DNA of 64,000 nt from Cytophagaceae bacterium ABcell3 (GTDB taxonomy: Bacteria; Bacteroidota; Bacteroidia; Cytophagales; Cytophagaceae): assembly GCA_030913385.1 (NCBI GenBank), contig CP133159.1:1696584-1760583 (forward strand). Reading direction: 5' to 3'. Positions 1 to 64,000 of this stretch are shown here, one piece after another; the first letter of the stretch is position 1; every line of letters starts with the position of its first letter. The translations under genes were made by a program, and so were the position numbers. The notes under the pieces are model-generated. The model made no database searches. It was not told where the DNA came from and saw only the letters and a program-made list of their open reading frames with translations.

Positions 1-57
1 ACTGACGGTAAGGCAACAGAAAGGCTTAGGAATATATTATTGGGAGGTGCAGTTTGA
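1..57 (+). CDS. C-terminal end of a probable UDP-GlcNAc 2-epimerase (partial)
   Basis: The frame starting at base 1 encodes 18 residues, TDGKATERLRNILLGGAV, and ends at TGA 55-57, which overlaps the ATG of the next gene (TGATG). The pattern DGKA-ERI-near-the-end is typical of WecB-type UDP-N-acetylglucosamine 2-epimerases, which make UDP-ManNAc for surface polysaccharides, and this fits the following cluster. Only the tail is visible, so the family call is an inference. The stop/start overlap suggests co-translation with the flippase. Confidence 0.45.
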   Translation, partial: TDGKATERLRNILLGGAV

Positions 58-1532
58 TGAAAATGCAAGCAAAAGCCACGGTTCTCTACTCCTTGTTAGG
101 ATTTATCCCTTTTGTATCATCTTTTGTGCTGCTACCTGTCAATGTCACCTATTTGTCTCCGGCAGATTTTGGGGTGTTGGCTTTGGCTGCCATTGCTCAA
201 TCATACATATCTTTATTGTTGCTTTTTGGGATGGATGGAGCTATAAACAGGTTCTATTTTGATCATAACGAAACACCCGAAAAGACTTCAGAATTTCTGA
301 ATACCCTTCTGTCTGTAGTGCTGCTCAAGTGTACCTTAATGTCTGCTGTCCTGTACTTTACAGGTGATTGGATATTGCGTTTTTTTGGGGAAGGGAAATT
401 GCCTTTTGAAGATTATGGCTGGTTTCTGTTTTTTCAAGCCATTTTTCTTTCGATGAATGCGCTGTTGTTTCAGTATTATAGAGTTGCTCAGAAACTGCAA
501 AACGCTGTACTTGTCTCGCTTTTACCTTTTGTACTTTCAACAGCCGGTGGCTTGATCGGGGTGGTCTATTTGAAAGAAGGTGCTTGGGGAAGTGTAGCCG
601 GAAAGGCTGTAGGAACCATTTTAGCCTCAGCGCCTATTTATATTTTGTTGTTTCTGAAGTCTGGGTTTAAGCTTAACTTTTCAGTAGTAAAAGACGTTTA
701 CTTGTACTCATACCCTGTGGTTTTGTACACATTGATCAGCAATACCTCTGCTGCAATTGATAAAATCTTTTTGAACCAATTTTTTTCTTTATCGGAGTTA
801 GGTATCTACAACTTGGCTGTCACCATCGCAGCGCCTATAGGTATTTTGTTGATGGGGTACTGGAATGCCGTTACGCCCAATTTGATGGAAACCTATATTG
901 GGGAGGAGGAAAATAAAGGTGCTATTATAGAGCGGTACTATAACAATGTTTTGCTGATCTCTTTTATAGCTATTTGGGCTTTGATTGCAGTTGTCAATCC
1001 TGTCATCTTTAACTTCTTGAAAGAAGGTTACTGGGATTCCTATTTGTACATTCCGCTTTTGGCTTTTGCTTTTATTGGAAGGGCTTATTACATAGTTTAC
1101 TCTTTTAGTTTGTTCTACTATAAAAAAACTTATTTATTGCCAATAATTAATCTGGTAAGCTTGGTGCTTACAGCAGCGGCTATATATGTCTTGGCCCAAT
1201 ATTTAGGTATTGTTGGTGTCTGTATTGGGGTTGGAGTATCCCAGTTTTCCCAGTTTTTAATTGCTTATTATTTTGATAAAGAAATTAATGCGTTTAAGTA
1301 CCCTGTTAAAAATACGCTACTGCTCCTTGGAATGTCTTTCTTGATCATTTTTCTTAACTATGTATTAATTTATGAGGTTGTTGATATTTTTTGGGTAAAT
1401 ATCATTCATGTTGGCGAAGGGGTGTCAATGGTGCTTCTTGCCGTGTTTTTGATAAAGGGCAAAGTGGTAGTGAATTCTCTAAGAAATGGGTCTTTCGCAA
1501 GGGCTTCCGGTGCTGATCAGATAGGTCTTTAA
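57..1532 (+). CDS. Wzx-type polysaccharide flippase (MATE-fold oligosaccharide exporter)
   Basis: A 491-residue, almost wholly hydrophobic protein with about 12-14 predicted membrane segments. It begins with the first-helix pattern YSLLGFIPFVSSFVLLPVN seen in Polysacc_synt-family exporters. Such proteins flip undecaprenyl-linked repeat units across the inner membrane. I chose ATG 57 over the in-frame TTG at 54 because GGAGG at 43-47 lies about 9 nt upstream and the ATG overlaps the preceding stop. The stop overlaps the start of the next glycosyltransferase by one base (TAATG), so it is the second visible gene of a polysaccharide operon. The family call is secure; the exact substrate is unknown. 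Confidence 0.85.
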   Translation: MKMQAKATVLYSLLGFIPFVSSFVLLPVNVTYLSPADFGVLALAAIAQSYISLLLLFGMDGAINRFYFDHNETPEKTSEFLNTLLSVVLLKCTLMSAVLYFTGDWILRFFGEGKLPFEDYGWFLFFQAIFLSMNALLFQYYRVAQKLQNAVLVSLLPFVLSTAGGLIGVVYLKEGAWGSVAGKAVGTILASAPIYILLFLKSGFKLNFSVVKDVYLYSYPVVLYTLISNTSAAIDKIFLNQFFSLSELGIYNLAVTIAAPIGILLMGYWNAVTPNLMETYIGEEENKGAIIERYYNNVLLISFIAIWALIAVVNPVIFNFLKEGYWDSYLYIPLLAFAFIGRAYYIVYSFSLFYYKKTYLLPIINLVSLVLTAAAIYVLAQYLGIVGVCIGVGVSQFSQFLIAYYFDKEINAFKYPVKNTLLLLGMSFLIIFLNYVLIYEVVDIFWVNIIHVGEGVSMVLLAVFLIKGKVVVNSLRNGSFARASGADQIGL

Positions 1533-2632
1533 TGAAAAAAGTTATACATATTGTTTCTAATGTATCCTCTTCAAATGGGTTGGAATGGATGATTGAAGGA
1601 GTAAGTTCATTGTATGCGTGTACTGTTGTTCTTATGAACCCTTCAGAAACGCCGCTTGAGCTTTCTTTGAAAGAAATGAAAGGGGTAGAGGTTCGACGGA
1701 TTAAGTTTAGAGGTAAAAAAGATCTTATACAGGTTTTCTTGAAAATGTATGTTTTATTAAAAGCCACTAAGCCGGACATAATCCATTGTCACCTATATGA
1801 TGCTTGTTTGGTTGGCCTTACTACATCTAGACTGGCAGGGGTGAAAAAAAGGATATATACGAGGCATTATTCAAATATTCATCACCAGTATCATCCAAAA
1901 GGGGTCTGGTTTGATAAAGTGTTCAATTGTCTGGCGAGCGATATCATAGCAATTTCTGAAAATGTCAAACAAGTTTTGATTAAAGAAAGGGCAAGGGCTG
2001 ACAAAATCATACACCTTCCTCATGGTTTTAAGCTTGAACTTTTTCAGAAAAAGCTTAACGTAGAAGCACTCAAAAACAAGTATAAAGTTGGCAATAACTA
2101 TCCTGTTGTTGGAGCCATATCTAGGTTTGTGCATTTGAAAGGTGTAGCATATATAGTTGAAGCTTTTAGCTTATTGTTAAAGGAATATCCCAAGGCTAAG
2201 CTGTTGTTGTTTAACGCTGTTGGGCCTGAGAAGAAAAAGATTATGTCGATGCTGTCATCGATGCCTGATTCGGCTTATGAGTTGGTTGATTTTGAAGGTC
2301 AAATAATTGATGTTTACCACCTTTTAGATGTTTTCGTGCACGTGCCTATAGATAAAGAAGTTGAGGCTTTTGGTCAAACTTACGTTGAGGCATTAGCTGC
2401 CGGCACTCCTGCTGTTTTTACGATGTCTGGAGTGGCTCCTGATTTTGTGAAAGACGAAGAAAATGCTATTGTTGTTGACTATAAAAGCTCTGAACAAATT
2501 TATCAAGGTATAAGGAAAATCTTAGAAAATGAAGATGTTAGGCAACGTATTGTTCAGCAGGGGCCAATAAGTGTAGAGCAGTTTAGCCTGAGTAAATTCC
2601 TAGAACGCTTAAAGGAAGTCTATGAAAAGTGA
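1532..2632 (+). CDS. GT4-family glycosyltransferase
   Basis: 366 residues with the GT-B layout. The N-terminal acceptor half carries IIHCHLYDA (about residue 82). The C-terminal Glycos_transf_1 half contains HLPHGFKLELF (about 160), VGAISRFVHLKGV, and the nucleotide-sugar-binding E-x7-E region in VEAFGQTYVEALAAG (about 277-291). It probably adds one sugar to the lipid-linked repeat unit at the cytoplasmic face of the membrane. It overlaps the flippase stop by one base and the next gene by 11 bases, so it is translationally coupled. Donor and acceptor cannot be told from sequence. Confidence 0.85.
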   Translation: MKKVIHIVSNVSSSNGLEWMIEGVSSLYACTVVLMNPSETPLELSLKEMKGVEVRRIKFRGKKDLIQVFLKMYVLLKATKPDIIHCHLYDACLVGLTTSRLAGVKKRIYTRHYSNIHHQYHPKGVWFDKVFNCLASDIIAISENVKQVLIKERARADKIIHLPHGFKLELFQKKLNVEALKNKYKVGNNYPVVGAISRFVHLKGVAYIVEAFSLLLKEYPKAKLLLFNAVGPEKKKIMSMLSSMPDSAYELVDFEGQIIDVYHLLDVFVHVPIDKEVEAFGQTYVEALAAGTPAVFTMSGVAPDFVKDEENAIVVDYKSSEQIYQGIRKILENEDVRQRIVQQGPISVEQFSLSKFLERLKEVYEK

Positions 2633-3515
2633 AAGACCACTTTTTTCTGTTATCATTCCAACCTATAACCGCGCAGGTCATCTTGCTGCAGCTTTGCGTT
2701 CTGTTATTCAGCAAAGTTTTCATGAGTTTGAAGTTATAGTGGTAGATGATGGAAGTACTGATGGTACAGAAGAAGTGGTTCGGAGTTTTGAAGATGTGCG
2801 CATCAGGTATTTTCGAAAGGCGAATGAAGAACGTAGCATTGCTCGCAACTTTGGTATAGATAAATCCTTAGGGGCATATGTTACATTTTTAGACTCTGAT
2901 GATTTTTTGTATGAAGATCATTTGGCTGTGGCCTTACAAATGGCAAAAGATAAAAGTAATCCTGAAGTTTTTCATTTATCTTATGAAATAAAATCTTTGG
3001 ATGGTGTCCTACGCATGCAGATGCAAAGCAAGGGAGATATCAATAAACGCTTGATTTATGGAAATTTCCTGAGTTGTATAGGTGTTTTTGTTCGGGGCGA
3101 TATCATAAAAAAACATAGATTCAATACAGATCTTGATATTATTGGCTCCGAAGATTATGAACTGTGGATGAGGTTGGCGGCTAGATATAAAATCCATGCA
3201 TCGTCTCATATTACTGCTTGTCTTACCGAGCATGTGGCTAGGAGCGTTAATGCCATTGAAAAAAACACTGTTGTTTTAAGGATAGAAAAGCTTTATCAAT
3301 ATCTTCTAGAGGATGATGCTGTTCGGAAATACTATGATAGGTATATGCATGTGATAAAAAGCCAACTTTACTTATATTGTGCTTTGCATTTGCTGGAAGC
3401 TAAATTTTTTCCTGAGGGAAGGTCTTATTTCTTTAAAGCATTTAAGGCATATCCGACTTGCGTTTTTTCAAAAAAAGGTCTGGTTCTTATGAAGAAACTG
3501 ATTTTTAAAGCTTGA
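2622..3515 (+). CDS. GT2-family glycosyltransferase
   Basis: 297 residues with a GT-A fold. It opens with FSVIIPTYNRAGHL, followed by VDDGSTDG at residues 41-48 (nucleotide binding) and the metal-binding LDSDD at 90-94. The middle holds SEDYELWMRLA, the usual acceptor-side ED motif of this family. The C-terminal third is helical and has no membrane anchor, so the protein is likely peripheral. It overlaps both neighbours (11 bases upstream, a few downstream), which marks tight operon structure. It likely transfers a sugar during O-antigen or exopolysaccharide assembly. Confidence 0.86.
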   Translation: MKSERPLFSVIIPTYNRAGHLAAALRSVIQQSFHEFEVIVVDDGSTDGTEEVVRSFEDVRIRYFRKANEERSIARNFGIDKSLGAYVTFLDSDDFLYEDHLAVALQMAKDKSNPEVFHLSYEIKSLDGVLRMQMQSKGDINKRLIYGNFLSCIGVFVRGDIIKKHRFNTDLDIIGSEDYELWMRLAARYKIHASSHITACLTEHVARSVNAIEKNTVVLRIEKLYQYLLEDDAVRKYYDRYMHVIKSQLYLYCALHLLEAKFFPEGRSYFFKAFKAYPTCVFSKKGLVLMKKLIFKA

Positions 3516-3517
3516 AA

Positions 3518-4477
3518 ATGGTTCAATTGATAAATCCTTATAATAAAGAAAAATTGGTAAAGCAGGCTACTGGACACCTCGCTGACCGTTCAGGTGCTGT
3601 TTTTGAATTTAAACATGGCGCTTACCGATTTGTAGACAGTGCCAATTATGCTGATAATTTTTCTTTTCAATGGAATTTATTTGATAAGGTTCAATTAGAC
3701 AACCATTCTCAAAGCAATATATCCCGGGAGCGCTTTTTTGGTGTAACTGGCTGGGATAAAAATAATTTAAAAGGCAAAGATCTTTTAGAAGTAGGCTCTG
3801 GTGCAGGTCGCTTTTCTCAAGTAGTTCTTCAGCATACCGAAGCAAATTTATATAGTGTAGACTACTCGAATGCAGTGGAGGCCAATTTTAACAACAATGG
3901 CCCTCATGAACGACTTCATTTGTTTCAGGCGAGCATTTATGACCTCCCTTTTGCGAAAGCCTCTTTTGACAAAGTTTTTTGCTTTGGCGTTCTGCAACAT
4001 ACTCCTGACTTTGAAAAGTCTATCGCTTGTTTGGTAGACATGGTAAAACCAGGAGGCGAGTTGGTGGTGGACTTTTACCCTATTCTTGGCTGGTGGACTA
4101 AATTGCATGCAAAGTACCTTTTTCGGCCCTTTACAAGAAAGATGGCTCCTGAAAAGCTTTATTCTTTAATAAATACCCATGCTGGCTGGCTAATAAAGTT
4201 GTCAAAAACATTGCATAATATCGGACTTGGGGCTTTTACAAGATTTTTGCCTATTTGTGATATCAGAAACACCTTGCCGAAAAATTTGTCAAAGAAACAG
4301 CTTCGTGAATGGGTGGTGCTAGATACCTTCGATATGTTTTCTCCTCGATATGATAACCCTCAAAAGGTCAGTATGGTTGTCTCTTGGTTTAAAAAATATG
4401 GTATGAAAAATGTTTCGGGAGGGGCTGTTACCTATTATCAGGATTTGAAATGCTATTATGTGAAAGGATGTAAATAA
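3518..4477 (+). CDS. Class I SAM-dependent methyltransferase
   Basis: 319 residues from ATG 3518; a TTG at 3512 overlapping the previous stop is the alternative start. Motif I is LLEVGSGAGRFS (about 88-99), motif II/post-I is YSVDYSNAVEAN, and motif IV is FCFGVLQHTPDFEKS, all typical of Methyltransf_11. The first 40 residues (LINPYNKEKL...GAVFEF) resemble the Trm112-like leader often seen on sugar or lipid methyltransferases in polysaccharide loci. It probably methylates a sugar or a lipid-linked intermediate. The final TAATG overlaps the asnB start. Confidence 0.82.
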   Translation: MVQLINPYNKEKLVKQATGHLADRSGAVFEFKHGAYRFVDSANYADNFSFQWNLFDKVQLDNHSQSNISRERFFGVTGWDKNNLKGKDLLEVGSGAGRFSQVVLQHTEANLYSVDYSNAVEANFNNNGPHERLHLFQASIYDLPFAKASFDKVFCFGVLQHTPDFEKSIACLVDMVKPGGELVVDFYPILGWWTKLHAKYLFRPFTRKMAPEKLYSLINTHAGWLIKLSKTLHNIGLGAFTRFLPICDIRNTLPKNLSKKQLREWVVLDTFDMFSPRYDNPQKVSMVVSWFKKYGMKNVSGGAVTYYQDLKCYYVKGCK

Positions 4478-6354
4478 TGTGCGGAATTGCAGGTTTTTTT
4501 AATACCCAAATAGCTTGTCCAGAAGCGGTGGTCGCTAACATGGCGCAATCGCTGACCCATCGAGGGCCAGATGCCACAGGTACTGCTTCTTTTGATTTTA
4601 ACGGCCGTTGTACAGCTTTAGGGCATACCCGGCTTTCAGTGCTTGACCTGTCTGCTACGGCAAACCAGCCTTTTTATTCTGCTTGCGGTCGGTATGTTAT
4701 CGTTTATAATGGTGAAATTTACAATTTTCGGGAGCTGAAGAGTCAGTTCGGCCTAACTGCTCACACGTCATGCGATACTGAAATAGTTCTGGAGCTATTT
4801 GTGAGGCAGGGACCTGAATTTGTACACTTGCTTAATGGCATGTTTGCTTTTGTTATCTATGACTTAATGGAAAACAAACTCTACCTTTTCAGGGACAGGG
4901 TGGGTGTAAAACCGCTTTTTTATTATTTTAATGATAACGAGCTTTTCTTTGCTTCTGAAATCAAATCCTTATTAACAGTTGATCAGATTAAAAACCGGCT
5001 TTCGCTCAATAGTCAAGCGGTGAACCTGTATTTCCATCTCGGGTATATTCCTCAGCCACATACTATTTATAAAGAAATATGTAAGTTTCCGCCGGGTGCT
5101 TATGCCATTGTGCAACATGGTAGTTTTGATCTTACGCATTATTGGCAGCCCGAAAAGAAAGTGGAAGCTTCTGCTTTTTCAGACTACCCTTCTGCCAAGC
5201 GGCATTTACATGAATTATTGAAATCTTCTGTTGCTTACAGAATGGTCAGTGATGTGCCTGTTGGTACATTTTTAAGTGGAGGCATTGATTCGAGTCTGGT
5301 TACGGCTATTGCCAGCACAGTTTCGGATTTTCCAGTAAAAAGTTTTTCTATCGGTTTTAAGGAAGCCCACTTTAATGAAGCTGTTTATGCTGGCAAAGTA
5401 GCAAAGCATTTACAGACCGACCATACTGAATATATTTTGTCCGAAAAAGATGCCTTAGACCATCTGCTTCCGGTTATGGACCAGTTCGATGAACCATTTG
5501 CTGATAGTTCTGCTTTGCCTGTTTATTTGGTTTCTTCTATTGCACAAAAGGATGTGCGGGTAGTGCTCACCGGTGACGGAGGGGACGAGTGTTTTTTGGG
5601 TTATGGTGCTTATACTTGGGCTGAAAGGATGAATAACCCTTTTTTGTTCGCCTTTAGAAAACCTGCATCATTTTTTTTGAAGAGTATAAAGAGTAATCGT
5701 ATTAAACGGGTGGGAGATTTAGTGGGATCGCCTAGCAAAGGGTTGCTAAAAGAACATATATTCTCCCAGGAACAATATTATTTTTCATACCAGGAAATAG
5801 AACAACTTTTGAGTCCCAATTATTGGGAACAGCAGGATAGTATTTCTGCTATATGTGTTAAGCGCAAGCTCAGTGTTGCAGAAGAGCAAGCACTTTTTGA
5901 CTTGAAGTACTACCTCCCTGACGATCTGCTGGTAAAAGTAGATAGGGCTAGTATGAAATGTTCGCTTGAAGCTCGTGAGCCTTTGTTGGATTATCGGTTA
6001 ATTGAATTTGCGTTGAACCTTTCTTATGGTTTAAAAGTAAGGAAAGGGGACAGCAAATTTCTGCTCAAGCAGGTGCTTCATGAGTACTTGCCCGAAGCAT
6101 TTTTTCAGCGGCCTAAACGTGGCTTTTCCATTCCTCTTGGCGATTGGTTGAAAAAGGATTTATCCGAATTGTTGGACAAGTATTTGTCCAAGTCTGTGGT
6201 AGAGGGTGCTGGAGTCTTAAATTTTTCATATATTGATTCGCTAAAAAAGCGTTTCTTAGCTGGTGAAGATTATCTTTTTCATAGGCTTTGGCTTATTATT
6301 ATTTTTCATAGATGGGCTGAAAGGTCTATTTTTATTCCGAATGCTGTTAACTGA
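4477..6354 (+). CDS. asnB: Asparagine synthase (glutamine-hydrolysing)-type amidotransferase
   Basis: 625 residues, the usual AsnB length. Cys2 of MCGIAGFF is the class II glutaminase nucleophile. RGPDATG (29-35) and YNGEIYNF (77-84) line the glutamine pocket, and the PP-loop SGGIDSS lies at 267-273. Later LTGDGGDE and REPLLDYRLIEFAL are typical synthase-domain motifs. AsnB homologues inside polysaccharide clusters often amidate a uronic acid or sugar carboxylate rather than aspartate, so a sugar-modifying role is likely here (inference). It overlaps the preceding methyltransferase stop and ends the first tight operon; 201 bp follow before the next gene. Confidence 0.88.
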   Translation: MCGIAGFFNTQIACPEAVVANMAQSLTHRGPDATGTASFDFNGRCTALGHTRLSVLDLSATANQPFYSACGRYVIVYNGEIYNFRELKSQFGLTAHTSCDTEIVLELFVRQGPEFVHLLNGMFAFVIYDLMENKLYLFRDRVGVKPLFYYFNDNELFFASEIKSLLTVDQIKNRLSLNSQAVNLYFHLGYIPQPHTIYKEICKFPPGAYAIVQHGSFDLTHYWQPEKKVEASAFSDYPSAKRHLHELLKSSVAYRMVSDVPVGTFLSGGIDSSLVTAIASTVSDFPVKSFSIGFKEAHFNEAVYAGKVAKHLQTDHTEYILSEKDALDHLLPVMDQFDEPFADSSALPVYLVSSIAQKDVRVVLTGDGGDECFLGYGAYTWAERMNNPFLFAFRKPASFFLKSIKSNRIKRVGDLVGSPSKGLLKEHIFSQEQYYFSYQEIEQLLSPNYWEQQDSISAICVKRKLSVAEEQALFDLKYYLPDDLLVKVDRASMKCSLEAREPLLDYRLIEFALNLSYGLKVRKGDSKFLLKQVLHEYLPEAFFQRPKRGFSIPLGDWLKKDLSELLDKYLSKSVVEGAGVLNFSYIDSLKKRFLAGEDYLFHRLWLIIIFHRWAERSIFIPNAVN

Positions 6355-6444
6355 CATAGAATCATGTTTTTTTCCTTTTTGAAATATAGCTTTATCCATG
6401 AGGAGCAAAATTTAGCGAAGCCACTGATTTGAAGTTGTTTTGCG

Positions 6445-6482
6445 AGGTAATAAAAGTTCTATTGCATATTCAGGTTTAAAAA
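6445..6482 (+). repeat. Dispersed palindromic repeat, copy A (right half)
   Basis: AGGTAATAAAAGTTCTATTG then CATATTCAGGTTTAAA matches the right half of copies B and C with three or four changes. It sits in the 201-bp gap before the glycosyltransferase at 6556. The left half of the element is missing or too diverged to see. Confidence 0.55.
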
Positions 6483-6555
6483 GCATGACTCGTCCTTGTT
6501 TAGAAATCATATTTCGGATCAAACATTTGCGGGTGTATTGGGATAAGTATTTACA

Positions 6556-7782
6556 ATGAAAGAAAGCGTTTTATATATCTCTTATGATGGGATGACTGAT
6601 CCTTTGGGGCAGTCGCAGGTTATACCTTATTTAAAAAAACTCTCCGAGCTGGGGTTCCAATTCTCTGTAGTGAGCTGTGAGAAAGAAGACAAGTTTGAAG
6701 AGCTAGGGGGGAAGATTAGGTATGCACTTGAGGATGTTAAGATTGACTGGTATCCAGTAATGTACAAGAAATCTCCTCCTGGGGTGTCTACGTTATTAAA
6801 TATCAGGAACTTAAAAAAAATAGTAACGAAGCTCTTTCAGAAAAAAGAGTTTTCCATTATTCACTGCAGGAGTTACCTGCCAGCCATCATTGGTTTGGCT
6901 ATGAAAAGGAAATTTCAAGTTCCAATTATTTTTGATATGAGAGGTTTTTGGGTAGATGAGAGGGTAGAAGGTGGGCTCTGGAATACTAAAAACCCAGTTT
7001 ATAAGTTCGCTTTTAACTATTTTAAGACATTGGAATCAGAGCTGGTAAAAGAGGCAGACGCTATTATCAGTTTGACTCAGGCAGGAAAAGAGGAGGTTCA
7101 AAAATGGCCATCGTGGAAAGAGACAAAGGTGGGCATAACTGTAATTCCTTGTAGTTGTGACTTTGATTTTTATAAAAAACCTGCAGAGGAAGAGTTGCTC
7201 CATGTTCGTAAAGAGTTGGGGATAAACCCTGATGATTTTGTATTGACTTATGTAGGTTCTATAGGAACTTGGTATTTGTTAGATGAGATGCTGGAGTTTT
7301 ATAGGGTGCTGCTTAATGTCATTCCTAATGCTTTCTTTTTGTTATTTTCTCCAGTTTCTGACAAGTTTATTGAAGAGAAGTGTTTCGAGCATGGGATACC
7401 TGTAAATAGGGTCAAAGCAATGTTTGTTTCTAAAAAGGACTACCCAAGATATGTAGGTGTATCAGACTTCGGCCTGTTTTTTATAAAACCATGTTTTTCT
7501 AAAATAGCAAGTTCGCCTACAAAACTGGGAGAGCTTCTTTCTATGGAAATTCCAGTGGTTACCAACAGTGGAGTGGGGGATGTGAAGAAAATTATCAAGG
7601 AAACCAACGGAGGAATTGTAATCTCCGAGTTGAATAAGAATGAATATTTGTCAGTGGCTAAACAGATTGATAGCCGTTTCTTTAAACCAGATGTGGCAAA
7701 AGCACGGCAGATTTTTGATTTAAACATAGCGGTAGAGAAGTATCTTAAGGTATACCAGCAAATGCTTGAAAAGCGAAAGTAA
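6556..7782 (+). CDS. GT4-family glycosyltransferase
   Basis: 408 residues. The N-terminus VLYISYDGMTDPLGQSQV is the signature of a Bacteroidota GT4 subgroup found in exopolysaccharide loci. The acceptor domain has IIHCRSYLPAII and FDMRGFWVDERV, and the donor half has LTYVGSIGTWY and SSPTKLGELLSMEIPVV, where KxGE replaces the classical E-x7-E. There is no signal peptide, so it is cytoplasmic or membrane-associated. It starts after a 201-bp gap carrying a copy of the dispersed palindromic repeat, so it may have its own promoter. It is followed 19 bp later by a methyltransferase. Confidence 0.84.
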   Translation: MKESVLYISYDGMTDPLGQSQVIPYLKKLSELGFQFSVVSCEKEDKFEELGGKIRYALEDVKIDWYPVMYKKSPPGVSTLLNIRNLKKIVTKLFQKKEFSIIHCRSYLPAIIGLAMKRKFQVPIIFDMRGFWVDERVEGGLWNTKNPVYKFAFNYFKTLESELVKEADAIISLTQAGKEEVQKWPSWKETKVGITVIPCSCDFDFYKKPAEEELLHVRKELGINPDDFVLTYVGSIGTWYLLDEMLEFYRVLLNVIPNAFFLLFSPVSDKFIEEKCFEHGIPVNRVKAMFVSKKDYPRYVGVSDFGLFFIKPCFSKIASSPTKLGELLSMEIPVVTNSGVGDVKKIIKETNGGIVISELNKNEYLSVAKQIDSRFFKPDVAKARQIFDLNIAVEKYLKVYQQMLEKRK

Positions 7783-7801
7783 TACGTAATGGAAAAACAG
7801 G

Positions 7802-8707
7802 ATGATAAGTTATAGTCAAAGCCCTGTCAAAAAACTTTCTAAAGGTGATATTGAAATTGCTTCTTTTGTTCATAACGATGGAAACTTGGATCCTGAAACC
7901 GTCAAGTCTTTTGGGGAAGAATGGCAAAAATTCGGCACATTCGCTGAACAAGACTTAAGTACAGCAGGAAGTCAATATTTTGATATTGTAGACGATCAAG
8001 TAATGAACAAATCCACAATTGCTTTGGATGTTGGCTGTGGAACAGGCAGGTGGTCTAAATATATAGCTAAGCATGTCCATTTTATAGAGGCCATTGACCC
8101 TAGCAATGCAGTATATGCAGCGGCAAACTTTTTAGGCGATACAAAAAATGCAAGAGTTACCCAAGCCAGCGTAGATAACATTCCATTTCCAGACAGTTCC
8201 TTTGACTTTGTTTTTTCTCTAGGTGTTTTGCACCATTTACCTGATACGGCTCATGCCATGAAAAAATGCGTGTCGAAGGTAAAGCCTGGAGGCATTTTTT
8301 TGGTGTATTTATATTACAACTTGGATAATCGAGGACCTTTGTTCAAAGTGCTTTTTAAGTTGTCAAACCTAGTTAGGAAGGTAGTTTCCCTCTTGCCTCA
8401 AAATTTGAAGTTTTTGATCTGTGATTTACTAGCTGTTGTTTTCTATATGCCTTTCGTCACTTTGGCGAGGGTAATTCAGCATACCCCTTTTCTTAAGCAA
8501 AAAGTGCATTTGATTCCTTTGTCTTATTATAGGGACAAGAGTTTTCGGATTATCAGAAATGACGCACTTGACCGGTTTGGAACTCCATTGGAAAAAAGGT
8601 TTTCCAGAAAGGAAGTAAAAAATTTGATGGAGGAAGCAGGTTTGACAAATATCAAATTTTCAGAAAAAGAACCTTATTGGCATGCTACCGGGGTAAAGAA
8701 GGCCTAG
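7802..8707 (+). CDS. Class I SAM-dependent methyltransferase
   Basis: 301 residues. Motif I is ALDVGCGTGRWSKYIA (about 73-88), post-I is AIDPSNAVYAA, and FVFSLGVLHHLPDT followed by VKPGGIFLVYLYY gives the Methyltransf_11 core. The first 50 residues hold FGEEWQKFGTF, which recurs in methyltransferases that act on lipid-linked sugars or C-methylate deoxysugars. It sits 19 bp after a glycosyltransferase and its last 23 bp overlap the end of the opposing membrane-protein gene. The substrate is unknown. Confidence 0.8.
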   Translation: MISYSQSPVKKLSKGDIEIASFVHNDGNLDPETVKSFGEEWQKFGTFAEQDLSTAGSQYFDIVDDQVMNKSTIALDVGCGTGRWSKYIAKHVHFIEAIDPSNAVYAAANFLGDTKNARVTQASVDNIPFPDSSFDFVFSLGVLHHLPDTAHAMKKCVSKVKPGGIFLVYLYYNLDNRGPLFKVLFKLSNLVRKVVSLLPQNLKFLICDLLAVVFYMPFVTLARVIQHTPFLKQKVHLIPLSYYRDKSFRIIRNDALDRFGTPLEKRFSRKEVKNLMEEAGLTNIKFSEKEPYWHATGVKKA

Positions 8708-10019
8708 TCACAATTTTCCCTTTATTTTGGATTAGAAAAAGTGCTAAAAGGTAAAATGGCATCAATGGTATTTTATACCTTACTAAAGTTCCGAAGTTTA
8801 CTGTTGAGATACCTACAGCAAAAGCAAACGATAAAGAAAATACTAGGCCAAACACAATGATTGGTTCTTTAAAAATTGCCGTTATTGACTTAATCCCTCT
8901 GTCTTTGATAACTTTAACCGTAAGGAACAGAAATAGTAAGCTTTCTAAAGCTGTAAAGAACATGAGAATGTTATTGGCTTCCCATATATAGGGACGAAAC
9001 AGCGTTACGTTAATGGCGGCAGGGGCTTTCTTCAAAATACCTTGTAAAGAAAACTCTATTTCACCCAAATCATAAAAAGCGCCACCAGATTGCTTACTAA
9101 CATGGCTCAACCACTCTGATGTCATTTGAGAAGTAAGAATTATACTTTCAAGGTTGTAGCGCGAGTTATCCATGGACAGGTTTTTGGCGGATAATATTCC
9201 CATGCCTATGGCAAGGCAGAGTAATAGGGGGGTGAGGATCAGTTTTAGTAATCTGTTTTTTATTTTATAACTGTAATGTGTAAATGCCCAAATGAAAGTG
9301 GCGGGTAGGAAACAAAGTAAAATATATATTTTTACCAAGTAAAGCACATATGCACTTACGATAAGGATTAGGAAAGTTAGAGCCTTTCTGTCTTTGTTCA
9401 CTATTATCTGATAGCAGCTATAAAAGCACCAACCCAAAGCACCCATGGTTATGGAGTCTTTTAAAAGACCTGAGCCCCATAAAAAAACGGAGGGGACAAA
9501 AAACAGCGTAAATGCAAGCTTTTTGTGCAAGTGTGGGTATTTTTCTAGCAATAAAGTAAATATCGCCCAAAAACTGCTAAAAGCGATTAAGCCAAATAAA
9601 ATGCTGTTTAGCGTATAGGTATGAAGTGTGAAAAAGCCGAGGAAGGCGGAGAGTTTCACAATAAAAAAGGAAGCGGGGTCATTGTAAAAAGGTATTTGAA
9701 TAGTGTATTTAGAAGTTTGTGGATTTATGGTTCCGCCGCCCTGTTCAAAAAGTATTTTGAATGCAGTGATAGGCTCTTCCTTAAATGCTTCCCAAATGAT
9801 TCCACTTCCTTTGGTAAAATAAACAAAAGTGTCTCCACCGCCATAATAGAACTGGTAAATAATTCCTAGGAGCAATGCACCCAATACTTTAACACTGACA
9901 GCTGGTATAAAATATTTTTTCTGTATAGGGTCTTTTATATATTTTCTTTTGATTACAAAAAGAATAATATATAAGATTAGTAAGCAAAAAGGGGTTAATA
10001 TGATATCTTTAAATCCCAT
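8685..10019 (-). CDS. Polytopic membrane protein, possible polysaccharide polymerase (Wzy-like)
   Basis: 444 residues with about 10-11 hydrophobic segments and a large polar loop near residues 270-330. FYYGGGDTFVYFTKGSGIIW in the N-terminal third is a conserved feature of a Bacteroidota membrane-protein group that I recall only as hypothetical. Location inside a glycosyltransferase cluster, size and topology suggest a Wzy polymerase or a lipid-carrier enzyme, but no diagnostic motif was seen. It is the only reverse-strand gene of the cluster; its 3' end overlaps the convergent methyltransferase by 23 bp and its 5' end is 48 bp from the divergent glycosyltransferase. Confidence 0.65.
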   Translation of the reverse strand: MGFKDIILTPFCLLILYIILFVIKRKYIKDPIQKKYFIPAVSVKVLGALLLGIIYQFYYGGGDTFVYFTKGSGIIWEAFKEEPITAFKILFEQGGGTINPQTSKYTIQIPFYNDPASFFIVKLSAFLGFFTLHTYTLNSILFGLIAFSSFWAIFTLLLEKYPHLHKKLAFTLFFVPSVFLWGSGLLKDSITMGALGWCFYSCYQIIVNKDRKALTFLILIVSAYVLYLVKIYILLCFLPATFIWAFTHYSYKIKNRLLKLILTPLLLCLAIGMGILSAKNLSMDNSRYNLESIILTSQMTSEWLSHVSKQSGGAFYDLGEIEFSLQGILKKAPAAINVTLFRPYIWEANNILMFFTALESLLFLFLTVKVIKDRGIKSITAIFKEPIIVFGLVFSLSFAFAVGISTVNFGTLVRYKIPLMPFYLLALFLIQNKGKIVTRPSLPR

Positions 10020-10067
10020 TTATACTGGCTGACTCCAGGTTGTGTATCTCTCTAGTAACGAAAAGTT

Positions 10068-11138
10068 GTGCGTAAATTTAAAAAAATAGTTGTTTTTTGT
10101 CCTTACCCAGTCGGTTCAGCGCCAGGGCAGCGGTTTAGATATGAGCAATATCTGGATTTTTTAAAAGAATCCTATGTTTTGGAGATAATTCCTTTTCTTG
10201 ATCAGAAAACAAATGATGTTTTATATAAGTCTGGTCATTATTTTCAAAAACTGATAGGTGTTCTAAAAGGGTTTCTTTTTAGGTTTTTTTCTTTGCCTAA
10301 GGCTATTTCTGCCGACTTTATATTTGTTTTCCGGGAAGCTAGTCCTGTTGGTCTTCCTTTAATAGAGTGGCTTTTGGTTAAAGTGTTTCGAAAGCGCATT
10401 ATTTATGATTTTGACGATGCCATTTGGTTGCCAAATACCTCTACTGAAAACAAGGTGGCCACTTTTTTTAAATTTCATCAAAAAGTGGAATCAATTTGCC
10501 GTTGGTCTTATAAAGTAAGTTGTGGAAATAGGTTTTTAGCTGCCTATGCTTCTAGTTTTAATGATAGCGTTATAGTAAACCCTACGACCATTGATACGCA
10601 AAAACACCACAATCAGCTTAAAGAACAGGCCACAGATAAAGTAGTCATTGGATGGACTGGTACACATTCTACTATTAAATACTTGTCTATCGTAGCACCG
10701 GTACTTGATAAACTATCAAAGAACCTCAATATTGAAATAGTTATCATATGTAACAAGAAGCCCAGTCTTGGGTTTGACTTTACTTTTATCCCATGGACAA
10801 AGGCACAAGAGATTGAGGACTTGCTTAAAATAAATATTGGTATTATGCCTTTGAGCGATGATGAATGGACAAAAGGAAAATGTGGATTCAAGGCTTTGCA
10901 GTATATGGCACTAGGTATACCTGCTGTCGTCTCTCCTGTAGGTGTAAATGTTCAAATCGTTGACCATGCAAAAAATGGCTTTCACTGCAATACAGAAGAG
11001 TCGTGGTACAATACCTTAGTGCGCTTGATAAAGGATGTAGATCTCAGAAGGGAAATAGGCAGAAATGCACGTGAAAAAGTCATTGAAAATTATTCTGTGG
11101 AATCTAATAAAGATAATTTTTTATCTTTGTTCAAATAA
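10068..11138 (+). CDS. GT4-family glycosyltransferase
   Basis: 356 residues, starting with GTG. APGQRFRYEQYL at the N-terminus, IIYDFDDAIWLPN in the middle, and the C-terminal IGWTGTHSTIKYL and KCGFKALQYMALGIPAVVSPVG are hallmarks of a GT-B enzyme group common in Bacteroidota exopolysaccharide loci. The donor-side acidic motif is replaced by KALQYM, as in related family members. It is divergent from the membrane protein (48 bp) and ends only 2 bp before the Lrp/AsnC gene. It closes the polysaccharide cluster. Confidence 0.82.
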   Translation: MRKFKKIVVFCPYPVGSAPGQRFRYEQYLDFLKESYVLEIIPFLDQKTNDVLYKSGHYFQKLIGVLKGFLFRFFSLPKAISADFIFVFREASPVGLPLIEWLLVKVFRKRIIYDFDDAIWLPNTSTENKVATFFKFHQKVESICRWSYKVSCGNRFLAAYASSFNDSVIVNPTTIDTQKHHNQLKEQATDKVVIGWTGTHSTIKYLSIVAPVLDKLSKNLNIEIVIICNKKPSLGFDFTFIPWTKAQEIEDLLKINIGIMPLSDDEWTKGKCGFKALQYMALGIPAVVSPVGVNVQIVDHAKNGFHCNTEESWYNTLVRLIKDVDLRREIGRNAREKVIENYSVESNKDNFLSLFK

Positions 11139-11140
11139 AT

Positions 11141-11620
11141 ATGCCATACATGAAACTTGATGCCATTGACCGCCTTATTCTGGAAAAACTACAGCAGAAT
11201 GCCAAAATTACCAATTCACAACTGGCACAGGAAATAGGGCTTTCGCCGGCACCTACTTTAGAGCGGGTAAGAAAACTTGAAAATTCAGGAATTATAAGAA
11301 GCTATCATGCCGAATTAGATCCTGAAAAAATTGGTCTGGGAGTTACGATCTTTCTTCAGGTGTCATTGTCAGGGCATAAGAAAAACCAAATTATGTCCTT
11401 TATAGAGAAAATCAAGGTGATACAAGAAGTGATCGAATGTCACCACATTACAGGTACTGGCGATTTTTTGTTGAAGGTGATCACTCGCGATATGGCTTCT
11501 TACCAATCGCTTATTTTGGATAAGTTAGTGGATATAGAAGAAATAGGGAACATGCAGTCTATGGTGGCACTTTCTACCTTCAAAGATTCAAAAGTTATGC
11601 CCTTTATGGATAAAGCTTAG
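11141..11620 (+). CDS. Lrp/AsnC-family transcriptional regulator
   Basis: 159 residues. The N-terminal winged helix (about 4-60) reads LDAIDRLILEKLQQNAKITN then LAQEIGLSPAPTLERVRKLE, the usual HTH_AsnC pattern. The C-terminal RAM/ACT-like ligand domain (about 70-145) contains CHHITGTGDFLLKV. These proteins form octamers and respond to amino acids. The start could also be ATG 11150. It follows the glycosyltransferase by 2 bp but is functionally unrelated, so read-through transcription is likely. The gene on its 3' side is convergent and overlaps by 4 bp. The ligand is not predictable. Confidence 0.88.
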   Translation: MPYMKLDAIDRLILEKLQQNAKITNSQLAQEIGLSPAPTLERVRKLENSGIIRSYHAELDPEKIGLGVTIFLQVSLSGHKKNQIMSFIEKIKVIQEVIECHHITGTGDFLLKVITRDMASYQSLILDKLVDIEEIGNMQSMVALSTFKDSKVMPFMDKA

Positions 11621-12807
11621 TCACTCCACTGTTTCTTGTACTTTCTTTTAGAGTTTTTCTTGGCTTGCCTGTACATGTCAGTGTCCTTGTAGCTTTTACC
11701 TGTGTTTTTCTTGATGGTTTTATAGTAAGCATGAGCAGCCTCATAGTCGCCTTCCTTTTCGGCTATTTTTGCTAGGCCGGCTAAGGAGTACAGGTAGTAA
11801 CCTTGACTGGTGGCACCTATTTTTTCTGCATAATAAACGGCTTTTTCGTAATATTTTTTTGCTTTTACCGAGTCGTTGTGAAGTTTTTCGTTGATAAACC
11901 CAAGGAAATATCCTGCATAACGTCCACCGGTTTCATCATAGCCTGGCATTCCTTGCTCGAGTTTTTCTAAAATATCTTTAGATATAGCTTCTGTTTCAGC
12001 CATGTGACCTGTTCTGAATGCAAAAAGTGCATAATAACGCGCAAAATAACCGTTGTCAGGAAAAGTATTTGCCAAATATCTGGCAATTGGAAGCCCATCG
12101 TTGTATTGGTCGTCGAGATAGTGAATTTTTAGGAGTTGATATTGTGCTTCTGTACGGGTATAGAACGCAAACCTAGAAACCTCCTTTAACTGCTCTTTGC
12201 CCAGCTCTTGGTCTCCATTAGGGAAAAATACCAAAATTGGCCTTAGAAGGGGATATTCTTGTTTGATCCATTCTGAGTAATAATTGATAATGGCAGTTCC
12301 GTAAAGAAACTCAGGACTTAAATCGTTGTTGTCGTTCATGTCCTTAATAAAACCTAAAGCTTTACTTCCAGCATAGGTGGCTTTAGAGTATTTTTTCCTA
12401 TATCCATAAAGTTCTGCCTTAAAGCCATAGGCGGCACCAAGGAAAAAGATGGCTTCATAGTTTTCTTTGTCTTTTTTGTAAAGTTTTTCAGCGGCTGTTA
12501 TTGAAGAGTCCATGTAAGCCAAGAAGCGGTCGTCATAATCTTTAACGTCGGTATCCGGTAAAATTCTCCACCATGTGCTCAAGCCCATGAGAAAATAGGG
12601 CATTGGATGATCTGGGTAGGTCTGGCGAAATTCAGTAAATTTCTTTTCTGCTTCCTCAAATTTGAAATTGTACAGCTGATTTACTGCGTCCGTGGCTTCT
12701 ATCTGTATATCAATGTCAGACAAGAGCATATCAGGCTGTGTCTCCTGAGCTTTTGTCACAGAGATGTTTAAAAAAATGACTGATATTAGAAGAAGGAAAT
12801 GGGGCAT
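11617..12807 (-). CDS. Secreted tetratricopeptide-repeat protein
   Basis: 396 residues from ATG 12807, chosen because it begins the signal peptide MPHFLLLISVIFLNISVTKAQ. A longer frame reaching 12945 would overlap the divergent peptidase start and lacks a signal. After cleavage near AQ|ET the protein is a string of helical pairs with TPR spacing (for example AEKKFTEFRQTYPDHPMPYF and AKKYYEKAVYYAEKIG) and ends in a basic tail (KKNSKRKYKKQW). Such proteins act as periplasmic scaffolds. No enzymatic motif is present and the partner is unknown. Confidence 0.75.
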   Translation of the reverse strand: MPHFLLLISVIFLNISVTKAQETQPDMLLSDIDIQIEATDAVNQLYNFKFEEAEKKFTEFRQTYPDHPMPYFLMGLSTWWRILPDTDVKDYDDRFLAYMDSSITAAEKLYKKDKENYEAIFFLGAAYGFKAELYGYRKKYSKATYAGSKALGFIKDMNDNNDLSPEFLYGTAIINYYSEWIKQEYPLLRPILVFFPNGDQELGKEQLKEVSRFAFYTRTEAQYQLLKIHYLDDQYNDGLPIARYLANTFPDNGYFARYYALFAFRTGHMAETEAISKDILEKLEQGMPGYDETGGRYAGYFLGFINEKLHNDSVKAKKYYEKAVYYAEKIGATSQGYYLYSLAGLAKIAEKEGDYEAAHAYYKTIKKNTGKSYKDTDMYRQAKKNSKRKYKKQWSD

Positions 12808-12912
12808 CAGTGCAAATTTATTTAAAAATATTACTAAACTTAACGAATGGTTTCTGTTTTTGTTGTTAATATGCCAATTTTGCTTTTCTAACTGACATAA
12901 TAGTGATTTTTT

Positions 12913-13836
12913 ATGAAACTCCTGCATAAACTTTGCTCCATTCATGCACCTTCTGGCAACGAAGGGGCTTTAAAGGACTTTATAATTGAATATGTTGAAC
13001 AAAATAGCAACACTTGGAAAACTAAACCAGTGATTGTTGCTGCTGATGAAGAAATTCATGATGCCGTATTGCTCGTTTTTGGCAAGCCGCGTACTGCTGT
13101 TTTTGCTCATATAGATTCTATTGGCTATACAGTTCGTTATAACAATGAACTGGTGCCAATTGGTTCTCCTCATGCTGAATCAGCGGCAATGCTCGTTGGA
13201 AAAGATGCGGAAGGGGAGATTAAAGGGAAATTGAAGTGTGAGGAAACCGAAGAGGGTGAAAAATTGGTTCTGGATTTTAACAGGCAAGTAGCACGTGGCA
13301 CCGATTTGGTTTTTGAGTGCGACTTTAGGGAAACAGAAGAATATGTGCAGTCGTGCTATATGGATAATCGGCTAGGTGTATGGAATGCCCTGAAGTTGGC
13401 TGAAACTTTGGAAGATGGTGTCATTGCTTTTTCATGTTATGAAGAACATGGAGGAGGTTCGGTATCTATTTTGTCTAAGTATATTTATGAGAAATATTCC
13501 ATCAAACAAGCGCTGATATCGGATATCACGTGGGTTACGGACGGTGTATTTGCAGGGAAAGGCGTTGCCGTTTCCTTGAGGGACAGAGGGATTCCCCGTA
13601 AAAAATTTGTTGACAAGGTTCTTGCGCTGGCCAATGCTTCTGGAGTGCCGTTTCAGCTTGAGGTAGAGGGAGCCGGAGGAAGTGATGGCAAAGAGGTACA
13701 AGCCTCTCCATATCCAATAGATTGGTGTTTTATAGGAGCGCCAGAAGCCAATGTCCATAGCCCGGATGAACTGGTGCACAAAAGGGACATCAGCAGTATG
13801 CTGAATATGTATATTTATTTAATGAAACATCTGTAA
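12913..13836 (+). CDS. M42-family (glutamyl aminopeptidase-like) metallopeptidase
   Basis: 307 residues. Metal-site motifs in order are [10 protein letters not shown] (first His), [13 protein letters not shown] (bridging Asp), CYEEHGGGS (catalytic Glu pair), [10 protein letters not shown], and EANVHSPDE (last His). These define the M42/M28-type cocatalytic zinc aminopeptidases that trim peptides in the cytoplasm. It is slightly shorter than typical M42 enzymes (about 340-360), which may reflect a reduced dimerisation insert. It is 3 bp upstream of hpt and 105 bp from the divergent TPR gene, so its promoter probably drives hpt too. Confidence 0.82.
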
Positions 13837-13839
13837 CCT

Positions 13840-14367
13840 ATGAAAGTAAAGGATCGGGAGTTTGAAGTATTTATTGACAGGGAAAACATTGCCAAAAGGG
13901 TAAAAGAATTAGGCAATGTTATTTCAAAAGAATATGAGGGGCTGGAGCCAATTTTTGTGGTGGTGCTCAATGGGGGCTTTATGTTTGCTTCTGATTTGCT
14001 GAAAGAAGTTAGTATTCCTTGTCATGTTTCTTTTGTGAAGGTTTCTTCCTGGCACGGCATTGAAAGCTCTGGATCTGTAAAAAAATTACTGGGCTTGCAA
14101 GAGGATATTAAGGGAAAACATATTATTGTTGTTGATGACATAGTTGATACGGGGCTGACGATGAAAGAAATTATTGAAGACCTGAGAAAAGAAGAACCCG
14201 CATCTATAGAGATAGCTTCTTTTATTATTAAGCCTGAAGCTTTGAGTCATCCCATCGAGACCAAATATGTGGGTTTTACCATTCCTGAGCACTTTATTTT
14301 AGGTTATGGACTGGATTATGAAGGGCTGGGGAGAAATCTTAAAGATATATACCGCCTAAAAAGCTGA
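13840..14367 (+). CDS. hpt: Hypoxanthine phosphoribosyltransferase
   Basis: 175 residues, the normal length. The PRPP-binding motif VVDDIVDTG lies at 97-105, preceded by the loop VLNGGFMFA (42-50), and GLDYEGLGRNL near the C-terminus is the usual base-recognition end of HPRT enzymes. It salvages hypoxanthine and guanine to IMP and GMP using PRPP. It follows the M42 peptidase by 3 bp and precedes adk by 49 bp; the hpt-adk-obg order is common in Bacteroidota. Confidence 0.93.
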   Translation: MKVKDREFEVFIDRENIAKRVKELGNVISKEYEGLEPIFVVVLNGGFMFASDLLKEVSIPCHVSFVKVSSWHGIESSGSVKKLLGLQEDIKGKHIIVVDDIVDTGLTMKEIIEDLRKEEPASIEIASFIIKPEALSHPIETKYVGFTIPEHFILGYGLDYEGLGRNLKDIYRLKS

Positions 14368-14416
14368 TTTTTTTCATTAAATGCCTTATTTTTGGGTTTC
14401 ATAAAACTTTTTCCAT

Positions 14417-14992
14417 ATGTTAAACCTTGTTTTGTTTGGACCTCCAGGAGCTGGTAAGGGTACTCAGAGTCAGAAACTTGTTGAGAAATATAACCTTGTG
14501 CACCTGTCTACTGGTGATTTGCTAAGAAGTGAAATTGCTGCTGAAACTTCATTGGGGCTAGACGCTAAAAAATTTATTGATAGCGGAATTCTTGTTCCTG
14601 ACGATGTAGTTATTGGAATGATTGAAAATAAAATTAAAAGCAATTCAGATGCTGAAGGGTTTATTTTTGACGGATTTCCACGTACAGTAGTACAAGCGGG
14701 AAAACTTGATCAAATTTGTTATAACTTGGGTATGGAAATATCTGGTATGATTTCTTTGGAAGTAGATGAAGAAGAATTGGCCAAGAGAATTGCCGAAAGG
14801 AGCAAGACTTCAGGCCGTACCGATGACCAAGATCCTGAGTTGATTAAACAAAGAATTGCTGAATACAATATCAAAACAGCGCCTGTGGCAGATTATTATG
14901 CCAAGAAGAATAAGTACCACAAAGTCGATGGTATGAAGGCAATTGATGAAGTTTTTGCAGAAACTTGTCAAGTTGTTGATAAGCTTAAATAA
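14417..14992 (+). CDS. adk: Adenylate kinase
   Basis: 191 residues. P-loop GPPGAGKGTQ at 8-17, AMP-site GFPRT near residue 85, and a short LID (SKTSGRTDDQ) without zinc cysteines, as in other Bacteroidota short-LID kinases. It interconverts ATP + AMP with 2 ADP. A candidate -7 box TATTTTTG at 14387-14394 lies in the 49-bp gap after hpt, with no clear -33 element at the right distance. It is followed by a 224-bp spacer before obg. Confidence 0.95.
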   Translation: MLNLVLFGPPGAGKGTQSQKLVEKYNLVHLSTGDLLRSEIAAETSLGLDAKKFIDSGILVPDDVVIGMIENKIKSNSDAEGFIFDGFPRTVVQAGKLDQICYNLGMEISGMISLEVDEEELAKRIAERSKTSGRTDDQDPELIKQRIAEYNIKTAPVADYYAKKNKYHKVDGMKAIDEVFAETCQVVDKLK

Positions 14993-15216
14993 CTTCACAT
15001 TATAAAGTGCTGTTGCAATAAAATCCTGTGCTTGTTAAAACCGGATTATGCGATGGGTTTGTTATGATTGGCAAAGAATTTACGTCAAATCGTTGGCGGG
15101 AATATTGAAACTGTTTGTCAGGCATGGCTGAATCTTGTGTATACTTTGGAAGTTAAAACGGGCACAGGATTTTTCATTCATATTAAAAAAACACACTAAA
15201 AGAAGGGATAAAATAA

Positions 15217-16209
15217 GTGGAAGGTGGAAATTTTATAGATTACGTAAAAATAAACTGTCGCTCAGGAGCGGGTGGGGCTGGATCTGCCCATTTCCGGAGA
15301 GAAAAGCATGTGGCCAAAGGTGGCCCTGACGGCGGTGACGGTGGACGTGGAGGGCATATTATTCTTAAAGGCAACTCTCAGCTTTGGACTTTGCTACACC
15401 TTAAGTACCGTAAACATATCATTGCGGAAAACGGCGGTAATGGACAAGGGCAAAAAAAGAAAGGCGCAGACGGAGATGACGTAATCATAGAAGTGCCGGT
15501 AGGTACTGTGGCAAAGCATGCGGAAACAGACGAAGTGTTGTTGGAAATTGCTGAAGATGGACAGGAAGAAGTGCTGATGCCAGGCGGCCGAGGCGGATTG
15601 GGTAATGACCATTTTAAAAGCCCGACAAATCAAGCACCAAGGTACGCCCAGCCAGGAGAGCCAGGTATGAATGAATGGATTGTGCTGGAATTAAAACTTT
15701 TGGCAGACGTAGGACTTGTTGGGTTCCCCAATGCAGGAAAGTCTACGCTTTTGTCAAAGGTGTCTGCCGCTAAGCCCAAGATCGGAGATTATCCTTTTAC
15801 CACGCTTGTTCCTAACCTAGGTGTGGTTTCCTACAGGGACTATAAATCATTTGTTATAGCAGATATACCAGGGTTGATAGAAGGTGCCTCGGAAGGGAAG
15901 GGACTGGGGATTAGGTTTTTAAGGCATATAGAGAGGAATGCGGTGCTTTTATTCCTCGTATCTGCTGATAGCGAAGATATTTTAGAGGCATATAATGTAC
16001 TTTTGAATGAGTTGGAGAGGTATAACCCTGAACTTTTGGATAAGCAAAGGGTATTGGGTATCTCCAAAATTGATTTGCTGCCTGAGGAAGAAAAAGAGTC
16101 TTTAAAAACTAAACTTCCCAATGATATTCCTGTAGTTCTTTTTTCTTCAGTTTCGGAAGTTGGGCTCCAGGAACTGAAAGATACATTGTGGAAAGTTTTA
16201 CAGGATTAA
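15217..16209 (+). CDS. obg: Obg-family GTPase
   Basis: 330 residues. The glycine-rich Obg fold occupies about 1-158 ([21 protein letters not shown]). The G domain follows with G1 GFPNAGKST at 169-177, G3 DIPGLIEG from 216, and a G4 variant SKID. There is no C-terminal OCT domain, as is usual in this phylum. It acts in 50S ribosome assembly and stringent signalling. The start is GTG 15217, matching the normal family N-terminus (M[10 protein letters not shown]), with AGAAGGGATA upstream as a possible ribosome-binding site. Confidence 0.95.
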
Positions 16210-16210
16210 T

Positions 16211-16255
16211 GTCAAAATGTCATAGTTTTTGACACTGGCAGGTTTATTGATGAAT
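16211..16255 (+). promoter_or_regulatory. Candidate heat-shock control region of grpE-dnaJ
   Basis: Just after the obg stop are three short half-sites, GTCA-AAA-TGTCA at 16211-16221 and TTGACA near 16229-16234, followed by CTGGCAGG and TTGATG. Half-sites of the TGNCA type upstream of chaperone genes recur in Bacteroidota as I recall them, and the grpE-dnaJ operon starts at 16282. The TGGCA...TTGA pair also loosely resembles a sigma-54 promoter but has GA instead of GC at the -12 position. The sequence is seen directly; the function is inferred. Confidence 0.35.
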
Positions 16256-16281
16256 TTAATAAAAGATTTAAAAGAAGAGCT

Positions 16282-16866
16282 ATGATGAACGAGCAAGAAG
16301 AAAATTCTTCAAAACATAAGGAATCTACAGAAGAAGAACAGGAACAGGCTGTAAATGAGGCAGCGGAAGAGCAAGAAGCGCCTTCTGAAGAAGGTCAGGA
16401 AAGTGCCGAAGAAGAGAGTGTGTTAGATGTGCTTAAGCGTGAAAACGCGGAACTTAAAGATAAATTTCTTCGGTTATATTCAGAGTTTGAAAACTTTCGC
16501 AGAAGGACTTCTAAAGAGAAGTCCGACTTGATAAAAAGTGCTAGCGAGGGTGTCATATCTTCTTTGCTTCCTGTGGTAGATGATTTTGAAAGGGCAATGA
16601 AGTCTATGGAAGAAATAGATGATAATGACCCTGTGAAAGAAGGTGTAATTCTTATACATAATAAATTTTATAAAATACTGGAAAGCAAAGGCCTTAAACC
16701 TATGAATGCCCAGGGGCAAGAGTTTAATAGTGAAATACATGAAGCTATTACCAATATTCCTGCGCCTTCTGATGACCTGAAAGGGAAAGTGGTAGACGAG
16801 GTTGAAAAAGGGTATTATCTAAATGATAAGGTAATTCGATTTGCAAAGGTAGTAATTGGTGCATAA
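16282..16866 (+). CDS. grpE: GrpE nucleotide exchange factor
   Basis: 194 residues. The first 50 are very acidic and glutamate-rich (likely disordered), then a long coiled coil (about 55-110) with ENFRRRTSKEK, and the C-terminal beta domain with NSEIHEAIT and KVVDEVEKGYYLNDKVIRFAKVVIG, the GrpE signature. It releases ADP from DnaK. ATG 16282 or the adjacent ATG 16285 could start translation. It is 3 bp upstream of dnaJ and forms the usual stress operon; dnaK is not in the window. Confidence 0.95.
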   Translation: MMNEQEENSSKHKESTEEEQEQAVNEAAEEQEAPSEEGQESAEEESVLDVLKRENAELKDKFLRLYSEFENFRRRTSKEKSDLIKSASEGVISSLLPVVDDFERAMKSMEEIDDNDPVKEGVILIHNKFYKILESKGLKPMNAQGQEFNSEIHEAITNIPAPSDDLKGKVVDEVEKGYYLNDKVIRFAKVVIGA

Positions 16867-16869
16867 GCA

Positions 16870-18018
16870 ATGGCTAATAAAAGAGACTATTATGAAGTTC
16901 TTGGCGTAAGTAAATCTGCCAGTCCGGAAGAGATTAAAAAAGCTTATCGTAAGATAGCTATTAAGTTTCATCCAGACAAAAATCCAGATGACCCTACCGC
17001 TGAGGACAAATTTAAAGAGGCTGCGGAAGCCTATGAAGTATTAAGTAATCCTGAAAAAAGACAGCGTTACGACCAGTTTGGCCATCAAGGTGTTGGTGGT
17101 GGAGGCTACGGCGGTGGCGGTATGAATATGGATGACATATTCTCGCAGTTTGGCGATATTTTCGGAGGGGGCAACCCTTTTGAAAGCTTCTTTGGTGGTG
17201 GCGGTGGCAGAGGCGGTGGACGCGCTGCCAGAAGAGGGTCAAACCTTAGGATCAAGCTTAAGTTGAACCTGGAAGAAATTGCCAACGGCGCTGAAAAGAA
17301 AATTAAGGTCAAAAGGTATGTCGCTTGCGATAGCTGTGGTGGTAATGGTGCCCTAAACGGTACTTCCCTGACTACTTGTTCTACTTGTAACGGAACCGGT
17401 CAGATTAGAAAAGTGGTCAATACCATGCTCGGACAAATGGTTTCTGCATCTACTTGTCCTGCATGTAATGGAGAGGGTACCCAAATCAGCCAAAGGTGTA
17501 CTACATGTAATGGCGACGGCAGGCTTCAGAAAGAAGAAGTAATTAACATCCGAATCCCTGCCGGTGTGGCGGAAGGTATGCAGCTTTCAATGAGTGGCAA
17601 AGGTAATGTGCCTCCTAAAGGCGGTATGGCTGGTGACTTGCTTATTGTTATTGAGGAAGAAGAACATGAGTTGCTAAAACGTGATGGAAATAACATCGTT
17701 TATGACCTTTATATCAGCTTTGTAGACGCAGCTCTTGGAACTAGTGTAGAAGTTCCTACAATTGATGGTAAGGTTAAAATAAAAATTGAATCAGGTACAC
17801 AAAGCGGTAAAATACTTCGTCTTAAAGGAAAAGGTATCAAAGATATCAATGGGTATGACAAAGGTGACCAACTGATACATGTAAATGTCTGGACACCACA
17901 GACACTTACCCGTGATGAAAAAGAAATGCTCGAAAGATTAAAAGATAGCGATAACTTTAAGCCTGCTCCTGGAAAAAATGAGAAAGGTTTCTTTCAGAAA
18001 ATGAAAGAGTATTTTTAA
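16870..18018 (+). CDS. dnaJ: Chaperone protein DnaJ
   Basis: 382 residues with full type I architecture: J domain 1-70 with HPD at 34-36, a Gly/Phe region (about 76-120), four zinc repeats ([32 protein letters not shown]) and the C-terminal peptide-binding domains. It delivers substrates to DnaK and stimulates its ATPase. It sits 3 bp after grpE and is followed by a strong terminator at 18081-18108, so this is the operon end. A second, zinc-free DnaJ homologue is at 41253-42134. Confidence 0.96.
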
Positions 18019-18080
18019 CCTGAAAGATGCAATCGAAAGTTGTATCTTAATAAACAGTGGTTTTTATATTTATTTAACAA

Positions 18081-18108
18081 AAAAAGAGGCTTCCCGGCCT
18101 CTTTTTTT
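18081..18108 (+). terminator. Rho-independent terminator after dnaJ
   Basis: The arms AAAAAGAGGC and GCCTCTTTTT flank a six-base loop and are followed by further T residues. It ends the grpE-dnaJ operon and, read on the other strand (A-tract/T-tract symmetry), can also stop the convergent enoyl-CoA hydratase transcript. Confidence 0.85.
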
Positions 18109-18130
18109 GTTTATGATTCTGTATGTCTCT

Positions 18131-18904
18131 TTACCACTTAAGCTTTTCTTTATTCAAAAATGCGGCGACCCCTCTTTTACACTCTTCGGAACTCCTAGCC
18201 ATTGCATTTTGCTCAGAGGCATAGTTCATAGCTGTTTTTACGTCCATAGATTGTATGGCGGCAATCAAATGTTTGGTTATTTCCATAGATTGACCTGAAT
18301 TTTGGGTGCATAAAGTATCTGCAAAATTCTTTACATAATCATCGAGTTTGTCTTCTTCTACCACTTTGTTGAGAATTCCATAGTTAAGGGCTTCTTCTGC
18401 ATCAATGATTCGACCAGAAATCAATAGGTCTTTGGCTTTTTGCTCTCCTGCTTTTTTTAAGAGGAAATAGCTGACAATGGCTGGTACAAATCCAATCCGA
18501 ACCTCTGTATAGCCAAAGTTAGCTTCAGGGGCGGCAAAGGCGAAGTCGCACACGGTTACCAGACCACAGCCTCCAGCAATAGCATGGCCGTTAACTTGTG
18601 CTATAACCGGCTTGTTTAAAAAATAAATTAGTTCGAACAGTTCGGTAAGGTGTTTGGAGTCATTAAGATTATCTTCAAAGGAAAAGCTTTGTAACTGCTG
18701 TAGGTACTCTAAATCGGCACCTGCGCAAAAAGCATCTCCACTACCTTTTAAAATAACCACTTTAATATCTTTGTCTTCATTGACTTGCCTCAATATATCT
18801 TTTAAAACCTTTATAGTTTCATGGTTAAGGGCATTCCTTTTCTCAGGTCTGTTGAGGGTCAGATAAGCCAATCGGTCTACTTTTTCATATATTACAGGTT
18901 GCAT
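18131..18904 (-). CDS. Enoyl-CoA hydratase/isomerase family protein
   Basis: 257 residues with the crotonase fold. RPEKRNALN near residue 19, the first oxyanion-hole element FCAGADLEYL (about 58-67) and the second NGHAIAGGCGL (about 104-114) are clear. The catalytic position corresponding to the first hydratase Glu reads EANFGYTEVRIGFVPA, with E present in the usual TEVRIGF motif. It probably hydrates an enoyl- or methylglutaconyl-CoA intermediate in fatty or branched-chain amino acid breakdown. It lies 42 bp downstream of comEC on the same strand. The substrate is uncertain. Confidence 0.85.
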   Translation of the reverse strand: MQPVIYEKVDRLAYLTLNRPEKRNALNHETIKVLKDILRQVNEDKDIKVVILKGSGDAFCAGADLEYLQQLQSFSFEDNLNDSKHLTELFELIYFLNKPVIAQVNGHAIAGGCGLVTVCDFAFAAPEANFGYTEVRIGFVPAIVSYFLLKKAGEQKAKDLLISGRIIDAEEALNYGILNKVVEEDKLDDYVKNFADTLCTQNSGQSMEITKHLIAAIQSMDVKTAMNYASEQNAMARSSEECKRGVAAFLNKEKLKW

Positions 18905-18946
18905 ATGCTTTCTTTTTTGAGATTAATCAGCTACAATAATAAGAAC

Positions 18947-20953
18947 TTATTGGAAATATTCTATATACGCTCCTTTTGAAGACGTGTTATAAAATTTATT
19001 GTTGCCAGCTTCTGGCTTTCTTCCATTGCTAATTATTTTTACATCAGTATTTTCTAAAATTTTTCCGGGAAGTGATTTTGGTCTGTTACCGATGATATAA
19101 GTTCTCCCCTTCCAAGCTAGGAATACATTGTTGCCATCAGGGTGTAAAGCAATGTTTTGTAAGGTTAGGGCTTCTTCTATGGAATACAACGTATATTGAC
19201 GGTTATTTCGTATTAAGAAATTGTTTGCAAGATCTTTTATATAGTCCTTATTAGGGTGGTTGGTAATAGCTATACTTTTGCTCCCATTGATAAGTGCGAA
19301 TGAATAATAACCTGGTGTATCCCAGACTATAATTCCCTTTTGCTGTGCATTTATATAATGGCTAATTCCTCTAAATGAAATTAAGGCAGCGCATAATATA
19401 GCTGCATATTTTATGAAAATAAACTTCTTGTTATACACAAAGAAGCATGTGGTGATCAAGAAACCCAATCCTAAAAAAGCTTCTGTTGGCGTAAGGTATA
19501 TATTGCTTAGTAAAGATCCCGGAAGTTTCTCGATATTTTCTATTATAAAGTTTAGGCAGATAATTAAGTATTCGAGGCCATCGTAGAAAAAGGAGGAGAG
19601 CTGCCAAAATAATGATACGACCAGTATTAGAAAGCCTATAAAAACAGTGACAAAAACTGGAAGCGTGATTAACAGATTGGTCAACAGGAAGTATACTGGA
19701 AACTGATTAAAGTAGAATAGGCAAGGGACTAATGTGCCTGTTTGGGCTGCTAAAGATACTGAGATTGTTTCCCAGCTTTTGTTGACCAGCCAAAAACGCG
19801 ATGTGAAGGCGTTAAATAGTAAGGGGTGTAATGTGACTATCGCTGTAACCGCAGCGTATGAAAGTTGAAAGCCAATGTGCAGTAGGTTTAACGGGTTAAT
19901 TATTAAAAGCACAAAGGCAGACATGCCTATATTGTTAAGTACACTACTGCTCCTAAAGAAGGTAATGCCTAGTTGCAGAAAAGACAGCATCGTTACTGCT
20001 CTGAGTACAGAGGGAGAAAGGCCTGTAATGAATGCATAAGTCCACAGTAAACCTATAACAATAAGTGCTTTTAAAGATTTTCCTAATGGCGTTTCCGGCA
20101 AACCAGAAAGTAAAAAACTTATACAAAGCATGATAATACCAACATGCAGACCTGAAACGGCTAAAATATGCATAGCCCCTGCGGAAGCATAAGCGTTTCT
20201 GAGTTCCGAAGGGAGCAATGATTTATCGCCCAATAGTAAGGCTGAGGCGACACTGTAATTTTTAGGGTCTTTAAATTTTGTTTGTAAAGTATTTAAGAGG
20301 TGTTTTCTGAGTTTATAAGATAAATCATATAAGTTTTTGTCCTCATCATATCCCCAGTTTTTTATGGTTTTAGGAAATACATAATGCTGTTGATAAATAT
20401 TTTTGGTCCATAAGTATTTTCTGTAGTCAAATGTTCCTGGATTGCTAGGAGGGGGAACTTGCTCAGGAGAGCCTTTTATTAACACCAATGCATTTTTTCT
20501 CAATTTTTCGGATGTGTTATTTTTGAATACATAAAGAATGATTTTTCCTCTTGTTTGCAAAATGGTGTCATCGTTTAATATGGATCTTGCTTCTGCTATA
20601 TATTTATAAAATTTGCCACTTTCTCCTTCTTGAGATATGATTTTTGCAGTATAGCCATTGATGTTTTGTTGATGGATGATATGGCTTGGGTGGTTTTGAT
20701 GGTCAGAAAACCAGGCAATACAAGCTCCTGTGCTAAAGATAATAACAGCAATAGCAGACCCTACTAATATCTGGGTCGTATTTAGGTGCATGGAATTTTT
20801 CCAATTGAATCTAATAAGGACGAAAACTATAAAAGAGAGCAGCAGACAGGCAAGTGGAACTGTTATTCCAATGTCTATCGTCAGGCCGACGATAATGCCC
20901 GGAATAAAAAATAAAAGGTATCTTAAAAATGGGTATGAAGTCCAAAGATTCAT
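18947..20953 (-). CDS. comEC: ComEC/Rec2-family DNA-uptake channel protein
   Basis: 668 residues. Two N-terminal TM helices, then a soluble OB-like DUF4131 region with GTFDYRKYLW (about 170), then the Competence core with ALLLGDKSLLP, AYASAGAMHILAVSGLHVGI and LSPSVLRAVTML in a polytopic block of about 8-10 helices. SGLHVGI is the hallmark of the family. The C-terminal soluble part (IIVWDTPGYYSFALINGSKS) is short and lacks a full metallo-beta-lactamase domain, as in other Bacteroidota. It moves single-stranded DNA across the inner membrane during transformation. It is a single gene, not with other com genes. Confidence 0.9.
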   Translation of the reverse strand: MNLWTSYPFLRYLLFFIPGIIVGLTIDIGITVPLACLLLSFIVFVLIRFNWKNSMHLNTTQILVGSAIAVIIFSTGACIAWFSDHQNHPSHIIHQQNINGYTAKIISQEGESGKFYKYIAEARSILNDDTILQTRGKIILYVFKNNTSEKLRKNALVLIKGSPEQVPPPSNPGTFDYRKYLWTKNIYQQHYVFPKTIKNWGYDEDKNLYDLSYKLRKHLLNTLQTKFKDPKNYSVASALLLGDKSLLPSELRNAYASAGAMHILAVSGLHVGIIMLCISFLLSGLPETPLGKSLKALIVIGLLWTYAFITGLSPSVLRAVTMLSFLQLGITFFRSSSVLNNIGMSAFVLLIINPLNLLHIGFQLSYAAVTAIVTLHPLLFNAFTSRFWLVNKSWETISVSLAAQTGTLVPCLFYFNQFPVYFLLTNLLITLPVFVTVFIGFLILVVSLFWQLSSFFYDGLEYLIICLNFIIENIEKLPGSLLSNIYLTPTEAFLGLGFLITTCFFVYNKKFIFIKYAAILCAALISFRGISHYINAQQKGIIVWDTPGYYSFALINGSKSIAITNHPNKDYIKDLANNFLIRNNRQYTLYSIEEALTLQNIALHPDGNNVFLAWKGRTYIIGNRPKSLPGKILENTDVKIISNGRKPEAGNNKFYNTSSKGAYIEYFQ

Positions 20954-21004
20954 TGTTCATAAATCTGAAAATGAATCTATTAAAGAGAAGTGTTAAAGTC
21001 AAGT

Positions 21005-22831
21005 TTATTTGTTGATAACCACCTTCTTTTGTACGGTATCTCCCTGGGAGCTGTTGATTCGGAAGATATAAACTCCTTGACTGAGTGAATAGGTGTCTAT
21101 TTGTTTTACAAAGCTGTTTTGGTTTTTGTCAGTCCATTCATTGATTTTTTGTCCCATTACATTAAATACTTCGAAACTGATGTCTTGGTTTCCTTCAAAA
21201 AGTACCTCGGCAAACAGTAGGTCGCTTGTTGGGTTAGGGTACATTTTTACAGTCAAAAATGGTGTGGTCTGGTAAATATTAAGGTTGTCAATATATACCC
21301 TATTAGCTCCAGCAGACCTGTTCTCAAACCTAAATTGTAGGATGCGCCTATTCATTAATTCGTTTAGGGGAATCCGTATTTTTTGCCATTCATTTTGTTG
21401 TGGGACAAACTCGGTGGTAGTTCTTTCAGTGGTTGTCAATTGGTCTCCGTAGAAAGTTTTAATAGGAAACCAATTGAAGCAGTTGGGACTATAAGATAAA
21501 ACCAGTGTGTCTGTTTCGCCAGCAGGGTTGCCGGCATAAGCTAAGTCAAAGTCCATGACTGGGTTGGTCACTCCCTCAAAGTTTAAAAAAGGAGCTTTTA
21601 GAAAATGCACACTTCCAACGGTTTCTGCTGTATTGTCTATGCTTATAGAGCCATTGGAAAGCTCGTAGGCACCTTGGACTACTTGCTCCCATTCGGTATT
21701 TGAAGGGCCGGAATGATGGACTGTACGCCATCCTTCTTCAAAGAAAGTATCATCATCAAACCCCGTTGCATAAGGAGCTGGTAGTGTCGCATCGTCACCG
21801 CAACAGCCAATTGAATAGCGTAAAGACGCTCTTCGAGGACTTGTGCTTAACACCGTTCGCATTCTTTCGGTTTGCCCTTTGGTGAACAGGTTCATGCACT
21901 CATCGTCGGTATAGTCCAGGTAATTTTCGGTCATATCTTGGGTTTCAACCCCTGTGCGCTCACAATCAGAAAAACTTGGACAATCGTAATTGGCATCTTC
22001 ATGTCGAGGAGTATCTTCTACATAATCGTTCCCACATCTTTCATCGCCCCAGATATGCCTCAATCCCAGCCAATGCCCGACCTCGTGTGTAGTGGTTCGC
22101 CCCATGTCATAAGGAGCGCGTCCTCCTCTTCCAAAGTTCGGCCAATTGATAAACACGCCATCGGTAGCTGCTCCTTCGTCTATAGAGCCTAATCCTGGAA
22201 GTCCCGATCCATGAGGGAATTGTGCAAAACCTAAAATGTCCCCTGTCAGCCTGGTTACCCAGATATTGAGGTATTGACTACTGGGCCAATAAGACAATGA
22301 AGATAAAAGTTCGGTGTCGTTAAATGAATAGGAGCGTCTTTGGTTAAATACCCTTACAATCCCATTGGTAGGACGGTTTTGAGGGTCTCTGGTGGCAAGG
22401 CAAAATTGAATGCGAGTGTCTGCGCCCACAGGATGTTCGTTATAGCCTGGTGTATTGGGAATACGCCGAAAGTCCTCATTGAGTACTTCTATCTGGCTTA
22501 GTATCTGCTCGTCGGATATGTTTCCATTATTGTCTCCTCCAATAACATTGTCTGGGTTGTTGTGGATTACGTGAACAACAACAGGGATGGTCAATATATT
22601 GTCATCGGTATCACTTTCTGGCTGCGTTCTTGGCCTTTGCTTTCTTTCAATACTTTTTTTCTGAATAATATCTTCAAGTGCTTCGGCCTGTTTCTTTAAA
22701 TGAGGGTGTTTTTGATAGAGGTGTTGTTGATATTCGGTGGTATGGCATCTTTTAGATCGGTTCTGTGCGTTGACAGAACCGATCCCAAGGACTATAAAAA
22801 AAAATATGGTGAATACTTTATAGTTCATCAT
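21005..22831 (-). CDS. Secreted M43 (pappalysin/cytophagalysin) metalloprotease with T9SS sorting domain
   Basis: 608 residues. A signal peptide (FFFIVLGIGSVNAQ) leads a propeptide, then the metzincin zinc motif HEVGHWLGLRH at 249-259. The Met-turn lies in the region DECMNLFTKGQTERM. A jelly-roll or MAM-like region follows (about 350-525, YIDNLNIYQ), and the C-terminal 80 residues (VKMYPNPTSDLLFAEV to VYIFRINS) form a type A Por/T9SS sorting domain. It should be exported by Sec, then secreted or anchored by the type IX system and processed. ATG 22831 overlaps the PhoH stop (ATGA), so the two genes may be co-transcribed. Confidence 0.9.
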   Translation of the reverse strand: MMNYKVFTIFFFIVLGIGSVNAQNRSKRCHTTEYQQHLYQKHPHLKKQAEALEDIIQKKSIERKQRPRTQPESDTDDNILTIPVVVHVIHNNPDNVIGGDNNGNISDEQILSQIEVLNEDFRRIPNTPGYNEHPVGADTRIQFCLATRDPQNRPTNGIVRVFNQRRSYSFNDTELLSSLSYWPSSQYLNIWVTRLTGDILGFAQFPHGSGLPGLGSIDEGAATDGVFINWPNFGRGGRAPYDMGRTTTHEVGHWLGLRHIWGDERCGNDYVEDTPRHEDANYDCPSFSDCERTGVETQDMTENYLDYTDDECMNLFTKGQTERMRTVLSTSPRRASLRYSIGCCGDDATLPAPYATGFDDDTFFEEGWRTVHHSGPSNTEWEQVVQGAYELSNGSISIDNTAETVGSVHFLKAPFLNFEGVTNPVMDFDLAYAGNPAGETDTLVLSYSPNCFNWFPIKTFYGDQLTTTERTTTEFVPQQNEWQKIRIPLNELMNRRILQFRFENRSAGANRVYIDNLNIYQTTPFLTVKMYPNPTSDLLFAEVLFEGNQDISFEVFNVMGQKINEWTDKNQNSFVKQIDTYSLSQGVYIFRINSSQGDTVQKKVVINK

Positions 22832-23769
22832 TTTATTGCTTTGTCATAAGCATTGATGATTTTGCCTATTAATTTATGCCGCATGACATCTTTGTCGCTA
22901 AGCTCTACAAAAGCTATGCCGGGAATATTTTTTAATATATCTACCGCTTCCACAAGTCCAGACTTTTGCTTGCCTGGTAAGTCTATCTGCGAGCGGTCTC
23001 CGGTGACGATCATTTTTGATTTAGGCCCCATTCTGGTCAAAAACATTTTCATTTGCATATTTGTCGTGTTCTGTGCTTCATCAAGTAAGATGAAGGCGTT
23101 ATGCAATGTCCTGCCCCTCATATAGGCCAATGGTGCAATTTCTATGATCCTGTTTTCATAATAATACTTAAGCTTTTCTGCAGGGATCATATCGTCTAAA
23201 GCATCATAAATTGGCCTTAGATATGGGTCGATTTTTTCTTTGAGATCGCCCGGTAAAAAACCTAAAGACTCTCCCGCCTCTACAGCAGGCCTGGTAATAA
23301 CGATCTTCTTGATCTCTTTATTTTTTAAAGCCCTTACTGCCAATGCTACAGAAATGTATGTCTTGCCTGTACCGGCAGGACCTATAGCAAAAATCAGGTC
23401 ATTTTTCTTGGCAGACATGACTATCTTCTTCTGATTTTCGCTTTTGGGCTTTACTACCAAGCCTTTGTTGCCGAAGATAATGATTTCATCTTCGTCTAGG
23501 TCGGTAAGGTCTGCGGCCTCTTGTTGTATGTATGAAGCTATGTGCTCTTCTGAAATTTTGCCATATCTGTGGAAGTGTTCCAGCAATAGTTCGAATATCC
23601 CCTCAATCTTTTTGACTTCCAGTGGATTTCCTATGAGCTTAATTTCATTGCCTCGGGCAACAATTCTTGCCCTGGGGAAGGCCGAGGCTACTTCCCTGAT
23701 ATTTTTATTTTCAACACCTAAAAAGTCTATTAAAGAAATGTTGTCAAGTGTTATTGTTGTCTCTGTCAA
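22828..23769 (-). CDS. PhoH-family ATPase (PhoH/PhoL-like)
   Basis: 314 residues from TTG 23769. The Walker A motif is AIGPAGTGKTYI and Walker B is ILLDEAQNTT, with the RNA-helicase-like ITRPAVEAGE and the downstream VTGDRSQIDLP, all diagnostic for the PhoH family linked to RNA metabolism and phosphate stress. A longer frame begins at TTG 23850 but would leave only 3 bp to the divergent SAM hydrolase; TTG 23769 gives an 84-bp promoter region and fits the usual N-terminus (TETTITLDNISL). The start remains uncertain. The stop overlaps the protease start. Confidence 0.88.
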   Translation of the reverse strand: MTETTITLDNISLIDFLGVENKNIREVASAFPRARIVARGNEIKLIGNPLEVKKIEGIFELLLEHFHRYGKISEEHIASYIQQEAADLTDLDEDEIIIFGNKGLVVKPKSENQKKIVMSAKKNDLIFAIGPAGTGKTYISVALAVRALKNKEIKKIVITRPAVEAGESLGFLPGDLKEKIDPYLRPIYDALDDMIPAEKLKYYYENRIIEIAPLAYMRGRTLHNAFILLDEAQNTTNMQMKMFLTRMGPKSKMIVTGDRSQIDLPGKQKSGLVEAVDILKNIPGIAFVELSDKDVMRHKLIGKIINAYDKAIK

Positions 23770-23853
23770 TCTTGCTAAATTTAAAGAAATTTTACTGCGA
23801 AAATTATTTAATTTTGTTGAATAACAAAAGTAAACCTGCTTTAATTTCAAATT

Positions 23854-24627
23854 ATGGCTTTAATTACCCTAACAACCGATTTTGGATATCAGGATCACTA
23901 CATAGCTGCACTCAAAGCGCGCTTGTTAGGGACTCATGTTATAGATATTTCTCATGATATTTCTCCCTTTAACATTTCGCATGCCTCCTATGTTTTAAAA
24001 AATGTTTTTCGCGACTTTCCCGAAGGATCCATTCATTTAGTCTCAGTAAATGAGTCTACTGCGGTGTTTGATCCTTGCATTGGGATTAAATTGGAGGGGC
24101 ATGTTTTTTTAGGGGTAGATAATGGTTTTTTTTCATTGATTAGCGCCCTGGAGCCCGAAGAGGCTGTTTTTTTAGAGGGTAACGAACAATCTTCCAATCA
24201 TGTTTTCTATGCTAAGTCTATATTGGCACCTGCCGCACTTCGCTTGTCTGGGGGAGCTTCTTTACAGGAGCTAGGTGTGCCTGCCGAGCAGCTTAAAAAG
24301 CGTTTGAATATGCAGGTGAAAACTGCCAAGAACTTGATTTCTGGTAATATAGTGCATATCGACAGGTATGGGAATTTGATAACGGATATTGAAAAGAAGG
24401 TTTTTGATACTATTTGCGATGGGAGGGACTTTGTGATTAAGCTTGGTAGAGAAACCACAAATGTTATACATTCTTCCTACAACACCCGTGAATTTGGAGA
24501 TTACTTGGCATTGTTTAACAGTAATGGTTTTTTGGAAATTGCTTTGAGCAATGGCCATGCCTCCGACTTGTTAGGGGTGAAAAGGAACTACCGGGTTATG
24601 ATTCAGTTTTCGCCTCAGCGAGAATAA
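23854..24627 (+). CDS. SAM hydrolase / SAM hydroxide adenosyltransferase (DUF62 family)
   Basis: 257 residues. It opens ITLTTDFGYQDHYIAALKA and contains IDISHDISPFNISHASYVL, HLVSVNE and GVDNGFFSL, the conserved ligand sites of the DUF62/SAM_adeno_trans family. The C-terminal domain holds IVHIDRYGNLITDI. Family members convert SAM to adenosine and methionine; some relatives are halogenases such as fluorinase. Halogenation is not predicted, because hydrolases are far commoner. It is divergent from the phoH-like gene and lies just upstream of tRNA-Leu. Confidence 0.9.
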   Translation: MALITLTTDFGYQDHYIAALKARLLGTHVIDISHDISPFNISHASYVLKNVFRDFPEGSIHLVSVNESTAVFDPCIGIKLEGHVFLGVDNGFFSLISALEPEEAVFLEGNEQSSNHVFYAKSILAPAALRLSGGASLQELGVPAEQLKKRLNMQVKTAKNLISGNIVHIDRYGNLITDIEKKVFDTICDGRDFVIKLGRETTNVIHSSYNTREFGDYLALFNSNGFLEIALSNGHASDLLGVKRNYRVMIQFSPQRE

Positions 24628-24674
24628 GTTATAAAAAGTTTGGCGGAAATGTTGTTAATTACACATGTTTTAGA

Positions 24675-24682
24675 TACTTTTG
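24675..24682 (+). promoter_or_regulatory. Candidate -7 box of tRNA-Leu
   Basis: TACTTTTG matches the Bacteroidota -7 consensus TAnnTTTG and ends 15 bp before the tRNA 5' end. No good TTTG -33 box lies exactly 19-21 bp upstream, so the call is moderate. Confidence 0.45.
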
Positions 24683-24697
24683 TCGCCTGTAATAAAT

Positions 24698-24781
24698 GCC
24701 CAGATGGCGGAATTGGTAGACGCGTTGGTCTCAAACACCAATGGCTGCAAGGCCGTGCCGGTTCGACTCCGGCTCTGGGTA
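24698..24781 (+). tRNA. tRNA-Leu (anticodon CAA)
   Basis: 84 nt with acceptor arms GCCCAGA / TCTGGGT and discriminator A, D-loop AATTGGTAGACGC, anticodon stem TTGGT/ACCAA with CAA at 24732-24734, a class II variable arm and T-loop GTTCGACTC. No CCA is encoded. It reads UUG codons. The long variable arm and the G-rich D loop are as expected for tRNA-Leu. Confidence 0.97.
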
Positions 24782-24786
24782 CATTT

Positions 24787-24819
24787 AAGCAAGTTCTTTA
24801 ATTAGAGCTTGCTTTTTTT
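24787..24819 (+). terminator. Terminator after tRNA-Leu
   Basis: The arms AAGCAAGTTC and GAGCTTGCTT pair with a single G.T wobble around a short A/T loop and are followed by a T tract. It lies 6 bp after the tRNA. Confidence 0.8.
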
Positions 24820-24996
24820 ATTTGTTATGTTTTTTGTTTACGCCCTTCAAAGTTTACCCTTTTAGGAATCTTTGCCATTGGTAGCTTGTCTATATGTAGT
24901 GTTTCTGCCATGGCTGTGAAGGAATAACATACTTCTTTTGCGCAGCTTTAAAAGTAGTTGTAGTATTGCACTCTTATTTAACTAAAACATTTAGAA

Positions 24997-25419
24997 ATGA
25001 CTGATAAAGGCAAGTTGTTGACCATCAATCATGCTGCGGTTATAGTGTTAACAGTGGTCTATCAGGTAATTATGATGGCTTGGTTTATGCTCTTTGCTGA
25101 AGTGTGGATGGAGCTTCAAGGGTTTTCTGAAGAGGATTTGGCTGATGCCTCTGCGCTTCCTTATGTAATTGCTTTTGTGTCAGCTTTAATTATGAATTAT
25201 GTGCTTGCATGGTCATTCATTAGAATGGGTGTGAAATCAGGAGTAGATGGATTGAAAACGGGTTTTATCTTGGGCTTTGGTCTTGTTGCCCTTCAATTGG
25301 TTACGCAATATTCCTTTAGCCTCAAGCCCTTTGCTTTGGCGCTTATTGACGCAGGAGGGTTATTGTTGGTGTTCTTGGTCTCAGGGTATGTTTTGGGAAG
25401 TTGGAAGAAGTTTAGATAA
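24997..25419 (+). CDS. Four-TM membrane protein, DUF1761-like
   Basis: 140 residues with four hydrophobic helices (about 11-32, 52-77, 85-106, 113-133). The pattern with a conserved polar FSEEDLADASALPY loop between helices 1 and 2, then an ALIMNYVLAWSF helix, resembles DUF1761 proteins, which are small integral membrane proteins of unknown function. A 215-bp gap containing the tRNA terminator precedes it. Family membership is from memory of the pattern; no function is known. Confidence 0.65.
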   Translation: MTDKGKLLTINHAAVIVLTVVYQVIMMAWFMLFAEVWMELQGFSEEDLADASALPYVIAFVSALIMNYVLAWSFIRMGVKSGVDGLKTGFILGFGLVALQLVTQYSFSLKPFALALIDAGGLLLVFLVSGYVLGSWKKFR

Positions 25420-25530
25420 ACCTTAGATGTTTTATATACATTGTAGTGATCAATTTGTAGGCAGATATTTGTTGCCTTTCCTTTAAGGGAATTTAATGGT
25501 TTTGACTATTGTTTTTCTAATTGCTTCTCC

Positions 25531-26355
25531 ATGGACATTCAGTTTTACAACAAGCTTGGGAAGGAAAGCCTTTTTAAGATTAGCTGCTTTAAGACAAAAA
25601 TTAAGCGGACCAAACCTCATAAGCATGAGGGTTATAATGAGATAATCCTGATTAGTAAGGGCAAGGGTGTACATCATGTGGATACTGAGATGTATGAAAT
25701 AAACCCGCCTCAGGCGTACCTGTTGAGAAATGGCCAAGTGCACTGTTGGGAATTTACCGAAATTCCGGAGGGGTATGTGCTGATGTTTAAAGAAGAATTT
25801 CTTTTGCAATATGCTTCTGTCGCACGTCTTTTGGAAGGTTTTGAGGAGAGGAACCTTTATGAGCTTCGTCCGGAAGAGCATCAGGATATAAGGAAGTTAA
25901 TGGATAGTATTTTTGAAGAAGCAGGTAATCAGCAACTTTTTGGCAATGAAATTCTTGCCTCCTATCTTAATATACTCTTATTAAAGTTCAGAAGGTTTGA
26001 GCATTATAAAGGAAAGGAAAATGTGGTTTTTGAAAGAGAAATAGCCAGGTCTTTTCGGCAGATGCTTGAGGAAAACTTCTCTGAAATTCGTCAGGTGAAA
26101 AAATATGCAGAAATGCTCAACGTTACTCCTAAAAAGCTTAACAGCATTTGTCGGGAGGTTTTGGGGAAGCCTGCACTTGAGGTGGTTCATGGCAGAATCG
26201 ATTTAGAAGCTAAACGGTTGTTGCTTCACACAGATTTATCTGTTTCTGAAATTAGTTATAAGCTTAATTTTACCGATACCAGTCATTTCGTAAAGTTTTT
26301 TAAAAAAGTCAATGAAGTCTCCCCAGGCGACTACCGTCACTTACTGAGTCAGTAA
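25531..26355 (+). CDS. AraC-family transcriptional regulator
   Basis: 274 residues. An N-terminal cupin-like sensor (KPHKHEGYNEIILISKGKGVH, about 27-47) precedes a helical linker and a C-terminal AraC double HTH (about 170-272) with LNVTPKKLNSICREVLGKP and the second-helix signature LNFTDTSHFVKFFKKVNEVSPGDYR. It ends 89 bp upstream of the efflux operon on the same strand and probably controls it (inference from position). The effector is unknown. Confidence 0.88.
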   Translation: MDIQFYNKLGKESLFKISCFKTKIKRTKPHKHEGYNEIILISKGKGVHHVDTEMYEINPPQAYLLRNGQVHCWEFTEIPEGYVLMFKEEFLLQYASVARLLEGFEERNLYELRPEEHQDIRKLMDSIFEEAGNQQLFGNEILASYLNILLLKFRRFEHYKGKENVVFEREIARSFRQMLEENFSEIRQVKKYAEMLNVTPKKLNSICREVLGKPALEVVHGRIDLEAKRLLLHTDLSVSEISYKLNFTDTSHFVKFFKKVNEVSPGDYRHLLSQ

Positions 26356-26417
26356 GAAGCTTCCTTTTTTTACACCAGATCGGCCTTTTTTTACCACGTT
26401 AGGTTCTTTTTAATGTT

Positions 26418-26425
26418 TAATTTTG
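26418..26425 (+). promoter_or_regulatory. Candidate -7 box of the efflux operon
   Basis: TAATTTTG matches TAnnTTTG and lies 19 bp upstream of the TolC-like start in the 89-bp gap after the AraC gene. The -33 position has no clear TTTG, which is consistent with an activator-dependent promoter, but this is inference. Confidence 0.4.
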
Positions 26426-26444
26426 CAATTAAAAAAGTAACTGT

Positions 26445-27842
26445 ATGAACAGGGGATCACGCCTGCTTTTTTTATTTCTGTGTATTTTGCTGCCTACAAT
26501 GTCTTTGGGGCAGGAAACAAGTCTTGAGGAACTGCTTAGAATAAGTGAAGCCAGCTATCCGTCAATAGCTGCTAAAAAATATCAGACAGAGGCCAAAGGT
26601 GTTGCTGTAAAGGAACAGCGGACTGGTTTTTTTCCATCTCTTGATGCTGCCTATCAGGCTAATTATGCTACTGCCAACAACATAACCGGAATGTTTTACC
26701 CTGGATTGGTTATGCCTATAAGTGGACCTCCCTCTCCAGAGAACTCTTACAGCCCTGTCTGGGGAAGTGCCGCAAGCCTTTTAATGAATTGGCGTCCGTT
26801 TACTTTCGGGAGACGAAACGCAGGGGTGGCAGTTGCAAAATCTGACGAGGAGCTGGCAAGGGCCGATGAAGAGCTGACAATTTTTGAGCACAAGATCCGC
26901 TTTCTTGAGGCTTACATTGATTATTGCTTTGCTGCAGAGGTAGTTCGGGTGAAACAGGCAGAGCTTGACCGAACTAATTATAATCTTGAAGTAAGTAAGG
27001 AACTTACATTGACCGGATTGGCGCCGGGTGTGGATAGTGCTGTTTTTAAAACGGAATATGCCAAAGCTAAAATAGATTTACTTAATGCCAATCAGTTGCT
27101 AAAAGTAAAATTGATCCGGGTTCAGGAACTGTTAGGGACAGACAGTATAGCCTTGAAACCGCTTTCGGAGTTCGGAGGGCGCTTCCCGCATGCGAGCGCC
27201 CCTCAGGGGCAGGGTCTGCCACACCCAGTACTTAAAGTTCACCGGCAACAAATTGATTTACTTGAAAATAAGAAAAAAGAGCTGCGCAGGCAGCTGTATC
27301 CGGACTTTAATGTCTGGGGAATTACTTTTGCAAGGGGCTCTGGTATTCCATTTTCTGTGCCCGGAACAGAGCCGCCACCAATCAACCCTGCGGATGGACT
27401 TGTTTTTTCAAGATATAATTTCGGCTTAGGTTTTCAGTTGAGCATGCCTATACTGGCTTTCCCTGCTCATGGTTTCAGAGTAAAACAGCAGGAGCTTGAA
27501 ATAAAAAGCCGCCTTGCCAGACAAGAAGAGGCAGACCGGACCATACAGAAAGAGAAGGAAATTGCACTTGCCTCTCTGGAATCGGCTGTTGAAGCGGCTT
27601 CCTTAAGTCCTGTTTTTTTTGAATCCGCAGAGTATTCTTATGAGGCAATGAAAGCCAGGTATGATGCAGGGATGGTCAATCAGACAGATTTGCTTCAGGC
27701 CCAGTTTAATCTGGCAAAGGCAGAGGTTGATATGAAAGCCGCTTATGTTGAAGCCTGGAAGATGTTGCTCTATAAAGCTGCGGTTGAAGGAGACCTAGAT
27801 GTTTTTTTTAGCCAGATAAATAACAAGCATGGATTTAATTAA
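26445..27842 (+). CDS. TolC-family outer membrane efflux protein
   Basis: 465 residues with a signal peptide (LLFLFLCILLPTMSLGQ). It has the two-fold OEP repeat of long coiled helices: SLEELLRISEASYPSIAAKKY near residue 25 and, in the second half, MKARYDAGMVNQTDLLQAQF, the conserved turn of TolC proteins. It forms the outer-membrane duct of a tripartite pump. The stop overlaps the RND start by 14 bp. First gene of a four-gene operon. Confidence 0.88.
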   Translation: MNRGSRLLFLFLCILLPTMSLGQETSLEELLRISEASYPSIAAKKYQTEAKGVAVKEQRTGFFPSLDAAYQANYATANNITGMFYPGLVMPISGPPSPENSYSPVWGSAASLLMNWRPFTFGRRNAGVAVAKSDEELARADEELTIFEHKIRFLEAYIDYCFAAEVVRVKQAELDRTNYNLEVSKELTLTGLAPGVDSAVFKTEYAKAKIDLLNANQLLKVKLIRVQELLGTDSIALKPLSEFGGRFPHASAPQGQGLPHPVLKVHRQQIDLLENKKKELRRQLYPDFNVWGITFARGSGIPFSVPGTEPPPINPADGLVFSRYNFGLGFQLSMPILAFPAHGFRVKQQELEIKSRLARQEEADRTIQKEKEIALASLESAVEAASLSPVFFESAEYSYEAMKARYDAGMVNQTDLLQAQFNLAKAEVDMKAAYVEAWKMLLYKAAVEGDLDVFFSQINNKHGFN

Positions 27843-30800
27843 AGGTTCTTTACGGCGGCCAATAACGGTAATGGTGGGGGTATTGGGGATAGTCTTCTTC
27901 TCTTATCTTTCCATTACTAAAATACCTGTTGATATATTTCCCAAATTGGGTATACCCACCATTTACGTGGCACAGCCATATGGAGGCCTTTCTCCGGAAC
28001 AAATGGAGGGGTATTTGAGCTCAATTTATGAACAGCACTTTATTTATATTACTGGTATTAAGTTTATAGAGTCAAAATCCATTCAGGGGATGTCTCTCAT
28101 TAAACTTCAGTTTCATGAAGGGACTGATATGGGGGAGTCGCTGGCACAGGTGGTGGCACAGGTAAATCGGGCATCTGGCAAAATGCCTCCAGGTACCATT
28201 GCACCCTTTGTTGTCAGGTATGATGCTGGTAACGTGCCTGTGGGACAGATTATATTCAGTAGTAAAAGCAAGTCTCTAGCAGAAATTCAGGATTTGGCCG
28301 TTCAGCGTGTCCGCCCTATGTTTTCGGCCCTGGAAGGGGTTTCTTCGCCACCGCCTGTGGGAGGTAATCAGCGTTCTATTGTAGTTTCGGTAGATCCTGA
28401 AAAGCTGAAAAGTTATAAACTATCTACTGAAGATGTGGTGGAGGCTTTGGCAAATGGAAACCGCCTTACGCCAGCAGGTTCTGTAAGGATTGGAGACACC
28501 GAATACCTTACCCGCCCTAATTCTGTTTTGGCAGATTACCGCGAACTTGAAAATATACCTGTCATGTTGGGCAGCGGTCCCTCAGTTTATCTTAAAGATT
28601 TAGCTAAGGTTGAGAATTCTGCAGATATTACTACTGGCTATGCATTGGTCAACGGCAAGCGTTCTGTTTTTATTCCTGTTACAAAACGGGCCGATGCTTC
28701 TACCTGGTCTGTGGTAAAGAACATACGAAATGCCCTGCCTCAGATGCAGCAATCAGTACCTGAAGATATAGAGGTAGCCTATGCTTTTGACCAATCTGCT
28801 TATGTGATCAAATCCTTGCGTAATGTACTATCTGAGACGGTCATTGCTGCTATACTTACAGGCCTGATGGTCTTCCTTTTTTTAGGTGATAAGAGAAGTG
28901 CCCTTGTTGTGGTCATGACCATTCCGCTGGCGCTTCTCACTGCTGTGATCTTTCTTTATCTGTCAGGGCAAACCCTCAACATAATGACACTGGTAGGGTT
29001 GGCTATTTCAATTGGTGTTTTGGTAGATGAAGCTACTGTGACCATAGAAAATATCCACCGGCATTACGAATCTGGAAAGTCCTTGCCTAAAGCAATTCTT
29101 GATGGGACAAGGGAGATTGTTGTGCCGAAACTTTTAATCCTGTTTAGTATACTGGCGGTGTTTGTGCCTGCCTTCTTTATGAGTGGAGTACCAGGGGGCA
29201 TGTTTCTTCCGCTTTCTCTTGCAGTCAGTTTTGCTATGATCGCCTCTTTTATTCTTTCTCAGACTTTTGTGCCTGTAGTTGCTAATTGGTTGCTGGATGG
29301 CAAATCGCTAAAGTCCCATAAAGAGGAAGATGGTAAGCTAAGCAGGTTTGACAGGTTTAAAGAAAAGTATCTAAAGATACTGAAGTTCAACCTGTCAAAA
29401 AACAGAAGTGTGTCCATCTTGTATCTTGGAGGATGTTCATTGCTTGCAATTGTTTTTTTTGCATTTATCGGCACCGAAATATTTCCTAAGGTTGATGCCG
29501 GCCAGTTTCAGGTAAGGCTTAAAGCGCCCGAGGGCACCAGAATAGAAAGGATGGAGGAAAAGACTCAGGACGTACTAAACCTGATTGAAGGCATTGCAGG
29601 AAGCGGTAATATTGAAATAAGTTCGGGATATGTTGGAACCATACCTTCTGCTTATCCTGCGTCTGCTACCCATATATGGAATAGCGGTCCCCAGATGAGT
29701 TACATGCTGGTAAAGGTACAAGAAGGAGCAGGCCTGAAAATTGAAACGTTCAAAGAGAAGCTAAGAAAAGCAATGGCTACTGAGTTCCCTGAAATTACTG
29801 TCTCTTTTGAACCAGCAGACCTTGTAGACCAGATTATGAGCATGGGCGCCCCGACACCTGTGGAAATTGCCATAACCGGAAAAGATATTAGAGAGACCCG
29901 TCTGCATGCAGGAAAGATTCTGGAAAAGCTGAAAGCGTACGCCTATCTTCGTGATGTGCAAATTGCCCAACCACTTGATTATCCTACCCTTGATATCAAT
30001 ATAGATAGGATAAGGGCCGGGCAGCTTAACCTTTCAGGTTATGAGGTAAGCAAGTCAATGACTTCGGCTACTTCTTCCAGCCGTTTTACCCGACCGGTTT
30101 TTTGGCTTGATGCCAGTTCTGGAAACTCCTATCAGGTGCAGGTGGAGGTGCCACAGTACAGAATGAACTCATTGAATGAACTTGAGAATATATATCTTCC
30201 TGAGAAGGCCGGTTTGAACAATCGCCTGTCTGAAGTTGCCACGATCAGCAAGACATTGTCGCCTGGCGAAGTGGTAAGGCTCAACCAGCAAAGGATGTTG
30301 ACCATAACAGCCAATCTTTATGAAAAGGATTTGGGTAGTGCCAGAAAAGATATAGAGCAAGCGGTTGCAGATGCCGGTACACCACCTAGAGGGCTTAACG
30401 TTTTGTTAAGAGGGCAGCTTTCCTTTCTTGAAGAAACTTTGTCTGAGCTTCAAACGGGGTTACTTATTGCTGTTTTTGCTATATTTCTAATGCTTGCTGC
30501 AAACTTTCAGTCTTTTAAGGTGGCATTGGCTACGCTTTCGACCGCTCCTTCTGTTGTTATGGGGGGCTTGCTGTTTCTTTTGGTTTTTCAGGCTACTTTA
30601 AATATCCAGTCATATATGGGCATTATCATGGCTCTTGGTGTTTCAATATCTAACGCTATCTTGTTTATTACTTTTGCTGAAGAAAGGCGGAAGGGCGGTT
30701 CCTCAGCATTAGACGCCGCCAAAGCCGCTGGTAACAGTCGATTAAGGCCGATTCTAATGACAAGTATTGCGATGATAGTGGGTCTTGTTCCCTTGGCATT

Positions 30801-30975
30801 GGGAGGTGATCAGACTGCACCTTTGGGTATAGCTGTTATTGGAGGACTCTTGTTTTCTACAGTAACCAATCTGCTTTTTATGCCTGTTATCTATTCATCA
30901 CTCATGAAAAAAGTGTCACCGCAGTCAGTTTCCTTGGATCCGGAGGATGAAAATAGCTCATATTTTGAAGGGTAA
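27829..30975 (+). CDS. RND-family efflux transporter (AcrB/MexB-like inner-membrane pump)
   Basis: 1048 residues, the full RND length, with TM1 at about 12-30 and two large periplasmic loops. VDEATVTIENIHRHYESG (from about residue 400) is the TM4 proton-relay region of the family, and the second half has GIIMALGVSISNAILF and SRLRPILMTSIAMIVGLVPLAL. Sequence is closer to hydrophobic/amphiphilic-type exporters than to CusA-type heavy-metal pumps, but the substrate is not predictable. It overlaps tolC upstream and the adaptor gene downstream, which is an unusual order (TolC first, adaptor last). Confidence 0.92.
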   Translation: MDLIKGSLRRPITVMVGVLGIVFFSYLSITKIPVDIFPKLGIPTIYVAQPYGGLSPEQMEGYLSSIYEQHFIYITGIKFIESKSIQGMSLIKLQFHEGTDMGESLAQVVAQVNRASGKMPPGTIAPFVVRYDAGNVPVGQIIFSSKSKSLAEIQDLAVQRVRPMFSALEGVSSPPPVGGNQRSIVVSVDPEKLKSYKLSTEDVVEALANGNRLTPAGSVRIGDTEYLTRPNSVLADYRELENIPVMLGSGPSVYLKDLAKVENSADITTGYALVNGKRSVFIPVTKRADASTWSVVKNIRNALPQMQQSVPEDIEVAYAFDQSAYVIKSLRNVLSETVIAAILTGLMVFLFLGDKRSALVVVMTIPLALLTAVIFLYLSGQTLNIMTLVGLAISIGVLVDEATVTIENIHRHYESGKSLPKAILDGTREIVVPKLLILFSILAVFVPAFFMSGVPGGMFLPLSLAVSFAMIASFILSQTFVPVVANWLLDGKSLKSHKEEDGKLSRFDRFKEKYLKILKFNLSKNRSVSILYLGGCSLLAIVFFAFIGTEIFPKVDAGQFQVRLKAPEGTRIERMEEKTQDVLNLIEGIAGSGNIEISSGYVGTIPSAYPASATHIWNSGPQMSYMLVKVQEGAGLKIETFKEKLRKAMATEFPEITVSFEPADLVDQIMSMGAPTPVEIAITGKDIRETRLHAGKILEKLKAYAYLRDVQIAQPLDYPTLDINIDRIRAGQLNLSGYEVSKSMTSATSSSRFTRPVFWLDASSGNSYQVQVEVPQYRMNSLNELENIYLPEKAGLNNRLSEVATISKTLSPGEVVRLNQQRMLTITANLYEKDLGSARKDIEQAVADAGTPPRGLNVLLRGQLSFLEETLSELQTGLLIAVFAIFLMLAANFQSFKVALATLSTAPSVVMGGLLFLLVFQATLNIQSYMGIIMALGVSISNAILFITFAEERRKGGSSALDAAKAAGNSRLRPILMTSIAMIVGLVPLALGGDQTAPLGIAVIGGLLFSTVTNLLFMPVIYSSLMKKVSPQSVSLDPEDENSSYFEG

Positions 30976-30997
30976 GTTTATTTTGAGAATCAGAATT

Positions 30998-32125
30998 ATG
31001 TTGAAATACTATTACATACTTGTTGTACTGGCCTTGTTACAGACTTCCTGCGAGTCAGGTGCTGAGAAAACACAAAAGCCAACTTTGAAAGAAGCAGAGG
31101 GGGTTATACTTCAGCGCTCAGAAGAAGCAATTGAACTTTCGCTTCCTGGTGAGTTAAAAGCTTTTGAAGAGGTGAAGGTTTATCCGAAAATTACCGGTTT
31201 TGTTAAAGAAATCCGGGTGGATCGTGGTACAAAGGTCAAAAAAGGAGATATTATTGCTGTATTAGAGGCCCCTGAAATCATTGCTCAGCTGGCTGAGGCT
31301 AAAGCAAAGGTTAGTTCTGCAGAAAGTAAAGCCATGAGTGAAGAATTAAACTGGAAAACGTCTAAGGATACCTATGAACGAATCCACAAAGCTTCTTTGA
31401 CACCGGGTGCAATCTCAGCTAATGAACTTATCAAGGTGAAGAACAGGAGCCGTGAAGATAGTGCAAGATGGGTGGCTTCCTTAAATGACCTAAAAGCTGC
31501 CAGGGCATATTTAAACGCAGCAAATGAAACTTCAAAATACTTGCAAATTAAAGCGCCTTTCGATGGACTTATTACCGAAAGGAACGTTCATACAGGTGCT
31601 TTGGTTAATGTGCAGGGAAGCGAAAATGAACTTCCGCTGTTCAAAATGGAAGCCAATGAGAAACTGAGGCTGGAAATTGCTTTGCCGGAAAACTTTTCAA
31701 ATACAGTTCTTTCTAAAGATACTTTGTGGTTCAGTGTGGGTGCTTATCCTGGAGAAATTTTTCACGGTATCCTTAATCGTCAGGCTAGCAGTATATCTGT
31801 ACGTACCCGAACCGAAATGATAGAAGCTGATGTGTTCAATTCTGAACATAGACTAAAGGCGGGAATGTTTGCGCAGGTGAAATTCAGATACAAAAGACCT
31901 GAAAATTCATTTCTTGTTCCTGCTTCCGCCGTTGTTTCTAACATGGAAGATAAATTTGTGGAAACGGTAAAGAATGGCAGGTTGCAGCGGGTGACTGTTC
32001 GCGAAGGGGTAATGCAGGGCAATAAAGTTGAAGTTTTCGGAAGTTTTAAAGAAGGGGACTCCCTTCTGCTTAGAGGGAGTGATGAATATAAGAACGGAGA
32101 TGTTATTGATTTGAAAATTAGGTAA
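30998..32125 (+). CDS. RND efflux periplasmic adaptor (HlyD/MFP family lipoprotein)
   Basis: 375 residues from ATG 30998. This start gives a lipoprotein signal MLKYYYILVVLALLQTSC with the lipobox Cys at 18; a longer frame from 30947 overlaps the RND gene and has no signal. The chain has a lipoyl half-motif (KVYPKITGFVKEIRVDRG then KVKKGDIIAVLEAPE), a coiled-coil hairpin (about 95-160), the second lipoyl half (KAPFDGLITERNVHTGALV) and beta-barrel and membrane-proximal domains. It couples the pump to the outer-membrane channel. Confidence 0.88.
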   Translation: MLKYYYILVVLALLQTSCESGAEKTQKPTLKEAEGVILQRSEEAIELSLPGELKAFEEVKVYPKITGFVKEIRVDRGTKVKKGDIIAVLEAPEIIAQLAEAKAKVSSAESKAMSEELNWKTSKDTYERIHKASLTPGAISANELIKVKNRSREDSARWVASLNDLKAARAYLNAANETSKYLQIKAPFDGLITERNVHTGALVNVQGSENELPLFKMEANEKLRLEIALPENFSNTVLSKDTLWFSVGAYPGEIFHGILNRQASSISVRTRTEMIEADVFNSEHRLKAGMFAQVKFRYKRPENSFLVPASAVVSNMEDKFVETVKNGRLQRVTVREGVMQGNKVEVFGSFKEGDSLLLRGSDEYKNGDVIDLKIR

Positions 32126-32127
32126 TT

Positions 32128-32574
32128 ATGCTTAAAAAGTTGTTATCAACCGACCAAGCCCGTGTGACCATTTTAATCAGGATCATGGTAAGTATAGTGT
32201 TTTTGTCAGAAGGGATCCAGAAATTTTTATTCCCAGACATTCGTGGTGTCGGGAGGTTTGAAAAAATAGGTTTGCCCGAACCAGAGTTTCTAGGCTTCTT
32301 TGTTGGCGGATTTGAAGTTTTGTGTGGGGCGTTGATTTTGTTGGGCTTATTGACAAGGTTGGCAGCAATACCTACTTTGACTATTATGCTAGTGGCAATT
32401 GCTACTACAAAATTGCCCATGTTGTCAGATGAAGGGTTTTGGTATATGATGCATGCCAGTCGTACAGATTTTTCCATGCTCATTGGGAGTATTTACCTCA
32501 TTATAAAAGGCGGTGGCGCTTGGTCTTTGGATAATATGTTGTTTGGCCTAAGATTGCGCTCAAGTTATAAATGA
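32128..32574 (+). CDS. DoxX-family membrane protein
   Basis: 148 residues with four TM helices. RIMVSIVFLSEGIQKFLFP near the start and GGFEVLCGALILLGLLTRL in the middle are typical DoxX motifs. DoxX proteins are linked to respiratory-chain or redox-stress functions, but the exact role is unclear. It starts 2 bp after the adaptor stop, so it belongs to the efflux operon; whether it helps the pump is unknown. The operon ends at a bidirectional hairpin at 32587-32623. Confidence 0.85.
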   Translation: MLKKLLSTDQARVTILIRIMVSIVFLSEGIQKFLFPDIRGVGRFEKIGLPEPEFLGFFVGGFEVLCGALILLGLLTRLAAIPTLTIMLVAIATTKLPMLSDEGFWYMMHASRTDFSMLIGSIYLIIKGGGAWSLDNMLFGLRLRSSYK

Positions 32575-32586
32575 CTAACGCTTTAT

Positions 32587-32625
32587 AGGATTGGGCTAAT
32601 CTTTTAAGTTCGAACCCAATCCTTT
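32587..32625. terminator. Hairpin between convergent DoxX and DUF427 genes
   Basis: Perfect 9-bp arms AGGATTGGG and CCCAATCCT enclose a 19-base loop in the gap between two convergent genes; it is followed by TTTAG on the + strand. It is likely a bidirectional terminator, though without a strong T tract. Confidence 0.5.
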
Positions 32626-32639
32626 AGCTTTCTGCCTGT

Positions 32640-32921
32640 TTACCGTTCTATTTTAATGTCTTTCCAAAACCCAATATAGCCTTCTAAGAACGATGCTTTT
32701 CCTTTAGGGTTTGGATACTCCCATGCGGCATTTTTGCTCATATCGCCATTGGCTTTTACATGATAGTAGGATGCTTCTCCTTTCCAAGGGCAAATGGAGT
32801 TGTGTTCTGACTCTTCTAGGAATTCTTCTTTAATGGAGCTTTTTGGAAAATACCTATAGCCATCTACTTCTATTGTATTGTTGCTTTCGGCAATAATTTG
32901 ATCTTTGTATATAGCTTTCAT
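32640..32921 (-). CDS. DUF427-family protein
   Basis: 93 residues containing YRYFPKSSIKEEFL then STxPWKGEASYY-like SICPWKGEASYY and AAWEYPNPK, the conserved face of the DUF427 beta fold. This family is common in bacteria and of unknown biochemical role. It is a single gene, convergent to the efflux operon and followed upstream by a 132-bp gap to the serine hydrolase stop. Confidence 0.82.
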   Translation of the reverse strand: MKAIYKDQIIAESNNTIEVDGYRYFPKSSIKEEFLEESEHNSICPWKGEASYYHVKANGDMSKNAAWEYPNPKGKASFLEGYIGFWKDIKIER

Positions 32922-33053
32922 GTTCCTCCCTTTTTATAGTACAACTGATAGCTGGTAAAAGGGTTAAAAAGCCATTAGTTTATTTGCTTATAAGGCAATA
33001 GAAAGAAACTCTTTTGTCTGAGTTTTGTAGTATAATAATAGCTTCAAGTCAGT

Positions 33054-34220
33054 TTATTCCATTAACAGGTTTACAAGTCTTCTTCTGAAATCCAGGTAAA
33101 TGGGGTTGAGGCGGCTATAGGTATCGTTGCCATAGTTCATGAGCAATGAAAAAGAGACGTTTTTTTCGGGGAAATAAAACAGTTCGCCTGTATAGGCCAG
33201 ATCTCGTCCGCCATGTCCTATCCCATACTCTAAAGGGTCTCTTCTGTCCAGAAAGTCTTCAATTACTCCTACTCCGAACCTTGTATCATTACTCTTGATT
33301 GGATTAATTTCTAGCATTATATCCAAGCTTTCCTGAGAAAGGACTGTTTTGTTAATTAAAAGCGCTTCTAGAAAAGTATGTAGGTCAATGACAGTAGAGT
33401 GCAGTCCATTGTACCCGTTACCAATTCCCGTATTGTAGTTGCTGATGTTTACTATTTTGCCGTTGTTGTAAAGGTCGAAATAACCTTGGGCTACACCGTG
33501 TTCAGGAAGGTTGTCGTGAAACGGATAGAAAGTGTCATTTAGTCTTAGTGGGTCGAGGATCTTGTCTCTTAAAAGCTTCCCATGCTTTACCCCCGTTGCA
33601 TAATCTACCACCAGACTGGCCAATAAGGTATTAGAATTGCTGTAGGAAACATTTGTGCCAGGAGGGAAGCGGGACGGGTGGTCGTAAACATACTCCATCA
33701 GTTCTTTTGCTTTCCATCTTTTGGTAGGGTTATTTAAAATATCTAAGTAAAAGGACCTGTCCGTAGAGTGGTTATAAAGCCCTGAACTGTGGTTCAGTAA
33801 CATGTATAAAGTTATTTGTTCTGCATTCTCTATTTTTTGTGTTATTTCCGAAGGTAAGTATTCGCTGACCGGTCGGTTTATGTCCAGCGTTTTTTCTTCG
33901 TGCAGTTTCAGCGCAAGTGCAGCAAAAAAAAGTTTTGTAATACTTGCCGTTTGGCTGATATGGCAGGGTTGCATGTCAATATCTTTGTCAATGTCTGCTT
34001 TGCCTTCTGCTCCTATCCATTCGCCTTCTTGGTCTTTGATCATAATAGCCATGCCAGGAAGCCCTTTTTTTCTATATTCAATCATTAGGTTCGAAATAGC
34101 CGCTCCTTTTAAATGTTCTTGATTTGAGTTATAGGTGTTACAATTCGTAGTTGGGGCAACTATTGGTTCTCTGCATGCGCTCAACAGTAATATTAGCAGC
34201 AAAAGTAGTTTGGCATTCAT
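33054..34220 (-). CDS. Serine hydrolase of the class C beta-lactamase / DD-peptidase fold
   Basis: 388 residues from ATG 34220, chosen because it starts the lipoprotein signal MNAKLLLLLILLLSAC (Cys16); the longer frame starts inside the IS. Active-site motifs are S-x-x-K in ASITKLF, Y-x-N in VSYSNSN, and HGG in GIGHGGRDL (the KTG-like third motif). Such PBP4*-like proteins may be esterases, peptidases or true lactamases. An ISL3-type element is inserted 25 bp upstream of the start, so its original promoter has probably been displaced. Confidence 0.86.
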   Translation of the reverse strand: MNAKLLLLLILLLSACREPIVAPTTNCNTYNSNQEHLKGAAISNLMIEYRKKGLPGMAIMIKDQEGEWIGAEGKADIDKDIDMQPCHISQTASITKLFFAALALKLHEEKTLDINRPVSEYLPSEITQKIENAEQITLYMLLNHSSGLYNHSTDRSFYLDILNNPTKRWKAKELMEYVYDHPSRFPPGTNVSYSNSNTLLASLVVDYATGVKHGKLLRDKILDPLRLNDTFYPFHDNLPEHGVAQGYFDLYNNGKIVNISNYNTGIGNGYNGLHSTVIDLHTFLEALLINKTVLSQESLDIMLEINPIKSNDTRFGVGVIEDFLDRRDPLEYGIGHGGRDLAYTGELFYFPEKNVSFSLLMNYGNDTYSRLNPIYLDFRRRLVNLLME

Positions 34221-34244
34221 TTTAGTGATGAATTTGATTTGGGT

Positions 34245-34252
34245 GAAAAAAA
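34245..34252. repeat. 8-bp target-site duplication (left) of the ISL3-type IS
   Basis: GAAAAAAA lies directly outside the left end of the element, and the same 8 bp occurs at 35671-35678 outside the right end. Eight-base duplications are standard for the ISL3 family. Confidence 0.8.
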
Positions 34253-34276
34253 GGGTCACCGTATTTTTCTGGGGAT

Positions 34277-35197
34277 TTAAGCAAAAAGCTTAGAGAGCCT
34301 GAACAAGAAAAACCTGGTATCTACAACGCCTCTTAAGTTTGCCCTGAAGAGCTTTATTTTTGAATTAAAAGATTCCGCATTTGCATTGGTAGATCTATTG
34401 TCAAAGAAGTTTAGAATATTGCTCATATGGTTGCTTACTGTATTTGCTACCGTTAAAAATTCTTTAATTTCCATCTCATGAGTTTTATTGATCCATTCAT
34501 TAAACTTTTTTTCAGCGGAAATTTTTGTGTTGCTTTCATATATTAGCCTAAACTCAAGAACATGGTCATAAGCTTTTTTGAGGTCTGGATAATTTTCAAA
34601 AGCTATGTTGGCTCTCTGCTCTTGGCTTTGAGTCCAATCAGCTTTCTTTTTGGCAAAGACATACCTGCAGCGGGCCAAAAGTTGCTTTGGGGTGTCCCCA
34701 TTGGGCAATAAGGGTGCTTTATACCTAACGCCATTCTTTTTGGCAGCTTCGATAGCCTTGTTTTCCATATCTAGTTCAACCCATCTTTGATTGACCCTTA
34801 TATGTTGTAGAGCCTCCAGGGCCAGCCTTACTACATGAAAGCGGTCTGTAACCAAATTTGCCATGGGGAAACATGTTCTTGCGGATGACTCCATGTTTTT
34901 TGCCATGTCAAGGGTTACTTCCTTTACTTTATTCCTTTGTTCCAGAGGGATTTTCTCCAGAACTTGTATGATATTTGCCGACAATGTGCCTTTTACAGAA
35001 GCTACCAAAGAGCCTCTTTTGCCTCTCCCGTTTTTATTGGTAACAAAAGTGTACAACTCTCCTTTTGACAGTGCAACTTCGTCTATACTGAGATGCTCTC
35101 CGATATTGTCCGGAAAGACCAAATAGTCCTCTGCATGCTCTTTTTGTTCCCACTGCTTAAACCCACTGCTTTTCTTCTTATAGTGCCTCCTCAACAA
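34277..35197 (-). CDS. ISL3/ISAon1-type transposase, catalytic part
   Basis: 306 residues starting at TTG 35197. SIDEVALSKGELYTFVTN carries the first catalytic Asp, VTLDMAKNME and NLVTDRFHVVR the second Asp region, and NANAESFNSKIKLFRANLRG the third acidic residue, which together are the DDE_Tnp_ISL3 pattern. Its reading frame is +1 relative to the upstream N-terminal ORF and stays open back to about 35267, so the two frames overlap and a fused product could arise by frameshifting. Confidence 0.85.
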   Translation of the reverse strand: MLRRHYKKKSSGFKQWEQKEHAEDYLVFPDNIGEHLSIDEVALSKGELYTFVTNKNGRGKRGSLVASVKGTLSANIIQVLEKIPLEQRNKVKEVTLDMAKNMESSARTCFPMANLVTDRFHVVRLALEALQHIRVNQRWVELDMENKAIEAAKKNGVRYKAPLLPNGDTPKQLLARCRYVFAKKKADWTQSQEQRANIAFENYPDLKKAYDHVLEFRLIYESNTKISAEKKFNEWINKTHEMEIKEFLTVANTVSNHMSNILNFFDNRSTNANAESFNSKIKLFRANLRGVVDTRFFLFRLSKLFA

Positions 35198-35228
35198 ATC
35201 CCCTTTGACCTCATAATAGCTGCCAATG

Positions 35229-35615
35229 TTACCAATGGTATCTTCGCGGGTCTCGACCTGTACCTTTTAAAAAATCTGAAAGCTCTTGAGTGATTTTAGA
35301 GCCTTCAGCTACAAATGAATAGTCATTGTAAACTATTTTGTTCTTGCATGTTTTATGCCTCCACCTTCGTCGCTTAAATTCAAGATAAACGGCTTTTCCC
35401 CTTATAGGGAAATCTTGCACAATTTTAGGTTCATAAAAACCTTTAGACTCGTACTCTTCAGGATTATGTTTTCCTAATAGCCGGTTCTGCTCAATGAGGT
35501 TGATTTTATAAAAGGATCTTTTGCTGTTCAGGTCACATAGCTCTATTACAGCTTCTATTTCAAAAAAATCTAGTATGCCTTCCGGCAAAAAAGGGGCAAT
35601 AATGTTTTCTTTCAT
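35229..35615 (-). CDS. ISL3/ISAon1-type transposase, N-terminal region
   Basis: 128 residues. It has the YLEFKRRRWRHKTCKNK segment, a basic DNA-contact region with one retained Cys of the zinc-finger-like N-terminus seen in ISL3 transposases. The ORF ends just after a TTTTTTAAAA run, while the catalytic ORF starts in the +1 frame nearby. Two separate ORFs of these sizes are, as I recall, typical for ISAon1-type elements, so this is likely the natural arrangement and not decay. Confidence 0.75.
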   Translation of the reverse strand: MKENIIAPFLPEGILDFFEIEAVIELCDLNSKRSFYKINLIEQNRLLGKHNPEEYESKGFYEPKIVQDFPIRGKAVYLEFKRRRWRHKTCKNKIVYNDYSFVAEGSKITQELSDFLKGTGRDPRRYHW

Positions 35616-35670
35616 CTTGCCTTAAAATTAACAAATCAAACCAAAACTCCCCAACTTTTACGTGTGAGCC

Positions 35671-35678
35671 GAAAAAAA
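35671..35678. repeat. 8-bp target-site duplication (right) of the ISL3-type IS
   Basis: GAAAAAAA adjoins the right terminal repeat and matches 34245-34252. The 275 bases that follow, to 35953, are A/T-rich and I see no gene in them; they probably include the old upstream region of the serine hydrolase gene. Confidence 0.8.
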
Positions 35679-36054
35679 GGGTAGGTGATAGAGTAGATTA
35701 TTTTGTTGTTGAATAAACTTGGCATAAGTGGCCGATGATTTACCTTGCTGTAACCAGTTGTATGGTGGATTTTTACAAAACGAGGCATTTTTAAGAAAAT
35801 ATCAAATGTTATAGATAGTGGTTTGAACTGTTGGAAATAACCCTTTTTTATAAATTTTGTTTTTGTACAGGTTGATTAGCGCTCTATGCTTGTAATATTT
35901 GGTAGGGTGGTCCGTGCAAAACGAAAAATAGGTGTTGTTTACGAAGGGACAGCTTATTTGCCCACCTTTTCTTCATAGTCTGAAAGGATCTGTTTTGCCT
36001 TTTCTAATTTTTCTTTGGTTTCTGATGCGGGCTCTGAAAAGCTGCTTTTTAATA

Positions 36055-36064
36055 CATGTAATAC
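36055..36064. repeat. 10-bp target-site duplication (left) of the IS4-type IS
   Basis: CATGTAATAC directly precedes the left terminal repeat and recurs at 37535-37544 after the right one. Ten-base duplications occur in several IS4 subgroups. Confidence 0.9.
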
Positions 36065-37534
36065 CAATGTCGTTTAGTTAGTGATAATGGTCACAGTTTT
36101 TTATAGTTCATCGAGTGTGGTTTTTTTATTTTTTTAGGTCGATCTACTTTTCTGTCTGGCCTTACAACTTCTTTGGTTCTGGAGACAATATCATCAAATG
36201 CTTTAACGGCTTTTCGGTATTTTCTTTTAAGGAAAATTGGGATAAGCATGTCCATTAAGTTTGCTAAAGCATTTGTCTTATTAGGTTTTTGTTGGTATTT
36301 TCGCTTCTTTTTTCCTTTCTCTTCTTTCTGTTCCTCTTCCTTTTGTTCCTGTTCCTTTTGCTCCTCCTCATATTCAGCCAGGACTTTAGCTTCAATAGGA
36401 TGGCAATATGCTGCACATAGTGTTAAAAGGAAAACTTTGGCATGAAAATCCTGACGTACAGCCTTTGCCGTTTTTCCAGAAAAAGATTCCAGATCAAGAC
36501 GACTTTTCAGTAATTTATAGCACTCTTCCTCATTCCACCGATAATGATAAAGCCGCTTAAACTCCTCAATATCGTATTTTTTTAAATCTGTCAGGGAAGT
36601 ACAAAGTATTTCTGTCTCACCTGTTTCAAGCTTTACTTTTATAAGCCTGCAGTCTATTTCTTGACTGATAATTTCCGGGTATTCACTCAGTTTACCATGG
36701 TCTTTTTTAGGGAGCCGAAACTTCACTATGCGTTCCTGTTCAGGGCTGGCCATCAGACTTTCAACTTCTTTCCACCATTCATTCTCAAGCCTTATGCAAA
36801 ACTCTACCCCCTTGGCTTTAAGCAGAAAAAACAACCAAAAACAAGGATATCCCCTGTCCAGAAGGAGCAAATCGCCCTTTTCAACTTTTTTAAGGTGCTG
36901 TACAAGCAAATCTCTTTCGCTTGAAGCATAAGGTGCTATTTCTGCATCGAGAGTTATGTGATTAAGTACATCATAAAGCATAGAACCCATTGCCATAGAG
37001 CGAGGAGTGCTTGCTTTAGGCCCAAACATATATTCCCCAAATTCTTCTTTTACTGTGGGATGATTTGGAAGTTGAAGACGGGTGCCATCAACAGCAAGAG
37101 TACGCATGCCATGCCATGTGTAATAGGAGGCCTTTTTGTAGAAAAAATCCACACTTATTTCGTTCAACCTAACAAATGCCCATGGATTTAGCTTGGATCT
37201 GGACTGAGAAAGGGCGCTTTTAGTAACCTCGCGAATATTAAAATCGCTATTGGACATTGCTTTGTAAAATCTGTCAAGATCACGTTGCAATGCTGACTTA
37301 AAAGACATGATAAAAACAATTAACTTCCTGATATCCAGCTTTCTTTGTCTAGAGAATACCCTTTCACAGCCGTCTTTAACACGGCTAATGAACTCTTTAC
37401 AGTTAATCTCATGGCTGATATGTTTGGTTAGTTCTTCTCTATAGTCAGAGTTTTTATTAGTCCCTATATACCCCCACAATTTACAAAAAAATATCTTACC
37501 AATACAACAAGAAAAGCTTAACTAAACGACATTG
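36065..37534 (-). mobile_element. IS4-family insertion sequence, 1470 bp
   Basis: Both ends carry the same 16-bp inverted repeat, CAATGTCGTTTAGTTA read inward, and both are flanked by the 10-bp duplication CATGTAATAC. One intact transposase gene fills the element. The perfect terminal repeats and perfect duplication point to a recent insertion. It split a 155-codon membrane-protein gene. Confidence 0.93.
36091..37479 (-). CDS. IS4-family DDE transposase
   Basis: 462 residues. The first Asp lies in TLAVDGTRLQLPNH, the second in GDLLLLDRGYPC, and the catalytic YREK box is complete: Y-(2)-R-(3)-E-(6)-K in YHYRWNEEECYKLLK. The C-terminal region includes a striking EEEQKEQEQKEEEQKEEKGK run before a basic end (RPDRKVDRPKKIKK). 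The only start in this frame near the end is TTG 37479. No stop or frameshift is seen, so it should be active. Confidence 0.93.
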   Translation of the reverse strand: MWGYIGTNKNSDYREELTKHISHEINCKEFISRVKDGCERVFSRQRKLDIRKLIVFIMSFKSALQRDLDRFYKAMSNSDFNIREVTKSALSQSRSKLNPWAFVRLNEISVDFFYKKASYYTWHGMRTLAVDGTRLQLPNHPTVKEEFGEYMFGPKASTPRSMAMGSMLYDVLNHITLDAEIAPYASSERDLLVQHLKKVEKGDLLLLDRGYPCFWLFFLLKAKGVEFCIRLENEWWKEVESLMASPEQERIVKFRLPKKDHGKLSEYPEIISQEIDCRLIKVKLETGETEILCTSLTDLKKYDIEEFKRLYHYRWNEEECYKLLKSRLDLESFSGKTAKAVRQDFHAKVFLLTLCAAYCHPIEAKVLAEYEEEQKEQEQKEEEQKEEKGKKKRKYQQKPNKTNALANLMDMLIPIFLKRKYRKAVKAFDDIVSRTKEVVRPDRKVDRPKKIKKPHSMNYKKL

Positions 37535-37544
37535 CATGTAATAC
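37535..37544. repeat. 10-bp target-site duplication (right) of the IS4-type IS
   Basis: CATGTAATAC, identical to 36055-36064, follows the right terminal repeat. Confidence 0.9.
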
Positions 37545-37931
37545 TGGTAAAAATACCATAGTCATTAGTATTAACAGCCCTAGGTATACAAGCTGCCTAA
37601 TGTTTGCGGCTAAATCCCTTGTTTTTCTGTCGTTATGGTTCCTTATGTCCTTGTGCCAAAAACTTTCAATATTTAGGTACTTGTTTCCCTGTAGATTTGG
37701 TAAAAAATACTGGTGTTTAGTGTGCAGTTCCGGATCAATTTTTTTTAGATAGTTGGAAGCTTTTGCATAGAGAATGTATTGGAAAATGGCACTTATAAAA
37801 AATATTGCAGCAGCCAGATATACGCTTACTGTTATTTCTATAAACCAAGTTATTATAATTGCTCCGATGATAAATGTTTTATAGGTTTTAAGGTTAAGCA
37901 TGTGATTTTATGTGTAGCCGATTATTGAATG

Positions 37932-38642
37932 TCAGTCAAAGACATTGGCAACAGGTTTGGCTAGCCCTATTTTAAAGCCGATATGCCCGAAAGGCATTAG
38001 GGTTGTGCCTCTTTCCTTTTCGTATGGAACATATGATGCTTGTGTTTCAGTGGCTGTTCGGTAATATGTCTTATCTACATTCTCGTACCAAAAAGCTATC
38101 ATGCGCACGCTAAAGCCATAATAAAGTTTTGCGTTTAGGAACCGTTTCCCATTCATTTTGCCATGTTTGTGGTGCCCATATAAAAATTTTATACCTGTTA
38201 TATTTATTCTTTCGGTTCTTCTAGCCGAAAAACCAGCCCGGCTTAAACTATAGGTTATGTGCTTGTTATTTAGCCATAAGAACCTGTTAAAGATCTCTGC
38301 TTGAAAATAGTATCGCCTTCTTTTTTTTAGATACAAAGAAGGCGCCAAAGAGAGGTAAATGCCATTCAGGTTTCTGTTTGTCATAGTGAAGATTTCATAA
38401 GACGCAAAGGCTCCTGTTCCAGTAAATATACTATCTTGTCCTTTGATAGGAAACTTATACCCTAAGGAATATGAAATGGACCAACGTGGTGCGATAAACT
38501 GCTCCTTAGTGAATATTAGCTCCCCTACAAAAAGCTGAGTGGGTAAAACATAATAGCCGTCACCTAATATTAAAGAAGGTTTTTGCTGCGCCCAAAGGTT
38601 GGAGAAAAAACCACTCAAAATAAAAACAAACAATATTCTCAT
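37932..38642 (-). CDS. Secreted or outer-membrane protein of unknown function
   Basis: 236 residues with a clear signal peptide (ILFVFILSGFFSNLWAQ). The mature part alternates aromatic and polar residues (YYVLPTQLFVGELIF, WSISYSLGYKFPI, YYGFSVRMIAFWYE) in short strands, which suggests a small beta-barrel or other beta-rich envelope protein. I do not recognise a family. It ends 30 bp before the start of the interrupted membrane-protein gene on the same strand, so the two probably formed one operon. Confidence 0.65.
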   Translation of the reverse strand: MRILFVFILSGFFSNLWAQQKPSLILGDGYYVLPTQLFVGELIFTKEQFIAPRWSISYSLGYKFPIKGQDSIFTGTGAFASYEIFTMTNRNLNGIYLSLAPSLYLKKRRRYYFQAEIFNRFLWLNNKHITYSLSRAGFSARRTERINITGIKFLYGHHKHGKMNGKRFLNAKLYYGFSVRMIAFWYENVDKTYYRTATETQASYVPYEKERGTTLMPFGHIGFKIGLAKPVANVFD

Positions 38643-39026
38643 AGTTTATAAGGTATAAGACTGGTTTGGGCGTCTGATTGGATGCTTCTCCTGTATTCTT
38701 TTTTTACTCAAGTTGTTTCGTTATAAAAGTATTTTATCTGGATTATGCATTAGATTTTGCCAAGCAATAGAAAGTTCTAATGAATATTTCAGGTTTGATA
38801 AGACTCTATAAGGATTAATACTTCTATTTTTTCTTCAATATACTATCAGGTTTCGATAGATTCAAGATGTAAAACATTTTGTTTGTAAAGTTTTTTAGTA
38901 AGGGAGCGTTGGGCTGTGTTTGTGGTATTTGAGTCTTTCTGTGTTTAAAAAAAATGCACTTACGGATTATGTCATTCCTTTTTTTGTAGTAACTTACACA
39001 AATGATTTTTTTTAAAGCCATTCAAT
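38643..39026. other. 384-bp intergenic region between divergent genes
   Basis: It holds a copy of the dispersed palindromic repeat at 38739-38797 and A/T-rich sequence that should contain promoters for both flanking genes. A 65-codon reverse ORF (38824-39021) has no family pattern and is low-complexity, so I do not call it a gene. Confidence 0.6.
38739..38797 (+). repeat. Dispersed palindromic repeat, copy B (most complete)
   Basis: It starts GGATTATGCATTAGA, has a TTTTGCCAAGCAATAG middle and ends GTTCTAATGAATATTTCAGG. The flanking pieces ATGCATTAGA and TCTAATGAAT form opposing arms of a hairpin (one mismatch; copy C keeps TCTAATGCAT). It shares this text with copies at 6445, 51072 and 53773. 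Confidence 0.7.
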
Positions 39027-39818
39027 ATGAAACTGACCTATTATCATGTAGATGCCTTTTCTTCTGAGCCGTTTAAAGGTAATCCGGCAGCAGTATGTGT
39101 TACCGACAAACCTTTAGATGATGTTGTGATGCAAAAAATTGCAGCGGAGTTTAACCTTCCGGCTTCTACTTTTCTGTATCGTGACCTAAATGGTTGGCAT
39201 ATTAGGTGGTATGCACCCGGAGCTGAAATTAAGTTATGTGGTCATGGATCTATTGCTGCTGCTAAAGTTCTGTATGAAGAAGGGATTGTCCCCATAGATA
39301 ATGAACTGGTTTTTGTTTCTAGAGACCAAGTAGAAGTTTTAGCCCAGCGCAAGGGCGAAAAGCTGTCTATTAAGTTGCCGGTGATTCCTGCTTATGAAAA
39401 AATAGATTTGCCTGATGATATAAAAGAAGCTTTTGATGCTAAAATTATTTGTGCTACAAAACATCAGAATGGTTATTTGCTGCAACTGGGTTCTGAGCAA
39501 GAGGTGAGGGGGCTTGTGCCAAACTTTCATGTTCTTGCCCAATATAAAGCAGTATTTATTGTTACCGCTAAAGGTGTAAAAGATTATGATTTTGTTTCCA
39601 GGGTTTTTGTGCCTTTTGCAGGTATTAACGAAGACCCTGTAACTGGTTCCGCTCATGCGTGCCTAGCTTCTTTTTGGTCAAATGAAACGGGGAGAGATGT
39701 TTTTAAAGCTTTTCAGGCGTCTGCAAGGGGAGGAGTAATAGGACTACAAGTGGAAGGAGACCATGTAACGCTTTCTTCAGAGGCATACATCATGGGAAAG
39801 GGTTATATAGCAATTTGA
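39027..39818 (+). CDS. PhzF-family isomerase/epimerase-like protein
   Basis: 263 residues. It begins YYHVDAFSSEPFKGNPAAVC, the conserved PhzF start with the active-site glutamate position nearby (FNLPASTFL, where the Glu of the usual NLSETAF motif is replaced by Ala). It continues with IRWYAPGAEIKLCGHGSIAAA and DPVTGSAHACLASFW. PhzF acts in phenazine synthesis, but most bacterial paralogues have unknown substrates. Loss of the usual Glu suggests a divergent or non-catalytic member. It is a single gene ending at a strong terminator. Confidence 0.88.
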   Translation: MKLTYYHVDAFSSEPFKGNPAAVCVTDKPLDDVVMQKIAAEFNLPASTFLYRDLNGWHIRWYAPGAEIKLCGHGSIAAAKVLYEEGIVPIDNELVFVSRDQVEVLAQRKGEKLSIKLPVIPAYEKIDLPDDIKEAFDAKIICATKHQNGYLLQLGSEQEVRGLVPNFHVLAQYKAVFIVTAKGVKDYDFVSRVFVPFAGINEDPVTGSAHACLASFWSNETGRDVFKAFQASARGGVIGLQVEGDHVTLSSEAYIMGKGYIAI

Positions 39819-39835
39819 TAAAGTAGAGCAAACCA

Positions 39836-39863
39836 AAAGAGGCTGTCTTTGGACAGCCTCTTT
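39836..39863. terminator. Bidirectional terminator
   Basis: A perfect 12-bp stem (AAAGAGGCTGTC / GACAGCCTCTTT) with a four-base loop lies between the convergent PhzF-like gene and the small reverse gene at 39886. Confidence 0.88.
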
Positions 39864-39885
39864 AAATAAATGAGGTTATCTGGGG

Positions 39886-40092
39886 TTAGTTGTTTTCAGG
39901 GTTTAGGCCACAGTTAGCATTGCTGTCGGTGTGAACAAGGGACTTGATAGATTTCATGATCTTATCGGCTTCAATAATCTCAAGCATATATTTATTGATA
40001 TCCCCTTTCTGCATCATTTGGTTAGCTCTTTTCATTGTTAGCTGATAAGCTTTGTAAAAACTTCTTAATTTTACTTTTTTGATCAGTTCCAT
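39886..40092 (-). CDS. Small helical protein of unknown function
   Basis: 68 residues with a basic, amphipathic helical body (IKKVKLRSFYKAYQLTMKRA and KYMLEIIEADKIMKSIKSLV) and a polar tail with one Cys. No family recognised. It lies 23 bp from a strong terminator that suits its 3' end, which supports it as a real gene, and a 183-bp upstream gap could hold its promoter. Possible role unknown. Confidence 0.55.
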   Translation of the reverse strand: MELIKKVKLRSFYKAYQLTMKRANQMMQKGDINKYMLEIIEADKIMKSIKSLVHTDSNANCGLNPENN

Positions 40093-40275
40093 AGGCTAGT
40101 TTTCTAAAGGGTTCTTTAAGAAACATTCATATAAATAACTGACTTTTCTTCTTATTAATTGTGTATTGGTCAGTTATCATGCTGATTTTAATCAATTTTT
40201 AATTTTGTTTAATAAATTTGTCCTGCTCGGAAAACCACTGCGCTGTTTTCTGTAGTAAGTTATAAGAAAAATTTT

Positions 40276-40890
40276 TTAGTCAAAGAAAGGAGGAAGGTTG
40301 GGATTTTGATAGTGATGGAACAGCAGTTTTAGCTGGCTTTCTGAAGTCCTGCCTGTGCTTAGGTCTGGTAAATTTTCTATAGAGAAAAAATCAATTTGTA
40401 GGGTTTCGGGGCCTAATGTCGGTGTTCCTCCGGTTATCTCGCAGAAAAAGAAGATCTTATAAAAATGGAAAAGACGAGGAGGGTAATTGTGTTTGCGCCT
40501 GTCCAGTACGCCCGCAAGTCTTATTATATCTACATCAAAACCACTTTCTTCTTTTACCTCTTTTATGGCATTTTGGGAAGGGGTAAGGTTCACGTCCGCA
40601 TAACCACCAGGCAATGTCCACTTTTTATCATCCCACGACTGTACTAAAAGGATTTTGCCGTTTTTGAAAACACCGCTTCTTACATCAGTTTTTGGGGTTA
40701 GGTAACCAGCGTCTTTGTCCAGGATGTCCGTTAGGAGGACAGGGTCTACGTTTGATATTTCTTGAATTATTCTTTCCGAGAGTGTTTGTAGTTGACTATA
40801 TCTTTCTTGGTCAAAAGGGTCAGTGGCAAAATGAAGTCCGGCTTGTGAGATACTCTGCATTTCTCTGATCCATTCCATCCATTTTTCCAT
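40276..40890 (-). CDS. Nudix hydrolase with N-terminal Nudix-associated domain
   Basis: 204 residues from ATG 40890; a longer frame to 41001 adds an unlikely aromatic leader. The first 60 residues (MEWIREMQSISQAGLHF) match the helical N-domain of the CDP-choline/ADP-ribose pyrophosphatase-like group. The Nudix box is GGYADVNLTPSQNAIKEVKE then ESGF: the usual first Glu is Leu and the REUxEE Arg is Lys, while the metal-binding EVKEE is intact. It hydrolyses some nucleoside diphosphate derivative. It is divergent (69 bp) from the next small ORF. Confidence 0.82.
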   Translation of the reverse strand: MEKWMEWIREMQSISQAGLHFATDPFDQERYSQLQTLSERIIQEISNVDPVLLTDILDKDAGYLTPKTDVRSGVFKNGKILLVQSWDDKKWTLPGGYADVNLTPSQNAIKEVKEESGFDVDIIRLAGVLDRRKHNYPPRLFHFYKIFFFCEITGGTPTLGPETLQIDFFSIENLPDLSTGRTSESQLKLLFHHYQNPNLPPFFD

Positions 40891-40959
40891 AATTAATTTG
40901 GTTTTAGTGGTATAATTTTTGTAGTTTTTTGTTACAATATAAATATAGGAAAACTGGTT

Positions 40960-41142
40960 ATGAAAAAAATAGATAAATACAGGTATAAGTATAGGTTGCA
41001 AGACCTCTGGCTTATTACTTTACCTATGCTTTTGGCGTCTGTTTTTTATATTTTACTGAATATGTTGTTTATGAAATTTTCCGAGAGGTACCACTTTCCG
41101 GCATTTTATCAGTTTAAGGACTTTATCAACAACTTGTGGTAA
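40960..41142 (+). CDS. Possible small membrane protein
   Basis: 60 residues: a basic start (MKKIDKYRYKYR), one long hydrophobic helix (LWLITLPMLLASVFYILLNML) and an aromatic tail. It is in a 362-bp gap between the Nudix and cbpA-like genes. No family is recognised and no strong ribosome-binding site is seen, so it might also be a chance frame. Confidence 0.4.
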   Translation: MKKIDKYRYKYRLQDLWLITLPMLLASVFYILLNMLFMKFSERYHFPAFYQFKDFINNLW

Positions 41143-41252
41143 AAGCGTAAGTTAGGGCATCCTGAAAAGCGTCCTAAGTTATAGCCTGATATCTTTCCTA
41201 GGCCTCAAACATTATTAAAATGTGTGGCTTTTTTATATAAAAGGAGGAGGTT

Positions 41253-42134
41253 ATGGCTAAAGACTATTATAAGACATTGGGGGTGGATAGAAATGCCTCT
41301 GCCGATGAGATAAAGAAAGCATTCCGGAAAACTGCTGTCAAGTACCATCCTGACAAGAACCCTGATAATCGCCAGGCGGAAGAAAAGTTTAAGGATGCCA
41401 ATGAAGCTTATAAGGTTCTGAGCGATCCTGAGAAGAGGAAACAGTATGACCAATATGGAGAATATTGGAACCTTCATGGTGAACAGCAAAAACAGTGGCA
41501 GCAGGCCGGCGGTCAGCAAGACTTCTCAGATATGTTTGGAAACGGCGGGTATGCTGACTTCTTCGAATCATTTTTTAATAAATCAGCAGGTGGGGGAAGT
41601 GGCAGAAGAAGTTCTTTCCGTGGACAAGACCTGCATGCAGAAATTGACATTTCCTTAGAAGAGGCCTTTCATGGGGCCATACGGTATTTTACACACCACG
41701 GGCAGTCTTTGAGTATTAAATTAAAACCAGGTATTAAGGACGGTCAAACCCTCAAAATTAAAGGGAAAGGCGCTAAGGGGGTGCAAGGAGGGGCGTCTGG
41801 TGATTTATATATCCGTATAAATGTGCTTCCTCACGATAGGTATGAAAGAAAAGGGGACGATCTTCACTGTTCATTACATGTTGACCTGTATACCGCTGTA
41901 CTTGGTGGCAAAGTTACATTTTCCGCTATTTCTGGTAACTTGGCTGTAAATTTACCTCCTGAAACACAAAACGATAAAAAGTTACGCTTGCAGGGCAAAG
42001 GGATGCCTGTTTACAACACTGCTGACGCTTTTGGTGATTTATTCATCACTATTAAAGTGGATTTACCTACTAATTTGAGCGAAGAAGAACGTGCCCTGTT
42101 TCGAAAACTCCGTAGTTTAAGAAAAAGTGGTTGA
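41253..42134 (+). CDS. Zinc-free DnaJ-family co-chaperone (CbpA-like)
   Basis: 293 residues. The J domain has [16 protein letters not shown] (HPD about 34-36), followed by a short Gly/Gln linker and two C-terminal beta domains ([33 protein letters not shown]). There are no CxxCxGxG repeats, unlike dnaJ at 16870, so it is a type II/CbpA-like co-chaperone. An unusually strong ribosome-binding site for this phylum, AGGAGG, lies at 41242-41247. It is a single gene. Confidence 0.9.
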
Positions 42135-42421
42135 CATTTTTCTGTTTGCCGTTTTATGAGTGGAGAGGATTATTCCCTTTCTCACATTTTATGTAGCTGA
42201 TGTTGAGTTTTTTGCTAAAAATGTTGGTTTTATTACCTGCTCCTGTTCTATTTTATTAACATTTTTTTGTTGAAAACATACTTGCAAATATAATCTGTTA
42301 TTGTGAACAAAATCATTTAAACTGATGTTTTGAAGACGTACCAGGGTTAGGTCTTTGTTTTGATTCGGATGAATATTACATTAGTCTCTTCTGGTGTTAA
42401 TCTTTAAACTCTAGTTTTATT

Positions 42422-42841
42422 ATGATTAATATTTCTTCTGATTCCCGTAATGCAAAATCAGGTTTTCTTGCAGATATCGCAAGGTTGTGTAGGATTATAG
42501 AAAATAACAGCAAGGCAAGTGTTACCTATCGGAAAGGTCAGGAGGTTTTTCATGAAGGTACCCGGCCGATGGGGGTATACTTCATTAAACGAGGCAAAGT
42601 GAAAACTACTTCTGCCGGTCCTTTTGGGGAGGAAAAAATTGTGGGCATTCTTAATGCTTTTTCGTTTGTAGGGTATCAGGAGTTGATGGAAGGTGAGACG
42701 TACCAATGTACGGCTACGGTTATTGAGCAAGCTGAAATTTATTATATCAGCCGTGAAAAGTTTTTGGAGCTTGTTGAAAATGAGTCCGAGCTGTTAAATC
42801 GTATCATGAATGTCCTGCGGTATGAACCTGTGGCTGTGTGA
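42422..42841 (+). CDS. Cyclic-nucleotide-binding-domain protein without a DNA-binding domain
   Basis: 139 residues covering a Crp/Fnr effector beta-roll: VTYRKGQEVFHEGTRPMGVY (about 35-54), IKRGKVKTTSAGPFGEEKIV and the phosphate-cassette region GYQELMEGETYQC, which lacks the classical RxS-type Arg for cAMP. The chain stops at the C helix (SELLNRIMNVLRY) with no winged helix. It could be a sensor acting by protein contacts or a truncated regulator. It has 287 bp of upstream sequence with no other gene. Confidence 0.72.
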   Translation: MINISSDSRNAKSGFLADIARLCRIIENNSKASVTYRKGQEVFHEGTRPMGVYFIKRGKVKTTSAGPFGEEKIVGILNAFSFVGYQELMEGETYQCTATVIEQAEIYYISREKFLELVENESELLNRIMNVLRYEPVAV

Positions 42842-43289
42842 TCAGGTATGCAATTAAACGCAGAAATGCATTTTAAGTAAAGGTTGTTTGTATGTAGGTT
42901 ATGCAATAGGATTTGTCTTAAAGCAGCAAAGAACAAAAACAAAGGCGTATTTGTAATTCTTTTACAAGATACAAGCGCAATTAGTACAAGACGTGAAGTT
43001 CTTGGTTCAATTAAGTCAAGGCCTAGTGCATACCCTTTGAAAATTAGTGATTTAACCTAAAATGTACAATAGACATAATTTAGGTTTATTGGAAAGCCTC
43101 TGTTTGCGCAGGGGCTTTTTTATTTTCAGCTATGATGGACGGCTTTTTTTACAGTGAATGAATAGTTGCAGGCGGGGCTTTTTCTGAAATTTTTTTAATC
43201 TAATTAGGATAAAGGGCAGAATTTATTAATTACGATTGCGTATCAAATAATATACTGTTTTCTTTGATATGTTATTAAAAATTGAAACT
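42842..43289. other. 448-bp intergenic region
   Basis: No gene seen. A hairpin terminator lies at 43093-43121 and GGTTATGCAATAGGATTTGTC at 42898-42918 may be a weak 5' fragment of the dispersed palindromic repeat. The rest is A/T-rich and probably contains the promoter of the following eIF1-like gene. Confidence 0.5.
43093..43121 (+). terminator. Hairpin terminator
   Basis: Arms AAAGCCTCTG and CAGGGGCTTT (one T.G wobble) with a six-base loop, followed by TTTATTTT. It lies 250 bp after the cNMP-domain gene; the sequence between is uncertain, so a short unseen transcript could end here. Confidence 0.7.
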
Positions 43290-43634
43290 ATGGCTAAGAA
43301 AAATAAAGGACGATCGGGGGTAGTGTATTCTACTGATGAGAATTTTGAATATAACTATCAGCAAGAAGAGGAAGCTGAGACCTTGCCACCTCAGCAGCAA
43401 AACCTCAAGGTTATGCTTGATAAAAAATCAAGAGGGGGGAAGCAGGTGACATTGATTACGGGTTTTGTGGGCAAGGATGATGACTTACAAGCTCTAGGAA
43501 AACTGTTAAAGAGCAAATGCGGTGTAGGTGGTAGCGCCAAAGATGGTGAAATTATCATTCAAGGTGATCACAGGGACAAAGTATTGCAGATTTTGGAAAA
43601 AGAGGGCTATAAAGCAAAGAAGGCTGGAGGTTAA
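43290..43634 (+). CDS. SUI1/eIF1-like translation factor (YciH family)
   Basis: 114 residues from ATG 43290 ([19 protein letters not shown]), preferred over an earlier TTA/ATG frame at 43269 because the [13 protein letters not shown] start is conserved. The SUI1 core is [15 protein letters not shown] followed by GTGGSxKDGEI-like [21 protein letters not shown], the ribosome-binding loop pattern. Bacterial homologues of eIF1 are small RNA-binding proteins of uncertain role. Single gene, 102 bp before the universal stress protein. Confidence 0.9.
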
Positions 43635-43736
43635 GTTCTTCATTTCCTGCTTTATGCTGTTGGGGATTTAACAATATAAAATATTGACAGGTTATTTTAT
43701 AAGGATAGATGGGTATATCTGTTAAAATATGTCAAT

Positions 43737-44930
43737 ATGAAAAGAGTTTTAGTGCCTACCGACTTTTCGGAGTTTTCCGATTATGCAATAGCGGTAGCAA
43801 AGTATATAGCAAAAAAGAAAAATGCAATTATAAAGCTTCTTCATGTTATCGAAGAACCATATACTCCCAAATTTTCTGCTACGGGAGATATGGTTTTTGA
43901 AGATGATATGCATAAAATATTCATCCTAAAACTTATGGAGAAAACTACCAAAAGGCTCCATAAGCAAGCAGAAAAAGTAAGTGCAGATGGCATAAAATGT
44001 GAGACCGATGTTGTTATAGATCGCGCTTATACCGGAATCAATAATGAAGTGGAGGACAGTGAAGCCGGTCTGGTGGTTATGGGCAGCAAAGGGACAGGAA
44101 GTGATATCGACGACTTCTTTATCGGATCAACGGCGGAGAAGGTAATTAGAAAATCTAAAGTTCCTGTATTGACCGTTAAAAGCAAGCCCGAAGACTTCCG
44201 GCTTAAGAATATCGTTTTTGCATCTGACTTTGAAGAAGATATTACGCACTTGTTGCAGCGGGTGGTGAAGTTTGCAGAAATTTTCAATGCTAAACTTCAT
44301 TTGCTTCGTGTCAATACTCCGGGTAAGTTCTTGTCATCTTCTATGTCAAGAAGTAAGATCGATGAGATTATTAGAAATTATGGGCTTGATAACAATTACT
44401 CTGTTAATGTGTATGCCGATAGTAGTGAGGAGGAGGGGATCCGAAACTTTGCTTCTGAAATAGATGCCGACCTTGTAGTCCTTGGCACGCATGGCCGTAC
44501 AGGTTTTTCTCAGTTCTTTAAAAGCAGTATTGCCGAAGATGTTGCAGGTCATTCGGCATTGCCAGTTTTGACCTACAATATCCCTTATGAGGAAACCGAA
44601 CGGAAAGCAGAAACGGAGGAAGGCACTGCTAAGAAGCCTGTGTCGGAAAAGGGTAAACAAGCAGAAGGTAAACCTAAAAAAAGCAAACCTTCAGTTGCCA
44701 AACCTGCTCGGTCTGCTGGCAAAAAATCGGTAAAAGGTGCCGTTCCTAAGAAAGTTTCTGAAAAGGGAAAGACTTTGCCTTCGGACGACAAAAAAACAAC
44801 ACCGGCAAAACCAGCAGCAAAAACTTCAAAAAAGGTCGCAGAGCCGGTTGAAAGGAAGACCAAACACCGAGATGCGCTTAAGAGGGAAACAGGGACTTCT
44901 TCTAAAAAGAAAAAATCTGATAAGGAATAG
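43737..44930 (+). CDS. Tandem universal stress protein with a lysine-rich C-terminal tail
   Basis: 397 residues. Two UspA domains: 1-148 (VLVPTDFSEFSDYAIAVAKY, nucleotide loop GSKGTGSDIDDFFIGST) and about 155-282 (VFASDFEEDI, GTHGRTGFSQFFKSS, where the final GS of the ATP motif is SS). The tail 289-397 is disordered-looking with 31 Lys and 5 Arg in 109 residues plus many Ala, Pro and Ser (KKPVSEKGK, KPKKSKPSVAKP), like histone H1 tails. The tail suggests DNA or RNA binding (inference). It is followed by a 13-bp perfect hairpin. Confidence 0.85.
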   Translation: MKRVLVPTDFSEFSDYAIAVAKYIAKKKNAIIKLLHVIEEPYTPKFSATGDMVFEDDMHKIFILKLMEKTTKRLHKQAEKVSADGIKCETDVVIDRAYTGINNEVEDSEAGLVVMGSKGTGSDIDDFFIGSTAEKVIRKSKVPVLTVKSKPEDFRLKNIVFASDFEEDITHLLQRVVKFAEIFNAKLHLLRVNTPGKFLSSSMSRSKIDEIIRNYGLDNNYSVNVYADSSEEEGIRNFASEIDADLVVLGTHGRTGFSQFFKSSIAEDVAGHSALPVLTYNIPYEETERKAETEEGTAKKPVSEKGKQAEGKPKKSKPSVAKPARSAGKKSVKGAVPKKVSEKGKTLPSDDKKTTPAKPAAKTSKKVAEPVERKTKHRDALKRETGTSSKKKKSDKE

Positions 44931-44934
44931 ATTT

Positions 44935-44968
44935 ATAGTAGCGACCAAACATGTCTGGTCGCTACTAT
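44935..44968. other. Perfect 13-bp inverted repeat after the stress protein
   Basis: ATAGTAGCGACCA and TGGTCGCTACTAT flank an eight-base loop in the gap between the stress protein and the convergent kdsB. No T tract follows, so it is either a bidirectional transcription block or a binding or protection site for mRNA ends. Confidence 0.75.
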
Positions 44969-45024
44969 GAATGCCTAAAAACACTCAAAAACTCTTTGGT
45001 AAGGAGTTGAATATGGTGCTCAGG

Positions 45025-45774
45025 TTATAAGCCTGATAGCGATTTTACTTTTAACAAGTCGTCTGGAGTGTCAATGCCGATGGTTTCATAAGGCGTTTCT
45101 TTTACCTGGATTTTATACCCATGTTCCAACCACCTAAGCTGTTCTAGGCTTTCTACCATTTCTAGTTTAGAGGGCTTTAGCTTGGTAATTGCTTTCAATA
45201 TATCTTTCCTATAAGCATAAATGCCTATATGTTTATAGAAAGCATGTTTTTGAAGCCAATCGTCTACGGGTACGCCTCTTAGAAAAGGTATAGTTTGCCT
45301 GCTGAAATAAATGGCTTCCATTTGCTCATTAAAAACCACCTTGGGTGTATTGGGGTTGAAGAGGGTTTGTTCGTTGTCGATTTTTTTTACCAGCGTGGCA
45401 ATTTCAGTATCTTGGTTCAAGCTTTCTGCCAATAAGTCAATTTGAGCTGGTTGTATAAAAGGCTCATCCCCTTGAATATTTATAACAAAATCATATTCGT
45501 TTTGCTGTAGTTCCAAGGCTTCCCTGCACCTGTCTGTTCCGCTTACGTGGTTTGTGTCGGTCATTACTACTTTACCACCAAAGTCTTTGACATGATTGTA
45601 AATTTCCTCATGGTCTGTGGCAACCACTATATCCTTGACCAGCTTTGCTTGGACAGCTTGCTCATAAACCCTTCTTATCATGGTTACTCCATTAATAGGA
45701 ATGAGGGCTTTGGCCGGAAACCTTGTCGAAGCGTATCGTGCCGGAATGACACCTAATATTTTTAATGAAGACAT
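45025..45774 (-). CDS. kdsB: 3-deoxy-manno-octulosonate cytidylyltransferase
   Basis: 249 residues from ATG 45774; a longer frame starts at 45804 but the family begins at MSSLKILGVIPARYASTRFP. The CTP-binding N-terminus, ATDHEEI, GTDRCREA, and NIQGDEPFIQP motifs are all in place. It activates Kdo as CMP-Kdo for lipid A inner core. It is convergent with the stress protein and lies just downstream (46 bp) of the NfeD gene on the same strand. Confidence 0.94.
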   Translation of the reverse strand: MSSLKILGVIPARYASTRFPAKALIPINGVTMIRRVYEQAVQAKLVKDIVVATDHEEIYNHVKDFGGKVVMTDTNHVSGTDRCREALELQQNEYDFVINIQGDEPFIQPAQIDLLAESLNQDTEIATLVKKIDNEQTLFNPNTPKVVFNEQMEAIYFSRQTIPFLRGVPVDDWLQKHAFYKHIGIYAYRKDILKAITKLKPSKLEMVESLEQLRWLEHGYKIQVKETPYETIGIDTPDDLLKVKSLSGL

Positions 45775-45820
45775 ATATTTAAATCCAGGTGAAACGGTTT
45801 TCAATTCTGCATGTTTGGCT

Positions 45821-47197
45821 TTACCCTTTTATTTTTACTTTTAAGTAATTGCCCATTTGTTCTTCTACTTCTATTTCTTGTCCTTTCTCAATAAACTCTC
45901 CACGAGAATAGGCATCATGGACGAGCCCGTCTATGATTACCTTTCCGCTCGGCCTTAACACCGTATGCGCTATGCCGGTTTTCCCAACCAGTGTAGCTTT
46001 GTTGAGGTTGGTGGTGTAACCTTCCACAGAATTCATTGTTTCCTGAAGGGCAATTCTCTTAAAGTATGGACTGTCGATAAATTTAGCTCCGCCAAAAAAT
46101 ATAATGATAAACCCACCTGCGAGCCCTACAATGACTACTACAATGGCCTGGGCAATGGCATCAGGGTCTACAAATGTGAAATCTAGGTTGTCATTGTCTA
46201 ACATGGCAAACACCAAACTTGCTAGTATCAGGACAATACCTGTGACGCCTGGTATGCCAAACCCTGGAATTACAAATAGTTCCAGCATGATCAGGATTAC
46301 CCCAATAATAAATAAGATCAACTCCAGGTTATTGGCCAAGCCATGCAGGTAAGATGGTACAAAATAAAGAAGCATAGCCGTTACCGAGGCCAATATAGGA
46401 AAGCCTACGCCTGGCGTCTGGAGTTCAAAATACAAGCCTCCGATAATTACCAGAATTAAAATCCCCCTTAAAAAAGGGTTTAGGAATACCGAAATGATAT
46501 TTTCTATAGTCCCAAGCGAAAAATCTATTCGTTCATAATCCTCAACACCTGCCAACTTCAGCACCTCAGCAATGCTGGAAGCTTTTCCTTCACAAAAACC
46601 ATTTTCTATAGCTTCTTGGGTAGAAAAAGTGATGACCTTAGAAGGTTGGTTGAGGCTGTCGCCAATGCCTACCATACCTTCAGCAATTTTAGGATCCCGG
46701 CCTTTCGCTTCTGCTGTAGAGCGCATCATGCTCCTCATGTAAGACTGAAACTTGTCCGGTGCGGGGGTGCCATCGCCAGTTACTACTGTTGCAGCTCCTA
46801 TATTAGATCCGGGAGCCATGTAAATACTATCGCATGCTATGGAGATCAATGCCCCTGCCGATGCTGCATTCTTATTGATAAAAACATAGGTAGGTTTGGT
46901 CTCATCGAGGAACAGCGTACGGATTTTATCGGCATCATTAACGGCCCCTCCATAAGTATCCATGTCGACAAGGATTATATCAGCGTTTACCTCTTTGGCT
47001 TCCTCTAATGCCAGTTCTACGTACCGAGTCATGCGTGGGTCAATCTCCTTCCGAATTTCCATAACAAAAACTTTTTGAGTGTCCTGGGCTTGGGCGATAC
47101 GCGGATTGAACACAGTTGCTAGCAAGCCTACCATCATTGCCGCCAGATAATATGCATGGTGAAATGTGGATTTGAAGTTGTTTTCGAAGGAAGTCAT
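45821..47197 (-). CDS. NfeD-family membrane-bound serine protease (ClpP-class N-terminus)
   Basis: 458 residues. A signal anchor (about 17-38) leads a ClpP-fold region with VDMDTYGGAVNDADKIRT, then NKNAASAGALISIACDSIYM carrying the catalytic Ser, and SNIGAATVV. Four or five TM helices follow (about 235-370), and a C-terminal OB-like NfeD domain (HTVLRPSGKVIIDG, MGNYLKVKI). NfeD proteins partner with stomatin/flotillin-type proteins, which are not visible here. It probably shares a transcript with kdsB. Confidence 0.9.
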   Translation of the reverse strand: MTSFENNFKSTFHHAYYLAAMMVGLLATVFNPRIAQAQDTQKVFVMEIRKEIDPRMTRYVELALEEAKEVNADIILVDMDTYGGAVNDADKIRTLFLDETKPTYVFINKNAASAGALISIACDSIYMAPGSNIGAATVVTGDGTPAPDKFQSYMRSMMRSTAEAKGRDPKIAEGMVGIGDSLNQPSKVITFSTQEAIENGFCEGKASSIAEVLKLAGVEDYERIDFSLGTIENIISVFLNPFLRGILILVIIGGLYFELQTPGVGFPILASVTAMLLYFVPSYLHGLANNLELILFIIGVILIMLELFVIPGFGIPGVTGIVLILASLVFAMLDNDNLDFTFVDPDAIAQAIVVVIVGLAGGFIIIFFGGAKFIDSPYFKRIALQETMNSVEGYTTNLNKATLVGKTGIAHTVLRPSGKVIIDGLVHDAYSRGEFIEKGQEIEVEEQMGNYLKVKIKG

Positions 47198-47421
47198 TGC
47201 CCTTAGTTTAATTATTTTTGGGAAAAATACTTATAATGTGGTTTTTTTACAAAAGCATAGCCCTATATCTTGTCAATATTATTTAGTTTGCAAAATGAGG
47301 TAAGGGCTACTAAAGCTTTTTCTCCTAACGTTGTCTTTCCCTATTTATGCGTTAGGGGCAATATGCATGAGACAATTATTGCATCGAGTGCAAAACCATA
47401 GAGTCGTTTTAAATTCTTTTA

Positions 47422-48219
47422 ATGCTAAACCTTAAATCGATATTTAAGAAAGAAAATCCTGTCCAAATTAGTTTAGGAGGACAGTTATGGAAAGTGATTG
47501 AGAATGAGGGATTCCTTTATTGCGAAATTCGGTATGCCAAAGAGCGACGTGTTAGCTTCTGCTGCGTGGAGATAGCAAAAGGTAAGGTTGTTTGGGAAAA
47601 CCCTCAATTGCCCGATGATGACTGGTGGATGGGGATGGATATGGTAGTCAGGGATCGGTTGTTGCTTTATACTTATGAAGATCCTGACAGGCCTGAGCCT
47701 AAAGGGGTTTTTGCGTTAAATGTTTTATCAGGTAAGTTGGTTTGGGGAAAAAAAGATTATTTTTGCACTGCATACTCAAATGGCATATTGTATGTACAAA
47801 ATAGTGAAGGGGAGACGTTAGTAGTTGACCCGGAAACTGGGGCTGAACAATTATCGGGTGGTAAGGAACGACAAGTTGAGGAGCTAATTCAAGATCACCT
47901 TAAATTTCCAGATAGGTACAATGAAGGTGAAACACATTACGATACAGTGGTCTCATATATAAAAGACTTGCTGGAGGCTGAGCCGGTATTGGCAGTGGAT
48001 TATATTGAACATAATTCCAATATCATAGTTTCATCTCATGCGAAATCGGAAAATCGTCTGTATCTTTACCTTTTGATAATGGATATGGAAGGAAAGGTCA
48101 AACATAAGCAGTTGTTGGAAACATCTTTGAAGGGTTTGTCTGCCGATACCTTTTTTATTTATAGTAATGCTTTGATTTATATATCGGAAAGAACTAAATT
48201 GAACTTGTATTATTTCTAA
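47422..48219 (+). CDS. DUF4905-like beta-propeller-type protein
   Basis: 265 residues with no signal peptide. Repeated strand blocks such as GQLWKVIENEGFLYCEIR, GKVVWENPQLPDDDWWMGMD and GKLVWGKKDYFCTAYSNGIL resemble PQQ-like/beta-propeller units, and the order fits what I recall as DUF4905 in Cytophagales. The function is unknown. It is 4 bp upstream of the LysM gene, so an envelope link is plausible. Family call is from memory. Confidence 0.6.
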   Translation: MLNLKSIFKKENPVQISLGGQLWKVIENEGFLYCEIRYAKERRVSFCCVEIAKGKVVWENPQLPDDDWWMGMDMVVRDRLLLYTYEDPDRPEPKGVFALNVLSGKLVWGKKDYFCTAYSNGILYVQNSEGETLVVDPETGAEQLSGGKERQVEELIQDHLKFPDRYNEGETHYDTVVSYIKDLLEAEPVLAVDYIEHNSNIIVSSHAKSENRLYLYLLIMDMEGKVKHKQLLETSLKGLSADTFFIYSNALIYISERTKLNLYYF

Positions 48220-48223
48220 GATT

Positions 48224-49084
48224 ATGTTGCGTATAATTAACCTGGTTGCTGTTTTTCTGTTTTTCGTTCAATTGCCAACTTTTGCATTTTTCGACTCTAC
48301 TGGAATAGAGAAGCGTGGCGGACGGGTATATATTATACATAAAGTTGAACCTAAGGAAACTTTATTTGCTCTTTCTAGAAGGTACAATGTATCTGTAGAT
48401 GAAATTAAAAAAGAAAATCCTGAGGTGGCTTCTGGGCTACAGATAGGTCAATTGGTCAGCATACCTGCGGGAACGTATAAAGAAACCCCACCACCGTCAA
48501 AGGCTAAATCCAAAACACATGAAGTAAAGCCTAAAGAAACTTTATATGCCATTTCAAGAAAATATGGGGTTTCTGTAGATGATATTAAAAAGGCAAATCC
48601 AGGTGTGGAGGTAACCGATCTGAAAATCGGACAGGTTATTAACGTGCCTGCAAAAACAGCCAGTGCTGCTAATAAGAAAGAAGACAAGCCAGAACCGACT
48701 AAAACAGCAGCAGCTAGTGAGCCTGAAAAGGACGAACCTAGCGTTGCTATAAAACCAGCGGTAAAAGAACCTGAAAAACCAATAGAGTACCATGTGCCTG
48801 GCTGGAAACCTGGTGAGAAAATTTCTGAAACAGGTGTTGCTGAGTTGATCGAAGACAATTCTGATACAAACAAGTATCTTGCACTGCATAAATATGCTCC
48901 TGTTGGAACTATTGTGCAGGTAACCAATGAATCTAATGGCACAACTATTTTTGTAAGGGTTATCGGTGCATTGCCTGACACAGGAGCCAATGATAAAACA
49001 GTGCTGAAAATTTCCAAAAAAGCATTTCAAAAACTAGCCCCAACAGATAAGCGCGCACGGGTGAAAATTTCTTTTATCCCTTAG
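48224..49084 (+). CDS. LysM and RlpA-like (DPBB) cell-wall protein
   Basis: 286 residues: signal peptide (LVAVFLFFVQLPTFA), LysM 1 at about 32-77 and LysM 2 at about 92-138 (both HxVxPKETLxAxSRxY...), a Lys/Pro/Ala linker (about 140-190), and a C-terminal double-psi-beta-barrel (about 200-286) with SETGVAELIEDNSDTNKYLA and TIFVRVIGALPDTG. It probably binds peptidoglycan in the periplasm. RlpA lytic activity needs an Asp/His pair that I could not place, so enzymatic function is uncertain. Confidence 0.82.
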   Translation: MLRIINLVAVFLFFVQLPTFAFFDSTGIEKRGGRVYIIHKVEPKETLFALSRRYNVSVDEIKKENPEVASGLQIGQLVSIPAGTYKETPPPSKAKSKTHEVKPKETLYAISRKYGVSVDDIKKANPGVEVTDLKIGQVINVPAKTASAANKKEDKPEPTKTAAASEPEKDEPSVAIKPAVKEPEKPIEYHVPGWKPGEKISETGVAELIEDNSDTNKYLALHKYAPVGTIVQVTNESNGTTIFVRVIGALPDTGANDKTVLKISKKAFQKLAPTDKRARVKISFIP

Positions 49085-49221
49085 TTTCTAGCAATTGTAT
49101 TTGAAGATAGAGTAACAGTTTTAGGTTCTTGATAAACTCTTGAAATATAAGTTTAAAAACAGATGTTTCTTTTAATTTTACCATTTATTATTCCCATTGG
49201 GAGTTGAATTGAAAATAAACA

Positions 49222-50724
49222 ATGGCAAAAAAGAAAGAAGATAAAGCCTTCAACGCAAGAAAATATATGGAGATGGCTATTCAGGTAATGAATAAGTCCA
49301 TTCAAGAGCCGAGACAGGATAAAGTTAGTCCAAAGGTAGGTGCAGTTTTAATTAAGCCCAATGGCATAGAAGAAACAGCGTTTAGAGGAGAACTTCGTCA
49401 CGGTGACCACGCAGAATTTACGTTACTTGAGAGAAAGAATCGCAGCAATCATTTAGATGGCTCTTTACTATTTGCCACATTGGAACCTTGTGCTCTTGGA
49501 GCGAGGAAACATCCTAAGTTAGGTTGTGCTGAACGAATTGTAAATGCTCGTATTAAAAAAGTTTGGATTGGCATAGAAGGTCCAGACCCAACTGTTGACC
49601 GCAAAGGGATCAAGTACCTTTTGGATAATGGGGTGGAAGTAGAAATGTTTGATGCCGATCTTCAAAAGCAAATTCGAGATGCCAATAAACAATTTATTGA
49701 AGAAGCAGAGGAAAGAGCTAAGGTGGCAAATGATGAAAAGTTGCCCATTGTATTGTCTGAAAAGGAAAGAACCGAGCCAAAAGCCGAACTGGAAGATTTG
49801 TCAAGAACTCATTTAGATGCTTTTATCAAACAAGCAAAGCTGAATGTAGAATGGGATACGCCTAAGTTTTTTAGGGTACTCGCACAATTGGGTATTTTAG
49901 AATCGAAAGATGAGACTTTTGCTCCTACAGGCTTGGGCTTGCTTTTGTTTGGGGAACGTCCGCAACTGATTTACCAAAATGCTTTGATAAGAGCTACTTA
50001 CAAAACCAAAGGTAGAGGAGAAGACATTGACAACATTGAAGGGCCACTTATTTCGCAAGCTGATAAAATTCAACAATGGTATGAAAACCATATTGGTAAA
50101 CAGATTGACCGTTCATCTGCCGTACGAAAAGTTACTTATGATTACCCATTAGTAGTTTTCCGAGAAGCTATCATTAATGCAATCGTGCATAGAGATTATG
50201 ATATTGATGGTGCTCCTATTTATTTTGAAATTAATGATGATGCGATAATTATTAAAAGCCCAGGTGAACCTGCTAAACTAATTACATTGGAACAAATCAA
50301 GCGGTTCAATGCTCCTTCGTTAAGTCGAAACCCTAAAATAATGTATGTGTTTGACCAGTTGGACTTAGTGGAGCAAAGGGGCTTAGGCTTCCAAACCATT
50401 AAAGACTTACCCACAAAGCATAATTTACCTTTGCCTTTAGTAACTTATGAAGCTCCGTATATGGTGATGACATTTCCAAGGAGCATTGAAGCTACTAAAA
50501 AAGTCACTGATAATCCAAACGTAATAAAACTTAAAGATGCTCAATTAAAAGGTTACGAATGGCTTAAAAGTGTTCGAGAAACAAGCACAAGGGAATATTC
50601 AGTTCATTTTGGCATTGGGTATAAAACTGCTCAGAGACATCTTGCCGCTATGAAAGAACTTGGTTTAATACGTGATAATGGAGAAGATGTTAATTCTCCT
50701 AATTACAAATATGTTGTGAAATGA
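49222..50724 (+). CDS. RibD-like deaminase fused to a GHKL-type ATPase and winged helix
   Basis: 500 residues in three parts. Residues 12-145 form a cytidine-deaminase fold close to the RibD/dCMP group: zinc ligands in HAEF (63-66) and PC(89-90)-x11-C102, then WIGIEGPDPTVDRKGI. A linker (146-200) and a winged-helix-like stretch (RVLAQLGILESKDETF) follow. Residues about 300-420 form a HATPase_c_4-type module of the COG2865/AlbA-associated group (REAIINAIVHRDY 314-326, DQLDLVEQRGLGFQTI). A second winged helix ends the protein (FGIGYKTAQRHLAAMKELG). There is no AlbA_2 domain, which normally sits where the deaminase is. The combined role is unknown. Confidence 0.8.
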   Translation: MAKKKEDKAFNARKYMEMAIQVMNKSIQEPRQDKVSPKVGAVLIKPNGIEETAFRGELRHGDHAEFTLLERKNRSNHLDGSLLFATLEPCALGARKHPKLGCAERIVNARIKKVWIGIEGPDPTVDRKGIKYLLDNGVEVEMFDADLQKQIRDANKQFIEEAEERAKVANDEKLPIVLSEKERTEPKAELEDLSRTHLDAFIKQAKLNVEWDTPKFFRVLAQLGILESKDETFAPTGLGLLLFGERPQLIYQNALIRATYKTKGRGEDIDNIEGPLISQADKIQQWYENHIGKQIDRSSAVRKVTYDYPLVVFREAIINAIVHRDYDIDGAPIYFEINDDAIIIKSPGEPAKLITLEQIKRFNAPSLSRNPKIMYVFDQLDLVEQRGLGFQTIKDLPTKHNLPLPLVTYEAPYMVMTFPRSIEATKKVTDNPNVIKLKDAQLKGYEWLKSVRETSTREYSVHFGIGYKTAQRHLAAMKELGLIRDNGEDVNSPNYKYVVK

Positions 50725-51019
50725 ATAAGTTTACAGCTTGGACAAGAAGTTGAATATATTGTCCGAGCTACAGGGTGAAAAGATCCCATTTACAATGAAC
50801 TTGGACAAAAAGTTGGACATAGAGTCCAAGTTAACACATGTGCTTCGGTTTGTAAGTTAAAACGGTTCTCTTTATCTTGCTTTGTGCTTGTGGGGTTGAG
50901 TGCTGATTTAAAACGCTCCGTACCACATATGCCAAGTGTTCTGTATGGCTCTATAAGGCCTGCCGTGAGGCTTAAAGAACATTTTGGTCAAAATTTTTTG
51001 GTTTAATTTAGTTAGAATT

Positions 51020-51065
51020 AAGCTCCGGTATCAGATTTTTTGTGTGTCTGATGTCGGAGCTTTGT
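51020..51065 (+). terminator. Hairpin terminator
   Basis: Arms AAGCTCCGGTATCAGA and TCTGATGTCGGAGCTT pair with a 2-bp internal bulge around an 11-base T/G-rich loop and are followed by TTTG. It lies about 300 bp after the deaminase stop. Confidence 0.75.
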
Positions 51066-51071
51066 TTACCT

Positions 51072-51130
51072 TGGATTATGCATAGATTTTGCCACGCAAA
51101 AGGAGGTTCTAATGCATATTAAGGTTTAAA
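51072..51130 (+). repeat. Dispersed palindromic repeat, copy C
   Basis: GGATTATGCATAGATTTTGC at the left and GTTCTAATGCATATTAAGG at the right match copy B; arms of ATGCAT-type bases face each other across about 26 bases. It ends 10 bp before the ATG of the next gene. Confidence 0.7.
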
Positions 51131-51140
51131 GTACAGGTAT

Positions 51141-51887
51141 ATGAAAAAGCTTTTCGTGCCTCTGCGTGAAAAAATTGATAAGAAGTTAATTACATTTACA
51201 GATACTCCTTTAATCATTTATTGTGCAGTCATTCTCGGTTTGAGCGCTACATTTATAATCAGACGCTATAATGAGGACCTGGCATTAAATCTTTTTTCCG
51301 AATTGCTCGGTGGAGCCTTTACTTTGTTTATTATCAATGTTCTTCTTGTAAAGAACAAAAACAAACGGTGGCTAGTGGTTCAAGACCATGTTGATTACCT
51401 GATTGCTCGACATGTGAACCGGTTAAGGGATGGCTTGGCCACAAGGGTGTTTTCTTTTCGCCCACATGTAAAAACAGAACTTTCTGAAGATGTTATTTTA
51501 GCTGAAATACGGAACCAGCGAGACGCGCTGTTTTATCAGCTTGTTAACACTGAAGATATTTCGTCAAGAATCAGTAAGGATCTATTTAGCGAAGATAATT
51601 ATGACTACTTCAATGAAAAGGCTGATGATATTTGGAACTTATTGAACATGAAGTATTCAGAATATTTGAATCCACAGTTGGTATCCTTGCTTATAGAGTT
51701 GCATACCCAGCTCAAGGATATATGTGCACACATCCGGTTGTATAAAAAAGCAGATTTGTTTGTAGATGAAAAAGCATACTACCAAGCCTCTGGAATGAAG
51801 GGTGCTGCTGCCCACTTAAAAGAAGTTATAGTTATTGTTAATAGACTTAAACAAGAAGGTTATTCAGAGCCTGCCCGGAAAATTTAG
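51141..51887 (+). CDS. Two-TM protein with a helical cytoplasmic domain
   Basis: 248 residues. A basic start, TM1 about 25-42 (PLIIYCAVILGLSATFII), TM2 about 52-70 (LLGGAFTLFIINVLLV), then about 175 residues of helical, charged domain (YLIARHVNRLRDGLATRVF; LVSLLIELHTQLKDICAHIR). No catalytic motif and no family is recognised. Topology suggests a membrane-anchored cytoplasmic sensor or scaffold. It follows the dispersed repeat by 10 bp and precedes the NYN gene by 156 bp. Confidence 0.65.
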   Translation: MKKLFVPLREKIDKKLITFTDTPLIIYCAVILGLSATFIIRRYNEDLALNLFSELLGGAFTLFIINVLLVKNKNKRWLVVQDHVDYLIARHVNRLRDGLATRVFSFRPHVKTELSEDVILAEIRNQRDALFYQLVNTEDISSRISKDLFSEDNYDYFNEKADDIWNLLNMKYSEYLNPQLVSLLIELHTQLKDICAHIRLYKKADLFVDEKAYYQASGMKGAAAHLKEVIVIVNRLKQEGYSEPARKI

Positions 51888-52043
51888 GTATAATAAGAAG
51901 TTTGGAGAAAGCCTGAAATTGAGTAGTTTTTGTCTATGCTGTGACGTGCCTGGATATTGTAATTAAAACTTTCTTAGCGGAATTGGGTATTTGATATGCA
52001 TTGTCGAAGAAAACATTTGGGCTGGAAGTAGACAGTAATATAT

Positions 52044-52793
52044 ATGGAAACAGATTTGAAACTCGCAGTCTTGATAGACGGGGATAATATACCTTCTGCG
52101 TATGTGAAGGAAATGATGGAGGAAATAGCCAAATATGGCAACCCTACAATTAAAAGAATATATGGCGACTGGACAAAGCCTAGCCTTATAAAATGGAAAA
52201 ATGTATTGCTGGAAAATGCCATTATACCTATGCAGCAGTATGGATATACGGCAGGCAAAAATTCCACAGACTCTGCCATGATCATTGATGCCATGGATAT
52301 TTTATATTCAGGTAAGGTAAATGGATTTTGTCTGGTTTCGAGCGACAGCGACTTTACCCGATTGGCTACCCGGTTACGTGAGGCAGGTATGCGGGTGTTC
52401 GGGATAGGAGAAAGAAAAACACCAGAGCCCTTTATTGTTGCTTGTGACCGGTTTATCTATATAGAGGTGTTGAAAAGTCAGTCTAAGGATCTTGACCCTC
52501 AGGTGCCTGGAGGTAAGCCTCCCAAAAAGAATGAGGCCGAAAAGATTACTCCTAAGGTTGTTAGGTTAATTTCTTCTACTATATCTGATTTGGCAGATGA
52601 TGATGGTTGGGCTTTTTTAGGAGATGTGGGGAATCTGCTTCAGAAAAAACAACCTAATTTTGACTCCCGGAATTACGGTTTTGAAAAGCTGACACCTCTA
52701 ATCAGATCTATAGATAAATTTGAGATTGAACAACGTGAAAATTACAAAGGCAAGTTTAAATTAATTTATGTGAGAAATAAGGAAAAAAGCTAG
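52044..52793 (+). CDS. NYN-domain ribonuclease-like protein with LOTUS/OST-HTH domain
   Basis: 249 residues. The PIN-like NYN domain (about 5-150) has the acidic set VLIDGDNIPS (D12, D14), NSTDSAMIIDAMDIL and SSDSDFTRLATRLREAG. After a Lys/Pro linker (150-180), residues 180-248 (LISSTISDLADDDGWAFLG; FDSRNYGFEKLTPLIRSIDKF) match the OST-HTH/LOTUS RNA-binding fold. Such proteins are likely RNases acting on structured or foreign RNA. It is a single gene with its own 156-bp upstream gap. Confidence 0.88.
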   Translation: METDLKLAVLIDGDNIPSAYVKEMMEEIAKYGNPTIKRIYGDWTKPSLIKWKNVLLENAIIPMQQYGYTAGKNSTDSAMIIDAMDILYSGKVNGFCLVSSDSDFTRLATRLREAGMRVFGIGERKTPEPFIVACDRFIYIEVLKSQSKDLDPQVPGGKPPKKNEAEKITPKVVRLISSTISDLADDDGWAFLGDVGNLLQKKQPNFDSRNYGFEKLTPLIRSIDKFEIEQRENYKGKFKLIYVRNKEKS

Positions 52794-52994
52794 GTTAGTT
52801 AACTTTATTCTGGCTTGCATGTATGGTTAACAAATGTTTCTCCTGCTCAGAGTAGGTAGCTATTTTTTTATTGATAAACGCCTATCCGGGGGCATTCTTT
52901 ATCTCTATAGGTGACATAAGAGTTTTCGCATGTTTTTTGAGTTCAGTTGCCGAATTTGTCAGGTTTTTTCTAATTTTGATAAAATCCTTAAAAT

Positions 52995-53732
52995 ATGCTG
53001 TCTTACTTTAAAAAACACCTTTTGTCGCCCGACTCTGATTTAGACAAAAGCTTGTCTGTCGTTGTTTTATGTGCAGGGAAATCTTCACGTTTCAAGCAAC
53101 ATTACCCTAAGCACTTGGCTACAATTCAAGGTATTCCCTCTATCGTAAGGGTTATTAAGCAGTTAAAGAGAAACAATGTTCATGATATTTCAATGACAGT
53201 ATCTGAGGATAATCAAAAGTACTTTAAAAACATTAAGGTCAATAAGATTTTAGGTTCTGATAAAAGAGAAATTGACCGCTTTAGGAATGCTTTTGATTTT
53301 ATCAATAATAAAGAAAAGGTGTTGTTCTTGTATGGCGATGTTGTGTATCATGATTCTGACATTCAAACTATTTTAAATTCTGCCAAAGAAACTGGCAATA
53401 AATTTTTTGGCAGATATGGCAAGAACACTTTAACGCATAAACCATACGGAGAGCTTTTCGGCATTTTGATCAATGACAAGGAAAAGTTTTTCAATACTGT
53501 AAATAAGGTTGTGGACCTTTATGATAAAAAATTAATTAAAAGGGAGATAGGTTGGGAAGTTTATCGGGTATCGGAGGGGTTAGACCCGCTTGTGCATAAA
53601 ATTAAAGATAACTTTATAGAACTTTCTCAATTGACAGATGACTATGATACATTTGAGCAGTATAAGATTATCTGTAAATTACATCATTCTGCTACTTTTC
53701 AAGAAAAATCCCATGAACCAATAGCGGGCTAA
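52995..53732 (+). CDS. Nucleotidyltransferase (NTP-transferase fold)
   Basis: 245 residues. SVVVLCAGKSSRFKQHYPKH carries the G-x-x-x-R...K phosphate-binding signature, VLFLYGDVVYHD provides the metal Asp, and the C-terminal part (HKIKDNFIELSQLTDDYDTF) resembles MobA-like or IspD-like transferases. The substrate could be a sugar phosphate or a cofactor. It is a single gene, and the closest homologue type is not settled. Confidence 0.72.
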   Translation: MLSYFKKHLLSPDSDLDKSLSVVVLCAGKSSRFKQHYPKHLATIQGIPSIVRVIKQLKRNNVHDISMTVSEDNQKYFKNIKVNKILGSDKREIDRFRNAFDFINNKEKVLFLYGDVVYHDSDIQTILNSAKETGNKFFGRYGKNTLTHKPYGELFGILINDKEKFFNTVNKVVDLYDKKLIKREIGWEVYRVSEGLDPLVHKIKDNFIELSQLTDDYDTFEQYKIICKLHHSATFQEKSHEPIAG

Positions 53733-53772
53733 ATATAACTGCTGCAAATGTTGATATGTGCCGTTTTTAAAC

Positions 53773-53816
53773 CTGGATTATGCAATAGAAAGTTTTAATA
53801 CATATTTCAGGTTAAA
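53773..53816 (+). repeat. Dispersed palindromic repeat, copy D (short form)
   Basis: GGATTATGCAATAGAAAGTTT then TAATACATATTTCAGG: it matches copy B but lacks 17 bases between two GCA trinucleotides, as if deleted by recombination between those short repeats. It overlaps the 3' end of the DUF1360-like gene on the other strand. Confidence 0.65.
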
Positions 53817-54120
53817 GTTTATCATAAATCTTGTTGAAAATCAGGACAACGGTGTTAATGCCGGACGAAATAAAAACAGTGAAAATTAGCCTTTCTACAG
53901 TTAATATTTCAAATTCTGGAAGTCCTGTAATATGGGCCAAAAAGTAAATAAGTGCGCCCCACCAAGGTGTCATGCAGATAGGGCATTCGTAAACTGGTTT
54001 TTTTATATAAGAGGGCAGTGTCCTAAGTTTTAGGATAATGGGGTGGAATATCATGCCTCTCCAAGTGGTGGCCTTGATGAAATAGACAATAAACGCAATA
54101 GCAAAAGCTTGTTCAAGCAT
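53812..54120 (-). CDS. DUF1360-like small membrane protein
   Basis: 102 residues with TM segments at about 4-16 and 53-66 and 78-96, and a metal-like YECPICMTPWWGALIYF motif at about 45-60, conserved in DUF1360 proteins often linked to phage or spore contexts. The function is unknown. It is a single gene whose stop overlaps the dispersed repeat copy D. Confidence 0.7.
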   Translation of the reverse strand: MLEQAFAIAFIVYFIKATTWRGMIFHPIILKLRTLPSYIKKPVYECPICMTPWWGALIYFLAHITGLPEFEILTVERLIFTVFISSGINTVVLIFNKIYDKL

Positions 54121-54282
54121 ATTTTTGTTTCTTAGGCCTTTTTTTGTTTTTACCTTTATAATAGTACCTGTTAATGGGACATCATGTTATAAGTTTGATT
54201 TTAGATTAAGTCATTGTGCCGGTGTAAATTGAAGTGTTTTTCTTTTGCTCTGGCCATTAGACTTGTTCGTACTGCGTTATAA

Positions 54283-55056
54283 ATGAATAAACTAGAACTT
54301 AAAGATTTTCTGGAAGAGAAGTATGAAGCATACAACCGCCCTGGTTTCATAGAAAATGATCCCGTGTGCATTCCTCACTTATTTCAAAAAAAAGAAGATA
54401 TAGAAATAATGGGGCTTTGGGCTGCCGTGCTTGCTTGGGGGCAAAGGATTACAATCATTAAAAAATGTAAAGATCTGATAACATTGATGGATGGCGCGCC
54501 TTTTGATTTTATCATGAACCATGAAAGTCAAGACTTGGTGCCATTTTTAAAGTTCAAACACCGCACTTTTAATGATGTGGATACATTATATTTCATTCAT
54601 TTCTTTAGACATTTTTACCAAAACCACGCCACCCTTGAAGATGCTTTTGTTGGTGGGATGTCTAAGGGGGACACGGACATGAAAGGTGGGTTGACAGGAT
54701 TCCATCACCTGTTTTTTGGTTTAGAAGAAGCGCCAGCACGTACTCGGAAACATGTTTCTACGCCTGCCCGAAACTCTGCTTGTAAACGGCTGAACATGTT
54801 TCTTCGGTGGATGGTCCGTAAGGATAATCGTGGTGTGGACTTTGGTTTATGGACTAGGATTGCCCCAAACCAGCTTGTTTGTCCTTGCGATGTGCATGTC
54901 GATCGTGTGGCAAGAAAATTAGGCCTTATTCAGCGGAAACAAACTGATTGGAAAACGGCCGTAGAGTTGACAGAAAACCTTAAAGCCTTAGACCCTGATG
55001 ATCCTGTAAAGTATGATTTTGCTTTGTTCGGGCTAGGAGTTGAGAATGAGTTGTGA
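54283..55056 (+). CDS. TIGR02757/DUF2400-family protein
   Basis: 257 residues. The family hallmarks are MGLWAAVLAWGQRITIIKKC near residue 40, KHRTFNDVDTLYFIHFFRHFY, and a C-terminal HhH-glycosylase-like part with CKRLNMFLRWMVRKDNRGVDFGLW and CPCDVHVDRVARKLGL. It looks related to DNA-glycosylase/endonuclease III folds but has no iron-sulphur cluster. Function unproven. Conserved and widespread in Bacteroidota. Confidence 0.85.
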   Translation: MNKLELKDFLEEKYEAYNRPGFIENDPVCIPHLFQKKEDIEIMGLWAAVLAWGQRITIIKKCKDLITLMDGAPFDFIMNHESQDLVPFLKFKHRTFNDVDTLYFIHFFRHFYQNHATLEDAFVGGMSKGDTDMKGGLTGFHHLFFGLEEAPARTRKHVSTPARNSACKRLNMFLRWMVRKDNRGVDFGLWTRIAPNQLVCPCDVHVDRVARKLGLIQRKQTDWKTAVELTENLKALDPDDPVKYDFALFGLGVENEL

Positions 55057-55130
55057 TCAATATTTCGCTGTTTTAGGTTAAGGAAAAGGGAAAACCGCTT
55101 TTTAAGCTTTTTATGTGCTGACGTACGGTG

Positions 55131-55173
55131 TTTTTTTAAGGTATTTTTAAGGTGCTTTTAAGGGACGTTTAAG
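55131..55173 (+). promoter_or_regulatory. Candidate Pho-box: four TTTAAG repeats at exact 11-bp spacing
   Basis: TTTAAG occurs at 55135, 55146, 55157 and 55168, each exactly 11 bp after the previous. An 11-bp period is the geometry of PhoB/OmpR-type winged-helix response-regulator binding sites. A further TTTAAG lies at 55101. The array ends 11 bp upstream of a promoter -7 box and precedes a porin gene. Confidence 0.65.
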
Positions 55174-55184
55174 TAGATACGTTG

Positions 55185-55192
55185 TATTTTTG
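55185..55192 (+). promoter_or_regulatory. -7 promoter box of the porin gene
   Basis: TATTTTTG fits the Bacteroidota -7 consensus TAnnTTTG. The TTTAAG array occupies the -33 region, as in activator-dependent Pho promoters. The ATG is 37 bp downstream. Confidence 0.6.
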
Positions 55193-55229
55193 TACATAGG
55201 AAAAATGTAATTTTAATAGTATAAGTTTA

Positions 55230-56609
55230 ATGAGAACGAGCATTAAATTACCTTCTTTATTAAAGAAGTTTTCACCCATCCTTTGTTTTTTATTAATAGG
55301 TTTTGTTGTAAATGCACAGGATGCCCCAAAGGCTCCCGAAGAAACTGATCGAAGTGGGGAAGGAGAAGTTGAAGTCCGAAAAGGTGAATCTCGCAGGAGA
55401 CCTGTGATTGATACCCTTACCTATGAAACCCAGCCAGGATTGCCAATGGCGGCCTCTAAAATATACTTCTCAGATAAAAAGTTTACGGTATCTGGTTTTG
55501 GAGAGCTTGCTTATACCAATTATTTGGGGCCGAAAGATGTGCAAAGTGGGGATATCGAGCTTTATATGACCAATCTTTACCGCTTTGTCAGTTATATGGC
55601 TTACAAGCCCAAAGATTGGCTCGTGCTTTACGGAGAGATCTTTGCCGAATATTTTCAAGATTGGGGTCATGAAGCTGATCATGAGATTTTTATAGAAGCT
55701 TTTGCTGATTTTTTGATAGATCGTAGATTTAACCTTCGTGTGGGTACCCATCAGGTTCAGTTAGGGTACGTTAACAACAATGACGAGCCTATTCAGATCT
55801 TTTCTGTTAACAGGCCTGACGTGGAAAGGATTATTATCCCTTCGCAGTGGATTGATTTGGGTATCATGACTTATGGGGCCATAAACAATGACCTTAGCTA
55901 TACCTTTTCTGTTTATCAGGGACTAGATGCCAATAATTTGAGGGGAGGTACCTGGATAAGAGGAGGGCGTGCAAATGCACTGAGGTTTAATTTTAATAGC
56001 TATATCTTAAATTCCCAGTTGAATTACACAGGTATAAAAAATACCACTTTAAGTGCCAGTGGTATATATACCAGAGTGGGTGACGGTGAGGAAGTAGCTA
56101 TGAACGGAGGCTTGGCGCCTGTTACAGCCAATACGGCATTGGTTTCTGGTTATTCTAGAACCGAGCTGAAAAGATGGACGATTATGATGTTGGGTACTTA
56201 TGGACGCATGGGACAAACTGACAGGATCGAGGCATTGACTGGCGAAGTACTTGGTAATTCAGTGTATGGCGGTTACCTTGAAGTAGGTTACGACCTGATG
56301 CCTTTCTTTAAAAGGCGCAACGGGGAAAGAACGCGTACAATGCTGTACAGGTCTGATGAAGTAAGAATGCCTGTGTTTGCACGTTATGAGCGGTTAAACA
56401 CCCACCGTGCTATTCACCCTGATCTTCTTAGACCAGAACATGAGGTCTTCGCTTCTGACTTGCATACATTAACAGTTGGCCTTAACTTTAACCCTAGAAG
56501 AAATATTGTAGTGAAAGGAAATTACCAGTTCAGGTACAACCGGATTCCTTTATCCACTGGAGAGCGTGAAGGAAATAGAGTGGAAATAGGAGCAGGGTTT
56601 ATATTCTAA
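55230..56609 (+). CDS. Outer-membrane porin-like beta-barrel, possibly phosphate-linked
   Basis: 459 residues with a signal peptide (about 1-29, FVVNAQ cleavage). The mature region begins with a charged, Glu/Arg-rich stretch (30-60) and then about 16 amphipathic strands with aromatic girdle residues (FGELAYTNYLG, RVGTHQVQLGYVNN, LNYTGIKNTTLSASGIY). It ends NRVEIGAGFIF with terminal Phe, as outer-membrane barrels do. The 11-bp repeat array upstream suggests control by a PhoB-type regulator, so phosphate uptake is a reasonable guess. It is a single gene with a terminator at 56658. Confidence 0.75.
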   Translation: MRTSIKLPSLLKKFSPILCFLLIGFVVNAQDAPKAPEETDRSGEGEVEVRKGESRRRPVIDTLTYETQPGLPMAASKIYFSDKKFTVSGFGELAYTNYLGPKDVQSGDIELYMTNLYRFVSYMAYKPKDWLVLYGEIFAEYFQDWGHEADHEIFIEAFADFLIDRRFNLRVGTHQVQLGYVNNNDEPIQIFSVNRPDVERIIIPSQWIDLGIMTYGAINNDLSYTFSVYQGLDANNLRGGTWIRGGRANALRFNFNSYILNSQLNYTGIKNTTLSASGIYTRVGDGEEVAMNGGLAPVTANTALVSGYSRTELKRWTIMMLGTYGRMGQTDRIEALTGEVLGNSVYGGYLEVGYDLMPFFKRRNGERTRTMLYRSDEVRMPVFARYERLNTHRAIHPDLLRPEHEVFASDLHTLTVGLNFNPRRNIVVKGNYQFRYNRIPLSTGEREGNRVEIGAGFIF

Positions 56610-57164
56610 TAGCGTAAAGAAGCTAGGACTGACAAAAGTAATAGGTTCTTGCTGTGCAAAAGCTCCCTCCAAATTACTTGAATAATTTGGAGGGGGCTTT
56701 TGTTTTTTCGCTGGATTAGCAAACACTTTTTAATTTTTTAAGGCTATTCATATGGCTTTTCCCCAAATCCGATTTTCTTTTTTTTCAGATGCGTCTAGTT
56801 AGTTGATAAGTTATAATTTTCATTTGTAAAGTTTCTAGATCCTGATGTTAGCATAGCATCAAAGGTGCGCATTAATTAACAACGGGCGATAGCCCTTTGG
56901 TAGTGAATAACAAACCGCCCCCAAAGCCCCAACCGGGGCGCAATAAATATTTTGCCTGTAAGTACTTTGCCCTATTATTTCTCTCGCCCTCATTTGATCT
57001 CTTTGAAGCCATGGACTAAAGCTTTCCTTGTATCATGGATAGTTTGGCTTTAGGGCTGGGTTGAGAAATTAGGCACTAAACCTTATACCCCGGAACTTTA
57101 TTAAGTTGTCCCATTTTCTTATTTTTGAACCTAGTTTCTTTTTTTATAAAAAAATCAGAAGAAA
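56610..57164. other. 555-bp intergenic region with terminator and GC-rich hairpins
   Basis: A terminator for the porin gene lies at 56658-56707. At 56884-56941 are two small GC-rich hairpins (GGGC-GATA-GCCC and GCCCC-AACC-GGGGC), and near 57010-57060 is a GGACTAAAG stretch with partial symmetry. These look like REP-type palindromes. No gene is called. Confidence 0.5.
56658..56707 (+). terminator. Terminator after the porin gene
   Basis: Arms AAAAGCTCCCTCCAAATT and AATTTGGAGGGGGCTTTT (one G.T or mismatch) enclose an eight-base loop and are followed by GTTTTTT. Confidence 0.88.
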
Positions 57165-57911
57165 ATGGCTGGACACAGTAAATGGGCTAATATAAAACAT
57201 CGCAAGGCTGCGATGGACAATAAAAGGGGAAAGCTTTTTACCAAGCTTATCAAAGAAATAAGTATAGCTGCCAAAGAAGGTGGCGACGACCCTACCTCCA
57301 ACTCAAGGCTTCGCTTGGCGATACAAAATGCCAAGGGTGCCAATGTGCCGAAAGACAATATAGAGCGCGCTGTTAAAAAAGGGGCGGGAACGGATAGTGC
57401 GGACTATACAGAAGTAACCTATGAAGGCTATGCGCCCAACGGGGTTGCGGTTTTTGTGGAATGCATGACAGATAACATTCAGCGGACTGTTCAAAATGTC
57501 AGGTCTTATTTCAATAAGGTAGGCGGAAGTCTAAGCACTAATGGTTCTTTGGAATTTATCTTTGACCGGAAAGGTATTTTTACCATCCCTGTTCCTGAAG
57601 GTTTTGATGAAGATGAGTTTACCCTCGAGATTATAGATGCCGGTGCAGAAGAGGTAGAAGTGGAAGATGATTACATAACAGTGGTTTCTGCCATGGAAGA
57701 CTTTGGTAGTGTCCAAAAAGCATTGGACAATATGGGTATCAATGTGGAAAACGCAGAATTGAAACGAATTCCTAATACTACCGTAAGTATAGAAGAAGAG
57801 GACGCTTTTAAAAAAGTTATGAAGGTGATAGATAGCCTAGAAGACGACGATGATGTGCAAAAGGTATGGCATAACTTAGAGATTTCAGAGGCTCAAATGG
57901 ATTTTTTGTGA
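57165..57911 (+). CDS. YebC/PmpR-family DNA-binding regulatory protein
   Basis: 248 residues. The N-terminus AGHSKWANIKHRKAAMDNKR is the family signature, followed by RLAIQNAKGANVPKDNIERA and TYEGYAPNGVAVFVECMTDN. The C-terminal beta domains complete the YebC architecture. Members act as transcriptional regulators, and some relieve ribosome stalling at proline runs. Single gene; no operon. Confidence 0.94.
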   Translation: MAGHSKWANIKHRKAAMDNKRGKLFTKLIKEISIAAKEGGDDPTSNSRLRLAIQNAKGANVPKDNIERAVKKGAGTDSADYTEVTYEGYAPNGVAVFVECMTDNIQRTVQNVRSYFNKVGGSLSTNGSLEFIFDRKGIFTIPVPEGFDEDEFTLEIIDAGAEEVEVEDDYITVVSAMEDFGSVQKALDNMGINVENAELKRIPNTTVSIEEEDAFKKVMKVIDSLEDDDDVQKVWHNLEISEAQMDFL

Positions 57912-57974
57912 TCTTTGAACAACAAATCTAGAGATTCCCCTGTTGTTTAAATAGGATTAAATGAGGAGATAGGT

Positions 57975-58283
57975 ATGATAAAAGAGGAGAATATCCTGAC
58001 CGTAAGATCGGTAATAGGTGATAAAGTTTATAATCCAGAAGGGGAGGAGCTAGGATGTGTAAGAGATATGCTTATAGATCCTGAAACTGGTAAAATTGCA
58101 TACGGAGTTCTAACCTTTCGTGGGTGTTCTGACGGTGGAGATGTGAAAAAGTTTGCAGTGCCTTATGAAGCTTTTGTGCTAAACGAAGAGAAGGACTGCT
58201 TTACACTGAACGTTGATAAAGAAATGCTTGAAAAAGCAAAAAGTCAGGATACTTATCAGGGAAATAAATATTACGTGTATTAA
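57975..58283 (+). CDS. PRC-barrel domain protein
   Basis: 102 residues spanning one PRC-barrel: VRSVIGDKVYNPEGEELGCV with DMLIDPETGKIAYGVLTF. Free-standing PRC-barrel proteins bind diverse partners (rRNA processing, photosynthetic centres) and are often stress-related. ATG follows a good AGGAGA box. The gene is 63 bp after yebC. Confidence 0.82.
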   Translation: MIKEENILTVRSVIGDKVYNPEGEELGCVRDMLIDPETGKIAYGVLTFRGCSDGGDVKKFAVPYEAFVLNEEKDCFTLNVDKEMLEKAKSQDTYQGNKYYVY

Positions 58284-58380
58284 TACCTGATACAAAAGTT
58301 TTATTATATCTCTGTTAAATGAACGTTTAGCAGAGATATTTTTTTTTATATTTGATAAATTAACCATATAATACCCCTTC

Positions 58381-58998
58381 ATGAAAAAGGCTGATAAAGT
58401 CTATAGAGCATTTGTTGAAACTGCCAAATATTTGATTAAAGAGCTTGATTATTACGGAGTAAAGCAATTTAAACAAAAAGAGTCGGAGCAAGGCTGGTCT
58501 ATCGGTCAAGTGTATGACCATTTGATATTTGGTACACAAAATTATCACATCCGTGAGATACAAAACTGTCTAAATAAAACCAAGGGTAGTGAAAAAGGCG
58601 GCAAAACATTTAAAGGAAGGGTGTTTTTTATGTTGGGAAGTTTTCCGCCTGCGAAATTTAAGGGTAAGGATGCAGAAGGGTACCAGCCTGGTCAACCGTC
58701 CAATACGGTCAATGTCAAAGACAACTTATACAGGTTTGTAAAGGTAATGAACCAAGTAGCCCGTGAAATAGACGCAGCCGGTGAGGAGGGATTGAAATAT
58801 AAGACCATGAACCCTTCGCTGGGCATGTTGAATGCGTTAGAGTGGTACAAGCTTATAGAAATGCACTTTAGGCATCACCTAAAGCAGAAGCAAAGGTTAG
58901 ATAAAATAGTAAGGAGTTATATGCGGGAAAGTTTGGAAAGTCAGCGGGCGGCGGCGCTCCCTGGCGGAAAGGACGACTTTGATCCGGACTTGTTATAA
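58381..58998 (+). CDS. DinB-family metal-binding protein
   Basis: 205 residues of helical bundle with the DinB-type histidines in GWSIGQVYDHLIFGTQNYH and EMHFRHHLKQKQRL. DinB-fold proteins are divalent-metal-dependent enzymes often linked to thiol or bacillithiol metabolism. It ends at a strong terminator shared with gap. Confidence 0.8.
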   Translation: MKKADKVYRAFVETAKYLIKELDYYGVKQFKQKESEQGWSIGQVYDHLIFGTQNYHIREIQNCLNKTKGSEKGGKTFKGRVFFMLGSFPPAKFKGKDAEGYQPGQPSNTVNVKDNLYRFVKVMNQVAREIDAAGEEGLKYKTMNPSLGMLNALEWYKLIEMHFRHHLKQKQRLDKIVRSYMRESLESQRAAALPGGKDDFDPDLL

Positions 58999-59004
58999 AG
59001 GCAT

Positions 59005-59037
59005 AAAAAAAACCTCTTCTAGTGAGAGGTTTTTTTT
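59005..59037. terminator. Bidirectional terminator between DinB-like gene and gap
   Basis: A/T-flanked arms AAAAAAACCTCT and AGAGGTTTTTTT enclose a short TCTAGTG loop; it lies between convergent genes. Confidence 0.88.
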
Positions 59038-59052
59038 ATATAGAGTTGTTAA

Positions 59053-60072
<1,020 letters not shown>

Positions 60073-60096
60073 TTATATACTGTAAAATTTAAGTGG

Positions 60097-60104
60097 CAAA
60101 CTTA
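60097..60104 (-). promoter_or_regulatory. Candidate -7 box of gap
   Basis: On the reverse strand TAAGTTTG matches TAnnTTTG, 36 bp upstream of the gap ATG. A weak TTGAC occurs at the -33 distance. Confidence 0.5.
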
Positions 60105-60185
60105 ACACAACTAAAAAGTAAAGTCAACGTAATTTGGCTTTTTTAATGTTTTGATAACATATCTATAAATTTTTTTGAAAATAGT

Positions 60186-60216
60186 TTTGCAGTTTACGAA
60201 AAGCCTCATATCTTTG
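60186..60216 (+). promoter_or_regulatory. Promoter of the tRNA-Glu pair
   Basis: A -33 box TTTG at 60186-60189, a spacer of exactly 19 bp and a -7 box TATCTTTG at 60209-60216 fit the Bacteroidota primary sigma consensus. It lies 83 bp upstream of the first tRNA-Glu, so a short leader is transcribed. Confidence 0.72.
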
Positions 60217-60298
60217 CACCACAATTTCAGAGAAGGGACAGAGCGGATGCGAAAATGTTTAAACATTATCTTTTTTTGTTCGTTCTTTTAACTGATAT

Positions 60299-60370
60299 GG
60301 CCCGTTCGTCTAGGGGTTAGGACGCCAGATTTTCATTCTGGTAACAGGGGTTCGATTCCCCTACGGGCTA
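60299..60370 (+). tRNA. tRNA-Glu (anticodon TTC), copy 1
   Basis: 72 nt from GGCCCGT to ACGGGCT plus discriminator A. The anticodon stem CCAGA/TCTGG holds TTC at 60332-60334, and GGTTCGATTCC forms the T arm. It has a tandem identical copy 31 bp downstream. Confidence 0.97.
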
Positions 60371-60401
60371 CTTACTGACACTTACCATATTTACTAAATA
60401 T

Positions 60402-60473
60402 GGCCCGTTCGTCTAGGGGTTAGGACGCCAGATTTTCATTCTGGTAACAGGGGTTCGATTCCCCTACGGGCTA
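60402..60473 (+). tRNA. tRNA-Glu (anticodon TTC), copy 2
   Basis: Same 72 bases as copy 1 by eye, separated by a 31-bp spacer, so the two are a recent duplication or kept alike by gene conversion. It is followed after 7 bp by a terminator. Confidence 0.97.
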
Positions 60474-60480
60474 CTTTTAC

Positions 60481-60507
60481 AAAGCTTCCACTCCGGAAGC
60501 TTTTTTT
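60481..60507 (+). terminator. Terminator after tRNA-Glu pair
   Basis: Arms AAAGCTTCC and GGAAGCTTT with a five-base loop and a T run follow the second tRNA. Confidence 0.88.
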
Positions 60508-60552
60508 ATTTGTGGGGAAAAATACCATAAAAAGTTTACCTCATTTTTATGG

Positions 60553-60576
60553 CTTGTTGGTGAAAACACCAACAAG
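60553..60576 (+). repeat. Hairpin element, left copy
   Basis: CTTGTTGGTG and CACCAACAAG are perfect 10-bp arms around AAAA. The same hairpin recurs at 61745-61768 and the two bracket the duplicated region. Confidence 0.8.
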
Positions 60577-60611
60577 GGGGGAGAACCCAAAAACCAACAA
60601 CCAAAGCCAGC

Positions 60612-61084
60612 GATAACCTCCAAACTGGTAAGAGCCAAAAAGCAGACAAAAAGAATAACTCCATAATCAGCAGTTCGGTAGCTACTAAGGGCGGGCAGGG
60701 ACTCTATGGCTGGTGTGGGCATATTGCGGCATGTGGGGCGCCTTAATTTTAAAAATGCCGCCATAAAGAACTGCCTCTGACAATAAATCGTCAGTTAAGG
60801 CATTTTTTTGGCAGGGAGGGATTGTGCGTTTAGTGGGTGGCAATATGCCTTTCAGCCATAGTGTCTTTTTTTGGTTACCTTTTTTGGACAAGCAAAAAAG
60901 GTAAGAAAAGGTGGAGAATGAGCTTTAGGTGACATTAGCTCATTAAGGTTATTAAAGATATATTGATGATGCGGTTACCTATTAAGTCGACGGTGCTCTC
61001 ACCGTCAGGTCTAGTATCACTCCGCCACAAACAGCCTATACAGCTTACCGCCAACAGATTGCCGCGGCATTTTTTCATAAGAAA
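60612..61084 (+). repeat. Duplicated unit 1 (period 612 bp)
   Basis: About 470 bp that recurs at 61224-61698 with only about a dozen differences by eye. It holds a terminator-like hairpin near 60765-60815, a TACCTTTTTT / AAAAAAGGTA palindrome near 60878-60905 and a GACGGTG-CTCT-CACCGTC hairpin near 60990-61007. A 68-codon reverse ORF is present in both copies. No gene is recognised. Confidence 0.75.
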
Positions 61085-61129
61085 CTTAAGGATGATTCGA
61101 TGATATGATGATGCAATGATATATAACCT

Positions 61130-61153
61130 GTCATTCCGACGCAGGAGGAATCT
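61130..61153 (+). repeat. CCGACGCAGGAGGAATCT motif, direct copy
   Basis: This motif between the two duplicated units recurs in reverse at 61785-61808. It resembles an intergenic repeat that I recall from other Bacteroidota, which is not checked here. Confidence 0.6.
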
Positions 61154-61223
61154 GTTAGACGCTAGCACCTACCATTGTAAAGACACTCACACTGTTGTTT
61201 TAATACTAACAGCCAAAACTTAC

Positions 61224-61698
61224 GATAACCTCCAAACTGGTAAGAGCCAAAAAGCAGACAAAAAGAATAACTCCATAATCAGCAGTCCGGTAGCTACTAA
61301 GGGCGGGGAGGGACTCTATGGCTGGTGTGGGCATATTGCGGCTTGTGGGGTTCCGGATTTTTAAAAATGCCGCCATAAAGAACTGCCTTTGACAATAAAT
61401 CGTCAGTTAAGGCATTTTTTTGGCAGGGAGGGACTGTGCGTTTAGTGGGTGGCAATATGCCTTTCAGCCATAGTGTCTTTTTTTGGTTACCTTTTTTGGA
61501 CAAGCAAAAAAGGTAAGAAAAGGTGGAGAATGAGCTTTAGGTGACATTAGCTCATTAAGGTTATTAAAGATATATATTGATGATGCGGTTACCTATTAAG
61601 TCGACGGTGCTCTCACTGTCAGGTCTAGTATCACTCCGCCACAAACAACCTATACAGCTTACCGCCAACAGATTGCCGCGGCTTTTTTTTATAAGAAG
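61224..61698 (+). repeat. Duplicated unit 2 (period 612 bp)
   Basis: Second copy of the unit at 60612-61084. In the GACGGTG-CTCT hairpin one C in the 3' arm becomes T, which still pairs with G as a wobble, hinting that the stem matters in RNA. Confidence 0.75.
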
Positions 61699-61744
61699 CT
61701 ATGTCAGGATGACACCACGGTTGGGGGGTACCCTACTTTTGTGG

Positions 61745-61768
61745 CTTGTTGGTGAAAACACCAACAAG
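61745..61768 (+). repeat. Hairpin element, right copy
   Basis: Same 10-bp perfect hairpin as 60553-60576. Confidence 0.8.
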
Positions 61769-61784
61769 GGGGGGATTTACAGAC

Positions 61785-61808
61785 AGATCCCTCCTGCGTC
61801 GGGATGGC
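61785..61808 (-). repeat. CCGACGCAGGAGGAATCT motif, inverted copy
   Basis: Reverse complement of the motif at 61130-61153 with one or two changes. With that copy it forms a widely spaced inverted pair. Confidence 0.6.
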
Positions 61809-61824
61809 ACTGCACATATATACT

Positions 61825-62268
61825 TTACTCCACTTTCTTAATACTTTCAGAGTTTACGCAATAACGCAGCCCACTGGGTTCAGGGCCGTCTGGGAATATG
61901 TGGCCAAGGTGGCAGTCGCAGGTGTTGCACATGATCTCGACCCGTTTCATTCCAAAACTGTTGTCTACTTCATATTTCACGGCATTGGGCTTTACCGGCT
62001 GTGTGAAACTTGGCCATCCTGAGTGTGAATCGTATTTTTCAGCAGAATCAAAAAGTAATGTGCCGCAGCAAATGCATGCATACTTCCCTGGGCCATGGGC
62101 TTCGCAGTACTGGCCTGAGTAGGGGCTTTCTGTGCCTTTCTTGCGGGCTATGTTGTATTGTTCCGGTGTTAATAACCCCTTCCATTCCTCTTCGCTTTTC
62201 TCTATTCTTTGGTCAGGTTTAGGGTTTCCTTTTTGGGTAAAATGTATAATGTCGTTCCAGCGTAACAT
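61825..62268 (-). CDS. msrB: Peptide-methionine (R)-S-oxide reductase
   Basis: 147 residues from ATG 62268 (MLRWNDIIHF); an in-frame ATG at 62298 would add ten residues. Zinc CxxC pairs are ACICCGT and CNTCDCHLGH, SGWPSFTQPV and the catalytic Cys in GLRYCVNSESI complete the MsrB fold. It reduces R-methionine sulfoxide in proteins. There is no signal peptide, so it is cytoplasmic. It is a single gene. An A/T-rich region separates it from the amylase pseudogene. Confidence 0.92.
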   Translation of the reverse strand: MLRWNDIIHFTQKGNPKPDQRIEKSEEEWKGLLTPEQYNIARKKGTESPYSGQYCEAHGPGKYACICCGTLLFDSAEKYDSHSGWPSFTQPVKPNAVKYEVDNSFGMKRVEIMCNTCDCHLGHIFPDGPEPSGLRYCVNSESIKKVE

Positions 62269-62343
62269 ATCAATAGGGTTTAATACTAGTGGGAACACAT
62301 AATAACACTATTTGTTTTAGGTTCAAAATTTTGGGGAAGCCGG

Positions 62344-63842
62344 TTATATGTTCGCTGGTTTTAAAAAGCGGACTCCATGTGCCTTTATAGGTATTTCTAC
62401 CATGCCATTGTTGCTTTTGAGATCCTCTCTATGGAGAATGTCCGCATAATGGCTTGATGCTTCAATTTTGATGCTTGCTGGTTGTTCACCGAAATTGACC
62501 ATTACGATAATTTCTTCATCTCCTTTCGCTCTGATATACGAAACGATTGATTTTGGTCCAGAAACTTCAAATTCTTTTAGTTCTCCACCTCTTTAGGATG
62601 GGTGGGCTTTTCTTAGAGAAATAAGGGTCTGGTAGAATTCATAAAGGGAAGTGTCACCTTGTGTCCTGATTTTTTTATTCCTTTCAAAGGTGGCTGCCCC
62701 GTCATAAGGGTGGATGTCTACACCGATTTCCTGTCCATTGTATAACATAGGCATCCCCGGCAAAGAGAAAATTAACGCTGCTGCCATTTTGGTTTTTGCT
62801 GCACCATGCTGCTCTATAAACCGCGCATGGTCGTTGTTTTCTATAAATCTAAGTTTTCTGTGAGGGTACTGGCTTGAGAATATAGAGTTTTTAAATATAT
62901 GAGCAGCTTTTTCAGGGTCGGGGTTGTTGAAGATGGTTGTTCCACTGGCGTAATCATACTCCCACACCCATTGCGAGACCCAATTCGTGTCGGCGGTCCA
63001 GTCGTAGGCTGCATCAAAACCAGCTTGGTAAATACCGAGATCTGCACCCTTGGCTTCTGCCAGTAGGAGCAGGTCGGGGTTTAGCTTTTTAAGTTCCTGG
63101 TTCATGGTTTTGATAAAATCAGGATTCCTCGCCAGAACACCCCAAATAGCATCAAAGCGGTAGCCGTCTATATCGTATTTGTTGACCCAGTGCTTCAAAT
63201 GGTTTAATATCCAGTATTGTACTTTGGGATTGTCATAGTTTAGGTTTACCAGGTCTTCCCAAAAGTAGACAATGAACCCGGCTTTGGTCTTTTTGTAAAA
63301 GGAAGCATAGGGCTTGCTGTCTTTGCGCTGTTGGTAGTAGTCGTAATAGCGGGATTTGGACCCTTTTTTAATGCAATGTTGTGCATAAGGGTGGTATATC
63401 GATGTGTGGTTTATTACTACATCAAGCATGACTTTCATGTCCAGTGCTTTGGCTTGGCAATGAGCGATTTTAAGCTCTTTTTGTTCCCTAGCTCCGGGTT
63501 GATTTTGGAATAGTCTATTATGTCATAACCTTGGTCCAGTGTGTGGGAGTGGAAGATGGGCTGCAGCAGCAACGTGTTAACGCCCAATGTCTTCAATTCC
63601 GGCAACCTGTTTGCAATATCCTCAAGTTTACCTTCTTGGACAAAGTTGAAAGGGGTGATTGGGTAAATGATCGCATCTTTCATCCATGCGGGTTCCCCAA
63701 GTGAGTCTCGTACGGCTAAGTTCTCTGTGTCTAATGAAAGGAAGGGGGTGCCAGTAGAAACCATTGGGAAAAAGCTTATGAAAAGGACTACTTTAATTAT
63801 GCAGCTAATTCTTGTTAGTATTGAAAGAGGGGGTAATTTCAT
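62344..63842 (-). pseudogene. Alpha-amylase-family (GH13) gene broken by a frameshift and a stop
   Basis: Reading from 63842, a signal peptide (VVLFISFFPMVSTG) and the start of a GH13 barrel run to SLIAKPKHWT and stop at 63435. A one-base deletion near 63445 (GCCAAGCCAAAG for GCCAAAGCCAAAG) causes this; the next frame continues DVVINHTSIYHPYAQ, GYRFDAIWG, LLLAEAKGAD and FIENNDHARF, which are regions I-IV with the catalytic Asp, Glu and Asp. A TAA at 62593-62595 then cuts the frame, but the same frame goes on for 83 more codons to LKPANI at 62346. Original role: a secreted maltodextrin or cyclodextrin hydrolase-type enzyme. Confidence 0.85.
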
Positions 63843-63910
63843 GGCAGAGTTTGTTAGACCACTTTTCTGCTATAAATGTTGCACGCTGAAAAAAGGTTCT
63901 ATAACAAATA

Positions 63911-63940
63911 AAAAAAGGCAGGATTTGCGCCCTGCCTTTT
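63911..63940 (-). terminator. Terminator for the gene entering from the right edge
   Basis: Arms AAAAGGCAGG and CCTGCCTTTT with an eight-base loop; on the reverse strand it is followed by T-rich sequence. It lies just after the stop at 63947-63949. Confidence 0.8.
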
Positions 63941-63946
63941 CGGTAA

Positions 63947-64000
63947 CTATGTCAACCTCCTGTGCCTAGAGGTGATGTCAGGAAACTTCATTCCGAAATT
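63947..64000 (-). CDS. C-terminal end of an unidentified gene (partial)
   Basis: The reverse frame entering at the window edge reads NFGMKFPDITSRHRRLT and stops at 63947-63949, 6 bp before a good terminator. The position fits a real gene end. The family cannot be told from 17 residues. Confidence 0.45.
   Translation of the reverse strand, partial: NFGMKFPDITSRHRRLT

Follow-up and report, generated by a model that had tools for sequence, protein, structure and literature searches.

In the accessible part of one account, fusions of Schlafen RNases with a ‘minimal histidine kinase’ and a winged helix-turn-helix (wHTH) are described as anti-phage modules, and the Schlafen-HATPase-wHTH proteins as BREX-associated (PMC12839542). 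Zinc deaminases, AvcD and other dC deaminases among them, also serve phage defence. The deaminase toxin AvcD acts there with its RNA antitoxin AvcI, and the accessible part of that account mentions neither a HATPase nor a winged helix for AvcD, which is compared here by description only (PMC10511110). In the window, a stretch of 64,000 nucleotides from the genome of Cytophagaceae bacterium ABcell3, the open reading frame at 49222-50724 (plus strand) encodes a 500-residue protein that combines a RibD-like zinc deaminase with a COG2865-type module. The literature that we searched describes neither a deaminase-HATPase-wHTH fusion nor a cognate 3´ array.

The frame starts with ATG and is separated by 137 bp from the upstream ORF and by 416 bp from the downstream one. 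Pfam and an AlphaFold2 model (mean pLDDT 89, pTM 0.85) delimit the deaminase (residues 12-168, 49255-49725), a middle domain (about 190-305, 49789-50136) that it has in common with Schlafen-type COG2865 proteins in alignment, a GHKL-like HATPase_c_4 domain (about 306-420, 50137-50481), and a C-terminal winged helix (about 437-500, 50530-50721), all on the plus strand. The succession of HATPase_c_4 and C-terminal winged helix identifies the COG2865-type chassis. Both Pfam matches lie above the gathering score, that of PF00383 covering residues 13-117 (E 3.6e-11) and that of PF13749 residues 330-417 (E 7.7e-15), and PF04326 (SLFN_AlbA_2) has no match in residues 1-170, where Pfam gives the deaminase. 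In structure comparisons of the model, residues 11-165 matched RibD (2b3z) with Z 21.3 and an rmsd of 2.0 over 142 residues. Residues 88-500 matched 3lmm, a COG2865-like protein from Corynebacterium diphtheriae, with Z 21.5 over 299 residues; the rmsd of 9.6 indicates a multi-domain match in which the domains are placed differently.

The motifs H63-x-E65, P89-C90 and C102 lie within this fold, as the H-x-E and P-C-x(n)-C motifs of zinc-dependent CDA-fold deaminases do, and all five residues are invariant in a family alignment of 59 rows. By domain-wise identities, no other domain is as well conserved as the deaminase across distant family members. In the HATPase_c_4 region, E315 and N319 are likewise invariant in the 59 rows and G389 is conserved; H323-R324-D325-Y326 and G348 are further notable residues. 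The G1 box of GHKL proteins normally contains an aspartate. As the G1 position of this domain reads S-P-G instead, binding of ATP is not certain. One family member of 630 residues (L033) carries an insert of about 130 residues ahead of the middle-domain motif. PADLOC models for SIR2-PNTD and pAgo matched residues 138-348 of the window protein; a family search on this lead found 1 of 198 genomes at E 1e-30, matching only over model positions 13-282.

The sequence-only reading had proposed a zinc deaminase (HAE 63-65, PC 89-90, C102) in the position of AlbA_2 and a C-terminal winged helix, all of which hold by Pfam, by the fold matches, and by chassis proteins that do have an SLFN_AlbA_2 N-terminus. 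Its GHKL-like range, 314-395, is shifted against the Pfam match but includes the N-box-like helix from 310, and what it called a nucleic-acid-binding module in AlbA_2 is better termed a Schlafen RNase domain, following the accessible part of the Schlafen account (PMC12839542). It was silent on the repeat array at 50738-50829 and on the exchange of winged helices described below.

The Schlafen (AlbA_2)-HATPase-wHTH proteins of COG2865 have the same order of middle domain, HATPase_c_4 and winged helix and are homologous to the window protein over the C-terminal two thirds, whereas the N-terminus of the latter is a RibD-like deaminase instead of SLFN_AlbA_2. Other N-termini were found in hand-picked proteins from 18 fetched chassis loci with long frames: SLFN_AlbA_2 plus HATPase_c_4 in two of the loci and in one earlier protein, and DUF4062 plus HATPase_c_4 in six of six proteins tested. 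The DUF4062 proteins have the same chassis, with C-terminal helix families that differ (Fic-like_C, HTH_24). Given these chassis proteins, the deaminase family is most readily understood as a version of this chassis that carries a different effector. It is also a separate clade, as a tree of the HATPase region divides its 69 rows from those of 24 Schlafen and 6 DUF4062 proteins by a branch with support 100/99; incomplete members (L060, L067, L099, L101, L105, L108) were left out of this tree and of the alignments.

The deaminase-HATPase-wHTH protein is a member of a widespread family and no one-off chimera. At E 1e-20, matches were found in 18 of 395 genomes of the class, of which 12, including the genome studied here, contain the whole fusion and six match in the C-terminal part only; the other whole-fusion relatives that were aligned are 36-74% identical to the window protein. 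At least 302 relatives were confirmed in a collection of 84,980 species. Eighty loci were sampled from these, and 77 gave a called ORF, those without one (L059, L063, L090) being left out throughout; the near-duplicates L045, L050 and L073 were dropped from most counts but kept in the 7-mer repeat count of 76 genes. The labels of 69 sampled members cover 16 phylum-level groups, with one archaeal genus (Methanolobus), although many of the members are metagenome-assembled genomes and some labels may be mis-binned. With at least 302 relatives the fusion is not rare, and the literature searched holds no description of it. The phage collection, the plasmid collection and the viral contigs searched contained no full-length relative, and a plasmid DNA search gave no match. 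In the viral contigs, a single-sequence query found nothing, and an alignment query found two loci that match the deaminase part only. What looked like a long match in the record of a Staphylococcus phage proved to be an ordinary deaminase gene beside riboflavin genes.

Behind the stop codon of most sampled family genes stands a repeat array. Its unit contains three half-sites of 8 bp: NNNNGACA is followed at 12 bp by a direct copy and, after a gap of 3 bp, by an inverted one, and the whole unit is usually repeated 61-63 bp later (in 28 of 40 cases). The window gene and its relatives with the same winged helix have two units of the form TTGGACA-N5-TTGGACA-N3-TGTCCAA. Unit 1 of the window (50738-50766, plus strand) is partly degenerate, with half-sites at 50738-50744 and 50750-50756 and an inverted one at 50760-50766, and has intact counterparts in L034, L035 and L039; unit 2 (50801-50829, plus strand), with half-sites at 50801-50807 and 50813-50819 and an inverted one at 50823-50829, starts 63 bp after unit 1. 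Another type of array, TCGCGACA, is found in L036. In the 46 arrays of strict geometry, position 5 of the half-site is always G, position 6 is A in 38, position 7 is C in 43 and position 8 is A in 43, while positions 1-4 vary. Among eight members with the same motif, half-sites are 97% conserved and flanking positions 72%.

This strict geometry was present within 130 nt behind 46 of 72 family genes and missing behind the other 26. Among other genes in these loci, counted from 200 aa upwards, it was present in 2 of 544 cases, one of which (L082) is a unit upstream of a family gene. A held-out set of 13 further family genes gave 7 strict arrays, and repeats with other spacing were seen by eye in the remaining 6. 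A search for the 8-bp site scored at least 20 of 24 in 55 of 73 loci, whereas none of 40 shuffles did (best 18). Independently of geometry, 53 of 76 genes had a 7-mer that occurs at least four times, both strands taken together, within 300 bp downstream, against 3 of 76 upstream and 5 of 66 at +1.5 kb. In L107, by a reversal of the usual placement, seven copies of GTCGGGA lie within 300 bp upstream of the gene. Read in frame, the sequence after the stop codon is ‘GQEVG’-like and had suggested the decayed tail of a protein, but a DNA array is the better explanation of the conserved geometry and the locus-specific motif.

Short repeats are not confined to the deaminase family. Among 28 genes of Schlafen relatives, two of them with poorly called ORFs (L135, L139), 18 have short direct repeats, either after the stop codon or in the linker that precedes the winged helix; such repeats are present in 1 of 28 control windows and in 2 of 28 shuffles. 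They were first recognised by eye, and some of them read as 4-residue repeats (SEKT, TTGK, SSVK). The array of the deaminase family differs from them in its two direct half-sites plus one inverted half-site and in its duplicated units. A second chassis relative with a 248-aa open frame, counted among these 18 genes, lies in the same genome as the window (L002, G000:C1:779633-783280), and directly after its stop codon are three copies of ATTGCGTCA, a motif unlike that of the window gene.

Comparison of close relatives domain by domain revealed that the winged helix has a history of its own. The window protein and that of L036 are 87% identical in the deaminase, 83% in the middle domain and 94% in the HATPase, but 30% in the winged helix; L054 and L055 likewise agree at 89, 84 and 84% and differ in the winged helix (25%). 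Conversely, the window protein and that of L051 are 62, 30 and 54% identical in these three domains and 89% in the winged helix. Judged by these identities, family members exchange their winged helices as modules.

As far as sequence comparison can tell, the half-site sequence of the array follows the winged helix and not the rest of the protein. Across 67 loci, the correlation of motif similarity with the identity of the winged helix was 0.49 (partial r 0.48 with the body taken into account, a value that none of 2000 permutations reached), whereas its correlation with body identity given the winged helix was -0.11. Motif k-mers were common to 89% of 19 pairs with similar winged helices (at least 60%) and dissimilar bodies (below 55%), but to 11% of 141 pairs with similar bodies (at least 65%) and dissimilar winged helices (below 50%), close to the 13% of 1416 unrelated pairs; the pairs in all these comparisons are not independent of one another. 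The mean z of association with the motif was 3.9 for columns of the deaminase, 9.4 for the HATPase, 14.0 for the recognition helix and 18.1 for the wing, some association being present in body, helix and wing columns alike because of shared ancestry. As the winged helix and the array are physically adjacent, linkage alone could explain part of their co-exchange, but the half-sites are better conserved than the positions around them.

Several loci retain what look like earlier arrays. In L036 and L037, which belong to the clade of the window gene but differ from it in the winged helix, a TTGGACA unit persists behind the new array. The CATAGACA unit of L054 is likewise retained in its sister L055, and L094 and L097 differ in their near units and have a distal TCCCGACA unit in common. 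In L094, L097 and L113, two to three different half-site sequences stand in series before the downstream restriction gene, as if several former addresses had been kept. Overall, the winged helix very probably recognises the array. HsdS of the Type I restriction systems likewise exchanges its recognition domain among otherwise similar proteins; however, the two are not homologous, and in the deaminase family the candidate cognate site adjoins the gene and changes with the domain.

Gene maps show family members in two settings, as orphan genes, to which the window gene belongs, and as genes inside restriction loci. DNA similarity of the window to L034 and L039 spans 49134-50831 through the gene, at 84-87% identity, and the upstream segment kept in these closest relatives (49134-49221, plus strand) is probably the promoter or leader of the cassette. 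The cassette lies in a variable block of 5.2 kb (49085-54282) between a LysM gene and a DUF2400 gene, together with a 248-aa gene, a gene for an NYN plus OST-HTH/LOTUS protein (52044-52793), an NTP-transferase-like gene and a 102-aa ORF. In three of seven fetched family or order relatives (L183, L184, L189) the block is absent, DUF2400 following about 70-370 bp after the LysM gene and the block genes being unmatched there; L186 has a different insert of several kb, and in the remaining three DUF2400 is not visible in the fetched stretch.

Type I restriction R/M/S-like clusters are no more than 3.5 kb away in 18 of 74 loci; without L068 and L080, where there is nothing but fragments shorter than 200 aa, the number is 16 of 74. 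Eight of nine checked Type I restriction proteins had the expected Pfam domains, and the neighbour cluster labelled HsdS is a mixed one, two of its checked members being HsdM and one lacking a Pfam hit. In L098 and L111, the family gene has a cluster-1 (S-like) gene on one side and an R gene on the other. PADLOC recognised five of ten hand-picked neighbours, as Drt2 (in L039, an 88% relative), pAgo (L041), Type IIG (L089), PDC-S14 and PDC-S32. Overall, 434 PADLOC models were matched by 129 nearest-neighbour proteins and 66 by 125 proteins of the same loci more than 6 kb away, eight near-neighbour proteins (L087, L111-L113) having been left out for size; since the models are redundant, these figures are a contrast and no count of proteins. 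Pfam, run on the near genes, found among others HSDR_N (6), N6_Mtase (4), Phage_integrase (4), SLFN_AlbA_2 (3) and GmrSD_N (2). A gene for 134-170 aa recurs next downstream in L051, L053, L089 and L099; both of the products tested match DprA-like DNA_processg_A weakly, and it is a possible partner.

The association with defence genes is therefore present at the level of the family and absent at the window locus, where the two neighbours considered, the 248-aa and NYN proteins, gave no PADLOC hit. This qualifies what had been guessed from the sequence. A role in defence is supported by the family’s neighbourhoods but not by recognised neighbours in the window, and ‘alone’, as the gene was called on account of its 137-bp and 416-bp gaps, is true of this locus and not of the family. 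The search for the fused architecture and the scoring of its neighbourhoods, which the same reading had proposed, led to a widespread family that is often found amid defence genes.

We propose that the protein is a single-gene antiviral effector, bound to the array through its winged helix, which deaminates a nucleotide when triggered; for the chain as a whole we would put the probability at about 0.58, its substrate, trigger and array role being those that we infer. The winged helix would bind the 3´ array as double-stranded DNA, and the bound protein would be held dormant, or its expression limited. Phage infection would disturb the bound state, upon which the ATP-binding module would switch conformation and the deaminase would convert an essential metabolite, either a nucleotide or a compound of pyrimidine type; phage growth would cease, and the cell would pay for it (an abortive outcome). 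Exchange of the winged helix plus array would give members of the family separate addresses. By analogy, the relationship to RibD points to small pyrimidine-type substrates rather than nucleic acids, and the changed spacing between the zinc cysteines would argue against the riboflavin precursor itself.

The protein could instead be a transcription regulator that senses a nucleotide or other metabolite, with the deaminase fold as ligand sensor and the array as an operator controlling the following gene (e.g., hsdR) or the protein’s own transcript. The array does lie between the family gene and a downstream restriction-subunit gene in L094, L097, L098, L111 and L113. In 43 loci a strict array is accompanied by a next ORF of 120 aa or more, and in 33 of these that ORF is co-directional. 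In the other 10, however, it is convergent, and there the array cannot be its promoter operator. The complete catalytic set is invariant, which speaks against a regulator, and the placement of the repeats downstream rather than upstream, by the counts given above, also speaks against operators. Moreover, the 5.1-Mb genome contains the exact double site a single time, and with one mismatch allowed there are 6 sites against 12 for a reversed control pattern, so that no regulon is visible. We regard regulation as unlikely. A toxin restrained by RNA, in which transcribed hairpins of the array inhibit the protein as AvcI does AvcD, is less plausible still. There is a described precedent for a deaminase toxin with an RNA antitoxin in phage defence, in the accessible part of the AvcD account (PMC10511110), and inverted half-sites could form RNA hairpins, but the mismatches within the dyads (15 G·T, 12 A·C and 37 others beside 672 paired cells) show no excess of wobble pairs, and the spacing of 61-63 bp is close to six turns of DNA and so fits the binding of a duplex, both being indirect points; in addition, winged helices at the C-terminus typically bind DNA. 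In 48900-51300, no known RNA family reached the gathering score, and there were two weak hits.

That the array is an ordinary terminator, the scar of an insertion site or a recombination site, not bound by the protein, would agree with its position at the end of a conserved cassette and with the fossil units, which suggest repeated recombination there. We nevertheless consider it very improbable, as such units are rare behind other genes of the same loci (the 2 of 544 above), half-sites are more conserved than their flanks, and the association with the motif rises from deaminase to HATPase to recognition helix to wing, a trend confounded by shared ancestry. The slightest chance is given to an enzyme of the riboflavin pathway, or a recent RibD duplicate with a regulatory tail. 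Among solved structures RibD comes closest, in sequence as in fold, with the H-A-E and T-L-E-P-C motifs in common. However, the RibD family TIGR00326 (NCBIfam), at E 2e-14, scores 53.5 of the 156.35 bits of its curated cut-off, RibD_C is absent from the window protein by Pfam, and the genome has a separate RibD with a reductase domain (L003; PF01872 and PF00383); the window protein is therefore not RibD. It also differs in a longer insert between the zinc cysteines, the C90-C102 spacing being unlike that of RibD in alignments, and in a distinctive R55-G56-E57-x-R59 segment, and its recurrent neighbour families are restriction and defence genes, with no riboflavin genes recognised among them.

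The array-bound antiviral deaminase that we favour may be one case of something broader. More tentatively, and with the odds somewhat against it, HATPase-wHTH proteins with interchangeable effectors could form a self-addressed defence class, in which a deaminase, a Schlafen RNase or DUF4062 would each be tethered to a private array beside its own gene, whose geometry is kept and whose sequence can change. Specificity would evolve as winged helix and array moved together, leaving old addresses behind as fossils, and loss of the tether, e.g., when a phage degrades or remodels the host DNA, would release and activate the effector.

If these proposals are correct, the deaminase would join the effectors of a chassis that has so far been described with Schlafen RNases. 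A candidate cognate DNA site would be readable from the sequence beside each gene, providing a handle on how the chassis is controlled, and the 46 strict protein-site pairs would constitute a natural catalogue of winged-helix specificities from which rules of recognition may be learned. Repeat tracts in and behind COG2865 genes would then be explained as binding sites and not as peptide oddities.
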